This document shows, in pieces, positions 1 to 64,000 of a stretch of DNA of 64,000 bases; positions within the stretch are counted from its first letter, which is position 1; the number at the start of each line of letters is the position of its first letter. Position numbers and translations under genes: made by a program. Under the pieces are notes generated by a model. That model had not been told where the DNA came from and made no database searches. It saw only the letters and a program-made list of their open reading frames with translations. This DNA comes from Panax quinquefolius (taxonomy: Eukaryota > Streptophyta > Magnoliopsida > Apiales > Araliaceae): the NCBI GenBank assembly GCA_020205615.1, contig CM035170.1, positions 34,844,123 to 34,908,122 of the forward strand, in the 5' to 3' direction.

Positions 1-540
1 TATTGGCTTTGGGATTGATGGGCCCGATCACGTCCATTCCCCACATTGAAGAAGGGCGAGGTGAACTCATGTGGAGGAGCTCCCTCGGAGGCGTGGATGG
101 CATTTCCATGAATTTGGCATTGATAACACCTCTTGACGTGATCATCACGATCGACTTTGAGGGTAAGCCAAATAATGTCACATTACGAGGATCTTTTTAA
201 CAAGTAGGGGGCCACTCATGTGTGGGCCACATACTCCACCATGGACCTCATCCATGAGCCTCTGAGCTTTGTCCTGGTCCAGACATCTGAGCTGACCTAG
301 TCCTTTAATTATTTTGTAGAGTGCATCTCCGCTCAGGTAGAATTTCATAGCAAGTCGATGGATTCGCCTTTTCTTAGTCGGGCTCGCCTCATTGGGTATA
401 GATCCATCTCGTAGGTACTCCTTGATATGCTGATACCAAGGATGCTGGATGGGAGGTAGCTCATTCGATACTTCTCCAACATAGTTCCCATAGGCTGGTG
501 CCTTGTGCAAGGCAAATGTGACGCTTGGCATGTGTTCCTT
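1..540 (-). pseudogene. Integrase of A, N-terminal part, runs off the window
   Basis: DALYKI, RCLDQDKAQRLMDEVHGG and GVCGPHMSGPLLVKKI (about 325-180) are the zinc-binding entry of a Tat/Athila-type integrase. A stop and frame change at about 178 follow. The last readable stretch, PPRELLHMSSPFSMWGMDVI (about 90-30), carries the first Asp of the DDE core. The rest is outside the window. This subtype (MSSPWPF, GMDVIGP) differs from the integrase now attached to element B. Confidence 0.82.
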
Positions 541-544
541 GTCA

Positions 545-955
545 GGCATGTGAATCAAGGGGGCCAAAGTTGCTAACACGTCTGCAAAGTCATTCCTATT
601 ATGAGGAATGTGTAAAAAGGAGATTTCTTTAAACTCCAAAGCCATCTGTAAAACTTTCCGATGGTAAGGCAGCAAATGTAGCTCTTTGGTTTGATAGATT
701 CTCGTGGATTGTCTGATTACCAACTATGAATCCCCAAAGACAGTTAACCGCCTGATGCCCATTGAACGGGCAAGTTTTAGCCCCATGAGACAGCCTTCAT
801 ACCCAGCTGTGTTGTTGGTGCTGACAAACTATAATTTGACGTCGACGAGATCTCGCTCCCCATCTGGATACTAGAATCTCCGGCTCTAGAACCTTCCATA
901 TTAACAGCTCCATCGAAATACATTTTCCATGTATGGTATGTATCATGCTGATGGT
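545..955 (-). pseudogene. Second, archaeal-type RNase H of A
   Basis: After a linker (HDTYHTWKMYFDG) the first catalytic Asp sits in MYFDGAVNMEGSRAG (about 925-880). A frameshift follows at about 880-850. The other frame continues with NNTAGYEGCLMGLKLARSMG (catalytic Glu, about 815-755), then LTVFGDS (Asp, about 745-725). After a stop at about 724 come LVIRQST, LLPYHRKVLQ and HIPHNRNDFADVLATLA (about 720-550). A second RNase H between the first one and integrase is a known mark of Tat elements. One stop and one frameshift inactivate this copy. Confidence 0.88.
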
Positions 956-959
956 GTTG

Positions 960-1440
960 CTGAACTGTCATTACCCCTTCATCTGGGAAGTAGGTTTCCA
1001 AGGGTTTGAAGTCCACTGAAGGTGCGGTGACTAGTTGATCCGTAATTCCTTGACTGTTGATGGACTTTTGCATCACGTAGATGATATCAAATTGTTGTAG
1101 GATCAACTGCCATCTAGACAGCCTACAGTTTAACATGGGTTTATTGAACACGCATTTGAGAGGATCCACGCGGGATATGAAATGGGTTGTGTGACCATGG
1201 AGGTAATGCTGTAACCTCATGGAAGCCCATGCTAAAGCATAACAAGTCTTCTCAATCAGAGTGTACTTGTGTTCACTGCTGCTGAATCTTTTGCTGAGGT
1301 AGTAGATAGCTTGTTCTTGGCCTCTATCGTCTTTCTGTCCCAGCATACAACCCATGGCATTGTCACTTATGGACAGGGGAACATCATCCCTGGGTGGTAC
1401 CAAAATAGGAGCTTTGACTGACTGCTCTTTGATTATAAGG
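960..1440 (-). pseudogene. First RNase H of A
   Basis: This follows RT directly after a stop at about 1450. LVPPRDDVPLSISDNAMGCM holds the first acidic residue (consensus is usually S.SE or SD), AIYYLSKRF and LIEKTCYALAW hold the Glu region, and HYLHGHTTHFISRVDPLK holds the later Asp. It would remove the RNA strand during cDNA synthesis. The domain is continuous through this stretch; decay is at its edges. Confidence 0.85.
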
Positions 1441-1448
1441 AAGGCTTT

Positions 1449-2746
1449 CTAGCATTCGTCGTTCCATTTCATGGAAGAATTCTTCCTTAACAACTTGAAG
1501 ATAGGCTCATAGGTTGCTGTGAGTTGAGAAACAAACCTGCTAATGAAATTGATTCTTCCCAAAAATCCCCGTATTTTCTTCTCTGTCTGAGGAATGGGTA
1601 TTTCCGTGATGGCCTGGATTTTGGTGGGATCCAACTCAATCCCTTTGTAGCTGACTAGGAATCCTAACAACTTGCCTGATTTAACGCAAAAGGCGCACTT
1701 GGCAAGATTCAACTTCAAGTTGTACTTACGCAACCTGTTGAAGAGCTTTCTGAGATGGTCTAAGTGGTCTTCTTCCCTTTGGGACTTGATAATGATGTCA
1801 TCCACATAGATCTCTATCTCTTTGTGCATTAAGTCATGGAAAAGAGCCATCATAGCTCGTTGATAAGTAGTTCCGGCATTGATGAGGTCAAAGGACAATC
1901 GTCTATAACAAAAGGTTCCCCAAGGCGTGATGAAAGCAGTTTTCTCACGATCTTCCTCAGCAACCATAATCTGGTGGTATCCAACAAAGCAATCTGCAGA
2001 GCAGTATTGTCAATGAGAATGTGGATAAATGGCACGTGAAAGCTATCTTTAAGGAAAGCTTTGTTCAGATCCCGATAATCCACGCAAACTAGCATCTTTC
2101 CTCCAGGTTTAGGCACGGGAACTATGTTGGATATCCATTCAGGATATGTGGACACCATGATAATACCAGCTTGAAATTATTTCACAATTTCTTCTTTCAC
2201 CTTTAAACTCCACTCAAGTTTCAATCGCCTGAGCTTCTGCTTGACTGGCTTGATTCCCTCTTTAATAGGAAGGCGATGAAGAACAATGTCAGTGAACATA
2301 CCCACCATGTCTTCGTGAGACCATGCAAACACATCCTGGAATTGGGTTAGTAGCGTAACCATATCATTCCTTTAGTTTGGGGTAAGGTCTAAACCAATCT
2401 GGATTAACTTAGGGCTTTCTAAGGTTCCAAGATTGAAGGAAGTGGTTTGATTAAGGTTGGGTTTAGGTTTGTCTTCGACCCATTCTTTAATTTTTGGAGG
2501 AACCTCAATGTCCTCATGTATTTCCATCAAGGATGAATCCAACTTTACATCAAAGTTACAATCCTTGCGGAGAAGAGGCACCTTATCAGCAAGTACAGGC
2601 GCATCTAAATTCAGGGTCCTGAAACAAAATATGCTTTCACTTAGTATATATGAAATGGTTTGATCATACACAGTGTTAACATGTACTGACAAAACAACTG
2701 CTAATATTGTAAAGAAAAGTAAGCAATTATGATATCTACGGGGCAT
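1449..2746 (-). pseudogene. Reverse transcriptase of A
   Basis: RT would copy the element RNA from the tRNA primer. The lead-in (TQFQDVFAWSHEDMVG at about 2340) is the usual Gypsy entry to RT. The palm follows: WISNIVPVPKPGGKMLVCVD at about 2140-2080, then TAFITPWGTFCYRRLSFDL at about 1935-1880, and the catalytic YVDD in IEIYVDDIIIKS at about 1815-1785. The connection reads KIRGFLGRINFISRFVSQLT (about 1580-1520). Breaks occur near 2370, 2165 and 2000-1970, where the frame moves within the first part of the palm. The catalytic YVDD itself is intact, but the frame is not. Confidence 0.9.
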
Positions 2747-2764
2747 AAAGAGTTCCTGCCCGTA

Positions 2765-3904
2765 TTACCCTCGTAGACCAATACAAAGAATGCTGCTCCA
2801 ATTGTCGAGGGAAAAGTCCTGGTGGACTGTAGTGATGGAGGGGCTGTCATCGTCCTCCTTCTCCCGAATGATGGCCATTACGTCTGGGGCATATCTGTTT
2901 GTATGTTCATCATGGACAATGATGCGTATGCCTGACATCATTCTGACGATGTCTTGCTTAATTCTTTGTTCCTCCTCTTCCACTCTGGGGTCTGGAACAA
3001 AGACTTCTTTCTCCTTTACCGGTATCGGCTTGGGAAATAACATAACCATTATGCTGGTTGGCACCTTTACAGGTGGTTGTGTGGACTCAGGATTTATAGG
3101 TGGAGATAAACGTCGTGTAACTGAAGCTGGAGGAATTTGATGATGCTTATGAGGATTCCTATGATTGGAACTGGCAGAATAGCCCAGTCCAGCTTTACCA
3201 GTTTGACTGATCACTGAAATCGGGTGCGTAATACCCTGATGACTTTTACCCAGCCCTTGTCTCGGCTGAGGACCCAAAGATATCATTTCTTGAGTAAACG
3301 ACATTACTTCGAAATAAATCTTGGGTGTGAGAGGTGGCGACCCAATAGGGTGGTAGTGAGTGTTGCTCACCTCCAGGGCATGAAAACTGACCGGCTCAAC
3401 TTCTAAATTGAAACTGATGAGTGGTATGTCACTTTGTTTAAAACATTCCGGTTCAACGTTGACTGTGACTAGGCTATCATTAATGATGTATTTCAGTTGC
3501 TGATGAAGAGTGGAGGGGACAACCCCAACCATATCAATCCATGGTCTTCCCAATAGCAGGTTATATCCTGAATCTATTTCGAGCATGTGAAAAGATACGC
3601 AGAATGTATAGGGACCAATTTTGATTGGTAGTTCAATCTCTCCGACGGAATTCTACTGGGCTCAATCGAAAGCTTTAATAATTGTATGGCTACTTCGGAT
3701 AAGTTTGAGATTGATGTTCATCTTCAGTAAAGTAGCATAAGGACAGATACTCAAAGACAAGCCTCCATCTGTCAAAACTCCAGCTAGCATATACCCGGAG
3801 GACAAAACCACAATGTGTAACGGCTTGCAATGACTGGTCCCTTCGGGCGGTATATCATCATCAGTGAAAGATATCACATTGTTGTTAAAAATGTGATCAA
3901 CCAA
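2765..3904 (-). pseudogene. Aspartic protease of A followed by a G-patch-like motif
   Basis: This is a retropepsin-like protease that would cut the Gag-Pol polyprotein. The active-site region reads AGVLTDGGLSLSICPYATLL (about 3795-3740), where Tat elements usually have DGGSS, so the first Ser is changed to Leu. A stop or frameshift at about 3660 precedes the C-terminal half, GYNLLLGRPWIDMVGVVPS (about 3570-3515), the usual flap-to-end region of Tat proteases. Further on, PRQGLGKSHQGITHP and AGLGYS (about 3270-3165) resemble a glycine-rich G-patch, placed between protease and RT. The tail is acidic (VEEEEQRIKQDIVRMM). B has the same order. Confidence 0.8.
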
Positions 3905-3951
3905 ATGTTGAAAATTTCCAAATCCACTGACGTTGGCAAGTAGGCTTCTTC

Positions 3952-4882
3952 CTAAACCTTCAGCAAGATCTTTCTGTGATCCTCGGAAGTTAAAACCAAG
4001 TCCAGGATTGAAATTTGATGTGGAGCTTCTCTTAAGCTTAAAACCACCTTTGCTTCATTATGACCCATAGTACGAAGGAATTTTTTAATCTTCTCCATGG
4101 GTATTTTCCCCTTTGATTTGATGGTAGACTTCATCACCCGTTGGGGAAGATACAATGGATTTTCCTTCGACAACTTTTACCATTAGTTGTATGAGAGGAG
4201 GATCCTTGACTTCTCCATAATTCCATGGGGGACTTTTGTAAGGATATAACGGATATTGTGGTCTGAATGGAAAATTGATTGGCTCGGGTGCAACCACTTT
4301 CAAAGGATTATCAATTCCTCTTAGTTGAATTGCTTGTATTGTGAGAGGTTTGATAGTCCCATCAGCATCAGCGGATATAATTGCTACCAGTCCCTTCCAT
4401 TTAGTAGGACAAGTATTCTCACTCTCAAATAGCACCGTATCGTCGTCTGCTAGCTGCATGACACCGTTGTCAATTAAGTTCTGAATATGGTGGCGGAGTG
4501 CCCAACATTCTTCCGTGCTGTGACCGCGAGAATGGGAGTGATATTGGCATACTCCATCAGAATTAAACCGTACTGAACGAGAATTAATTGGAGGCAGAAG
4601 GAAAGTGGTCCTTCCTTCATTGATCATCATTTGAAGTATCTCCTCCATAGGTTAGCCCAGGTATGTAAATTCCCTTCTATTGGAAAAATCCCTACGAGCT
4701 TTGGCACTTGCTCTCTTCGTCACTTTGTCTTCCAGTGTTTCTTTCTCTGAAGGCGATGAGGGAGTATTCACAACAAAAGGGAGCAGACTAGCTTGCTTCT
4801 GTCTGACTAATTGGCGTGTGACTTGATGTTGATAGGTCACTAGTTCTTCCAATTGCTCAATCTGTTTACACAGAGCTTTCAT
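3952..4882 (-). pseudogene. gag-pol linker of A with coiled coil and second zinc-knuckle module
   Basis: From 4882 the frame reads a short heptad-like coiled coil (KQIEQLEELVTYQHQVTRQL). After a stop at about 4650 comes a second copy of the knuckle module (EEILQMMINEGRTTFLLPP, then CQYHSHSRGHSTEECWALRH, then IQNLIDNG, about 4640-4460). It repeats the layout of the module at 5300-5070, so the module was probably duplicated in tandem. A spacer (PTKWKGLVAIIS and proline-rich FRPQYPLYPY) leads to the region before the protease (LRTMGHNEAKVVLSLREAPH). B keeps the same order. Stops at about 4650 and 4085 and a frame change near 4170 make it non-functional here. Confidence 0.78.
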
Positions 4883-4885
4883 CTT

Positions 4886-6392
4886 TCACTCGATTACGAA
4901 CTGGAACTTTGCATAATCCCATTTTTCAACACCGTCTTTGATGGTCTGGGAGGATTCATCGTTAAAATGGGAACTCTGTCCATTGCTCCAGTTAATCATG
5001 TTGACCTTTTCCTCTTTATGTTGGGGAAGAGGGTTGTCTTGTACGTGAGATTGATCTGGTTTGGTGACCACGATCTCACCGTTGTCTATTAAATCCTGGA
5101 TCTTATGTTTCAAGGCCCAACAATCTTGAGTATCATGTCCAGGTGCCCCGACATAATAAGCACATTTCCGAGTAGCATTGAAACCCCTCCCATTAGGGTT
5201 GGCTGGTGGAAGAAGATGCGTGATTTTCTTCTTAGTCATCAGAAGAGTGAGAATGTTCTCGAGTGAGTCCCCTAATGGTGTGAACACTCGAGGGCGTTTG
5301 ACTTCTCCCCCTTTTGGCAATGGAGGGTTTGAAGACTGTGCTCGAAAGGGAGTGTAATTTCTCCTCTGGATTGGCATGTTCTGATTGCCTTTCTGACCTT
5401 GTAGTATCAAGGAAACATCCTCCTCTTTCTTTTTATGGACCCTCCGGGGGTTGTTTCCATAATTTCTGGATTGGATGTGCTCAGCAAAAACTTTAAGGGT
5501 AGCTAGGTCTTGAATCTTTCTCGATTTCAATCCCATCTCAGACATCTCCCCATGTTTAATCATTTCAGAAAATGGTTTACCAATGCCAGCTAAGACTCTT
5601 TCATAGAAAGGAGCTTCTTGTATGTCTATGAAAGTCATGACCATTTCTAATTCCGTCATGGAAGGAATAACTTGAACAACTAGGCGCCTCCACCTTTGAG
5701 CATACTCTCTAATAGACTCATTGGACTATTTCTTGACCTTGGTAATCTGATACCGGTCAGGAGCCATCTAAAGACTGGAAGCTGTATTGAGTGAGGAAGG
5801 CGTGAGCTAGCTCCTCCCAACTATGGATCTTTGAGTTGTCTAATCTGGTATACCATGAACAGACTTCTCTAGTCAGACTCTTTTGGAACAGCTGCATCCT
5901 AAGCTTCTCGTCCTCTGCATAAGATCCAAGTTCTCCAATGAACACCTTCAAATGTGTATAAGGATTTCCTAACCCATCATATTTTTTGAAGTCAAGAGTT
6001 TTAAATTTTTCTGGATAATGAACCCCAGGGAATATACAAAGGTCAGCATATGAAACACTTCCGTGTACTCCAATTCCTTTGATAGCATGAAGGGTTTCTT
6101 CCATTTGAAGGACTTTCTTCCTGATGTCACCAGTGTCGGGATCTCCTTTGAGATGGGTGATATCATGAATTTTATTGGTCGTATCCAATTGAAGTTCAGG
6201 TTCTGTAATAGCTTTATCAGGACCTTGGGTTCCTCCTTGTGTAGAGGATTCAACATATATGGGTATCCTCGTACCCTGAGTAGACTAGTGTAGTTCTTTA
6301 AGCAGAACAACCAAATATGTGATTTGTTTACTTAATTCATCAAATTCTTTGTACGAAACTGGATTAAGGTCAGTCTGGTCTGATGACGACAT
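4886..6392 (-). pseudogene. gag of element A, with first zinc-knuckle module
   Basis: Start chosen at the ATG of MSSSDQ (6392), which B shares (52685). The frame shifts several times (about 6290, 5760 and 5660), but the order is clear. An N-terminal region is followed by a Retrotrans_gag-like part (SWEELAHAFLTQY at about 5800) and a helical part (TFIDIQEAPFYERVLAG at about 5610). The first knuckle module lies at about 5300-5070: a leucine-rich stretch, LLPPANPNGRGF, and Cys-His-Cys spacing in CAYYVGAPGHDTQDC followed by ALKHKIQDLIDNG. The expected product is the capsid/nucleocapsid polyprotein of the cytoplasmic particle. It ends at a stop at about 4886. The family is confident; the exact polyprotein cleavage and end are not. 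Confidence 0.85.
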
Positions 6393-7134
6393 GATTGATT
6401 GTAAACTCGCGACATTTTTGGACTTTGATCAGGTAATAGTCCGATTGCTTCCTTGCAAAAGACTTGCGTAGTTTAGTCTTTAGGGAATGTGTAAATGTCT
6501 ACATGCTATGTATCCATTCTAGGAATATTATCCTGCAAGGCGGATGTTAGCTGTTTGTAATCTAGGATAGCATGTTTTAAATATGTATGTACACATGTTT
6601 CTTCATATTTCTCATTACATGTAGATGAATATGGAATGAAATTACAAGTAATTGACTTTACAAGAAATTTAAAATGAGAAAGCATGAAGAGACTTTCCTC
6701 CGTGTTTGGTTTATCAGAGGCTGACCTATCTTAGGTTACTCTCGTGGCTTTTTGGCATGAAGGTTCCCAAATCATCGCAATTTACTTGATGGGAAGTTAA
6801 TCCAGTCTTTCAACTGGAGCGAATTTGGGTGGTGCCTTTCACGAGCCTCGTTGGAATTAGTCTTCCTACGAGTCCGATAATCAAACAAACAGGATAGCCT
6901 CTGGTGGAGGAGGAACCACACAACATACATTCACATACAATGTGTCTCACCGATTTATGAAAATGATGACATGTGCGAAGCACTAATATCCTGGCGATAT
7001 AGTGTAAAAGCATTAAAAGCGAGAAAATATATGCATTCGTACACATTTATCATAAATGTAAATGCAACATTCACACACAAGCATATAACAGTTTTAAAAA
7101 GCTTGTAATATCGGCTTAAGTCCTCTTACTGGTA

Positions 7135-7152
7135 TCCCCAGCAGAGTCACCA
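7135..7152 (-). other. Primer binding site of A (tRNA-Arg type)
   Basis: In element sense TGGTGACTCTGCTGGGGA, two bases after the LTR end. B has TGGCGACTCTGCTGGGGA. Tat/Ogre elements prime from tRNA-Arg, with a site close to TGGCGACTCCACTGGGGA (from memory), so this differs at about three positions. Confidence 0.8.
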
Positions 7153-7972
7153 CCTGTCGATGTCGGGATTTTTATTTATCCCTTTTCGTTACTTGTTCTT
7201 TGGTGTTCTCATGTTATGTGAGATTTGTTTGAAAAAGGTCCGATATGTATCATGTCGACGATGGACTGTTAAGAGTCGCCAGTTGGTTTTTTATATGGTT
7301 GTACCAACATAACCGAGAAAAGGTTTGCACATTGACCCAGTGATGTGACACTGCTAAACGGATCGGTGAAACCGAGATTTATTAGGGTTCGGGGACTTGA
7401 TTAGGTGGAGTGAAGGTGTTAGGCACCCCCCGACATCCGTGTTACCACGGTGACTGCCACTTTTTAAGAAATTGTTATATGAATGTGTGTGTGTGTGTGT
7501 GGATCAATGTGTAATTATTTGGAAGTAGTGTGAGGCCTTGTTCGTACCTATATACATAGGGTTTGAATTTGTGTAAAAATTCAGTTTTAAACAAGATATG
7601 GCAGTGATGTTTTATAAAAGAGGTTTTTCAAACCCTTGTTCTCAATAGTAATTGAGACCTTTTAAACTCCCATTTTATTAAGTGTTCAGCTTGATTGTTT
7701 TATTTTTTGAGATGCAAAGCATCTTTGATAAAATAATATACAAAATAGTGCCGAACTCCTCGTGGGTATGAAAAACATCTGAGGAAATTCAAACACCATG
7801 AATAAATTTACAAGCTGCTTACAGCTGGAAATGTCCATCACGGGAATCGAATCTAGATCCAGTAAACTGAATCTCTGATCACATGATTCCTAGGCTCACA
7901 TGATGCCGCAATTGATAATAAAGCAATAAGTAGGTATATATATAAAAGCTGTAAATATATATATACAGACAT

Positions 7973-8130
7973 GATCAACCACCACGAAGCACCTCCATGG
8001 GGGATCAGAAATGTAAATAAAGCTATAAAAGCAATCAACCGCCACGAAGTAAACTCCAGGCGGGATGAAAAGTAAAGAAAGTTGTAAAGACGATCAACCG
8101 CCACGAAGTAAACTCTAGGCGAGACTAAAT
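7973..8130 (-). repeat. About 60-bp tandem repeat inside LTR A
   Basis: Three units starting at 7973, 8033 and 8092 share the core ATCAACCGCCACGAAG followed by a variable AAACTCCAGGCGG. B has related units at about 50940-51055. Confidence 0.8.
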
Positions 8131-8131
8131 G

Positions 8132-8133
<2 letters not shown>

Positions 8134-8170
<37 letters not shown>

Positions 8171-8239
8171 GCAGTAAACTCTCCAAATGTAAAATCCAGG
8201 CTAATCGAACAAAGTTTGACACACAGTTCATATATACAA

Positions 8240-8281
<42 letters not shown>

Positions 8282-8347
8282 GAAAACAAATAAACGCTCC
8301 AAACCAAAGTCTAGGCTCAATCGATGCATAACTCGATAATGTTAGTC

Positions 8348-8394
<47 letters not shown>
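8134..8394. repeat. TA and TG microsatellites in LTR A
   Basis: Long TA runs at about 8134-8167 and 8241-8280, and a TA run passing into a TG run at about 8350-8394. Frames across them translate only to low-complexity YIYI or HTHT runs and are not genes. B has TA runs at comparable places (about 50755, 50850 and 51058). Confidence 0.95.
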
Positions 8395-8396
<2 letters not shown>

Positions 8397-8706
8397 AAAC
8401 TGAAATAAAACCACGGACCGAAGTCCGGGAAAACACACGCAACACGACTCTCAACGTGAATAATAATGTGTGCAAAGATGAAGAGAAAGGCTTTAAAGTG
8501 TGTGAGAAGGCTTACAGTGGGCTGCCAAAGAAGACTTCTATATCTTTAAAGGGATGAACACTCGGCTCTCGCCGGTACAAAAAGTAGCTATATGTGAGCT
8601 CACAAGTGTTTATAATGAGAAAGCACTCAGTATAGGGTGAGTACAGAGAAAATTGGACAGGACTTTCTCGCCTTTCTCTCTTACAAAATGGCCACCCCAA
8701 GCCCTC

Positions 8707-8714
8707 TATTTATA
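8707..8714 (-). promoter_or_regulatory. TATA box of LTR A
   Basis: TATAAATA on the minus strand, about 950 bases from the LTR start. The same block, CTCTATAAATAGA, is kept in B at 50431-50443. It probably marks the U3/R boundary shortly downstream. Confidence 0.75.
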
Positions 8715-9137
8715 GAGGGGGGAGCCACAGTGTACTACTGCTGCTGGGCAGCAGATGTACTGCTTGGTGACCTGAGTTGCCCTAGGCTTTGCGTCTCTCG
8801 CTCTGTCTCGAAGTACGTGCATGCATGCACTATAATGTCCACTCAAACTTTCAGAATTTCAATCCGGGCATCCGACTGAGGTATGTAAGACCTATTTCGG
8901 ACCGCCTTTGTCGAGAGTTACACAATAACATGGGACTAGAGGTTATACGAAGTCAGGAAGATGGGACCATGCCCTCCGGTCTTCAAGCTTCAAATTCTAT
9001 CCGTTGTCCTGGGTAATAGTCACTCGGGATTGGACCTCCTTGGTTCTTGTGGGACATTTCTGTGTAGAAATGTATGTATGAAATGTTGATACGGTGCGAT
9101 GTGGCGTGAAGGTGGCAAGATGACAACTTTTCCCCTC

Positions 9138-9608
9138 ACCGGGGTTATCGCCGGTTTGGGCTGATAAAGCAGACGGTGCTCAGGGTTGTCTCTGAGATTG
9201 GACTATTGCAAGTGTTGAAGGTCCTCAGTGTCATCTCTAAGGTGTGCCTGTCTTCCCAGTGTTATCTCTGGGTCTTGTACTGAGTGCCTCAGTGTGAGTG
9301 CCGAGGTTGATGCTGATTGCATTTGAAACAAGCATTTCTATGGTTATCTCCAGAACTGCACTCCTTGGGGTTATCTCCAAGGTTGGTAACTGCTACTCCC
9401 AGTGTTGGGACTAAGATTGAATATCTCGGGGTTATCTCGAGATGGATCGGTCTTCTCCAGGGGAATTTTCGGTATTGGAACAGCATGCCTCGGGGTTATC
9501 TTCGAGGTTGGAATTGATACTCTCGGTGTGTGTTCCGGGGTTGAGACTGAACTTCTGATAGTATCTGGACTGGACATGAGCTGTCTTCCAGGGTTATCTT
9601 TGAAAGAC
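9138..9608 (-). repeat. Array of short hairpins with conserved loop in U3 of LTR A
   Basis: At least nine small inverted repeats with a shared 8- to 10-base loop (element-sense AGATAACC or close) and variable stems of 5 to 8 pairs. On the plus strand: ACCGG/CCGGT at 9138-9155, CTCAG/CTGAG at 9179-9196, CTCAG/CTAAG at 9224-9241, CCCAG/CTGGG at 9255-9272, TTCT/AGAA at 9336-9355, CCTTGG/CCAAGG at 9363-9382, ATCTCG/CGAGAT at 9423-9443, CCTCGG/TCGAGG at 9488-9507, GTCTTCCA/TGAAAGAC at 9584-9608. A TCCCA/TGGGA hairpin with a 4-base loop lies at 9397-9410. Matching hairpins occur in B. Confidence 0.8.
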
Positions 9609-9665
9609 GAATATGCCCTCCTGCAATGTTAGTAACAGGTGTGTAGAAAATTTTGAGTATCTACA

Positions 9666-10051
9666 ATTTGTATAAGTATGAAATACACATATTCATTCAA
9701 GAATTGTGTATACTTAGCTTTATCATATCATATATTTTCATATGAACAAAATCAAATGAAGTAAACAATTTGCCCAACATAAAGTATAAAGAAGAGTTAG
9801 AAAACTTGCCTTATACGTCTTCTAGTCTTTTACTTTAATTCAGTCTTTATATGTTCTACATGATATAATCATAATAACACATTAATTAGCCACAGAACAA
9901 TCTTTGTATATTGGTTTACACTAACTTATCTTCCTTTCAAACATATCTTGTTTGAATCGTTAAATTTATAGCGTTCGTTAAGTTCTTTATCGCTTACTAC
10001 GGCTTTTTGACGTTTAAACGTCATACCTCTTTATCATACACTAACGTCTAA
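9666..10051 (-). repeat. LTR H, segment 4 (chromovirus-type, minus strand)
   Basis: AT-rich sequence with no coding potential. It is contiguous in type with 11012-11805 once the MITE is removed. It is taken as the most distal visible part of old LTR H because each insertion between it and 39414 has TSDs that let the flanks be rejoined. The left end is cut by element A. Assignment to H rests on continuity, not on a domain. Confidence 0.5.
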
Positions 10052-10603
10052 GGTTGTGTTTGATAAAATTGAATATTAAGAACTGGATAATGTAGAGCAT
10101 CTGTTTAAAATTATATATGAATGAAGAAATATTGTTTGATAATTAATTTTTTTCAAAGGTCTAAATAGTAGTATTTTACCATTTTAACCCTTAAACAAAA
10201 CCTCACTTTCCCAACAGTTCTCCCTTCTTCCCCATCTTCTGTCTCTCATATCTCTCTCTTCATTTTTTCCCCTTCTCCATCTTCCATCTCTCATATCTCT
10301 CTCTCTTCATTTTTCCCTTCTCTCATTTCTAACAGACAAGAGAAAGCGAAAAAATGGATTTGTGTTTCTTCTTTCACTCTTTTTTTCTTCTCTTCTTAAT
10401 ATGTTTTTCTTCTTCACTCTTTTTTTCTTCTCTTCTTAATATGATCTTCTTCTCTCTTTTTTTCTTCTCTTAATCTATTCTTTTTCTTCTTCTACCTTCT
10501 TCTTCTTCTCTTTTTTTCTTTAAAGACATGAATTTGTGCTTGGTTAGTTTTTTTAAAAAAAATTATTCATGGTGGAATTGTAGATCTGGTTTGTTATTCT
10601 AGG

Positions 10604-10635
<32 letters not shown>

Positions 10636-11011
10636 AATGTGTTTTTTTTTAATTTCTATATCAGATGGTGGGTTTCGTGTTTTGGCATGGTTTCAATCGG
10701 TAGGGATTGTAGAATTTGGGGATTTTAATGGAGGATTAATGGCATATTTTTGGTTAGATTAATGGAGAATTTGGGAGTTTTTTAATGGGTGAAGGAATTT
10801 AGGGATAAAGGAGGAAATTTATAATATTGAAGAGGTTAGTTCTGTCAAAAAAAATTGTTCAGACATACCTCTGATTGGTTTAGAATTACTTTTGTGTCTA
10901 ACCGATTAGGAGGCATTAAGAGCCAAAAACAAATTTATCAAACAAGTTTTTCCTCTGACCGAATCAGAGGCACACCAGTTAAGAGGTGTTAAGAGCTAAT
11001 CAAACACAACC
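10052..11011. mobile_element. PIF/Harbinger-like MITE
   Basis: The element is 960 bases with terminal inverted repeats GGTTGTGTTTGAT...ATCAAACACAACC, flanked by TAA on both sides (10049-10051 and 11012-11014). GG-starting ends with a 3-base TAA/TTA duplication are typical of Tourist/PIF-Harbinger elements. It has no transposase. Inside are a CT-rich block (about 10230-10510), a TG run (about 10614-10634) and subterminal CCTCTGATTGG-like repeats. A non-autonomous hAT is excluded by the 3-base duplication. Confidence 0.85.
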
Positions 11012-11805
11012 TAAGTCATATAAACCTATGTATACCAAGAACGTTCGTATGGCGCGAATATTAAACGTATACATCGTTTAAGTATTTTACATTTACAATT
11101 CTTAATCTTTTAAACAACTTTAAACCCTTAACCTAAGGTTTTAATAACTTTGTAAAGTGTTACATTAGGTGAAATTTATGTTCATTATCTTTTCCTAAAC
11201 TTTCCCCAAGTTCTGAGCAATCAAAAGCTCATTACTGTGCTTTGCCTTACTCTGGCGATGTGGCACCCGGATCTAGTTTAAAGCCGACGATGCGACGCTT
11301 GAAGTCAGAAGCTAACTCCCCGAGTCGGCGTTGCGGCACTCAGTTTTATGCCTTGGCCAGCGCAACGGCGCCAAGCTTAATCCCTTGAAAATTTTCTAAG
11401 TTTTTCAACACGATCAAACCGCTAACTTTGCTAACTCTTAACTTTATCATTCCAATTCGGAATGAATCCGTTCCCGAGCTAAATTCTTGTTCATATTACA
11501 TACTACGATTTTCCCCGGATAGAATAATTTTTTGAATCCTTTAATAAGCCTTTTAGCAGGATCAAATTTCCTAAGTCGTTCAATTTACTTTGTTAACGTT
11601 TATCGTTCGTTCGTCCGTAACTTACTCATCCGATACTCGAATGAGTTCGTTCTCAAACCTACTGCTCACATTTTCCATGCTCTCTAACATTCTTATAAAA
11701 TCCTAATTATTCGGGATCATTATCCAGCATTACATATTCGTCCGGAAATCATAACAAACTACGATTTCAATGGTTAACATCTTTTACTAAATTTTTTGAC
11801 ATAAC
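11012..11805 (-). repeat. LTR H, segment 3
   Basis: Non-coding. It contains stress- or methylation-worn stretches (ACGAACGAACGATAAACG in minus sense at about 11600) of the kind seen in the chromovirus LTRs D and F (near 29825 and 33970). The right end is the ATAAC duplication (11801-11805) of solo LTR G. Confidence 0.6.
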
Positions 11806-11993
11806 TGAAAGTAGTATGCACACAAGACAATCATGTTTGATGATAAAACATATACTTTGTAATAATCTTATTCATTTATTAATAAAAGAATAGTTTAATT
11901 AAAGGCTTTTAATTTATCTACATGGTACTATTTTTAAATATGTGATAAATCCATAATTTTGAGCAATGTTTTTAGAATCATGATGATGATTAT
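11806..11993 (+). repeat. Copia-type solo LTR G, segment 1
   Basis: Starts TGAAAGTAG right after ATAAC (11801-11805). The matching ATAAC is at 36474-36478 after the G end CAAACCTAACA, so 11806...36473 is one LTR split by element D and solo LTR F. AT-rich, with an ATAATCTTATTCATTTATT-like stretch common at Copia LTR starts. Confidence 0.75.
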
Positions 11994-13351
11994 TGTAACG
12001 CCCGAGAAAAATCAGATTTATGTGAATTAAATTTTTATTTGATTGTTTGAATTAAATGAAATTAATTGTTTATTTATGTAAGTAAGCTGTTTGAAGGTCA
12101 TTCTATGACCTAGGATGTGCGGATGTGGTTAGTATTCTGGCTATGTACTATGATTAATTGTTATGAATTTCCAAGGCTAAAATATTAGTTTTCTGAGAAA
12201 TTTCCGTAAAAACACTATTCATCCGTTTCTGCTCGGAGATTAAGTATGAATTTTTGAGAAACACGTAATGATAGAATTCTAAGACGTGATGGAATATTCA
12301 ATAATATTTCAGTTATGGCAAACGAAGTTTTCGCCTGCGGACTTAAAACCTTAGGGCTGGGAAAAGTGAGATTCGAGAATTAAATGACTGTGTATAATAA
12401 TTAACGTTATTATACGTAACTAATATGAGTATGATACTAGTTATTATATGAGTATAGTATGAAGATTATTACGACGTATGATACGAATATCGTACGAATT
12501 ATATACAAAGAGAATACGAGAATTGTACGAGTAGAATACGATTAGTCTTAGTGGACTTTGAGTTTATGGACTTTGTAGAATCCAATTGGACTTGGATTAT
12601 GTCAAGCCCAATGCATTGTTAAATAAAGCCCAAGATAGACCCAATATTAATTTATTCTAAGGCCCAAACCAATTTTCTTAGTTTGGACCTTAACATTAAT
12701 TCTTATTGGGCATATCTTGGTCTTGATTTCACAATATATTGGGCTTGACATAATCCAAGTCCAATTGGATTCTACAAAGTCCATGAACTCAAAGTCCATT
12801 AAGACTAATTGTATTCTACTCGTACAATTCTTGTATTCTCTTCTTATATAGTTCGTACGATATTCATATTATACGTCATAATAATCTTCGTACTATACTC
12901 GTATAATAACTAGTATCATACTCATATTCCTCACGTATAATAACCCTAAGCATTATACTTAGTCATTAAATTCTCGGAACTCACTTTTCCTAACCCTTAG
13001 GTTTTAAGTCCGCAGGAGAAAACTTCGTTTGGCATAACCGAAATATTATTGAATATTCCATTACGTCTTAGGATTATATCATTACGCGTTTCTCAGAAAT
13101 TCAAACTTAATCTCCGAGCTGAAACAGATGAATAATGTTTTTATGGAAATTTCTCGAAAAATCTTTATTTTTGTCTTGGAAATTCAAAACAATTAATCCT
13201 AGCACATAACCAGAATACTAACCACATCCACACATTCTAGGTCATAGAACGACCTTCACACATCGTACTCACATAAATAATCAATTAAATTCATTTAATT
13301 CAAATAATCAAATAAAATTTAATTCACATAAATATCCGATTTCCTTGGGCG
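11994..13351. repeat. Large palindrome in the 5' LTR of D
   Basis: Two arms of about 675 bases meet at 12672-12680 with a spacer of only about 9 bases (GGCCCAAACCA, spacer, GTTTGGACC). The arms have diverged moderately. Both derive from the LTR start. If transcribed this would give a long double-stranded hairpin. Confidence 0.9.
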
Positions 13352-13430
13352 TGGTTCTAGTAAAGATAAAGGCAAGGCTAAGATGGATAATTAGTTTATC
13401 CTGTAATAGACTAGTATTTTGTATGAATTA
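11994..13430 (+). repeat. 5' LTR of D, first part, rearranged
   Basis: It starts TGTAACGCCCGAG like the 3' LTR. Bases 11994-12671 match the first 680 bases of the 3' LTR (28304-28982), and 12681-13351 are the reverse complement of that same stretch. From 13352 (GGTTCTAGTAAAGATAAAGG) it rejoins the 3' LTR at 31339. About 2.35 kb of the LTR middle, including the TATA region, is missing. The LTR resumes at 22527 after the inserts. Confidence 0.88.
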
Positions 13431-13481
13431 TGTCAGGAATAAGCATGTGAATGCTATTCCTATTTATATATGATTTGATTA

Positions 13482-13526
<45 letters not shown>

Positions 13527-16488
13527 GAATGAATAATATGCAAGTATGCTTGAGTTAAGAAAAGCTGTAAAGTCCTTTGATAGATAATAGAAATATGTGT
13601 ACAAGGACTTAGAATGAATTGATCAAATATGTTAGGTTGATCCTACATAAGCAAAACAGCTTTGTAAAGTCCTTAAAAAAAATGATGTACAAGGACTATA
13701 AATATAGAAAGATCAAGCTTGTTAGGTTGATCTTATGATGTAATAGATAGACTAGTCTGATCGTCGAGCACTGCACCAGAAGTCGTAGTCTGCCAAGTGA
13801 GTCAAGGTTAACTCGAGAGCTAATGAGACAGTATAGAAGTATGCAAGATAGTAGATCTCGGAGTTCGTAGACTGCTAGGGGAAACGAAAAATGATCGTAG
13901 TGTATCGAATATAGATTCCTCAGGATCGTAGTGTGCTGAGGAAGTCATGTTTAGAATTGTAGAGACAGCCTGTACGAGCCGACCAGTCATCTGCCGAAGC
14001 TAAGACAGAAAGGTAGACTACACTCAGAGTCGTAGAGTCTACTGATGCCAAAGCCAAGTCAAGGATCGTAGATCACACTCTGAGTTTGTAGAGTCTATTG
14101 ATTACATGTAGAGATCATAGTTAAGCAAGATCAGATGAAGACAACAAGCACAAGGCAGAAATCGTAGTGTCAAGATCTGATCTCAGGATCGTAGTGTCTG
14201 CACAAGCCGAAGCTGAATCGTAGAGTGCAGAACTACGATCTAAGAAGAAGTGGTCACAATGCCAAGGATGAATCGTAGAGCATATACGGTTCTCAACAAA
14301 TGAACACTCCTAGAATATCCAAAGGAATGAAGCCTCTGGTTCAAGCTGCAAGCTACATCCAAGGAAACCAGAGAGCACTCAACGAATGGCATGCAGGCTA
14401 GCAGAAGATCTAAGCACCAACCCAATTAGCATCAAGATTGAGTTGTAAGGCCATTCATGATGAAGTCTTCCACGAGGAGATCCAAAGAAGACTTCAGAAG
14501 CTGACTAAGGAAAGTTAGCTAATGCAGTAGCTATCAAGTGGACAGAAGACAACGATCTTAGAAGCAACCAAGATCGTAGTGTTTGCCAAACAAAGAAGAA
14601 ACTAATGGAAGGTGAACCGAGGTACTGGTCAGCCTCTAAAGAGCAAGGCTAAATTGATTAAGTGCAGGGTCAGTTCATTGATGATAAGTGAACGAGAGAT
14701 CACAAGGAGAAAGCAAATTTGGGCGCTTTACAAATCAAAGTGTCTTGATATTCAGAAGGGGACCAGAGCAAGGAATTAGGCAATCAATATCTGAGAACAG
14801 TCGAAGCAAATAGAAGTATTGAAGCACTGCATAATACAAGGAAGAGGTGTTCTACATTGAAGATCCAATCAACACTCTTCAAGATCGTAGTGTTAACCCT
14901 ACCAGTCAATGAGCAACACTCAACAAGACACTACGATCAAGTCCTTGAAGACGTGCATCAGAATCGTAGAGTCCGAATAACTGAAGACTGAAGCAATAGC
15001 AAAGGTTCAATCTGAAGGGTAATATTCGGACAAATGCTTATTGAGAGCATCGATGCAATAGGACAACCTCTGATCGAGAAATCAGAAAGAGGTCATAAAG
15101 TCTTCGACCTGCATAAGACATTAAAGTGATACATCTGATAGGGTAGGTGAAACAGTAGACTGCAGCGTCAGAAGAAAGTATGACAAGTCACATCAAGCAG
15201 TCTACCTCAAGCAACTTGAGATCTATGAAGAGATTTGAATAGCCTTCAACGGCTACTTTCCAACGGAAGGATTGGGAAGGAGTATAAATGAGGAAGAGCT
15301 TCAAAGATCAAAGGTTGCTGGAGTTGCCGAGTTTGGAGAGAAGGTGGACTGATCTAAACCATGTGAAACATTGAGTCCGAAGGCTCACTCTACGATCCAC
15401 CAAGAACACTCAGAAGTTAGATAAAGAAAGAAGTAGAAGTGTGAGTTCTACTATGTAGAAGTGAGAGTTCTACTACATGAAGAGTGTTCAGAACTGCCGA
15501 GAGAAAGAAGAGCATCATGACATCTTGATGTCCATCATGGGAAGACTCTAAGTACAATAGAGAAGAGCCTACAGTCATCTTAGCAAGTCCATCATGAGAA
15601 GGCATCAAGTAGCAGAAGGGAGATCACAAAAGCCATCTTGGTGTCAAGCATGAGAAAGCTTCTAAGTACCTAATAGAAGAGCCTACAGTCAGCTTGGAAG
15701 CCTCTCATGTGTAGTCATCAAGTACCAAGGAGAATGATCTTCAAGGCAGTTCAACAAGGGGTTTTCAGAAGTGGTTGAGTAACCAAAGAAGTTGAGCATC
15801 ATGCAAAACTCAGCTGAACTTCAAGGATGATCAAGCCAAGCTGCTAAGTATAGAATTTGTTCAAAGCTGGAATAGCAGCTCAACATCGACTCCAACAACA
15901 ATAAACAAACAACTCAACAAAGCCAGGGCCTGAGGGGTCCTTGTCCAGAGGGACTAAATGAAGCAGGGCCAGAATGGTCCTTGTTCGAAGGGACTAAACA
16001 AAGCAGGGTCAGAAGGGTCCTTGTCCGGAGGGACTAAACGAAGTTCCAAGGCTGCTGGCCTTGAAGAGTTCTTAGTGAACTAAAGTCCCAAGGCTGCTGG
16101 CCTTGAAGGAATCTTAGTGATTCTGTGGTGCGCCCTTCCTTAGTGGAAATCTGCGCTAGTTGAAAGCGTAAGAGTGGATTAGGAGCTTGAGTCTTGAACC
16201 ACTTAAAACCCTTTTGTCTTTTACATTATGTCATTTACATTATGTACTATAATTATTATGTATGTTTTTAACGCTACAACTAAACTCACTCTACTGAACA
16301 ATGTATGTATGATTATGAATATATCAATGAAGGGGATCTTTTACTTATTCCGCTGTGCTTGAAAAGATTCTTATGTTTGTCATATATTAATTATGAACAA
16401 TATAATATAAACTAGAAAAGTATTTGAAATAAAAAGGATCTATTCAACCCCCCCCTTTTAGATCTATTGTGCCCTCTGGGAACTAACA
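13431..16488 (+). repeat. 5' LTR of L
   Basis: Starts TGTCAGGAATAAGC and ends GGGAACTAACA. Same ends and length as M (3066 bases, inverted). Contains a TA run (13487-13523), about 15 copies of an ATCGTAGWGT-like motif (13780-15400), a TATA box and a short tandem block GGGTCCTTGTCCRGAGGGAC (about 15925-16035). Near the 3' end is a C9 run (16448-16456). Confidence 0.9.
15283..15290 (+). promoter_or_regulatory. TATA box of LTR L
   Basis: TATAAATG in GGGAAGGAGTATAAATGAGG. M keeps it on the minus strand at 56636-56629. Confidence 0.6.
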
Positions 16489-16490
16489 AT

Positions 16491-16505
16491 TGGTATCAAA
16501 GCAGG
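16491..16505 (+). other. Primer binding site of L (initiator Met)
   Basis: TGGTATCAAAGCAGG, two bases after the LTR end. It matches the standard plant initiator-Met site TGGTATCAGAGC with one change. Confidence 0.85.
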
Positions 16506-19440
16506 TTCTCATGCTATATTCAAGAACTAATCGCTTTGAGTCTGATCCCAGGCACTAACATTGTTCTAAACTTAGTTTAGTAGTAAGTAACTTGTTATAT
16601 ACGGATGAGCTCACATGTTGGAAATATTGTGTATAGGTTAAATGTGTATATACACCTGAAGCTGCTCAAATTGGTCCATGGTCTCTATTAATACATCAAT
16701 AAGACCAATCCTAGCCTGCAGTCAATCTTGTAGTCCTAAGACTAGACGAGAACACTCAAGAGACGTCAATAACGAAATGTCATGCACCCACCAGTCTGAA
16801 AGATGAAGAAGCCATACATGCTAAGAAATGCTTATCAAGAGAAGAAAGAAGATCTTCTCAAACTTATGTCTGGCCAACCAATAGCTGGGTGCAAACTCTG
16901 TCAGCTAAAGGATGTCAAAGATCTTAATGTTGAGATTCTCTTGGCCTATATCTTCAAGACCACTACTGATTGATTAAAGGCCAACAAGAGCAATAAGCTG
17001 TCAGGAGCAAAAGTAAAGCTATGCTCATCAATACCTAAACTTAGTATATCTAAGGTAAATGACTGTTTAGTAACTGACAGTAAAAAGGTACGGTTCCTCA
17101 CTATTATAAATGTATACATCATAAATGCATCTTCTTATGAACTATAATAGTATTCTGTCAAGGAGTCATAATCTGCCTAAAAAGGTGAAGAAAGAAAGTA
17201 ACCTGAGGATGGAAACTCAAATGACTATAAACTTTCTCTCCACCCAAGTTTTAGGTTGAAGATGACATCTTGCAGGAAATCTGAAATGGGTCATAAGAGC
17301 ATCACAGACCAATGAACTTTATGTTATGTGAAGTAATCTTTCTTGATGGGTTAGTATGTATATACTGAAGCCTATGTTCTAAGTGTTTGACACAACCTAC
17401 ACGGCATGATCGATTCGCAAAAGGTTCTTCTAAGCGATTCAATGAAAGCTGATCACCTCGATGAATCAATCAACTAGATACTCTCCTAAATCGTATAGTT
17501 GATTCTCACTGTGAACACTTAAACATTATGAACATAACCCGAAGAAATGATGAAACCATCATAGATAGAGTGTGTTATTAGATGCCAAATCCTACACACT
17601 CACCATCATCACGCATCTCAAATGTATTATCATAAGATAGGTGCATGCATGAATATATGCATTGGTGATAAATATGATGATTATCCAAATAAGAGGAACA
17701 GGGGTTTAGAAAACTAACCTAGCAGGACCCATTTAATTATGGGTACCAAAAATAGAAATATATTTAAAACCTGCAGGTACTTGGTCAGTCTGACCACACT
17801 AAGGAATGATGAAGCAGAAGACTTTAATCAAGAAGACTCAACCAGCAGAAGGCTAAGGACAATTCAGAGATGATTCTGATAGAGTTCCTATCTGTCCAAG
17901 CTTGTGCTTGAAAACCCTCTGAGCTGACCAGAATGGAGCTCAAATGGCTGCTAATCTGTATATGCAAGCAAGCCATTCAGCCAAAGAAGGAAAGGGTCTT
18001 ATGTGTTCAAAAGCCAGTCAAAGAATGCTATATGGGAAGAATCCTCAAGGAAGTTCACAACAGAAGATTATAGAGCATCATTCAAGAGGAACTTATTGCG
18101 AGAGCAGAACTTCACAACCACAACTGTCAAAGAAGACTACGTTCGTAGTGCTATCAAATAATCGTAGAGTGATCAGTTCTGAAGATACTCATATCTACGA
18201 TACAAGGAAATCTAAGTATTGATGGAGATTCCAGTCAGAAGGAGATACGTAAGGCTGCCTTCAAATGAACTTGAAGAAGAGGGAATCACATCAATCTAGG
18301 AAGACAACATTAACAATTGGGGAACAGTGATCTGTTAAGGAACAACAACACTGAGAAAAGTTGTACCAGCTACAGAGTCCCGAAACTTTGTGGCTGATGA
18401 ACCAAATAAAAATCCATAGTCACTAGGAACGTCTCAAAACGTACTACTGATATCCCTTCAGCCACCCAACCCATAATTGTAAAGTGCCTACGATCAAACA
18501 TATGATAGTATTGTAAGAAGCAGGAGGACACCACGATTTCAGCAATGCAGTTATCTAAAGTTGGTAGAAGACCTCCCAATTTGAAGAGGTCGAATGAGAT
18601 GTCATTACAAATCACTGCTATAGCATTCCATCTGGAAAGCGCCTCAGGGACAAACCTGACCCTTAGCTCACTCTAAGAGGTTGGCCCTTCCTGAACTACC
18701 TTGAACCAGTGATCTAGTTCATCTCAAGGACCAAGTCAGTCAACAATCGTAGAGTCGAGTTTGAAAAGAACTAAACGATCGCAGTGCAACCTCAATGATC
18801 GTAGTGCTACCTCAACAATCGTAGCACAACCTCAGCGATCGTAGAATACAACTCGACGATCGTAGTCCTACCAAAGGGTACTCCAGTTCACAAGGAGCTT
18901 GGAAAATAAGATATTTACTAAACTATTCAAGTTAAGGAGATAAGTTCGAATACATCAGTGATTGAGCTATGCTGCATCAAAGTAAGGAGAAAAGACAAAG
19001 CCATCCACTGCAGCATCTCTTAAAAGTTGATCGTTGAGTCAACCAAGGGAATCGTAGAGTCCATAGTTGCCTTATCATGCCACTCTACGAATCAAAAGGT
19101 TAACGGTCAGAGCCACGTCGTTTAAACAACTACTCTTCTAAAAGGAAACATCTAACTGAAAAGTTATGGGGAGTTACAGCTCATTACTGGGCAACGTGCA
19201 ACCAATGGACGGTTGACACATCACTGATTATGCAGAGTTAGAAGGAAATGCCTTAAAGACAATTTCAAATCTATAGATAGTTTCCAAAAGCTATCGAACC
19301 CTTCTCCCTCCTATTTCCAAACCCTAGAATCCTCTCAAGAGCCAAAATCAGTTAACCTTCCAGAGCCTTACCAAATTACACTCAGCCATCTCTTATAAAC
19401 ATATCTAAATCAGATACCCACATTCTTTGAACTACTCATA
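16506..19440 (+). other. Internal non-coding region of L
   Basis: No frame over 95 codons and no gag-pol domain. A degraded stretch at about 16800-17100 might be an old gag, but nothing diagnostic remains. The region 18130-19090 again carries about ten ATCGTAG/CTACGAT motifs like the LTR, with the densest run at 18740-18870. Confidence 0.7.
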
Positions 19441-20914
19441 ATGGAAAATTGGCAAGTAATCACTGGCATTCAGCTCAGAACCAAATCATTTGAGAAATCT
19501 GATAAGAAGTTTAGGGATATTCTCAAGCTTGTGAAGAAAGCTGGATTTTCAGAATGCCTTGAGGCAAATACTAGAGTTTACATCGATCTGGTTAAAGAAT
19601 TCTACTCAAACGCCTCCATCAACTCTGAAACCCTTACCACCAAGGTTAAAGGTTAGTCTCTGAAGTTAAAATCTTCTGACCTCAATCAATGCCTAGGTTT
19701 TCCTAACCAAGGGCTGAAGAACCTTGATAATGTCAATACTGAACAAGCAAAGGAGGTTATGGGGTACCAAAGAAACCCTAGTTTTAAAGACATGAAGAAG
19801 AAGGAGTTTCTGAAGAGTATGAATTCCTTCTTTGAAATAGTTGGAAAGTGCATCTTGCAAGAACACTTTGCACACGACACGATGATTGACCAACAATTGA
19901 AAATAATGTCGCAATAGTTACAAAAACAAATCGACTTTGGAGCTATCTTGTTCGATCAGATCTCCAAGTGGGTAGATAAGGCTGAGAAGAAGAAGTCCAC
20001 TGAAAAACCCCTGACCAAGGTGTTTCATGGAAGGCTGCTGAGTATTGTACTGAAGAAGAAGCTAGGAGGGAAAATCAAGGATGATGAGGGAAAAACTTTG
20101 AATGTGCACAAAGTGATGTCTCCACAATTATTTGTGAACTGGAAAAAGAACCCTAATGAGAACAAAAGGCTGATCGGTGGGAGCAGCAGTAGGGCCTTTG
20201 CAAAGAAGAGGTAGATAGAAGAGGTAGAGAGCTCTGAGTCTGATGACTCTGCACTAGCAGAAATCACACCATCCTGAAAGAAATCAAAAGGTGTGAATAA
20301 AGCTGGTGATAAGAAGAAAGCTAAGGCCCCACCAAGGAGTCTCTCCATCAAAGAAAAAGTTGAAGAAGAAAGAGCTCTAACTGTTGACACAACAAAGAGG
20401 AAAAGCAACATGCTGCTTCATGGGCCTATCAACAAGAAAACTAAGGTGGAAGACAAACCAGCCTCAGCTTCCCAAAATAGTACCTCTGTTGAAGAAAGGG
20501 ACGTAGAGTCAGCAGAAGAAAAGGAAACAGATGTCAAGGCCGAGAATCCCCATGAGATCGATCCAAGAAGAAAGAAGAAGTTTGGATTAATGTATGGAAA
20601 TTCAGTATCTACTGAAGAAGAGAAATGTACAAGCCTAGTGGCTAATTCTCAGAGTAGTTACTCTGATGATAAAGAAGAAATCCAAGATGACCAAATTGCT
20701 TCCCCAAATGCAACTGCCCCAATGACCCAAGATGATAGGTCAAGTAATGCTGTGTCTGAAGAAGAAGAACTTGCCCCCACCAATCCAGATAGCCACCTTG
20801 CTGAATCAAGAGTTGATGAGATGCGTAAAGAACGATTGCTTCTCGCCAAAGGTCTTTGAACCTCAAAGAAGTCTCGTCTGCACGAACTAGAAAGTCGAAT
20901 CAAGAAGAAGAAGA
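19441..20914 (+). pseudogene. Putative plant-transposon protein in L
   Basis: An ATG at 19441 follows a 5' stretch rich in CCTAGA-type leader sequence. In one frame, with stops at about 19656, 19918, 20214 and 20277, the product has an N-terminal domain (YIDLVKEFYSNASINSE, then QCLGFPNQGL at about 19690) and a middle of mixed charge (KVFHGRLLSIVLKKKLGG). A long lysine/glutamate-rich low-complexity tail (about 20220-20914) follows. The N-terminal pattern recalls the 'putative plant transposon protein' family (Transposase_32-type), found in many plant LTR elements; that match is from memory and moderate. Function is unknown. It has no RT, integrase or zinc knuckle. The C-terminus is cut by repeat R1. 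Confidence 0.55.
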
Positions 20915-22526
20915 AGCTCTAACTCATGCAAGCATACATGCGTTAACAAGTAATACAGAGCAAGTAGAGTATCGATCCCACAGAGAAAGTTGTTTAACTT
21001 AAACTACTATTTATTAATTAAATCACTATATTTATATGCTCACACTATTTATTAAACTTGGTTAGTTCTTGAATTGCAAATAACAACTAAAACAATAATA
21101 ACGATAGAATAAATGATATTGGAACTAATGGGATTCTAAATTCTTTTAATACTTTATTCAATTGCCACTATCATGCATGACTTGCTCACATATCACAGGA
21201 AAGTAGCCAAGAGCACTAAAAGAGTATTAGCCATTTTTCAATGCACTAAGACCTACTTACACAACATCCACAGATGATAGACTCTATGTAAACATCAATA
21301 TAACCAACATCACTATATGTCTATATGAAATTGCAATTATATTGATTTTAAGTTCAAGCCCTTATTCTAACTTATACGGTGAAACAATATATGTCTATCT
21401 GGTTCACGAAATACATAAGCTATATAACACAACCCTATCTATATATACTATCATGCTTACAGTCCATATTTGCATGTTCATTGTCAATTCCATACAAATA
21501 CTGAAATGAATGCTGATCAAGCATTCATACATTCAAAACAATCATGAAAGACATCCCATATGATATGCAAAATAATCCAGCATTTAAACATGCAATCAAA
21601 CTACATATTAAAATCCGTTAGAATCCCATAATAGAGTTTAGTTCATGACTGAACCAAAAGCCATTATGGGATCAAATCTAAACATGATCAATAAACGAAA
21701 ATTGAAAGATGAAAGATGAAACTATCAAACCCAATTGCTGAATACGAATCAAAATTCAAATTCGTATACGATTCCAGGAAAACTAATAATAATAATCCCA
21801 CTCTGGTAGAAAATCCAAAGAAGGAACTGAAAGATAGAGTTGTGGCCTCCTTCTACGTTGGAATCTCTCCCAGAGAGTAAAACACTAATTACAAAGTAAA
21901 GATACATGAAAAACTAATAAAATGTCAAGTGATACCCCTGACACCAGTCAGGAATCGTTTTAAATCAATTACAACCTTTAAAATTTGGAAATAAAATAAA
22001 ATAAGCCAGGAGCTTCAGGCCTCGCGCGCTCCTCCAGCTTGATATTCTTGCGGCCGCAAGACTTGCAGTAGGTTTATATGTTTGGCCGGTCTCGTATGCC
22101 TAGGCTTGTCCTTCTCGCGGTCGCGCAACTTGCAGTAGGCTCCAAGATCTGGCTGAGTAATCGCTGCGGGCGCACGCTCTCAAGGCTATTCTGTCGCGCG
22201 GCCGCGCTGCTTGCAATCTGCAGATCCTGACTCCTATTATGCTATTGCTGCTGCAACTTGTGTAGTCATGCTTTATCTCCTTGCTCCATTGCACCTTCAT
22301 TCCATGCATATTCCATATTTTGCCTCGTCTCAAGCATCCATTCGCCGTGTGCTCAATAACACCACCAAAATAGGCCGATTCCTGCACTTGTTCACCAAAA
22401 TGAGTTTTAAGTTATGCGAAATGCAAATTATCATGAAATATACCTAAAACCTACTAAAATGTACTTGAGATGGGCATAGTTCGCATGAATTGGTACTCTA
22501 TAAGTAGGTATAATTCCTACTTATCA
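20915..22526 (-). repeat. Unclassified 1.6-kb repeat R, copy 1
   Basis: Inverted relative to copy 2 (47126-48787), which it matches from TGATAAGT to GTTAGAGCT. Its right end is a hairpin (ATAAGTAGG loop CCTACTTAT, 22500-22524). It carries a GC-rich core with NotI-like palindromes (GCGGCCGC at 22051, GCGCGGCCGCGC at 22196-22207) in otherwise AT-rich DNA. No ORF, no target duplication and no long terminal inverted repeat are visible. The direction given follows copy 2. Confidence 0.75.
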
Positions 22527-22687
22527 GTATTCGGTTTCAGAACCTGGGAAATGATTATTATTATTATAATAAGAATGTAGTAAATATACTCATTTTGATG
22601 TTGTTTCAATGGAATGAATGTATAGTTATAAGTACCGTGTAACACCATATCTGTTGGTTGAAAGTACCCAAATTTGGGGGCGTCACA
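22527..22687 (+). repeat. 5' LTR of D, terminal part
   Basis: Matches the last 160 bases of the 3' LTR (31437-31596), ending GGGGGCGTCACA. Confidence 0.9.
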
Positions 22688-22690
22688 GGT

Positions 22691-22702
22691 TGGTATCAAA
22701 GC
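22691..22702 (+). other. Primer binding site of D (initiator Met)
   Basis: TGGTATCAAAGC, three bases after the LTR end. Confidence 0.85.
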
Positions 22703-22927
22703 ATTAGGTTATAAAACTTAAGGAGGAAAGAACCTTAGGCTAATAACCTCATTAGTAGATGAGAAATAGAAGCAAATGAATTCTAGTAAAATGAGTTAAT
22801 TAAGTATTGAGTAAACTCAGTACCAAAAGATTTAAAAGATGGAAATTAACCCTAAATAAACTAAATGTGATTTGTGCTTATATTATTGTGTATTATGTAC
22901 TAATCAACATGTTATGTGTTATTGTAG

Positions 22928-23578
22928 ATGTCCATCGATAGCTACATGTATAGGCATATAAACGTGGTGAGTGAAGAGTCAGTGAATAGAATAGAGCCCG
23001 TACCAGTGCCAGTGGCGACGGTACCAGTGGTGAACCTAGAAGAGTCCGAGCCTGAGGAGGAATATTTAGAAGGGGATATGGGAAATATGGGATCGGCATC
23101 ATATCTCTATATGGTGGTCGATGTGGATGAGGATATGGAGGTAACATCATTTAATACGGTGGTACCTGGACTAGAGCCAACACCTCCAGATGCAATGAAG
23201 GCATTGTATCTAGCGGTGCTTGACCGTAATGTGCAACTGTGCACTATTGTGCAGAACCAAATGGAGGAGATTAGTGATCTCCATGAAGCTAAGGAGTTTG
23301 CAGAAGCATATTTTGAAATAGAGCATGACGAGAAGGTGCTCATGAAGGATAAGGCCATAGATTATAAGAAGGAGGTCGTTGAGCTTCGTAAAGAACTGGG
23401 GGAGAGGAACCAAAAAATAGCCCAGATGTCCTACATCAATGAGACTGCTCATGAGGATTTCAAACTGAAAATTGTTTGTTATTCCATTGAGTCGGGACAA
23501 ACTCGACATACTATTAGTCGGGATATTGTGTCGATTTTGGCGAATGAGAAACACAAGAATGCTGTTATGCAATATTAG
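22928..23578 (+). CDS. Intact 216-residue ORF upstream of gag in D
   Basis: An uninterrupted frame from ATG at 22928 to TAG at 23576. The product has an N-terminal valine/proline/acid-rich part (EPVPVPVATVPVVNLEESEP), a middle (PPDAMKALYLAVLDRN at about residues 88-103) and a predicted coiled coil at about residues 105-180 (EAKEFAEAYFEIEHDEKVLM, then VVELRKELGERNQKIAQM). No zinc finger, enzyme motif or membrane segment is visible. It lies between the primer site and gag, where most chromoviruses have only a leader. It stays open while gag-pol just downstream holds many stops. I do not recognise the family; a structural or RNA-binding accessory protein, or the N-terminal part of gag, is possible. 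Confidence 0.6.
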   Translation: MSIDSYMYRHINVVSEESVNRIEPVPVPVATVPVVNLEESEPEEEYLEGDMGNMGSASYLYMVVDVDEDMEVTSFNTVVPGLEPTPPDAMKALYLAVLDRNVQLCTIVQNQMEEISDLHEAKEFAEAYFEIEHDEKVLMKDKAIDYKKEVVELRKELGERNQKIAQMSYINETAHEDFKLKIVCYSIESGQTRHTISRDIVSILANEKHKNAVMQY

Positions 23579-23866
23579 AAGTCTAGAGCGGTAAATATTT
23601 TGTGTAGTGACGTAAAACCCTCTTTTGTATAATTAAAGGGTAGTCTTTTTGTAAATCCCAATTTTTGTGAAATTTAATCGCGGGATAGGAATGTGATAGC
23701 TTTGGCTATGGAATCAAATTGTAAATAGTTTGAATGATGAAGACGTATATGAATATAATGAAGTTTTTATTTGATGTGCTTTGTTATGATATGAGTTGTT
23801 GTTTGGCGAATAATAACTAAGTAAGAAAATAAGTAATAATGAAACTTTATTTATTTAATCTGAAAA

Positions 23867-24850
23867 ATGCCGCTAAAAAGAAGACAACGTAATCAGGAGG
23901 CTGAATCCCATAATGATTACCAAGGGGGTCAAAACAACCCTATGCAAGAGTTCGTTAACTTATTAATTGATGCATTTAACCAAACTGGGGGTAGAGCACC
24001 CACAGTACCTAGGGTAGCCAGAACGACTACCTTTAAAGAATTTAAAAGTGTAGGTCCGTCATAGTTCAAGGGAACTACGGACCCAATAGAGGCCCAAACA
24101 TGGGTAAATGAATTAGAAAAGGTGTTCGTTATTACAAACGTAGGAGAGCGTAAAAGACTTCTTTTGCGACCTATATAATGAAAGGGGAAGCCAAATTTTG
24201 GTGGGAGGCTCATCAGGGTGGGGCTAGAACCGATGTTATCACGTGGGAACAGTTTAAGAAGGTTTTCTTCGAGAACTACTTTCCTACTAGCATGTAGGGG
24301 AGAATGGAGATTAAGTTCTTTGAACGTAAACAAGGGGACATTACGGTTCTCCAGTATGTGGCCAAATTCAATGAATTGGCAAGATTTTCTCCACATCAAG
24401 TGGACACTGAGGAGAAGAAGGCTCATAGGTTTTAGCATGGATTGAAACCCTGGCTCTATAGTAGGATTTCTGTGTTCCAGAGTGCTTCATATGGAACCAT
24501 TCTGGAGAGAGAAATTATTGCTGAGGGTGGTAGTGAGTCCTTGAGCTGATACCATAAAGAGAGAAAGAATAAGAGCAAAGGAGAGGGAGGATCCAAGGCG
24601 AATGGAGCCAGTGGCAGTAGAAACATGCCCAAGAGGAAGAGTTTTAACTCTGGGAATACTGGAGTGAAACAAGGGGATCCTAAGCGTAGGATAAAAGAAT
24701 GTAAGACATTAGGAAATACTTATCTAGGAGTCTGTCTGAAGGGGAAATAAGTTTGTTATAACTGTGGGTAGGAGGGTCATATATCACCCAATTGTCCTAA
24801 CCCTAAGAAGAATCAAGGTTGTTTTATTTGTGGGTCGATAGACCACATGG
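23867..24850 (+). pseudogene. gag of D with two zinc knuckles
   Basis: Starts MPLKRRQRNQEAES. A stop at 24062 precedes the Retrotrans_gag core (FKGTTDPIEAQTWVNELEKV). Frames change at about 24170 and again near 24300, with KPNFGGRLIR being an out-of-frame reading of the usual GEAKFWWEA region. A nucleocapsid part has two CCHC boxes: CYNCG.EGHISPNC (about 24757-24798, with a stop in the box) and CFICGSIDHMARN (24820-24858), whose last Cys is replaced by Tyr. Capsid/nucleocapsid role by family. At least four disabling changes. Confidence 0.85.
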
Positions 24851-25320
24851 CAAGAAATTACCCAAAGAAGGGGTCGGAGGGTAGTAAGGGTGCTAGTAGT
24901 GGTAAGTTAGCCAATACTGGACCAACACCATCGGGTAGACCCATGACCCGTACTTTTAATATGCCTGTCCAAGATGCGGTTGAATCAACGGATGTAGTAG
25001 CAGGTATCATTCCAGTCAAAGAGATAATTCCCGTTGAACACATTCATAGGAACTATTTCGTAGATATTAGAGGTAATAGATTATCGATATATCTTTTTCC
25101 GATAAGGTTGAGAGAATTTGATGCAATTCTCGGTATGGATTGGTTCATTAACCATAGAGCGATAATAGATTATCATAAGAAAAGTGTGAACCTTCAGCTT
25201 TCTAAGAAACCCAATGTAGTGTTCTACGGTAGTAAATCATCGGGACACTCTTGTTATCTAACCATGACACAAGCTAGGAAGATGTTAAGGAAGGGGTGTA
25301 TAGGATGCCTGTGCCATGTT
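24847..25320 (+). pseudogene. Protease remnant of D lacking its active site
   Basis: After a spacer (MTRTFNMPVQDAVESTDVVA) a chromovirus protease would show DSGATHSFIS. Here the frame goes straight to HIHRNYFVDIRGNRLSIYL and then FDAILGMDWFINHRAIIDYH (25111-25170), which is the C-terminal end of the protease. The Asp-Ser-Gly block is missing, consistent with an in-frame internal deletion near 25035. The Gag-Pol cleavage activity would be lost. Confidence 0.75.
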
Positions 25321-26880
25321 GTGGATACCCAGAGAGTGGACGCATCATTGGAGCAGATACCTATATTACAAGAATTCATAGATGTATTTCTAGAGGAGTT
25401 ACCAGGTATTCTGCCGGATAGGGAGGTCGAATTTGTGATTGATCTGTTACCGGGTACGACACCAGTTTCTAAGGCACCATATAGAATGGCGCCGGTAGAG
25501 ATGAAGGAGTTAATGGTTCAATTATAAGAACTATTAGACAGGAAGTACATTCAACCTAGTGTGTCTCTGTGGGGAGCACCGGTGTTGTTTGTAAAGAAGA
25601 AGGATGGGTCATTACGACTTTGTATCGATTATCAGGAGTTGAACAAGTTAACGATTAAGAATAAATACCCATTGCCTCAGGGATCGATGATTTATTTTAA
25701 TTAGTTGAAAGGGGCAAAGTATTTTTCTAAGATAGATTTGCGTACGAAGTACCATCAGTTGAAAGTAAGGAAGGAGGATGTACCTAAGACGACGCTCAGA
25801 ACTCGTTATGGTCATTACGAGTTTCTGGTTATGTCGTTTGGGTTGACTAATGCGCCAGCCGCATTTATGGATATGATGAATAGAGTGTTCAAACAATATT
25901 TGGACAAGTTCATCATAGTGTTCATTGATGATATTCTAGTCTATTCTAAGATGCCAGAAGATTATGCAGAACATTTGAGGATAGTGTTGGAAACACTACG
26001 GAGGGAAAAGTTGTATGCGAAATTCAATAAGTGTGAATTTTATCTTGAAAGAGTACAGTTCCTAGGACATGTTATTGATAAAGATGACATTTCTATGGAT
26101 CTAGCAAAGGTAGAAGCAGTTAATAATTGGGAATAACCGAAAACGCCAATCGAGATTAGGAGTTTTTTGGGGTTAGTGGGATATTATTGAAGGTTTATCT
26201 AGGACTTTTCTAAAATAGCTAATCCATTGACGAATTTGACGAGGAAGTTAGTGAAGTATGTGTGGACTGAGAAGTGTGAAAATAGTTTTCAAGAACTAAA
26301 AATGAGATTAAGTGAGGCACCTATATTAGCTTTACCAGATGATACAGGGAATTTTGTAGTTTGTAGTGATGCTTCACATAGAGGACTGAGTTGTGTGCTA
26401 ATGTAGCATGACTAGGTCATTGAGTATGCGTCACGGCAGTTAAAGGATTATGAGAAGGTCTATCCTACTCATGACCTAGAATTGGCAACAACATTTTTTG
26501 CATTAAAAATATAGAGATATTATTTATACGGGGAGAAGTGTGAGATATACACTGACCATAAAAGTCTGAAATATATATTTACACAGAAGTAGTTGAAAAT
26601 ATGAGATAGAGAAGGTGGTTAGAACTGATAAAAGATTATGACTGTGATATCTTATATCATCCAGGAAAAGCAAATGTAGTAGCCGACGCGTTAAGTAGGA
26701 AGGGTAGGGAAAAACTATCAATGTTAACGACTCAGAATGAGTTAATAATGGAGATGGAAAGGATGGAGCTAGAAGTTAAATTATCGAGTGAAGCGGTAGA
26801 AATGTTATTCACAATAGAGACTCGACCAACAATAGTGGAACGAGTTAAGGAAGTATAACTAGGTAAAGACGAGTGTGAGC
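25321..26880 (+). pseudogene. Reverse transcriptase and RNase H of D
   Basis: RT entry IPILQEFIDVFLEELPG (25360-25410), then PYRMAPVEMKEL, a stop at 25526, then [20 protein letters not shown] (25570-25629). After another stop at about 25703 comes [20 protein letters not shown]. The catalytic box is FIDD in [11 protein letters not shown] (25918-25950), a common variant of YVDD. The connection (EIRSFLGLVGYY) and RNase H (VVCSDASHRGLSCVL at about 26360, [30 protein letters not shown]) follow with several stops (26136, 26190, 26201, 26404, 26512, 26590). A one-base shift lies near 26595. Confidence 0.9.
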
Positions 26881-26882
26881 GA

Positions 26883-28257
26883 ATGAAAAAGATAATGGAG
26901 GATGAAGTGAAGACTAAGTATAACCTTGATAAAGAAGGATTACTTCATTTTGAAGGAAGAATTTGGGTTCCAAATAATTCTGAGTTAAAAGAAGAGATTA
27001 TGAGTGAGGCCCATAGTTTGAGGTACTCGATACATCTAGGTATCACTAAGATGTATCAAGACCTTCGTCAGAACTTTTGGTGGCCAAACATGAAGAGGGA
27101 AATAGTAGAATATGTTAGTAAGTGCTTAACTTGTCAGAAAGTTAAGGCTGAACACCAACGACCGAGTGTATTATTACAATCACTAGAGATTCCAAAGTGG
27201 AAGTGGGAGCATATCATGATGGATTTTGTGGTGGGACTTCCAATGACGAGGAAGGGATACGACGCTATTTGGGTATTAGTAGATCTGTTGACAAAATCGT
27301 CACACTTTTTACCAATAGTAGTTAGGTATAACCTAGAGCAATTAACTAAACTTTATGTCAAAGAAATTATTTCAAGACATGGAGTACCTGTTTCGATTGT
27401 GTCAGATCGTGATCCACGATTCACATCAAACTTTTGGAGGAGTTTGCAAGAGCAACTGGGAACACAGTTGAGATTAAGTACAACGTATCATCCTCAGACG
27501 GATGGACAAAGTGAACGGACAATTCAAACGCTAGAAGATATATTAAGATCTTGCGTTATGGATTTCAAGGGGAGTTGGGACGAACATCTGCCTTTGGTGG
27601 AATTCTCTTACAACAATAGTTTTTACGCTAGTATAGGCATGCCGCCTTACGAAGCGTTGTATGGGAGGAAGTACGAACTCCACTATGTTGGGATGAAGTA
27701 GGTGAACGTCAGATGTTGGGACCTGAGATGGTACAACAAATGGCAGACATGGTTAAGCTAATACGTACTCGATTGGTAGCTGCTCAAGATAGACAAAAAA
27801 AGTATGCATATCCTCATCGTGAGAAGAGGGAATTTAAAGTAGGTTCATATGTTTTTCTGAAAGTATCACCTTGGAAAGGGAAGATATGTTTTGGAAAGAA
27901 AGGGAAGTTAAGTCCAAGGTTTGTAGGACCTTTTGAAATTTTAAGAAGGGTAGGAGAGGTAGCTTATGAATTAGCTTTACCTCTAGAGATGGAACGAATA
28001 CACAACGTTTTTCATGTGTCAGTGTTGCATCCTTATAAACCGTAATACAAGCACATAATAGAGTATGAATCTATTCAGATAGAAAAAGACTTAACGTATG
28101 AAGAACTTTCAATTCAGATTGTTGATAGGAAAGAACAAGTCTTGAGAAATAAGATAATACCTTCGGTAAATGTAATTTGGAGGAACCACAATACCGAAGA
28201 AGCAACGTGGGAACTCGAGAGTATTATGAAGGAAATTTTTCCTCATTTGTTTATGTA
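26883..28257 (+). pseudogene. Integrase of D with chromodomain-like tail
   Basis: Zinc-binding HHCC module: [20 protein letters not shown] and [12 protein letters not shown] (27014-27165). The DDE core has MMDFVVGLP (27217), [13 protein letters not shown] (27399) and the Glu in [13 protein letters not shown] (27500). A break at 27701 shifts frame, and the C-terminal part follows ([15 protein letters not shown], [32 protein letters not shown] to 28045). A last stretch to 28257 (LTYEELSIQIVDRK, then VIWRNHNTEEATWELES) is the chromodomain-like tail of Tekay/Del chromoviruses, thought to steer integration to heterochromatin. The longest clean stretch of D's pol (272 codons) is here. Confidence 0.9.
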
Positions 28258-28290
28258 ATTGTAGCGAGATTCTGGGGACATAATCCTTAT

Positions 28291-28303
28291 AAGGGGGAGA
28301 GAA
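28291..28303 (+). other. Polypurine tract of D
   Basis: AAGGGGGAGAGAA immediately before the 3' LTR start; it would prime second-strand synthesis. Confidence 0.85.
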
Positions 28304-31300
28304 TGTAACGCCCGAGAAAAATCAGATTTATGTGAATTAAATTTTTATTTGATTATTTGAATTAAATGAATTTAATTATTTATTTATGTGAGTAAGTTGT
28401 TTGAAGGTCGTTCTATGACCTAGGATGTGCGGATATGGTTAGTATTCTGGGTATGTGCTAGGATTAATTGTTATGAATTTCCTAGATGAAAATATTAGTT
28501 TTTCGAGAAATTTTTGTAAAAACACTATTCATTCATTTCTGCTCGGAGATTAAGTATGAATTTCTGAGAAACGCGTAATGATAGAATTCTAAGACGTGAT
28601 GGAGTATTCAATAATATTTTAGTTATGGTAAACGAAGTTTTCGCCTGCGGACTTAAAACCTAAGGGTTAGGAAAAGTGAGATTCGAGAATTAAATGACTA
28701 CGTATAATGATTAGGGTTATTGTACTTAACTAATACGAGTATGATACTAGTTATTATACGAGTATAGTATGAAGATTATTACAACGTAAGATATGAATAT
28801 TGTATGAACTATATACGAAGAGAATACAAGCATTATACGAGTAGAATATGATTAGTCTTAGTGGACTTTGAGTTTATGGACTTTGTAGATTTCAATTGGA
28901 CTTGGATTATGTCAAGCCCAATGCATTGTTAAATCAAGCCCAAGATAGGTCCAATATGAATTTATTCTAAGGCCCAAACCAAGAAACCAAATCGTGGATC
29001 GAACCGATGGGTCACCGGATGGGTAAAACCATGGGCCAAACCATGGGGGGATCCAATGGGCCATGTGGGTCGGCCACTTGGTGGCCAAGTAAAGTAGATT
29101 TACTTGGTGAAGAAGAAAATGAATAGTAAGGAGGTGGGGCATGCTGACCATTTTTCCCTCAATTGGATTTTTCTATATAAAGGAAGCTTGTGTAGTTCAT
29201 TTGGTGTTTTACCAAACTTGACCACATATATTGAGAGAGAGAAAAGTTTATTAACAAGTAATCAAGAGCAATCCAAAGCAAAACACTCAAGCTTTATTCA
29301 ACAACGGGAAGAACATTAAGGTAATATTACGTAAACCTAAGTCTTCAATCCTTTTCTAATTATTTTTTGTAGATAAGTATGAATTGGTTAAATATGTCTT
29401 TTCCGGAGTAATAAGGATGGCTATTAGTGGATTAAAACATTATAAGACATGTATGATTAAGAATCATAAGCGTTTAAGAAAGTTTAAGCAAAGAAAACCA
29501 ATAAGCGTTTATTTGGTTGTTGATGGACAAATTGAAAACCATCATAGGTTATGTACATCTTGATTGGCTAGGTTATAGATAATGAATCAATGGATTGGTT
29601 CCATTTGATTTGGCATATAAAACTCAAGTAACGAAGTTATTGCAAAATTTACGAGATTAGGCGTTAGACGTTAAAATCGTTGAAATCCTGGATTAGTAGT
29701 CAAAAGTTGTCATTTAAATTTGAAACCTTGGTTTTCGATGACATAACGTAGAATATTATATTTGAGAGTCGTGGACTCAAGAATCGTCGAATTCTGACTT
29801 AAAAAGAAGAAACGAGTTATGAACGTTCACGAACGTTAAACGAACGCGTAATAGGGAGTTAAATAGTGAATTTATTGTTAATGGATTTAAAAATGACTTT
29901 TGTCCGTATGAAATCAAAGTACATATGATATGTAAGATATCGGCTTTTGAACGAGCAAATTCCGACTTATAACGACCAAGTTAGGAGTCCAGAAAGAATT
30001 GAACTGGGAAAATTTAGAAAATTCTCAAGGGGCTCGTGGTTTGCGTCAAGCGAGGCCACCTAAGCCTATAACACTCAACTTACAAAGATCGGGTCGAGGA
30101 GGAGTAAACGTTGAGTCGCTACCGCAAATGTCGAGACAAGGGTTGAGATATTTTTAGTTAGTTGAAATACAAATACCAATATTGTATCTTGGGAGATGGC
30201 GTGCAGTCAATTACAACAGATAGGGAAAATGTCTGACTTAGTTATTTTTGAACCCAATTGTTGCAGGATAATTATAGGGCAAGTGTATATACTTAATATA
30301 CATGTTAAGACCATTCTTATGTCACATATATGGTGATGACTTTAGGAATTCAATGTTGTTTAACGAGTAATTAAACGAAGAATGCAAAGTATAAGAAAGT
30401 GAATTGTATTCAATTACTGTGGCACTTAACCAAGGGTTAATAAGTATTGTTTTAGTGACGTAAGAGCGTTAATAAGCCGTAAAGAAGGATAAGTAACTAT
30501 AAACGAGTTTAATAATGAAATAAATTCGATTAAGTTATAGAAGAGAAAGAAGTTGGTAAAAATAATGTGATTAGATTGTTTGGTAGCTAATTTCAGTGTG
30601 CTATGTGAATATATCAAGTAGAGACTGTAAAGAACAAGAACTGTTGAATTTTATTTAAGACGCTTGAAGGCAAGTTTTCATAACGCTTGTCTAACCTTCG
30701 TGTTAGCCAAGTTTTCTGTGATACATGTTATGAGATGCATGAATTTTTTTATGAAAGGGTCGATGCCAATTTTAACTCGGCTAGACTAATCTTAAGAGTT
30801 TGATTGATTTGTTTACAAGTCTTTCGATATAGAATTGGTAACGCAATCCTATGCCAATTATTTGGTACATATTCAAAGTAAAGCTTGAGTATGAATAAAC
30901 AAATGTATTTTACATCGATTATTCGATGGTCACGTGAGGTTGGCAAAACTTAAACGTAAATATGTTTAACGGATGAGTGTTGATCAACATAGAGTACTAT
31001 AGGCTGATCACCTAGAAGTGCTCGTAAGATATATCAGACTTACGAACTTAGTGCCGGGTTGTCCTTTTTCATGAATGAAAACCAAAAGAGAATGTTCATG
31101 GTCTTTTGACCTACCCAGAATTCCTATGTTACTGTATATACTTTGGAATGATTTTATGAGAATGAAAAGTGCTATTTAATGTTTCATAGTACTTCATATC
31201 TATTTGTTCAGTTATTGAAGAATAATCATATGATTCTCGACGTGGTATTTGTATTATATATTGCTAGACTTGTTGAGCTAGTTATGCTCACTTCTTACTT

Positions 31301-31596
31301 TAATTATATGATTGCCTCTAAGGCCGAACGAACCTAGGGTTCTAGTAAAGATAAAGGCAAGGTTAAGATGGATAATTAGTTTATCCTGTAATAGACTAGT
31401 ATTTTGTATGAATTATACTATGACGAATGAAGAATGTATTCGGTTTCAGAACCTGGGAAAATATTATTATTATTGAAATAAGAATGTAGTAAATACACTC
31501 ATTTTGATGTTGTTTCAATGGAATGAATGTATAGTTATGAATACCGTGTAGCACCATATTTGTGGGTTGAAAGTACCCGAATTTGGGGGCGTCACA
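28304..31596 (+). repeat. 3' LTR of D
   Basis: 3293 bases, TGTAACGCCCGAG to GGGCGTCACA. It is homologous to solo LTR F throughout. It holds the TATA box at 29174 and a duplicated regulatory-looking stretch rich in TACGAG/ATACGA steps (28725-28850). Small frames inside it are not supported as genes. Confidence 0.92.
29174..29182 (+). promoter_or_regulatory. TATA box of the D 3' LTR
   Basis: TATATAAAG. F has TATAAAAG at the aligned place (33317-33324). Confidence 0.65.
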
Positions 31597-32476
31597 ATCA
31601 TGCTAATGAGATCTAAATTCTTAGATAGCTCATAAACTAAAATTGTTCCTAATTGTTGGATTACTAAAATGGGGATTAGTGAATCCAGATAGATTGGCAC
31701 ATACGTTGATTGCTTATTGGATGTGGAGACACTAAAATAAGTATGTAGGTGCTTATCGGAGAATAAGTTCACTGAACCTGACTCGCTAAGTAATACCTAA
31801 TGGAGTTTTACTTGTCTTTCAATAGGAATTCTTGTAGTGATAGTAGTACAAGTGATCTTTAGACTTGAGATCATCATAGTATCTTGTGTTTGATGAATTA
31901 TACTTTGACATATTCCTTAAGACCCATAGGGTATATCAAATGGTATGCTTGGGTGTAATAAGTTGTACATAGAGATAATGAATGATCAACAAAGAATCTA
32001 CCGCTGCTAGTAAAAGAAGAGAATGTCCTATGTGATTTGATAAATGACAACCCGGTAGTCCTTTGACAAGACAAAATGAAATTAGAAAGGAGTTTTTAAT
32101 TTGCATTATTTGGAGTTGTGCATTTAAGAATCGAAATACATAGAATTAAATAAAATATGATTTGTCATTAATTCCAATGTCTTTATTTAATTGGGACATT
32201 GTATATTGGAAGAATTGAATTGTACGATAACTATTTACTTAAAGGTTCTTCTATAATTAATGTTGAAATCTTTATTATCTGGAAAGTCGTTGATCGCTAA
32301 GGAGGCTTATCCTTATTATAGAATAAATGTTATTTATTTAAATAAATTAATAGATTTATTTATTTTATTTAACTAAGATTAGAATTATTTAATTGATTTA
32401 TTCACGACAGGTTTAATATGGAGAACCTAAAGGGTCACACCGTAAAAGAAATAATATTTATTGAAGAAGCAAATAG
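31597..32476 (+). repeat. Copia-type solo LTR G, segment 2
   Basis: Non-coding middle of G between D and F. It continues from 11993 and into 35692. Its CCGAT/CTAAG-rich, AT-rich text is LTR-like, with no gene. Confidence 0.7.
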
Positions 32477-35400
32477 TGTAACGCCCGAGAAAATCGGATC
32501 TTTAATGAATTAAATTTTTATTTGATTATGTGAATTAAATGAATTTAATTAATTATTTATGTGATTAAGATATTTGAAGGTCGTTCTATGACCTAGAATG
32601 CGCGGATGTGGTTAGTATTCTGGCTATGTGTTAGGATTAATTGTTTTAAATTTCTAAGACGAAAATAAATGTTTTTAGAGAAATTTTCGTAAAAACACTA
32701 TTCATCCATTTTTGCTTGGGAATTGAGTTGAATTTCTGAGAAACGCATAATGATAGAATTCGAAGACGAGATGGAATATCCAATAATATTTTAGTTATGG
32801 CAAATGAAGTTTTCGCCTACGGACTTAAAACCTAAGGGTTAGTGAAAGTGATTTCCGAGAATGAAATGTAATGCGTATAATGAGTAGGATTATTATACGT
32901 ACAATATACGCGTATGATAATAGTTAGAATACGAGTATAGTATGAAGATTATTTCGACGTATAATAAGAATATCTTATGAATACTAAACGAAGAGAATAC
33001 GTGAGTTATACACGTATAATACGATTAGTCTTAATGGACTTTGAGTTTAAAGACTTTGTAGAATCCAATTGGACTTGGATTATATCAAGCCTAATGAATT
33101 GTGTAAGCAAGCCCGAGTTAAGGCCCAATGTTAAGTTAAGTCAAGCCCGATCCAAGAAACTAAACCGCGGATCGAATAGGCTGGGTAAAACCCATGGGCA
33201 TGTGGGCTGACCACTTGGCCACCAAGTAAAGTGATTACTTGGTGGCTAAGTTGTTGTGGAGGTGGGAATAGTAAGGAGGTGGCCAATGGACCATTTTGCC
33301 CTCCATTTGAATTGCCTATAAAAGAAAACTTAGGTTGGTCATTTTCTATTTTACAAACTTTATCCAACATATTTGGAGAGAGAGAAAGAGCTATAAACAA
33401 GTAATCAAGTTACTTCAAAGAAAACCATTCACGTTTAGTCAAGAACACGAAGAACGAAAAGGTAATATTTTGTAAACGTTAGTCTTCGTCCTTTTCGATT
33501 TATTTTTCATAGAGAATCATAGATTGTTGGAACATGTCTCTTTCGGAGGGATAAGGATGATTATTAAGGACTAAAACATTGATAAGTCATGTTTAAGTAG
33601 AAATCGTAAGTGATTACGTAAGTATAAATCGAAAAAAACCTTTGAACGTTAATTTGGTTGTTGATGGACAAATTGAAAACCATCATTGATAGGTTATGCG
33701 CATATTGCTTGGGTATGATATAGATGATGAATCAATGGAGTTGTTCCATTTGATTTTGTGTATAAAACACGAGTAACAAAGTTATGACGAATTTTACGAA
33801 ATTAGACGTTAAACGTCAAAAACGTAGAAATCTCAGGTTGGTAGTCGAAAGTTGCCGTTTAACTTGGAAACTTTGGTTTTCAATGGCAACACGTGAGATA
33901 AGGTATTCAAGAGTCGTGAACTCAAGAATCGTTGAATTTTGACTTAGAACGAAGAAAACGAGTTATGAACGCTCACGAACGATAAACGAACGCTCGATAA
34001 TGAACTAAAAGTTGAATTCCGAGTTAACGGATTCGAACATGAAAAATTGTTGTATGGACACTTAGAGCATGTAATTTATGAGCTAATGACTTTTAAACGA
34101 GCCAATTCGGATGTAAAACGAATAAGTTATGAGCCCGGGAAGTTCGTAGAAAAACCAAACTGTCAAAATAAACTGATGCTCAGGGGTGGCACCGCAGCGC
34201 CAACCCCAGTGTTAATGGTCGCGTCGCAAATACCTGACTCAAGAACTTGACCACTATTAGTTAGTTAGTGCCGCGACACCAATGGTGTGTTAGAGTCCAG
34301 CCGCGCAGCCATAATAGTAGTGGGATTTTGTTAACTAAGTTAGTTTCCTAATTCCAATTGATTGTAAACCAATAATGGAATATGAATGTACTTAATGTAC
34401 ATGGTAAAGACTACTTTTAAATCACTTATTTAGTGATGATTTTAGGAATATAAATGTTGTTAATAGAGATTAAACAAGAACATAAAGAGAAAGAAAGTAA
34501 ATTGTATTCAACATTGGTACTTTACCAATGCTGATCGAGTTTCGGTTAATAAATATAAGAACATTAACAAGTCGTAATGAAGTATAGTAAGTCGAATTGA
34601 CATTATTAATGGAATAAATTCGATTAAGTTATAGAAGAGAAAGAAGTTGGTAATAACAATGTGATTAAATTGTTTGATAGCTAATTACAGTGTGCTATGT
34701 GAATATATCATGTAGATTATGTAAAGACTGAGAACCGTTGAATATTATATTCGAAGACGCTTGAAGGCAAGTTTTCTTAACGCTTGTCTAACCTCCGTGT
34801 TAGTCAAGTTTTCTTTGATTCATGTTCTGTAATGCATGAATTATTTTATGAAAGGGTCGATGCTAGTTTTAACTCGGCTAGACTATTATTAAGAATTAGA
34901 TTGATTTGTTTACAAGTCTTTTGATATAGAACTATTAACTCTATCTTACGCCAAGTATTTGGTACGGATTTAAGGTAAAGTTGTATATAAACAAACAAAT
35001 GTATTTTCATCGATTATTCGATGGGCACGCTAGGTTACCAAAACTTAAATGTAAATATGTTTAACGAATGAGTGTTGATCAACATAGAGTACTATAGGCT
35101 GATCACCTAGAAGTGCTCATAAGAAATATCGGATGTACGACCTTAATGCAAGGATGTCCTTTTCATGTATGAAAACGAAAAGAGTATGTTCATGGTCTTT
35201 CGACCGGTTCAGAATTCCTAAACTATTATAAATACTTTGGAATTGTTGTTATGAAATGAGAAGTGCTAGTCAATGTTTCATAGTACTTCATAGCTATTTG
35301 TTCAATTATGGAAGATAATCATATAATTCATGATATGGTATTTATATTATCCTTTGTTAGACTTGATGAGCTAGTTATGCTCACTTCTTGCTTGAATTAT

Positions 35401-35691
35401 ATGATTGCAGCTAAGGCCGAACAAACTGAGGGTTCTAAGAAAGATAAATGCAAGGCTAGGATGGATAGTTAATTATCCTGTAATAGACTAGTATGTTTGT
35501 ATGTATTATACTTATGGACAACAAAGAATGTATTCGATTTCTAAACCTGAGAAAGGATTTATTACTATTTTAATAAGAATATAGTCAATACAATCATTTT
35601 GTTGTTGTCTCAATGGAATGACTGTATAAATTATAGTACCGTGTATCACCATCTGTCAGGTTGGAAGATACCCGGATTTGGGGGCGTCACA
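32477..35691 (+). repeat. Solo LTR F, same family as D
   Basis: 3215 bases from TGTAACGCCCGAG to GGGGGCGTCACA, with no internal region on either side. Flanks AATAG (32472-32476) and AATGG (35692-35696) are a 5-base duplication with one change. TATA box at 33317-33324. Left by recombination between the two LTRs of a former element. Confidence 0.9.
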
Positions 35692-36473
35692 AATGGCATA
35701 ATCATAATAATAAGTTAAGTGTATTTAATTTATTCTACGGTGATTGAAAAAATTAAATAACTTAATATTTATTATTTAATAATTTTGAAATATTTAATAT
35801 AAATTAATAAGAGGAGTCTTATTATTATAACTATTATTATTATTATTTAATTATTAAAGGAGTTTGAGAATTAATTAATAAAAGTACTCTTATATATTCC
35901 TAATAAGATTAGGAGGCTAATTAATTAAAAGAGTTTAATTAATTATTCATAATAAGATTAGGAGCCTAATTAATTAAAACAAAACCCAATTCCTTAATTG
36001 TAAAGGAGGGTTGCCTTTATCTATAAATAAGAAGAGTTATTATGGGCGAGGGTTGCTATTTTTCACAATACAAGTTAATGATTATTCCAAGAGTTGGGAG
36101 AGTACACCTTTTCTATAGAGATAGAAAAACTAGGGTTTTGCTAAACACCCATCTTCTTGAATACTTGTTCTTCCTTGGTGGATCACCTCTAGAGGCCAAA
36201 CACTTGGGTGACTAACGTTGATCAAAGGAAGGAATCAAACCTGGTGGATTCAAGTTGAACGTGAAAAGGAATTGGAGGTGATCTCGTACCTAAGGAAGAT
36301 CGTTTCTACAAGGGTATAAATTTTGATCTCCTTCTCCTTTCTATTGATTGATAATTATGCACAAAGTATGATCATGGTGATGATTTGTATGAAAATTTTA
36401 AAATTTGTTTTATCGTACTTCTATACCTTTTATGTAATTTAATTACATGTACGCGCTATATACAAACCTAACA
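35692..36473 (+). repeat. Copia-type solo LTR G, segment 3
   Basis: End of G, with TATAAATA at 36022-36029 and the terminus CAAACCTAACA, followed by ATAAC (36474-36478). Contains direct repeats of GGAGGCTAATTAATTAAAA (about 35910 and 35961). Confidence 0.75.
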
Positions 36474-37787
36474 ATAACTTTGTTATAGCATATTTTACTC
36501 CGTTCCAATTGGAACATTTCCACCATTTATACAATCTCTACACAGATACAACAACTTATTTACCTACGATGGTTTTAAATTTGTTCATCAATAACAAGCT
36601 CTAAGTTTTTCATACGTTCTTCATTTAATTCGTTATTAACGATTATGATTTCACTTAGCAAACACTTATTAGTGTTTTAAGTCCACTAATTCTTCCTTAT
36701 TCCTCCGGAATACATATGATTCCATTGAATCATTCAACAACCACCAACAAAGCACTTCTTAACAATCTACAAAACTTAAAAGAGTTGAAGATTAAGGTTC
36801 TTAGTTATTACCTCTTGATTGCTTGGTGACTTGATGAATTAAACTAGAACTTCCTTCTTGATTAATCCAATTTGCTGTCGCTTCTCTCTCAATATAATAC
36901 TTGCTCTTAAATATGTTAGATGATTTGTTAAATAGAGAAGAGAAATGGTCTGCCTTTTATAGAAAAAGCAAGAGTTGGGGTACAATGGTCTTTAAGACAA
37001 CTTTGCTATACTTATGAATTGCTCACTTTACTTAGGATCTTGTATGTCAAAACCCTCAACTTTCCCAATCTTACAAATCCTCCCCTCACCACCTCCTCAC
37101 TTTTAACAATGATTGAGTTAAACTAACTCAACCAAGAATTTTGTGTCATCCTAACATTAAATGTCACCTCCTTAACTTGCAAGATCTTTTGCCAATCTTG
37201 CCTTGGAAGCTTTGGCTAGCTATATGGCGTGGTGGAGGCCCCACATGGTTTACCCCACCCATTTCAACCCATCCATGACCCAACGGTTAACCCATCTTGT
37301 TGGACCTTAGTTTGGGCTTGGTTTGAATTTGATTTGGGCCATGCTTTGGGCTTTAAATAACATTCATTTGGGACTTGATTTAAATTATCATTGGGCCTCC
37401 TAACACTTCCTATTGGGCTTCTCAAAGTTAAAGCTCAATTGATTAATAATTAACTTTGACTTTCCATATTTTTATTGTATAATTCTCGTATTCTACTTCG
37501 TATTATATGTCATATTATTCTTCGTATTATACTCGTATAATAATTCATATTATACTCGTATTCTTTTTCTTTTACTTTCTAAAATTCATTACACATTAAA
37601 AAAATTACGTTTTTTCGTTCTCAAATTTTATTTGACATTCTGTCTTTCCTTTTCATTGTAACGTTTGTTCTTCGAAAAATCGAAAATACGTAAAAACATT
37701 TTTGGGTGGATAGTGTTTTTACGTATTTTTCTCGAAATTTTTTTATTTTCCCCTACGATCTCTAATTCATAAACCATAACATTCACA
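36474..37787 (-). repeat. LTR H, segment 2
   Basis: Minus-strand LTR of a chromovirus family related to but diverged from D/F. TATAAAAG on the minus strand at 36961-36954, and GGCCCAAT-type stretches at 37290-37440 like those of D. No genes. Interrupted at 37788 by K. Confidence 0.7.
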
Positions 37788-39284
37788 TGTTGGGTATCGG
37801 TACATAAAACGTAGCGAAATTAAACAATATAAAGTGCAATTTCGAAACCTTAAAACAGGATCCATGCAAAAACTAACTTAATTCAGTGGTTAGAAATTAT
37901 AACGATTAAGAAAGCTAGAAACGATGCGGTCGAATCGCCAACGCAATCCAACGGAACAACGTCTCTATGGTATCCACATGAACGCTCGCGAATCGTCGTA
38001 CAATTCTGCAATTGAAGGGAACTGCGGTACTAGCCACCAAAGGAACATGTTTTTAAACTTTTCTCTAGTCTCTCTCTAAGAGCGGCTAGGGTTTATGAGG
38101 TTATGATCGTTAACCTTAAAATAGCTGCTACATATCATATATATAGCAGTTAAAAGGGATTAATCCAAAACCCTTTTAAAATCCAAATTTATTTATATAT
38201 ATATCTTAATTAAGTCTTACTTAATTAATATACCTATATATAAATTATCCTATTAATTTAAATTTGAAATTTAAATATTATCAGTCATATTGACATATTT
38301 AAATCTTTATAATTTAAATTAATTCCCTTTTAATTACGTTCTATGTGTGTGACCCTATAGGTTATTATTACGTTGGCAATAATTTTAAAATCATATTATA
38401 AAATTAAAAATAGTGAGCGACATCTAGTAATGCATGACTGCTACCCAAGTAATAATAAGATCGATGATTCGATGCAACCTTTTCGTGACCAATGTTTCAA
38501 TGTAATTTAATCCTTATAACCTTGACATCCCAGATTAAACTCGAGTCATGGAATGTGTCATACTCTTCATAATTTAATCTGAATTTTCTTGATCAATGAG
38601 TAGACTATTTGAAACAAATCACTATTTGCGCATGGCCATGCATTTCATAGTCCTACTCAATCAAGATGCCTATGGATATCACCCCTATTATATAGGAGGG
38701 TTAAATTCCATCTAGATCACTCATATTTCTCACACGATTCATGATGTACCCAATAATCACCTTTATAGTCCACCCTATTAAAGGTGGCCTTTGATGATAT
38801 CAAAGTACATAAATTCTTGTGTAGTAATATAGTGATTTCAGGTCTGAGGACCATTACATCATTGTCACTTTGACACTTTGATGCTCCACATAGAATTCTC
38901 ATGGTGGGTCTGTCCAATACATCGTTCTCTAACATATACCTATGCATTGACTTAATATCTCATATATTTATGACCAATGAGATTTGGTCATCAGTCAATC
39001 CACATACTAGTCTCAATGCATCATTGTTGTCCTATCAACAATGATACTCGACTAGGGACATTTAAGAGCAATGATACTAATTGTAATTATATAATCTCAT
39101 GTTTAAGTCACATACTTGAAACTATATAAATTGATCACTATTCTAAGGAATTTTATTATGTTAACATTTATATAACGCAGTAAATAAAACCATAATAACA
39201 TCATTCATTTATTCAATCAAATATAATATCAAAATGTTAAGCAATTATATCAAATAATTGGCCTCTAGGGCATAAACTCTAACA
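37788..39284 (-). repeat. Copia solo LTR K
   Basis: 1497 bases. In element sense it starts TGTTAGAGTTTATGCCCTAG (from 39284), a typical plant Copia LTR start, and ends CCCAACA (37788). Flanks TCACA (37783-37787) and TCATA (39285-39289) are a 5-base duplication with one change. No internal sequence. A TATATATA box lies near 38138-38150 (minus). Confidence 0.88.
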
Positions 39285-39414
39285 TCATACACATCTTAGG
39301 TCAACAAATTGACCTTTAAACACATAACACATAATAAAATCCATATAATCTCATTTTATTCAATAAAATCAAATAAAAATTATTTATATTCTATGTATGA
39401 TTTCTTGGTTGTTA
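39285..39414 (-). repeat. LTR H, segment 1 (5' start)
   Basis: In minus sense it begins TGTAACAACCAAGAAATC at 39414 and aligns with the starts of D and F (TTTTTATTTGATT, then AAGGTCAATTTGTTGACCTA against their AAGGTCGTTCTATGACCTA). This fixes the orientation of H. Confidence 0.75.
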
Positions 39415-41574
39415 CATCACGTAGCTGAGGATGAGTTCATAGAATCCGCAACAACAATCCCTGAACGATAGACTACCCAAGGCAAGACAGTTGACTATCT
39501 TGCAGATTTAAGAAGATACTTTTTTTTTCTCTATCTTCCCAGATCCGGAATTGGTCAAACTCTATGTCATTGCGTAGCTCTCGGAAAGAGCTTTCCAGAA
39601 TGGTATTGCACATCTCCTAGCTCTTCTTATATTTAAAGTTACGAACATTTTAACAAACAACACAAAAAACTAACTACACGACACAAAAATCTATGCATGT
39701 GGGCCCCCACTAGCGCCAACCACATATGCATCTGCGACCGAACCCCGAGGCCTATAAAAGGACGATTTTAACTCATTTTGCAAAGAGAGCACATTTCCAT
39801 AGTTTTAGAGAGAGAGAGAGAAGGAAGTCTAGATATAGAAGGAGACGAGTTTCAGAGCAAAAATGCTCTAGGTTCCATATGAATCTAGCTATTTTTAGAT
39901 AGATATCTCATACATTTGAGTGTAATAACATAGATCCAAAGCTAGGGAACATGTTCCTCCATTTTCCAAGGTAAAAGATCCAACCTTTCTTGTATTTTTA
40001 ATGTAGATCTATTAGATCTCTTGTGTTTTATATATTATTATGCCTACATCTTGTTAAAGTTTCGATCTTTTTGTATATGCTTGTTCTTTTTCTATAGATT
40101 TACTTCGTTTCATCGGTTATTTTGCTCAAAAGTTGTAAAGATTGAATATTTTTGCTAGATCCATATTAGATCTAGCTCAGATCAAGCCCTTTTTTCGATT
40201 CTAGAGCTTAAAGCTTGAATCTTTATGTTAGATTGGTTTAGATCTAGTCTAGATCTAGTTATTTTCATGTTTTAATTTTATTTTGTTTACCCCCAAAAAT
40301 CCTAGATTTATATCTAGTGGTGAGTGGATCCCATCTACCCACCGTCAAGGGATTATAACAATTGAATCACCTGATAGCCAGTTTGGGATATATTTTTTAT
40401 TTTCTATTTTAACTCCCGATTATGTCATTGTATGGATCTCATGTATCTTAGATCTACATATTTATTTCTTAAATTCTAAGTTCTTTCGATAAATCTCATC
40501 AATACATATAGTCCATCACGATGTTGGATTCAGTTTTGCGATCTATGAGATATGATCTTCAAGAGACCTTTCATATATCTTTTCTTTGTTTTTAGATATC
40601 AATGTATCATTTATTTGCAATGTGAGTCTAGGAATATTGGAGTTGAGAATCCATAAATTGAACCTTGGCTAAATTCCCGCGATGGACGTAATTTCCATTG
40701 TAAAAGTTAATATCTAATCATTGTACATGTAAATTTGGGCCATAAAATGATATTAAGGGTTTAATCTCGAGAGAGCCGGATTTAAAGCCTCATGATAGCG
40801 AAAGAATTGTGATTACAAGTGCTCGGGCTATCGAGATGACTTTCATGCCCACGGGTAGTCTCGACCATTTTCAATGTTTGATTTCGTATATTATCATAAA
40901 CAAATGACTTACAAGTAAAGTAACAAAGATCTTCTAAAATCAAACAAATTCAGGTTATTAGACAACTAAAGTTTAAAAAATTAAAAGTATCAAAGAATCT
41001 CAATTTCTATTTGACAAAGGGGTTGAAAACCATATTTTCTAAAACGTCACCCTAAACATGCTTTATCAAAATTAAATTTTAAAAAACTATTCTTCAAATC
41101 AAATCTTTCGTGCATATGCAAAAAGAGGTTTTAAACTGCTTTCAAAATAACGCACTCAAACACAATATTCTAGGCTTCTTTAAAATCACACATGATACAC
41201 ACACCTCACCCTTAGGAACACAATCAGATGCGGTAATCGTGTTTTTCACGGAAGTCGGGGGTGCCTAACACCTTCCCCTCGCTTAAGCAAGCCCCTGAAC
41301 TATATGAATCTCGATTTTGAGACCAAGCTTATGGAGTCACATATTGGTTCATATTGTGAAAACCTCAAAAATTCAGATGAGTTTGGTACATTATTTAAAC
41401 TTATACCAACAAGTGACTCTGTCTAATTGGCCCACCATTAAAATCAACCTTTCAAAACACCGCCGACATTTATGTCTGTTTTTTTCAAATATCACCCTTT
41501 AAGTAAATAAATCGACTTAGGGAAATAAAAAGAGTAGAAACATGCTTAGGAAAAATCTTGCCCCGGTGTCAACA
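39415..41574 (+). repeat. Old Tat-type LTR I
   Basis: Left end cut by H. Similar to A/B LTRs in parts (CTATGTCATTGCGTAGCTCTCGG against CATGTCATTGCGTAACTCTCGA; GGGGGTGCCTAACACCTTCCC near the 3' end). TATAAAAG at 39753-39760. Ends GGTGTCAACA. No gene; the 69-codon frame at 40283 is in LTR text. Confidence 0.75.
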
Positions 41575-41576
41575 TT

Positions 41577-41594
41577 TGACAACTCTACTATTTA
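41577..41594 (+). other. Decayed primer binding site of I
   Basis: TGACAACTCTACTATTTA aligns with B's TGGCGACTCTGCTGGGGA: seven differences, every one at a G (four G to A, three G to T). Positioned two bases after the LTR end as in A and B. Confidence 0.6.
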
Positions 41595-41735
41595 ATATTG
41601 GGAACAATAGAGGGCTTAATCCACATTCAATCTTGTTGTTTGCCATACTTATTTATGTTTGTTGTGTGAATGATTCGAATGTATGTATGCCTTATATTTT
41701 TGAATGCTTTATTTTAGTTTTTCGCACAATGTCAC
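41595..41735. other. Short leader remnant between LTRs I and J
   Basis: 140 bases. TGTGTGAATGATTCGAATGTATGTATGCC resembles the Tat leader (TGTGTGAATGTTGCATTTAC near 51992). No coding content. Confidence 0.5.
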
Positions 41736-43461
41736 TGTCGACACCGGGTGGGGGTGGGGAAGATTTTCCCTCTTTCCCTAATATTTGTGTTGTTTCTACC
41801 CTTTTTAAGATTTCTATTTTTTAATGTTTATTTAAAGGGTAGGGTTTTGGGAAAAGACCGACATAAATGTCGACGAATTTGAAAAAGTCAATTTTAATAA
41901 TTGAGCCGAATCAGACAGACTCGCCAGTTGGTATAAGTTCAAATGGTTGTACCAACTCATCTGAATTTTTGCAATTTTCATAATATGGCCCAATATTTGA
42001 CTTCGTAAAATTGGTCTGGAACTCGAGATTCGTAGAGTTTGGGGGTTTCTTAAGTCAGGGGAAGGTGTAAGGCACCCTCCCGACTTCCTTGAAAACACGG
42101 TTACCACATCTTTTTGTTTCCTAAACATGGACTCTGTGTGTGTGATATTGAGAAAGCCTTTTCTATTTTTGAATCGTTTTAAGTGCCTTGATTTTGTAAG
42201 TTATTTTAAACCTAATTTTAGCCTAGGAGCGCGATTGTTTAATTTTTAATTTGAGTTTTGAAGAAGGGGCTTTTTGAGGATTTGGAGAACTTTGGTGTTC
42301 TTGCCCTATGTTGTTGCTTGGTTTTGACCTTATGTTTGCCTAGTCCCGAGTGATTTATTTTATAAGATCTTCGTTGTTTTGTTTTGAAAATTGTTTTTGC
42401 TGATAATACATGAAATAAAGCATGGAAAAGGGTTTGGCCATCCCCGGGCATGAAATCCATCTTGATAGAGCTAGGTACCCACAGTCACAATTTTCACTAT
42501 CACGGGGCCTTAAATCCGGTCTCTTGGGATAAAGCCCTCGAAGTTGTTTTAAGGCCCAAAATTATATGTACAATGATTTACACTATTTAATATTATATTT
42601 TAACAAAAAAGTTCATCACGGGAATCTAGTCAAGATCCAATTAGTAGATCTTGACCCTAGGATTGCTAGGCTCACATCAATATGCTTGAACATAACTTGA
42701 AAAGATCTAAAAGGGGCTCCCGTAACCCTGACTTTTAGATCGCAATATCAAAACCATTACTCGAAAGACTAGGTGTATAACGAGATCTATCAAAGGATCC
42801 CTAAATCTAGGATATGAATCCTTAGATTTAGGGTATCTAAAGATCCGTATAATGACACAATCGGCATTTTAACAAAAGTATATACACAAATGTATCCTAA
42901 AATCGCTATCAGGTGATTCATTGATTAGAATCCCTAGCACGATTAGTTAGGACATCCTCCTCGCTAGATATGGATCTAGGATTTTGCAAGTGTTTAAAAT
43001 CATTTGAAATCATTGAAAATGACTAGATCTAACCTAAATTCGAGCCAATCTAGCATATAGGTTCAAGCTTTGAAGCTTTATAACCAGTTAAGGGCTAGAT
43101 CTGACTAGATCTAGGGTAGATCTAGTAAAAGATTTGATCTTTAACTATATACAAACAAAATAATCGGTAAAATCGATAGATCTATAGATAAAAAATCAAT
43201 ATATGTATAAAAATTGAATCTTTAACTATGTATAAGCACAATATTGAATTAGATATAAAAGGAAATGAACAAAGATTCAGGTTTTCACGTTGGGGAATGT
43301 AGTAACAAGCTTCATTTGACTTAGATCTATGTTATATCACTCTATATGTATAAGATCTAACTATAAAATGCTAGATATAACCTAGATGTAGTGATTTTTT
43401 GGAGTGATTTTTGAGCTCCTTCTATAATAACCAGGAATTTCAAGTCACTTTATATGTATAT
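41736..43461 (-). repeat. Old Tat-type LTR J, inverted relative to I
   Basis: Starts on the plus strand with TGTCGACACCGGG (the LTR 3' end in minus sense), then the reverse complement of the I sequence (GGGAAGGTGTAAGGCACCCTCCCGACTTCC). The 5' part is cut off by element E at 43462. Together with I it forms a large inverted repeat with about 160 bases between. Confidence 0.72.
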
Positions 43462-45952
43462 TGTAAGACCCCAACTTTTTATAAATAAAATTTAATTTCT
43501 TCTATTTATTATTTTGTTATAGTAAGGGGTTGATTTGATTAATGTGGTTAGTTATTCGTAAAATACGCAAATATTTTAACTAAGCAAGTGGTTATAAAAT
43601 ATTCATTGTTGTCGGGGAATATTCGTTTGGTCGTGGAAAATTCTTACTGTCGGGGAATATTCGTACGATGGAGCAGCCATTTGTGGGCCCCATAACGGAA
43701 AGCTATCGGATGTAGAAAATGACAAGTTTGAGTTTTTTTTATAAATAACGATGTAGTTGTTACTAATTAATTTGTTGGAATACACAGTGGTTAAAGTACA
43801 AGATGTCTGCGTGGTTGTACATAAGTAGCTTACCGGTATTGCACAATATTTGTGGATTATTTATTCTTACGTAAGAAGGCACTACTCAATAATTACTACA
43901 ATAATTACTGTTTAATATTTTATTTTATTAATTCAATAATTGCTACGTTGATATTTTATATTATTGTTGTTTCAATAATTGTCACTGCAAAGTATTTCCC
44001 ATTATCAGATCAATAATTTATATTATTTGAATAATATTATTAGATAGCATTATTGGCAATGTCTAAGGAAGTTCTATCTAGGAAAGGGGTTTGGTCACCT
44101 AATTGCGTGCCAGTAAGAAGAAATCCTTATCGGAAAGCCCCCTCTTTCTTGGGAACGACCTGGTTGTCATTATTGTGATTCTGTAATATTATTTATGAAT
44201 AATTAATTATTAATTTATATGATAAGGAAATATTTATTTTATGTGGATATAAATGAAGGTATTAAAAATCATCCGTATGTAGATTTCAGTTATTTTTTGT
44301 TTGGGATTTAGAAAAACTTTCTTCTACAAAGTTTTAGAGAATTAAATTTTATATGGAATAAGGTTCATATTTTTCTGATAAAATGGCTATTTATTATGAA
44401 TTATTGATGTTTTGGAAATAAATGTTTTTATTAAAATCATAGGTAGGCCCCACTTTTGGTTGTTGTGGAAAAATTATTGAATTTCAAGTGTGGTGTGCGT
44501 GAATAGCAATGGGTAAAAGCCACCGGTAGCAGGTTAGTCTGCTTTGGCGTTCTAAGCATTTTCTTATAAATAGGGTGCTTAGGTTAAAATTGAAAATTAC
44601 ATCAGAATCTGAAGTTTTCTCTCTCTATAATATCGAGCGTATTTTTGTGAGTATTTAGATACTTCGAGAGTTGATAAGCAATGCAAGTTTTCTTCAATAT
44701 TATATCTGATATTTCAGCCAGAAGTACTATTCTTTTGAGGTATGGGATGTTATTTTCTTCGTAAATGATGTTATTTCTTTCAATATCATTATACCAAAAT
44801 AATTGTATGAATTTTATTATGAAATTTTTACCTTTTCATGTCGAGGTTACTATTCACGTATACGGCACTATTCACATATACGATACTATTCATGAATACG
44901 GTACTATTCACGAGTACTATTCACGAAGTATGATTTTTCTTATGAAATTGTTACCTTTTGTGTCGGGGTTACTATTCACGTATACAACACTATTCTCGAA
45001 TACAACACTATTCACAGAAAAATTAAATTTTCTTATCTTTGTCCAAGTGGTCTATTATGGTTACTATCTTTGATTATATCCATGTTTTGATCTTCATTCT
45101 TGAATTTTTCTCCATAATTGATTATTATGGAGTATATTTTGATCTTGGATAAACTGATGTACGAATCCTTAATCTTTGTCCTTTTATTTCACTGGATTCG
45201 TTTCATTAAAATATTTTTCATCATCCTCAATCCTAAATAATGATATAACTGAATATCTTCGGCCTGTAGTGCAAAGATGAATGATTACCTGATGAATATC
45301 TTTGGCCCGTGGTGCAAAGATGGACAGGTGTTGAGATGAACATGACCAACTGGTGATACAAATGAATATGTTTGGCCCGTAAAGCAAAGATGAATATTTG
45401 GTTCAAATATGTATATTGATTGATGTTACAGGGACAAAATATTGATGATGGACTTTTAAATCATAGAAGATAGTAGACTTCATTCTCTACTTAACTCTTC
45501 TAATAAATTGTTATTTCTGCTGCGAATATTGATCTAAAACTGGTTGTCCATTATATTTTATCTGATCTATTGAAGGCTAATGATAATTTATTTTTTATTA
45601 TCTTAGTCATAATATTCTTTACTGGGTTAGTTGAGCTCACCCTTTTCATTTTTGTTCCATTTTTCTTCTCAGGAGGCTAGAATATAGCGGGAACTAGTCG
45701 GGGGTATGGAGTGATGTTTCAAGTCAGTTGTTTTAGCAGTCCTCATTATTTTGTAAAATAGTGTATGAATAACTGTAATGAGGACTTATTTAAGTTTGGA
45801 TATTGTCTAGAAGACTATTTGTATTTAAACTCACATCATATGTGTTGTCGTATTTTGCTCGATAATTGTAATAATGAAGTTGTAGTTATTTTCTATACCA
45901 TATATTTGGCGACTCAGAATGGGTTGTGTGGACCTATTTTGCGGGCGTCACA
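43462..45952 (+). repeat. 5' LTR of E
   Basis: 2491 bases, TGTAAGACCCC to GCGGGCGTCACA. TATAAATA at 44565-44572. Contains a short tandem block of ACTATTCACGWATACG units (about 44850-45015) and three spaced copies of GGCCYGTRRWGCAAAGATG (45262, 45305 and 45373). Confidence 0.9.
44565..44572 (+). promoter_or_regulatory. TATA box of LTR E
   Basis: TATAAATA in TTCTTATAAATAGGGTGC. Confidence 0.65.
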
Positions 45953-45954
45953 GT

Positions 45955-45971
45955 TGGTATCAGAGCTTAGG
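45955..45971 (+). other. Primer binding site of E (initiator Met)
   Basis: TGGTATCAGAGCTTAGG, a perfect TGGTATCAGAGC site two bases after the LTR. Confidence 0.9.
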
Positions 45972-46192
45972 TAAATGGTCTCTGGCGAAGATCGGGGAAT
46001 AGAACTAGGAGGGGAGAGACGAGTAAATCCTTCGCTAGTGTGTCCTACCTAAGCTTATTTGGTATTTAATTGGTCGGTTTGAATATAAGGATAATATGTG
46101 GTATGTCAATTTATTTAATTAACCCTTGTTTTATGACAGTATTTGAGAATGACAGCTTGAAAATGTTAACAATGGAGTGAATGACATCGTGG

Positions 46193-47125
46193 AGACACCT
46201 TTAATCACCAACCAGGAGAACGTGCAACAGGACGACAATGTTCCTCCTGTAAACAACACCACCGATCAAACGATGAATGATGGGATGTTTAAAAGCTTTT
46301 TACAATTCATGTAAAATCAGAAAAGGGAGACTCATGTATAAAATACGGGTAGAAATAATAGCAATGCGCGGCTTGTCACAGCCAAGCAGTTCAAAGAGTT
46401 GGGACCACCAGAATATTTGGGAAAGCCGGATCCGATCAAGGCGAAAACTTGGGTTAACCAAATTACCAAGATGTTTGATATCTTGGGATGCACGGAGGAA
46501 CATAAGGTTCTATTCGCTACCTTTATGTTTCGTGGTGAGGCAGATTACTGGTGGGAATCTATGAAGCATACCAAGCCTGTCGCACTCAATATGTCTTGGG
46601 AAACGTTTCAAAAACTGTCCAATGACAAGTAGTTTCCTGAAAGTATTCATCATATGAAGGAGGTAGAGTTTATTAGACTAGAGCAGAACAACATGGCTGT
46701 GTCCTACTACGAGGCTAAGTTCGCGAAGTTATCCAGGTTTGAACCTCATTTGGTAGAGAATGAGGAAAGTATGACGCGGATGTTTCTAAGAGGTTTGAAA
46801 CCAGAAATTCATCAATACCTTATCTCTCACAAATTTTCTATATATTCAAATGTTGTGAACAAGGCTCAATTATTAGAGCGAGATAATGAGTATGTTCAAC
46901 CGAGGGACCAGAACCAGGGTCATACCGGTGGCAGCAGTCATCGGAGAAATAACAACCAGCGGGGAGGAAAATATCTGGATAAAAGCGGTAACCACTCTGG
47001 TTGTAATCATGGCCATGATAGTAGAAGAAGCGAGTTAGGGGGAGATTTCAAAAAGAGAAGGTACAATAATGACAAAGTGAAGATGTCAAATGACCAAAGA
47101 TCAACTGCTTTACAGGGAGAGAGAA
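46193..47125 (+). pseudogene. gag of E, first part
   Basis: After an N-terminal stretch (QENVQQDDNVPPVNNTTDQT) with stops at about 46311 and 46340, the Retrotrans_gag domain is clear: FKELGPPEYLGKPDPIKAKT (from about 46392), FATFMFRGEADYWWESM (about 46510-46563), WETFQKLSNDK, a stop at 46630, then VEFIRLEQNNMAVSYYEAKF and MFLRGLKPEIHQYL. A basic Gly/Asn/Arg-rich tail (HRRNNNQRGGKYLDKSGNH) leads to the zinc knuckles, which are displaced by R2. Capsid role by family. Only two or three stops, so E is younger or less worn than D. Confidence 0.88.
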
Positions 47126-48787
47126 TGATAAGTGATATTTTTACTCACTTATTGTATAGTAATCCATGCGAATTGTGCCCACCTCGAGTACATTTCATTT
47201 TATTTTAGTTGTATTTCACGTTATTTTGCATTGCATATACTTAAAACTCCTTTTGGTGAATAAGTGCGTAAATCGGCTTCATTTTGGTGGAATTCGAGGT
47301 ATCGGTGGCGGATGCGTGAAGGCTAGTTGAAAGCGAGGATGTGCATGGCATGGGGTACAATGAGGCATGGAAATCAAGCAAGCATGAGGATTAAAGCAGC
47401 AGCGGCAGCAGCAAAGGTGAAACTAGACTCGAGAATTGCAGGACACAGTCACAAGGACAAGACAAAGGCGGACATCAAGCCTCATGCGTGAGTGCAGAGC
47501 TTTACATGGAAACCTTCACAAGTCAGCCTCAGCGCCTCATGAGGCGAGGACGCGACACCGGGAGACTCAAATTTCGCGCCGCAAGGCATGCATGCGCCGC
47601 CATCGCATGATCACCGTAAGAGCAACGTCTGGTTTGGTCTGAACCTATTGTGAGTCTCGCGGTCGCGATCCAGAAAAACTAGGGACGCGCGCGATGCTGA
47701 TGCTATAATTTGTTTTATTTTTATTTCTCAACTTAATTATGTGTAATGCGGTATAAACGATTCTGACGTGTGTCAGAGAAAATGAGACCTGACTTTTATT
47801 ACGTAACTTTCATAGTAGAAACTAGGGTTTACACCTTAAGAGAGATTCCAACATAGGAGAAAGCCATAACGTCTATTTTTCTCTACTTCTTCTTGGAGAT
47901 CTCTGTCATCGTGGATATTAATTATTGTTTATGGGAATTCTTTGTGGATTCAATAGTTAATCATTGGTTTTTATTCAACGATTGGGTTTGATCATTCTAA
48001 CTTTCTTCCATTCGTTTATTTATTGATCATGTTTAGCCTTGATCCCATAATGGTTTTTGGTTCCGCCATGAACTAAACTCCATTATGGGATCCTAACGGA
48101 TTGTAATATGTAATTTGGTTGCACATCTAAATGTTAGATTTGTTTTGCATATCATATGGATCATCTATCATGGTTGGTTTGTATGTATGAATGACCGATA
48201 ATCTTCATGTTAGTATTTGTATGGAATTGAAATGAACATATGAATATGGATGAAATCATGATAGCATCTGAATATGGGGATTGCATATTTTGTGAAATGA
48301 GATAGAATATCTTTGTTTTGCCGTATGAGCTAGAATAAGGGTTGTGCTTAAAATCAATAGGATTGCAATTGCGCATAGGAATATGGTAATTGTGATGGTA
48401 TTGGTGATCATATAGATTCTAACATCTGTAGATGATATGTGAGTTAGTTATAGTGCATTGGAAAATGGTTATAACTCGCTTTTATGCCCATGGCTATTAT
48501 CCTGTGATATGTGAACACTTCTTGCATGACATATGGCGATTGAATGAAATATTGAATGAAGTTAGGATCCCATTGTTTCCGCATTATATTTAGTCCATTT
48601 ATACTCTTATTTTTAGTTGGTAATCATAATTAGTTTAAATCAACAATTAAGTCCATAGTCTTAGCATATAAATATAGTGAGTTAATTAATGCATAGTAGT
48701 CTAAAGTTAACACTTTCTCTGTGGGATTGATACTTTACTTACTCTGTATTACTTGTTGACCCGTGTATACTTGCATGAGTTAGAGCT
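47126..48787 (+). repeat. Unclassified 1.6-kb repeat R, copy 2
   Basis: Inserted in E's gag between the basic tail and the zinc knuckles. Starts TGATAAGT with a hairpin (ATAAGTGA loop TCACTTAT, 47128-47152) and ends GCATGAGTTAGAGCT. Same family as 20915-22526. GC-rich core at 47400-47700 (CGCGCGCGATG, GTCTCGCGGTCGCGA). A frame of 68 codons in that core is not supported. Contains a CTCTGTGGGATTGATACTTTAC block (48718) of a kind common in plant LTR-element leaders. Confidence 0.75.
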
Positions 48788-49496
48788 CTTTTATAAGAAC
48801 TATAAAAGAGGCAACAGAGAACGACCACCGGTCGTATGTTATAAATGCGGGAAAGAGGGACACATCAGCCCAAATTGCCCACAACAATTTAAGGTGTGTT
48901 ATAACTGTGGAAAGGGAGGTCATATAGCTCGAGATTGTCCTGTAGCGAAACCAAGTGCAGCGGGGATGGTGACTCCAAAGGCTGTCCCGGACAAGTCAAA
49001 GTCGGTGGTTCTTAGAAGAGCGTTTGTCGTGACTGCCCAAAATACGAGGAACCCAAACGAGGTGATCACGGGTAAGCTAAACATAAACTCTTGTGATGTT
49101 CATACATTATTAGATACCGCTTCTACCCATTCTTTTATCTCTCCTGCTTGTGCTCAACGTTTGAACTTGACCCCTGAGGAATTAGACTTTGACTTATCTG
49201 TTGAAACTCCATTAGGTGAAACTTTAATTACATCCATGGTTTATAAATCTTGTTTGATTCAAGTTGAGACCATCACATTACTTGTCGATCTTATTTCTTT
49301 GAAAATACTTGCATTTGATATGATTTTAGAAATTGATTGGTTAACTAATCATCATGCCAAAATTAATTATTTTTGTAAGGATGTTACTTTTCATATTCCT
49401 AACCAACCTGTTATGCGAATTCAAGAAACTAAACCACTAAAGTCAATCACTGTCATATCAAGTCATAAAGCCATTCGTTTATTGAAAAATTGATGT
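48788..49496 (+). pseudogene. Zinc knuckles and protease of E
   Basis: Continues gag after R2: two intact CCHC boxes, CYKCGKEGHISPNC (48838-48879) and CYNCGKGGHIARDC (48898-48939). Then comes the protease entry NEVITGKLNINSCDVHTLLD and the active-site block DTASTHSFIS (about 49116-49145), where the family has DSGATHSFIS; Gly to Ala in the catalytic triplet should abolish activity. The end reads FDMILEIDWLTNHHAKINY (usual ILGMDWL). The frame is open from 48753 to 49493 and is cut by the insertion of B before RT. Confidence 0.88.
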
Positions 49497-49559
49497 CAAG
49501 TGTAGAAACTCAAAATTTTCTCACACACACACCGACATCAGGGAGGGCGATTAAATCTT

Positions 49560-50040
49560 TCAAAAGATAACCCCGGAAGATAGCTCATGTCCATCCGGAT
49601 ACTACCGGAAGTAAATGCAAATTTTTACGGAACACACACCGGGAGTATCAGTTCCAACCTCGGAGATAACCCCGAGGCATGTAGTTCCAATACCAGAAAT
49701 TCCACCGGAGAATTGAAGGCTGATTCATCTCGAAGATAACCCCGAGATATTCAGTCTCAGTCCCAACACTGGGAGTAGCAGTTACCAACCTTGGAGATAA
49801 CCCCAAGGAGTGCAGTTCCGGAGATAACCCCACAAATGCTTGTTTCAAATGCATGCAATCAGCTTCAACCTCGACACTCACACCAAGGCACTCAGTACAA
49901 GACCCGGAGATAACATCGGGAAGACAGGCACACCTCAGAGATGACGCTGAGGACTTTCAACACTTGCAGTAGTCAAATCTCAGATATAACACTGAGCAAC
50001 GTCTACTTTATCAGCCCAAACTGGAGATAACCACGGTGAG
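49560..50040 (+). repeat. Hairpin array in U3 of LTR B
   Basis: Plus-strand (element-sense) hairpins: CCTCGG/CCGAGG at 49658-49677, ATCTCG/CGAGAT at 49727-49748, CCTTGG/CCAAGG at 49789-49808, CCCGG/TCGGG at 49903-49920, CCTCAG/CTGAGG at 49933-49952, CTCAG/CTGAG at 49979-49996, ACTGG/ACGGT at 50020-50037. The loops are mostly AGATAACC/A (AGATGACG, ATATAACA). They match the array in A, with stem differences that mostly keep pairing. Confidence 0.82.
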
Positions 50041-50433
50041 GGGGCAAAGTCATTATCTTACCACCTTGACGCCACATCACACCGTCTCAACATTTCATAC
50101 ATACATTTCTACACAACAATGTCCCACAAGAACCAAGGAGGTCCGATCTTGAGTGACTATCACGCATGACAACGGATACAATTTGAAGCTTGAAGACCGG
50201 AGGGTGTGGTCCCATATTCCTGACTTCGTACAACCTCTAATCCCATGTCATTGCGTAACTCTCGACAACGGCGGTCCGAAATAGGTTTTACATACCTCAG
50301 TTAGATGCCCGAATTGCAATTCTGAAAGTTTGAGAGGACATTATAGTGCATGCGTGCACGTACTTTGAGATGGTGGGACTCGCAAAGCCCGGGGCAACCT
50401 GGGAAGCCATATGTACACTTGCGGCTCCCCCTC

Positions 50434-50441
50434 TATAAATA
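50434..50441 (+). promoter_or_regulatory. TATA box of LTR B
   Basis: TATAAATA in CCCTCTATAAATAGAAGG, conserved with A. Confidence 0.75.
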
Positions 50442-50842
50442 GAAGGCTTTGGGTGGCCATTTTATAAGAGAAAAAGGCGAGGAAGCCCTGTCCAATTTGC
50501 TCTGTACACACCCTACACTGAGTGTTTTCTCATTTTAAACACTTGTGAGCTCACATATAGCTTCTATTTTGTACCGGCGGGAGCCGAGTGTTCATCCCTT
50601 TAAAGATATAGAAGTCTTCTTTGGCAGCCCACTGTAAGCCTTCTCACAAACTTTAAAGCATTTCTCTTCATCTTTGCACACACTATTATTCACGTTGAGA
50701 GTCGTGTTGTGTGTGTTTGCCCGGACTTCGGTCCGTGGTTTCATTTCAGTTTGTATATATATATATATATTTTTATATATGGACTAACATTATTGAGTTA
50801 TGCCTTGATTGAACCTAGACTTCGGTCTGGAGCGTTTACTGC

Positions 50843-50874
<32 letters not shown>

Positions 50875-51054
50875 CAACTGTTGTCGGACTTTGTCTGATG
50901 AGCCTGGATTTTACATCCGGTGCGTTTACCGATTATATATATATATATTTACGTTTAATCTCGCCTGGAGTTTACTCCGTGGCGGTTGATTGCTTTTACA
51001 ACTTTATTTACATTTCTGATCCCCCATGGAGGTGCTTCGTGGTGGCTGATCATG

Positions 51055-51099
<45 letters not shown>

Positions 51100-51915
51100 T
51101 TACAGCTTTTATATATATACCTGCTTACTGCTTTATTATCAATCGCGACATCATGTGAGCCTAGGAATCATGTGATCAGAGATTCAGTTTATTGGATCTA
51201 GATTCGGTTCCCGTGATGGACATTTCCAGCTGTAAGCAGCTTGTAAATTTATTCATGATGTTTGTATTTCCTCAGATGGTTTTCATACCCACAAGGAGTT
51301 CGGCACTATTTTATACATTATTTTCTCGAAGATGCTTCGCATCTCAAAAATTAAAAACAATCAAGCCAAACACTTAATAAAAATGGGAGTGTAAAAGGTC
51401 TCAATTACTATTGAGCACAAGGGTTTGAAAAACCTCTTTTATAAAACATCACTGCCATATCTTGTTTAAAACTGAATTTTTACACAAATTCAAACCTTGT
51501 GTATATAGGTGCGAATGAGGCCTCACACTACTTCCAAATAACAACACATTGATCCACACACACACACACACATTCATATAACAGTTTCTTGAAAAGTGGC
51601 AGTCACAGTGCTAACACGGATGTCGGGGGGTGCCTAATACCTTCCCTCCGCATAATCAAGTCCCCGGACCCTAATGAATCTCGGTTTCACCGACTCGTTT
51701 ATAAGTGCCACATCACTGGGTCAATGTGCAAACCTTTTCTCCGTTGTGTTGGTACAACCATATAAAAAACCAACTGGCGACTCTTGATAGTCCATCGTCG
51801 ACATAATACATGTCAGCCCTTTTTCACTTGTTTTTTCAAACAAATCTCACCTAACATGAGAACACCAAAGAACAAGTAACAAAAAGGGACAAATAAAAAT
51901 CCCGACGTCGACATG

Positions 51916-51933
51916 TGGCGACTCTGCTGGGGA
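51916..51933 (+). other. Primer binding site of B (tRNA-Arg type)
   Basis: TGGCGACTCTGCTGGGGA, two bases after the LTR end. Confidence 0.85.
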
Positions 51934-52684
51934 CTATACCAGTAAGAGGACTTAAGCCGCTATTACAAGATTTTCAAAACTGTTAAATGCTTGTGTGTGA
52001 ATGTTGCATTTACATTTATGATGAATGTGTACGAATGCATATATTTTTCTGCGTTTAATGCTTTACACTATATCTGATTGTGATATTAGTGCTTCGCACA
52101 TATCATCATTTTCATAAACGGTGAGACACGTTGTATATGAATGTATGTTGTGTGGTTCCTTCATCAGGGGGCTATCCTGTCGGTGTTTGATTACTGGACT
52201 CGTAGGAATACTAATTCCAACGAGGCTCAGGAAAGGCACCACCCAAATTCGCTCTAGTTAAAAGACCAGATTAATTTGCCGTCGAGTAAATTACGATGAT
52301 TTTGGGAACCTTCATGCCAAATTGCCGCGAGAGTAACCTAAGATAGGTCAGCCTCTGATAAACCAAACGCGGAGGAAAGTCTCTTCATGCTTTCTCATTT
52401 CAAATTACTCATAAAAATCAATTACTTGTAATTTCATTCCATATTCATCTCCATGTAATGAGAAATATGAAGAAACATGTGTACATACATATTTAAATTA
52501 ACATGTTATCCTGTATTACAAATGGCTAACATCCGACTTGCAGGATAATATTCCTAGAATGAATACATAACATGTAAACATTTACACATTCCCTAAAGAC
52601 TAAACTACGTAAGTCTTTTGTAGGGAAACAATCAGACCTATTACCCGATCAAAATCCAAAAAGGCCACGAGCCTACAGTCTATT

Positions 52685-54175
52685 ATGTCTTCATCAGACC
52701 AGATTGACCTTAATCCAGTTTCTCGCAAAGAATTTGACAGATTAAGTAAACAAATCACAAATTTGGTTGTTCTGCTTAAAGAACTACATGAGTCTACTCA
52801 GGGTACGAAGATTCCCATACATGTTGAATCCTCTACACAAGGAGGAACCCAAGGTCCTGATAAAGCCCTTACAGTACCTGAACTTCAGTTGGATACGACC
52901 AACAAAATTCATGATACCACCCATCTCAGAGGAGATCCAGACACCGGTGACGTCGGGAAGAAAGTTCTTCAAATGGAAGAAACCCTTCGTTCTATCAAAG
53001 GAATTGGAGCACACATAAGTGTTTCATATGCTTACCTTTGTATATTCCCTGGTGTTCATTATCTAGAAAAGTTCAAAACTCGTGACTTTGAAAAATATGA
53101 TGGGTTAAGAGATCCTTACACACATTTGAAGGTGTTCATTGGAGAACTTGGATCTTATGTAGAGGACGAGAAGCTCAGGATGCAGCTGTTCTAGAAGAGT
53201 CTGATTCGAGAAGCCCGTTCGTGGTATACCAGATTAGACAACTCAAAGATCCATAGTTGGGAGGAGCTAGCTCACGCCTTCCTCACTCAATACAACTTCC
53301 AGTCTTAGATGGCTCCTGACCTGTACCAGATTACCAAGGTCAAGAAATAGTCCAATGAGTCTTTCAAAGAGTATGCTCAAAGGTGGAGGCGCCTTGCTGC
53401 TCAAGTTATTCCTTTCATGACGGAGCCAGAAATGGTCATGACGTTCATAGACATACAAGAAGCTCCTTTTTATGAAAGAGTCTTAGCTGGCATTGGTAAA
53501 CCATTTTCTGAAATTATTAAACATGGGGAGATGGCTGAGATGGGATTGAAGTCAGGAAAGATTCAAGACCTAGCTGCCCTTAAAGCTGTTGTTGAGCACA
53601 TCCAATCCGAAAATTATGGAAACAACCCCCGGTTCCTTGATACTATAAGGTCAGAAAGGCAATCAAAATATGCCTATCCAGAGGAGAAATTACACTCCCT
53701 TTCAAGCACAATCTTCAAACCCTCCATTGCCGAAAGGTGGAGAAGTTAAACGCCCTCGAGTGTTCACACCCTTAGGGGACTCGCTCGAGAACGTTCTCAC
53801 TCTTCTGATGACTCAAAAGAAAATTATGCATTTTCTTCCACCAGCCAACCCTTATGGGAGGGGTTTCAATGCTGCTCGGAAATGTGATTATCATGCCGGG
53901 GCACCTGGACATGATACTCAAGATTGTTGGGCCTTGAAACATAAGATCCAAGATTTAATAGACAACGGTGAGATCGTGGTCACCAAACCAGATCAACCTC
54001 ACGTACAAGACAACCCTCTTCATCAACACAAAGAGCAAAAGGTCAACATTATCAATTAGAGCAGTGGACAAAGTTCCAATTTTAAGGGTGAATCATCCTA
54101 GACCATCAAAGACGGTGTTGATAAATGGGACTATGCAAAGTTCTAGTTCGCAATAGAATGAAAGATAAAAGCTCT
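52685..54175 (+). pseudogene. gag of B with first zinc-knuckle module
   Basis: Starts MSSSDQIDLNPVSRKEFD, an open run to a stop at 53192 (FIGELGSYVEDEKLRMQLF). Stops also occur at 53307 and 53348. The helical middle (TFIDIQEAPFYERVLAG, from 53417) then shifts frame near 53640, and the frame at 53670-54059 carries FTPLGDSLENVLTLLMTQKK, LPPANPYGRGF and the knuckle CDYHAGAPGHDTQDC (about 53884-53928), followed by WALKHKIQDLIDNG. Less worn than A's gag in its first third. Capsid/nucleocapsid role by family. Confidence 0.88.
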
Positions 54176-55130
54176 GTGTAAGCAGATTGAGCAATTAGTA
54201 GAACTGGTAACCTATCAACAACAAGTCACACGCCAATTAGTCAGCCAGGAGCATGCTAGTCTGCACCCTTTTGTTATGAATACTCCATCATCACCTTCAG
54301 AGAAAGAAACACTGGAAGACAAAGTGACGAAGAGAGAAAGTGCCAAAGCCAGTCGGGATTTTGCCAATAGAAAGGAATTTACATACCTGGGCCAACCTAT
54401 AGAGGAGATATTTCAGATGCTGATCAATAAAGGTAAGATCACTTCCCTTCTGCCTCCAATTAATTCCCGTTCAGGACGATTTAATTCTGATGGAGTAAGC
54501 TAATATCACTCCCATTCTCGTGGTCACAACACGAAAGAATGCTGGGCACTCTGCCACCTTATTCATAACCTAATTGACACAGTGTCCTGCAACTAGCAGA
54601 AGAAGATACTGTGCTATTTGAGAGTGAGAATACTTGTCCTACTAAATGGAAGGGGTTGGTAGCAGTTATATCCACTGAGGCTGATGGAACTATCAAACCT
54701 TTCATAATGCAAGCAATTCAACTCAAAGGAATTGACAATCCTTTGAAAGTGGATTCTCCCGAGCCAATCAACTTGTCATTCAGACCACAATATCCTATTA
54801 TCATCTTACAAAAAGTCCCATGGAATTATGGAGAAGCTGAAGGATCCACCTCACATACAACTACGGCAGTGTCGAAGGAAAATCCAGTATATCATCCCCA
54901 ACGGGTGATGAAGTCTACCATCAAATTAAAGGGGAAAATACCCATGGAGAAAATTGAGAAGTTCCTCCGCACTATGGGTCATAATGAAGCCAAGGTGATT
55001 TTAAGCTTAAGAGAAGCTCCATATCAAATTTCCATATTGGACTTGGTTTTAACTTCCGAGGATCACAAGAAGATCTTACTAAAGGTCTTGGAAGAAGCCT
55101 ACTTGCCGACATCAGTGGATGTGGAAAAAT
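54176..55130 (+). pseudogene. gag-pol linker of B with second knuckle module
   Basis: Coiled-coil start near 54180, then a frame from 54276 (SPSEKETLEDKVTKRESAKA) to PIEEIFQMLINKGKITSLLP. In the knuckle itself (about 54495-54545) the first Cys is replaced and followed by a stop, while YHSHSRGHNTKECW is kept. A frame shift near 54595 leads to the open run from 54611 (PTKWKGLVAVISTEADG, EKIEKFLRTMGHNEAKVILS). Same order as A. Confidence 0.78.
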
Positions 55131-55363
55131 TTCAACATTTGGTTGATCACATTTTTAACATCAATGTGATATCTTTCAGTGAAGATGATATACCACCCGA
55201 AGGGACTAGTCATTGCAAGCCGTTGTACATTACGGTTTTTTCCTCTAGGTACATGCTAGCTGGAGTTTTGATAGATGGAGGGTCATCTCTGAATATCTAT
55301 CCTTATGCTACTTTGCTGAAGATGAACGTCAATCTCAAACGGATCCGGAGTAGCCATACGATC
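55131..55363 (+). pseudogene. Protease of B, first part
   Basis: The active site DGGSS is intact here (AGVLIDGGSSLNIYPYATLL, about 55259-55318), unlike A. The frame is open until RSSHTI, where solo LTR M interrupts it; reading resumes in phase at 58435. Confidence 0.85.
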
Positions 55364-58331
55364 TGTTAGTTCCCAGAGAGCACAATAGATCTAGAAGGGG
55401 GGGGGGGGGTTGAATAGATCCTTTTTAATTCAAATAATTTTTCTGGTTTATGTTGTATTGTTCATATTTAAGTATATAACAAACATAAGAATCTTTTCAA
55501 GCACAATAGAATAAGTAAAAGATTCCCCTTCATTGATATATTTATAATAATACATACATTATTCGTTGGGTTAGTTTAGTTGTAAGCAGTTAGAACATAC
55601 ATAGCAGTTATAGCAGTTATTGACATAATGTAAATGACATAATGTAAAAGACACAAGAGATTTTAAGTGGTTCAGAGACTCAAGCTCCTAATCCACTCTT
55701 CTGCTTTCAACTAGCAGGATTTCCACTAAGGAAAAGTAGCACCCTGAATCTCTACGATTCCTTCAAGGCCAGTAGCCTTGGGACTTTAGTTCACTAAGAA
55801 CTCTTCAAGGCCAGCAGCCTTGGGACTTCTCTAGTTCCCTAGGAACTCTTCAAGCCCAGCAGGCTTTGAACTTCATTTAGTCCCTTTGGACAAGGACCCT
55901 TTGGTCCTGCTTTGTTTAGTCCCTCTGGACAAGGACCCTCTTGGCCCTACTTCATTTAGTCCCTCTGGACAAGGACCCCTCAGGCCCTGGCTTCGTTGAG
56001 TTATTTGTTTGTTGTTGTTGGAGTCGGTGCTGAGCTGCAAAGATGTCTTCATGCTCTGAACATCTTCTATCCTTAGCACCTTAGCTTGATCATCCTTGAA
56101 GAGTAGTTGAGTGTTGCATGATGCTCAGCTTCTTAGGTTGCTCAATTACTCCGGATGACCCCTTGATGAACTACCTTGAAGATCATTCTCCTTGGTACTT
56201 GATGGCTGCACATGAGAGGCTTCTAAGATGACTGTAAGCTCTTCTGTAAGGTATTTAGAAGCAGTCTCATGCTTGACACCAAGATGGCTTTTGTGATCTC
56301 CCTTCTTGCTACTCGATGCCTTCTCATGATGGACTTGCTAAGATGACTGTAAGCTCTTCTCTATTATACTTAGAGTCTTCCCATGATGGACATCCAGATG
56401 GCATGATGCTCTTCTTTCTCTCGGCAGATCAGAACACTCATCATGTAGTAGAACTCTCACTTCTACATAGTAGAACTCCCACTTCTACTTCTTGCTTGAT
56501 CTGACTTCTGAGTGTTCTTGGTGGATCGTAGAGTGAGCCTTCGGACTCACTATCACTCGGTTGGATCAGTCCACCTTTTCTCCATTATTACACAACTCCA
56601 GCAACCTTTGATCTTTGAAGCTCTTTCTCATTTATACTTCTTCCCAATCATTCTGTTGGAAAGTAGCCATTGAAGGCTATTCAAATATCTTCACAGATTT
56701 CAAGTTGCTTGACATAGACTGCTTGATGTGACTTGTCATACTTTTTCTGACGCTGTAGTCTACTGTTTCACCTACCCCGTCAGATGTATCACTTTACTGT
56801 CTTGGGTAGGTTGAAGACTTTATTTCTTCTGATTTCTAGATCAGAGGTTGTCCTTTTGCATCGATGCTCTCAATAAGCACTTGTCCAATATTACCCTTGA
56901 TTGAACCGCTGCAATGCTTCATCTTGGTATTCGAACTCTACGATTCTGATGCATGTCTTCAAGGACCTGATCGTAGTGTCTTGTTGATTGTTGCTCGTTG
57001 ACTAGTAGAGTTAACACTACGATCCTGAAGAGTGCTGATTGGATCTTCAATGTAGAACACTTCTTCCTTATATTGTGCAGTGCTTTAATACTTCTGTTTG
57101 CTTTGACTATTCTCAGATACTGATGGCCTAATTCCTTGCTCTGGTCCCCTTCTGAACATAAAGACACTTCAGATTTGTGGCACGTCCAGCTTGCTTTCTC
57201 CTTGTGATCTCCCGTTCACTTATCATCAAAACTGACCTTGCACTTAATCACTTTAGCCTTGCTCTTCAGAGGCTGACTAGTATCTCGGTTCACCTTCCAT
57301 CAGTTCCTTCTTTGTTTGGCAAACACTACGATCTTGGTTACTTCCAAGATCATTGTCTTTTATACACTTGATAGCTACTGCATAAGCTGACTTTCCTTAG
57401 TCAGCTTCTGAAGTCTTCTTTGGATCTCCTTGTGGAATACTACATCACGAATGGCCTTACACCTCAATCTTAATGCTGATTGGGTTTGTGTTGAGATCTT
57501 TGTAGTGCCAACCAGAGGCTTCGTATCTTTTGATATTCTGGGAGTGCTCATTCATTGAGAACCGTATCTGCTCTATGATTCTGACTTAGCATTGTGAGCA
57601 CTTCTATTGGAGTCATAGTTTTGCACTCTACGATTCAGCTTCATCTGTGTAGACACTACGATCCCGAGATCAGATATTGACACTCTACGATTTATGCATT
57701 GTGCCTGTTGTCTTCATCTGATCTTGCTCGACTATGATCTCTGCATATAATCAATTGTCTCTACGAACTCAGAGTGTGATCTACGATCCTTGACTTGGCT
57801 TCGACATCAGTAGACTCTACGACTCTGAGTGTCGTCTACATTTCTGTCTTGGCTTCGGCAGATGACCTGGCTCGGCTCGTGTCGGTTCTCTCTCTGATTC
57901 TCAACACGACTTCCTCAAAGACACTATGATCCCAAGGAAGCTCTTCTCGATACACTACGATCCTTCTTCGTTTCCCCTGGCAGTCTACGAACTCTAAGAT
58001 CTACTATCTTTCATACTCCTATTCTGCCTCGATAGCTCCTGAGTTAACCTTGACTCACCTGGAAGACTACGACTTCTGGTGCAGTGCTTGACGATCAGAC
58101 TAGCCTATCTATTACATCATAAAATCAACCTAACAAGCTTGATCTTTCTATATTTATAGTCCTTGTACATCATTTCTTTTTAAGGACTTTACAAAGCTGT
58201 TTTGCTTTATGTAGGATAAACCTAACATATTTGATCAATTCATTCTAAGTCCTTGTACATATATTTCTATTGTCTATCACAGGACTTTACAGCTTTTCTT
58301 AATGCAAGCATACTTGCATATTATTCATTCA

Positions 58332-58378
<47 letters not shown>

Positions 58379-58429
58379 TAATAAAATCATATATAAATAG
58401 GAATAGCATTCACATGCTTATTCCTGACA
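55364..58429 (-). repeat. Solo LTR M, same family as the LTR of L
   Basis: 3066 bases, minus-strand orientation, TGTTAGTTCCC (plus) to TTCCTGACA. Flanked on both sides by CGATC (55359-55363 and 58430-58434), a perfect 5-base duplication. A G run near 55397-55409 mirrors the C run of L, and a TA run lies at 58337-58375. No internal region, so LTR-LTR recombination removed it. TATA at 56636-56629. ATCGTAG/CTACGAT motifs are frequent at 56930-58080. Confidence 0.94.
56629..56636 (-). promoter_or_regulatory. TATA box of LTR M
   Basis: TATAAATG on the minus strand, aligned with 15283-15290 of L. Confidence 0.55.
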
Positions 58430-58434
58430 CGATC

Positions 58435-59350
58435 ATTAAAGTTTTCAACGGAGCCCGCATGGATTCAGTCAGAGAGATTAACCTACCAATCGAGATTGGT
58501 CCCCATACATTTTCACGTGCTCAAAATAGATTCAGGATACAACCTGCTATTGGGAAGATCGTGGATTCATATGGCTGGGGCCGTCCCCTCCACTCTTCAT
58601 CAGCAACTAAAATACATTATTAATGACAGTCTAGTCACGATTAACGCTGAACCGGAATGTCCTAAACAAAGTGACATACCACTCATCAGCTTCAATTCAG
58701 AAGTTGAGCTGGTCAGTTTTCATGCCCTGGAGGTGAGCAACACTCACTACCACCCTATTGGGGCGCCACCTCTCATACCAAAGATTTTTGCCAAAGTAAT
58801 GTCGGCTACTCAAGAAATGATATCTTTGGGTCATCAGCCAGGATAAGGGCTGGGTAAAAGGCATCAAGGTATTAAGCACCCGATTCAAGTGATCAGTCAA
58901 ACTGGGACATCTAGACTGGGCTATTCTTCCAGTTCCAGTCACTGGAATCCATATAAGCATCATCAAATTCCTCTAGCTTTAGTTACACGACGATTGTCTC
59001 TACTTGCAAATCTTGAGTCCACACAACCTCCGATAAAGGTGCCAGCTAGCGTAATGGCTATGTTATTTCCTAAGCCGATATTGGTAAAGGAGAAAGAAGT
59101 CTTTGTTCTAGACCCCAAAGTGGAAGAAGAGGAACGAAGAATTAAGTAAGGCATCGCCAGAATGATGTCAGACATACGTGTCATTGTCAATGATGATCAT
59201 ACAAACAGATACACCCTAGACGATGATTGCCCAAACGTAATGGTCATCATTCGGGAGAAGGAGGACGATGACAACCCCTCCATCACTGCAGTCCACTAGG
59301 ACTTTGCCCTCGACAATTGGAGCAGCACTCCTTGTATTGGTCTACGAGGG
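58435..59350 (+). pseudogene. Protease of B, second part, and G-patch-like motif
   Basis: Continues the protease (MDSVREINLPIEIG). A frameshift near 58500 leads to the frame GYNLLLGRSWIHMAGAVPS (from about 58530), where the usual GRPW is GRSW. The run is open to 58844, then a stop, then GLGKRHQGIKHP and RLGYSSSS (58850-58940), the G-patch-like segment also seen in A. The acidic tail VEEEERRIK ends at a stop near 59147. Confidence 0.8.
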
Positions 59351-59499
59351 TAAAACGGAAAGAAACTCTTTCTGCCCTGTAGATATCATAATTGCTTACT
59401 TTTCTGTACAGTATTATCAGTTATTTTGTCAATACATGCTAACACTGTGTATGATCAAACCATTTCATATATACTAAGTGAAAACATATTTTGTTTCAG

Positions 59500-59897
59500 G
59501 ACCCTAAATTTAGATGTGCATGTACTTGCTGATAAGATGCCTCTTCTCCACAAGGATTGTAACTTTGATGTAGAGTTGGATTTAGCCTTGATGGAAATAC
59601 ATGAGGACATTGAGGGGCCTCTGGAGATTAAAGAATGGGTCAAAGACAAACCTAAACCCAACCATGATTAAACCATTTCTTTCAATCTCAGAACCTTAGA
59701 AAGCCCTAAGTTAATCCAGATTGGTTTAGACCTTACCCCAAACCAGAGGAATGACATGGTTACGCTACTAACCCAATTCCAGGATGTGTTTGTATGGTCT
59801 CACAAAGACATGGTGGGTTTATCCATTAACATTGTTCTTCATCACCTTCACATTAAAGAGGGATTCAAGCTAGTCAAACAAAAGCTCAGGCGATTGA
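59500..59897 (+). pseudogene. Reverse transcriptase of B, N-terminal fragment only
   Basis: Pre-RT spacer (LLHKDCNFDVELDLALMEIH) and RT entry (QFQDVFVWSHKDMVG at about 59775), ending at KQKLRRLK (59897). In A the next residues continue into the RT palm; here the text switches to integrase. All RT catalytic motifs, both RNase H domains and the N-terminal integrase are missing. Confidence 0.88.
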
Positions 59898-60691
59898 AGT
59901 TTTGTTATAGTGGCGATTGAGTATATGGCCAAATGGGTCGAGGCGAAGCCACTTAGGATGATCACGAAACATGAATGCTTGAAGTTTCTGAAGGAATCTG
60001 TGGTATTTTTTTTGGCATTTTGATGGTGGTAATTTCAGATAATGGACGCCAGTTTGTGGGCTTGAAGTTTGAAGCATTTTTGAAGGAGTTGGGGATTCAG
60101 CACAGAAAGACTTCGGTTGTTCATCCACAGTCTAATGGGCAAGTTAAGGTAACTAACAGAACCCTCCTGAATGGAATAAAGAGAAGATTGGATGAAGTGA
60201 AAGGCAGATGGCCTGAAGAATTGCTTAGCATATTGTGGGCTTACAGAACTATAATGAGAACTACAACTGGAAATTCCCCTTTTTGGTTGGTTTATGGTTT
60301 AGATGCATTGGTTCATGTTGAGATTAGATCTACTAGTCTTCGGGTTAGCAAGTTTTGGGAGGTGTACAATGATGAGGGATTAAAGGCCAACCTAAACTTG
60401 CCTAAAGAAGTTAGAGAAGAAGTCTTGATAACATTGGTGGCATATCAGCGTCGTGTGGCTAAGTAATACAATAAAGGGGTGAAGCTTCAAAGATTGGAAG
60501 TGGGAGATTTTGTCCTTAGGGAAGTTGAAGCTTCTATGCCTCAGAATTTGGGAAAACTGATGCCAAATTGGGAAGGTCCTTATGAAGTCATTGAAGTACT
60601 GAAGCTAGGGACTTATCAGTTGCGAGCATTAGATGGGTCAGAGATAAAGAATACTTGGCATGCATGGAGGTTTCAGAAATATTTTCAGTAG
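59898..60691 (+). pseudogene. Integrase of a second Tat element (N), core and C-terminus
   Basis: Begins VAIEYMAKWVEAKP. A shift near 60010 leads to VVISDNGRQFVGLKFEAF (second Asp of DDE, from about 60025), HPQSNGQVKVTNR (about 60123-60161) and LLSILWAYRTIMRTTTGNSP. At 60146-60148 the catalytic Glu position (family NGQVE) is Lys, so the enzyme is dead even apart from the stop at 60464. The C-terminal part from 60479 (LQRLEVGDFVLREVEA, GKLMPNWEGPYEVIEVL, TWHAWRFQKYFQ) ends at a stop at 60689. Its style (ISDNG, HPQ.NGQ) differs from the A-type integrase at 1-540. Confidence 0.87.
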
Positions 60692-60754
60692 GGCCAATAT
60701 TAGTGTACAAAAGTCTATAATTATGCCAACAGTTATCATCAATAATAGAAGCTT

Positions 60755-60802
60755 TTTTCTCCAATGTCTCCAATGTCTCCAATTTCTCCAATATCTCCAA
60801 TG
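60755..60802 (+). repeat. 9-bp tandem repeat TCTCCAATG
   Basis: About five copies of TCTCCAATR/T at the head of the 3' non-coding region of N. Confidence 0.8.
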
Positions 60803-60824
60803 ATGATTTATCTAATGATTATTT

Positions 60825-61200
60825 GGGGGTTTGGTGATCTATCCATCCTATTAGGCAGTGAACAGGGTCCATATTCAGCCTGTTGATGGCGAACTGAATT
60901 TCTTGGGGGTTCGGTGACCTGTTCATCCTTTAGGCGTTGAATAGAATCCAGGTTCGACATGTCGATGATGAACTGGATTTTCTGGGGGTTCGGTGATCTA
61001 TTCTTCCTATTAGGTGGTGAATAGGGTCCAGATTTGACCTATTGATGGTGCACTGGATTTTTGCGAGTTCGGTGACCTGTTCATCCTTTAGGCATTGAAC
61101 AGAATCCAGATTCAACATGTCGATGGCGAACTGGATTTTCTGGAGGTTCGGGGGAATGTTCATCCTTAAGTCGATGAGCAGAACATGTTCGTCCTTAAGT
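60825..61200 (+). repeat. 79-bp tandem repeat array downstream of N pol
   Basis: Units start at 60825, 60905, 60984, 61063 and 61142 (the last partial) with the head GGGGGTTCGGTGAYCT. Units alternate between two types (ATCCTATTAGGYRGTGAAYAGGG and ATCCTTTAGGCRTTGAAYAGAA), giving a dimer of about 158-159 bp. Variable 3' UTR tandem arrays are known in Tat elements and can seed satellites. Confidence 0.88.
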
Positions 61201-61497
61201 TAGAAAACATGCATTATAGGAGGTTCAGTTGGATCTATTTGTCTTGAAGATGGTGAATTGGATTTTTGATGATCTGTTTCACACTTCGGTAATGAATAAG
61301 TATTACTTTACATTATTACCTGATTTTATTTGAAGTTTTGAGTTTAGATTATATTATTGCTTGATTATATACTAACAGTTCAAATTGAAGGAGTAACAAT
61401 GGAATAAGCTGATAACATTTCATTAAAATGAAAGTCATTACAAAATGTTGTATAAATTTTTACAAGTTATAAAAGTAAAAGGTGAGGAAGGTCGTCT

Positions 61498-63776
61498 TCA
61501 CGCGTTATCCTTGTCTTCATCTTCAGAAGAGTCGAGGAGTGTTGGGTTCAGAGAGGCTTCAACGAGCTTGGCCTTGCCTTTGCTTCTGGCAATTTCATAA
61601 CCCTCAACATACATCCGAACTATTTCGTTGTACAATTTAGGCAATTTGCATTATTCAAGTTGTATCTATTTACGGAGTTCTTCGGTAAGTGGGGGACCAA
61701 GATTTTTGAGTTCTTGAGGTTCATTTTCAACTTTGCACTGAAGGTTGGGATGTCGTTCTTCGGATATTTTAACTTCGTTATTTTATATCGCCAGGCTTTG
61801 GTTGGACTTTGCTAGAGCTTCATTTTTTCGAACTAGATCTATATTTACTTTGGTCGTGGTTAGTTGAAGGGCTTCGGTTGTCTCTAGTTGTTCTTTAACC
61901 TTATCAAGGTCTTTTCGAAGGCACTCGACATTCCACTTGGCATCTCCATGCTGACTTCTCTCTTTTGCTAGGGCAGACTTTAGAATGGCGTTCTCCTTTC
62001 GGGCGACATCCTCTTCAAATTCAATTTCTTTATACCTCTAGTGGAGGCGCCCGAAGATACCATTTGCCTGCAGTTATTTAGAATTAATCAGTAAATTACT
62101 AGTATATATTTGTGAATACAGAAAGATAAATTATAGTTAACTTACTCTGGCTTGATGAGTCATACCAGCTTCAATCAAGTCCATGACGGAACTGTTGCCG
62201 AAGCGATGATTATCAATGTCAATGACGAAGGAATTATACAGGTGTAAGGGAAAGTTTTCATTGAGGTTTGGCCATAAGGTTGGAGATGCTACAGCTTTGG
62301 GCCGGTCTTCAGAAGAGGAAGGTTGTTGTGGAGGTGGTATGGGTTGTTCAGGTGGAGCTGGGGAATAGGTTATTGCAGGTTCGGGTGTTGGTGGTAGTTG
62401 TTCATCTGAAGTAAGTTTTCTTTTAGGGACAAGGGGAGAAGAGGGTTCAACATACTATTCAGGCTCTACTTCAGGTTTGTCAATTTCTATTGGAATGACA
62501 GGAGGAGGAGGGGCTTTAGTGGAGGGTACTCTAAGCTCTTCAACAGAAAGGGGGGGTTATTTTGGTTCTTCTCTTTTTGGTGCAAAGAATTTTGGTGCGT
62601 TCGGCTATGGGCATATCTAAGAGACTTTCATTCAGGTGGGAATATGTACATGCTTCGGTTTTCTAGCAGCTTATTTTTTCCTACGAGGATGGCTCATTTC
62701 TTCAGTGGGAGTTGGTTTGGTGGTTTGTGGTTCAGAGGTTTGGGGTTCTGAGATTTGAGGTTCAACACTTTAGGGTTCACTAGGAGTTTGAGAAGATTTA
62801 CCATAAAGACATTTGTCTAATTCCTTTCGGTTAATGGAGGTAGGTTTGATGAGAGATACTAAAGCATATAAAGACATTATTTCACAATAGTTACAAATGA
62901 AGAACTTGAGAAATTATACAAAAATTGAGTTCGGGACTTACATTTATGGTCATACAACCATGCTTGCTTGCTTAGGAGTCCGAAGCTCCATTCCTTCAGA
63001 GGAAGTTTCTCCATAAGCTTTGTCATTTCGCTCATACGTTCTTCTGAAATATCACTGAAGTCTGCAGAAAGGCGTTCGGCAGTAGTCCAGTCTGGAATGG
63101 ACGAGACTTCAGGTCCTTTAACAAAAAGCCACTCCTTATGCCATCCTTTATTGCTTGAAGGAGTATCCATCAACGACCGCCTCTCAAAATTCTCATTGGG
63201 CTTGGGGGATTGCTTGCTCAATACTTCGAAGCCTTTTTCTCGAGACTTAGTAGCAGTGTATATAGAGAAAAACAAATCGAGAGTAGGTGTAATCCCTATC
63301 TCGTTACATAAAGCGATGAAGGCGAGAATATGAATATAAGAATTGGGGACCAATTGAGAAAATCCGACGCCCACGAACCCTAAAATGGTGACGATGAAAG
63401 CGTGAAGAGGGAAGCAAACTCCTTTATCTAGGATAGTGAGAGGAATGACAGTCCAACCTTTGGGACGTTGTTACATTTGCTCACCAAAAGTGGGAAACAT
63501 TAAATGGTGGGTGTCTAGAATTTGATATCGCTCTCGGATGGTACAGATGTCATCCTCTTTCAGTACAGAAGGCGTATTGGCGTGAGGAAACTTTTCTTCA
63601 TTATTAAAGAACATAGAAGGGTTTGGAATAGAGATTGGTGGGGATTTCTTGCTAGGTGAAGGATTGGATTTGGGATTGGTTTCCGAAGCCACACTGGTGG
63701 GGGTTTGAGTAGGATGGATGGAGGCAATCGGGGTAACATAGATATGAATGGAGTTATTTGGATTTTGAGAAGCCAT
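61498..63776 (-). pseudogene. Antisense gene of Tat element N, three exons
   Basis: Runs opposite to pol, from ATG at 63776 to TGA at 61498-61500. Exon 1 (63776-62942) has a Ser/Pro/Asn-rich head. A conserved domain follows: ICTIRERYQILDTHHLMFP, FPLHAFIVTILG, QLVPNSYIHILAFIALCNE and SSNKGWHKEWLFVKG. It resembles the 'putative gypsy type transposon' family (PF04195-like, from memory). Donor GTAAGT at 62941; acceptor CTTTAG ending 62859 (83-base intron). Exon 2 (62858-62146) is proline-rich (TPEPAITYSPAPPEQPIPPP), then FPLHLYNSFVIDIDNHRFGN. Donor GTAAGT at 62145; acceptor CTGCAG ending 62068 (78-base intron). Exon 3 encodes a coiled coil and acidic tail (LDSSEDEDKD). There are stops in exon 1 (63471), exon 2 (several) and exon 3 (four). 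Such antisense ORFs are known in Grande/Tat elements; function unknown. Confidence 0.75.
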
Positions 63777-63880
63777 GGATATCAGTTTGCAGATAGAGAG
63801 AAATCGAGAGGAAGAAGGAATCAAAAAGCACTTGAGATTTGAAATGAGCTGGTAAAATCGTCAAATTTGGGCTAAGTAGG

Positions 63881-63888
63881 CTTTTATA
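63881..63888 (-). promoter_or_regulatory. TATA box for the antisense gene
   Basis: TATAAAAG on the minus strand, about 105 bases upstream of the ATG at 63776. It suggests the antisense gene has its own promoter rather than depending on the LTR. Confidence 0.55.
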
Positions 63889-64000
63889 ATGGCTATCTTT
63901 TCAGTTTCTTCTGAAACTTAAGGGCGGCTCATTTAATGGCACCAATGATGAATTTGAAGAGTTGGCGTCCGGATTTGGATTTCCTAACAGTTGGGCCTTG

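Follow-up and report, generated by a model that had tools for sequence, protein, structure and literature searches.

The BII boxes of Tnt1 and other U3 enhancers of plant Copia elements are short tandem repeats that serve as cis-elements, in which they resemble the array described here; we know of none with covarying stems around a constant loop. Closer are the repeated motifs (RM) in the LTRs of Sireviruses (Ty1/Copia). According to the accessible part of their description (PMC2829016), these motifs are palindromic, with a CGG-CCG core in 12 of 13 elements, and are present in at least eight copies per element and up to 32 in one. In the same account, 117 of 127 LTR copies are placed upstream of the TATA box in the LTR's upper half, and elements with an ENV gene have additional copies in the linker that precedes the 3' LTR. 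The identity of the motifs is commonly above 85% and falls to 66.5% in the loosest element, the centre is short, and the array forms a CpG island as determined by CpGplot; that part of the text terms the motifs Sirevirus-specific and calls for reporter tests (PMC2829016). A palindrome cluster of maize Sireviruses (2016, Genome Research; as related in the available portions of PMC10760457 and PMC5311732) likewise lies in the LTR cis-region and has strong predicted secondary structure, but is built, unlike the array here, from a single palindrome sequence (CACCGGAC...GTCCGGTG). Arrays of palindromes in the LTRs of plants have been interpreted either as enhancers at the DNA level or as sources of small RNA. 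The available parts of PMC3601003, which treats hairpins near the PPT and in R regions, and of PMC12786077, which treats packaging, mention no such array, and the literature searched, of which some sources were accessible in part, yielded no Ty3 or Tat counterpart and no array-type cis-acting RNA of a plant retrotransposon.

Here we analyzed a window of 64,000 nucleotides from Panax quinquefolius (contig CM035170.1), in which two related elements, A and B, carry an array of short hairpins in the U3 region. The two systems share a set of eight or more palindromes between LTR start and TATA box (here 14 units in subfamily S1, and 10 and 11 GATAAC-type units in S4 and S5, as defined below) and a linker copy before the 3' LTR (here at 25 of 84 loci). 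The CGG-CCG core of the Sirevirus motifs is present, by commonest letters, in 9 of the 14 S1 units, the others having CAG/CTG, TGG/CCA or CCCA/TGGG. The systems seem to differ in that the whole palindrome is repeated in Sireviruses, whereas here the arms differ from unit to unit around an 8-nt centre that is mostly constant, and in that the host there is a Copia element, whereas here it is an element with RT_RNaseH domains, labelled Tat in an earlier sequence-only reading of the window. That reading knew of no described element of this kind; the Sirevirus palindromic motifs occupy the same position in the LTR (PMC2829016). Palindrome arrays in Sirevirus LTRs are known; the new observation is an array with a mostly constant loop and varying arms in a Ty3-type element, which suggests that such arrays extend beyond Sireviruses. 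Because its arms vary while their pairing is kept, the array is a natural test of whether nucleic acid acts in folded form, and the thousands of copies in this one genome make the question answerable by counting and probing.

Host elements and LTR landmarks

Sequence comparison within the window showed that A and B are 87% identical over about 6 kb, the identity stopping at 9668 in A and at 49498 in B. The U3 of A (8706..9665, minus strand) extends from the LTR start TGTAGATACTC at 9665 to a TATA box CTATAAATAG at 8706-8715, and the U3 of B (49501..50442, plus strand) from the LTR start to the same box at 50433-50442; the boxes were placed by eye and lie 930-950 bp from the LTR start in both elements. 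The identification of these LTRs is supported by the relatives, 30 of 84 loci having the polypurine-like GATAAAGAGG shortly before the LTR start, as expected for 3' LTRs.

A Pfam scan of four ORFs assigned RT_RNaseH (PF17917, PF17919) to one ORF of A and a G-patch domain (PF01585) to another (2765-3586, minus strand), which has the gag-side ORF on one side and the RNase H ORF on the other; the remaining two ORFs had no match. Element A is treated here as a putative Ty3-type element. Searching with a Tat/Athila PBS sequence gave 0 matches, and a search with the gag-side protein found four relatives. Among viral contigs, an ORF of element B had no relative, and the unit pattern occurred in three stretches only, with a single match in each.

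Directly upstream of the start of B (49501) lies an ORF (48753-49493) in which zinc knuckles and a protease-like stretch were recognized by eye, and the arrangement is consistent with an insertion of B just behind this ORF. In addition, about 3.1 kb of B (55356-58429) is missing from A at the matching point 3681-3685 (with a 5-bp overlap) and recurs in the window at 13431-16496 with 86% identity. The stretch is probably a nested mobile element.

Architecture of the array

The U3 regions of A (minus strand) and B (plus strand) each contain 14 hairpins, u1 to u14, mostly in steps of 27-34 nt. Nine of these units have loops of the GATAAC or GATGAC type, while u2, u3, u5, u7 and u10 have stems around other loops. 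We scanned both strands of the window for AGATAACC, allowing one mismatch, and obtained eight hairpin-flanked loops in A (9138-9608, minus strand) and seven loops in B; among the other AGATAACC matches in the window, four have stems of at least five pairs. The ninth GATAAC-type loop of A, that of u12 (AGATGACA), is further from AGATAACC than one mismatch. In copy A, all nine GATAAC-type loops stand between arms that pair over at least four positions, G.U included. The sequence-only reading had described about nine mini-hairpins with a loop that hardly changes. The array is real and larger than described, nine being the number of its GATAAC-type units out of a total of 14.

In A, where all units lie on the minus strand, u1 (9583..9608) forms 7-8 pairs around a GATAAC-type loop and has a T.G pair that is common in S1. 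The stem of u2 (9554..9569), with a 6-nt loop, is broken in copy A; u3 (9522..9539) has the loop AACACACA and one mismatch in this copy; u5 (9457..9472), with a non-GATAAC loop, is also broken in it. GATAAC loops are present in u4 (9488..9507), u6 (9423..9443) and u9 (9336..9355), the last having the least regular stem of the family. Unit u7 (9397..9410) has a 4-nt loop, and an alternative, slightly longer pairing with an 8-nt loop and one G.U is possible for it in S1; in S4 and S5, the unit that follows u6 and precedes u8 has a loop of 8 nt. The arms of u8 (9363..9382) are CCTTGG/CCAAGG, and those of S3-S5 are CCTCGG/CCGAGG. Further on, u10 (9287..9306) has an intact stem with one G.U around the loop CACTCACA, u11 (9255..9272) the loop AGATAACA, and u12 (9223..9242) one G.U, followed by the hairpins u13 (9179..9196) and u14 (9138..9155). 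Element B carries the same 14-unit array at 49556..50037 (plus strand).

The units have a single orientation: in the first 640 nt of 84 U3 regions, 504 loops were sense-oriented and one antisense. Compared with one another inside the same copy, GATAAC-type units agree at 0.565 of arm positions (1946 unit pairs) and at 0.711 of the positions of the 18-nt unit; the corresponding loop identity of 0.893 is inflated, since the units were found by their loop. GC content is 0.48 in A and 0.46 in B. The CpG observed/expected ratio averages 0.70 in the 84 arrays and 0.87 in the remaining U3. A search of the LTR (7300-9700) against Rfam 15 at E <= 1 returned four matches below the gathering threshold, all at 8212-8287 in an AT repeat and none in the array.

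Genome-wide abundance and subfamilies

The unit pattern CCNNGGAGATAACCCCNNGG has 5279 exact matches in the genome (3.57 Gb, 821 contigs), of which 2568 are on the forward and 2711 on the reverse strand; the reversed pattern, used as a control, is absent. Seventy loci were taken from the first 100 listed CCNNGGAGATAACCCCNNGG places, one (L103) being dropped because of its overlap with L102. The first 30 of the seventy all had a match of more than 100 nt to the LTR of A, and all sampled loci matched at least one of seven U3 queries, five of these queries having been drawn from the sampled set itself. An alignment of 62 copies, with a mean pairwise identity of 0.887, comprises A, B and 60 related arrays (L020-L079).

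By clustering 84 U3 regions, we obtained the subfamilies S1 (33 members, including A and B), S2 (25), S3 (5), S4 (7, from two clusters) and S5 (4, including a cluster with a single member), and omitted 10 U3 regions in smaller clusters. Thirteen S1 members (L005-L019 minus duplicates) are best matches to A or B and hence a non-random sample. S4 was enlarged to 27 copies by the 20 best matches to L105, and the S5 alignment (n = 9) consists of L093 and eight of its matches. Of 57 matches to the S5 array, 17 were additional pieces that accompany a main match and mostly measure about 190 nt, which suggests array growth through duplications spanning several units. S4 has 10 and S5 has 11 GATAAC-type units in steps of 31-36 nt; steps toward the 3' end are longer (42-45 nt), and S5 has a single step of 53 nt.

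Arms pair with their own partners

In the 62 copies, pairing between the arms of the same unit over the inner four positions was 0.802, compared with 0.503 (sd 0.045) when arms were re-paired between units; in 200,000 re-pairings, no value as high as 0.802 arose. Among the 14 candidate partners, the own one ranked first for seven units when five positions were considered and for six units with four positions. Own-arm pairing was 0.745 in S1, 0.770 in S2, 0.758 in S4 and 0.806 in S5 (33, 25, 27 and 9 copies), and re-paired arms gave 0.526, 0.521, 0.573 and 0.608, respectively; the observed value was reached in 0 of 100,000 re-pairings in each subfamily, which, the subfamilies being related, do not amount to four independent tests. 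The closest approach was in S2, where the top re-pairing gave 0.769 against 0.770 observed. The motif search for the subfamilies included one false unit in S1 and one in S2. When the partner arm was slid by 1-3 nt, pairing in these four subfamilies fell to 0.19-0.47. Over 593 unit instances from 84 arrays, pairing was 0.793 against 0.707 (sd 0.005) with right arms shuffled within position classes, classes which mix subfamilies.

The subfamilies also differ at both arms of a pair. Nine units (u1, u6 and u8-u14) were compared by their commonest letters at positions 1-6 where found in at least two of S1, S2 and S4. Two positions differ on both sides: position 3 of u8 (TA in S1 and S2, CG in S4) and position 6 of u10 (CG in S1, TA in S2). 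Position 4 of u1 (S1), position 6 of u6 (S2), position 4 of u9 (S2, with letters present in 0.80 and 0.68 of copies) and position 5 of u14 (S4) are in a G.U state, and position 1 of u10 and of u12 is mismatched in S2, these being inherited breaks of end pairs. No A.C state was found among the differing positions of this comparison. A contrary state occurs in S5, with C.A at position 4 of u9 in seven of nine copies, and u9 is loose in all groups; the S5 unit in place of u7 has T.G at position 3 in five of nine copies. An earlier tally of positions 1-5 (seven G.U, one A.C) is not relied on, as it included the small S3 (5) and S5 (4) and used a unit detector that tolerates G.U; from this tally comes a G.T at position 2 of u3 in S2, a unit outside the nine compared.

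Loops have changed as well. In S1, u10 forms a 6-bp stem around CACTCACA, where its S5 counterpart by order and spacing has AGATAACC. In S1 and S2, u7 combines a stem of 5 bp with a loop of 4 nt, and at the corresponding place S4 and S5 have a loop of 8 nt. In these two units the stem outlives the loop. It is well supported that arm pairing persisted through changes in the sequence of the arms, in several loops and in the length of some of them, so that the fold seems more important than the particular letters. The claim of the sequence-only reading that stems keep their partner while their sequence varies is borne out by the re-pairing between units and by the two positions that differ between subfamilies, and it extends to far more than two copies.

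Neutral decay in young copies

Stem changes in the 62 copies follow a decay of the methylcytosine type, with rates of 0.11-0.20 at CG, 0.10-0.15 at CHG and 0.005-0.024 at CHH sites. Changes were counted at 76 stem pairs selected for a Watson-Crick or G.U combination of their commonest letters (one G.U, in u1), so that the selection itself is no test of pairing; position 3 of u9, where C and A are commonest, was excluded. Among changes that affected one side of a Watson-Crick pair, 359 led to A.C, 219 to G.U and 91 to other states; over 105 arrays, the numbers were 604 for A.C and 457 for G.U. There were 46 double changes (33 Watson-Crick) against 49.6 expected if the two sides change independently, and hence no excess of compensation in these copies. 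Young copies decay neutrally, without compensation or G.U retention after insertion. At sites other than CG and CHG, variation was 0.0205 in stems (78 sites), 0.0236 in loops (107) and 0.0428 in spacers (171), stems and loops thus varying half as much as spacers (p = 0.012 and 0.004).

Young copies decay mostly by changes of the deamination type; the comparison between subfamilies is the informative one. The excess of compensatory changes that was to be sought across 20 or more LTR copies is absent from the 62 young copies, and compensation is seen between subfamilies. Two G.U stems, those of u1 and u12, had been taken as a hint of folding as RNA. The T.G of u1 is the commonest state (54 of 62 copies) and that of u12 a minority one (8 of 62). 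As A.C exceeds G.U in both counts given above and there is no surplus of double changes, the G.U pairs of copy A are no proof on their own; the argument is weak in this form, and single-copy G.U pairs were rejected as proof of RNA folding.

Evidence on the strand of a possible folded form

Variants present in at least four copies were examined for clustering among nearest neighbours in 105 arrays (the 62 copies plus 43 of S1 and S2). At p<0.002, the clustered one-sided variants were five G.U, no A.C, three other and one that restored a Watson-Crick pair, and the clustered two-sided variants were two Watson-Crick and one other. At p<0.01, six G.U and two A.C one-sided variants were clustered, and the unclustered variants (p >= 0.05) included 31 G.U and 40 A.C. 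The Fisher test gave p 0.020 for 5:0 against 31:40 and p 0.14 for 6:2 against 31:40. In a control of spacers and loops, inherited changes were 19 C>T plus A>G and 15 G>A plus T>C (unclustered, 51 and 33), and compared with this 19:15 ratio the 5:0 lean is not significant (p 0.14). The evidence that inherited one-sided changes lean to sense-strand G.U is thin, the changes being few in number; such a lean would fit pairing in the sense RNA. The nearest-neighbour test replaced a mean-distance test after the result of the latter was known (at p<0.01, two A.C, no G.U, one two-sided Watson-Crick variant and one two-sided mismatch); the mean-distance test was judged unfit because copy age dominates the distances, a change marking S2 in 25 copies scoring p 0.03.

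Predicted folding gave modest MFE z-scores of -2.40 for the sense and -1.93 for the antisense strand of A and -2.87 for the sense strand of B. Local folding of the sense strand was 133.1 compared with 129.5 in shuffled sequences, being above shuffles in 23 of 30 copies, and the designated pairs had a mean local pairing probability of 0.63 in the 30 copies. By the same local measure, the antisense strand folds more than the sense strand in 30 of 30 copies.

One further hairpin stands outside U3. A linker hairpin, GACTTTGG-TGATAACC-CCAAYGTC or close to it, was found with a regular expression upstream of the LTR start at 25 of 84 loci, and is detectable only at loci that hold a 3' LTR; 18 of the 25 also have the PPT-like motif. 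Its distance to the motif-placed LTR start is 253-284 nt in 19 of 22 listed cases. Linker loops similar to TGATAACC were seen in several loci, among them L092, L093, L096, L105 and L106, and most of them are 253-284 nt upstream of the LTR; L105 has a further linker hairpin, ACTGCTGG-CGATAACC-CCAGCATG, and that of L092 has an 8-bp stem.

Proposed mechanism and alternative explanations

The likeliest mechanism, to which we give a probability of about 0.45, is that the U3 array acts as a row of hairpins in the sense RNA. The array is a tandem set of 10 to 14 short inverted repeats, mostly about 33 nt apart and all in one orientation, mostly around the asymmetric loop NGATAACC, and its working form would be the hairpin in sense RNA. 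RNA is the likeliest strand, given that inherited changes lean to the sense strand, that the loop is asymmetric, that the units share one orientation and that a copy stands in the linker. In the genomic transcript of an LTR element, U3 is present only at the 3' end, so that the 3' end of the genomic RNA would display a row of loops, plus the linker hairpin, which has a similar loop and precedes the 3' LTR by about 257 nt. A loop-reading protein, perhaps Gag or a host RNA-binding protein, might bind there and help packaging, stability or export; both the partner and the step are guesses. The fuller proposal, a multivalent 3' RNA signal of 10-14 hairpins with a shared loop and covarying stems, recognized by a loop-binding protein and joined by one more hairpin upstream of the PPT, is quite possible and is put forward tentatively.

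The array could instead be a DNA-level cis-regulatory array in which each palindrome or GATAA centre is a transcription factor site, as has been proposed for the Sirevirus motifs and for further LTR enhancers, a reading that we consider possible, though on balance doubtful. Its position between the LTR start and the TATA box, shared with the Sirevirus palindromes, counts for it and against the RNA reading. Also in its favour are the CGG-CCG core that 9 of the 14 S1 units have in common with the Sirevirus motifs and the GATAA of the loops, which matches I-box/GATA sites. A transcription factor reading fixed half-sites, however, does not predict arms that vary in step, which a folded strand does: the arms differ between units and yet pair with their own partner, and the spacing of the half-sites changes (4-nt and 6-nt loops) while the stems stay. 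GATA or I-box sites would be expected to have GATAA everywhere and in free orientation, whereas 5 of the 14 S1 units are without GATAAC and the orientation is single, 504 to 1. Nor do the units share a helical phase. At 10.5 bp, R was 0.47 in S1, 0.64 in S2, 0.06 in S4 and 0.18 in S5, and at 11 bp 0.17, 0.43, 0.78 and 0.60, with a null 95% level of 0.50; S2 exceeds the null at 10.5 bp and S4 and S5 at 11 bp, and a common phasing was rejected for want of a shared period. A DNA role may also exist beside the RNA role, the array sitting where LTR enhancers sit, and both may hold.

Pairing could also have been kept without function, if an ancestral hairpin was tandemly duplicated and its symmetry occasionally restored by template switching in the course of reverse transcription or replication (quasipalindrome correction). 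This would fit the tandem spacing near 33 nt, the unit number that differs between subfamilies and the prevalence of C/T and G/A changes at methylation-prone sites, which hit both palindrome arms alike. It is nevertheless unlikely, because such correction should sometimes invert the loop, which was seen in inverse form once against 504 sense loops, because double changes were not in excess in the 62 copies, and because loops are constrained like stems outside CG and CHG sites, which correction of the arms does not predict. That the array is a host-side source or target of small RNAs, with structured U3 RNA recruiting silencing as suggested for maize Sirevirus palindromes, is very unlikely, since it would explain a host response and not the keeping of pairing by the element, and since stems of 5-8 bp are far below the known length of Dicer substrates; what speaks for it is the excess of small RNAs on maize Sirevirus palindrome clusters in the accessible part of PMC10760457.

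Hairpins in R/U5

The R/U5 region, which is present at both ends of LTR-element RNA, contains a second hairpin series in B (window 50720-50985, LTR+1226 to +1470). A raw count gave 33 hairpins with TTCG or TTTG loops in 43 loci, 25 of the 33 at +1200 to +1450, and one unit of this type is present in A near 8413-8430. The hairpins of B have TTCG or similar loops and differing stems, with AT repeats between them; examples are CGGAC-TTCG-GTCCG, CTAGAC-TTCG-GTCTGG and CTGGAT-TTTAC-ATCCGG.
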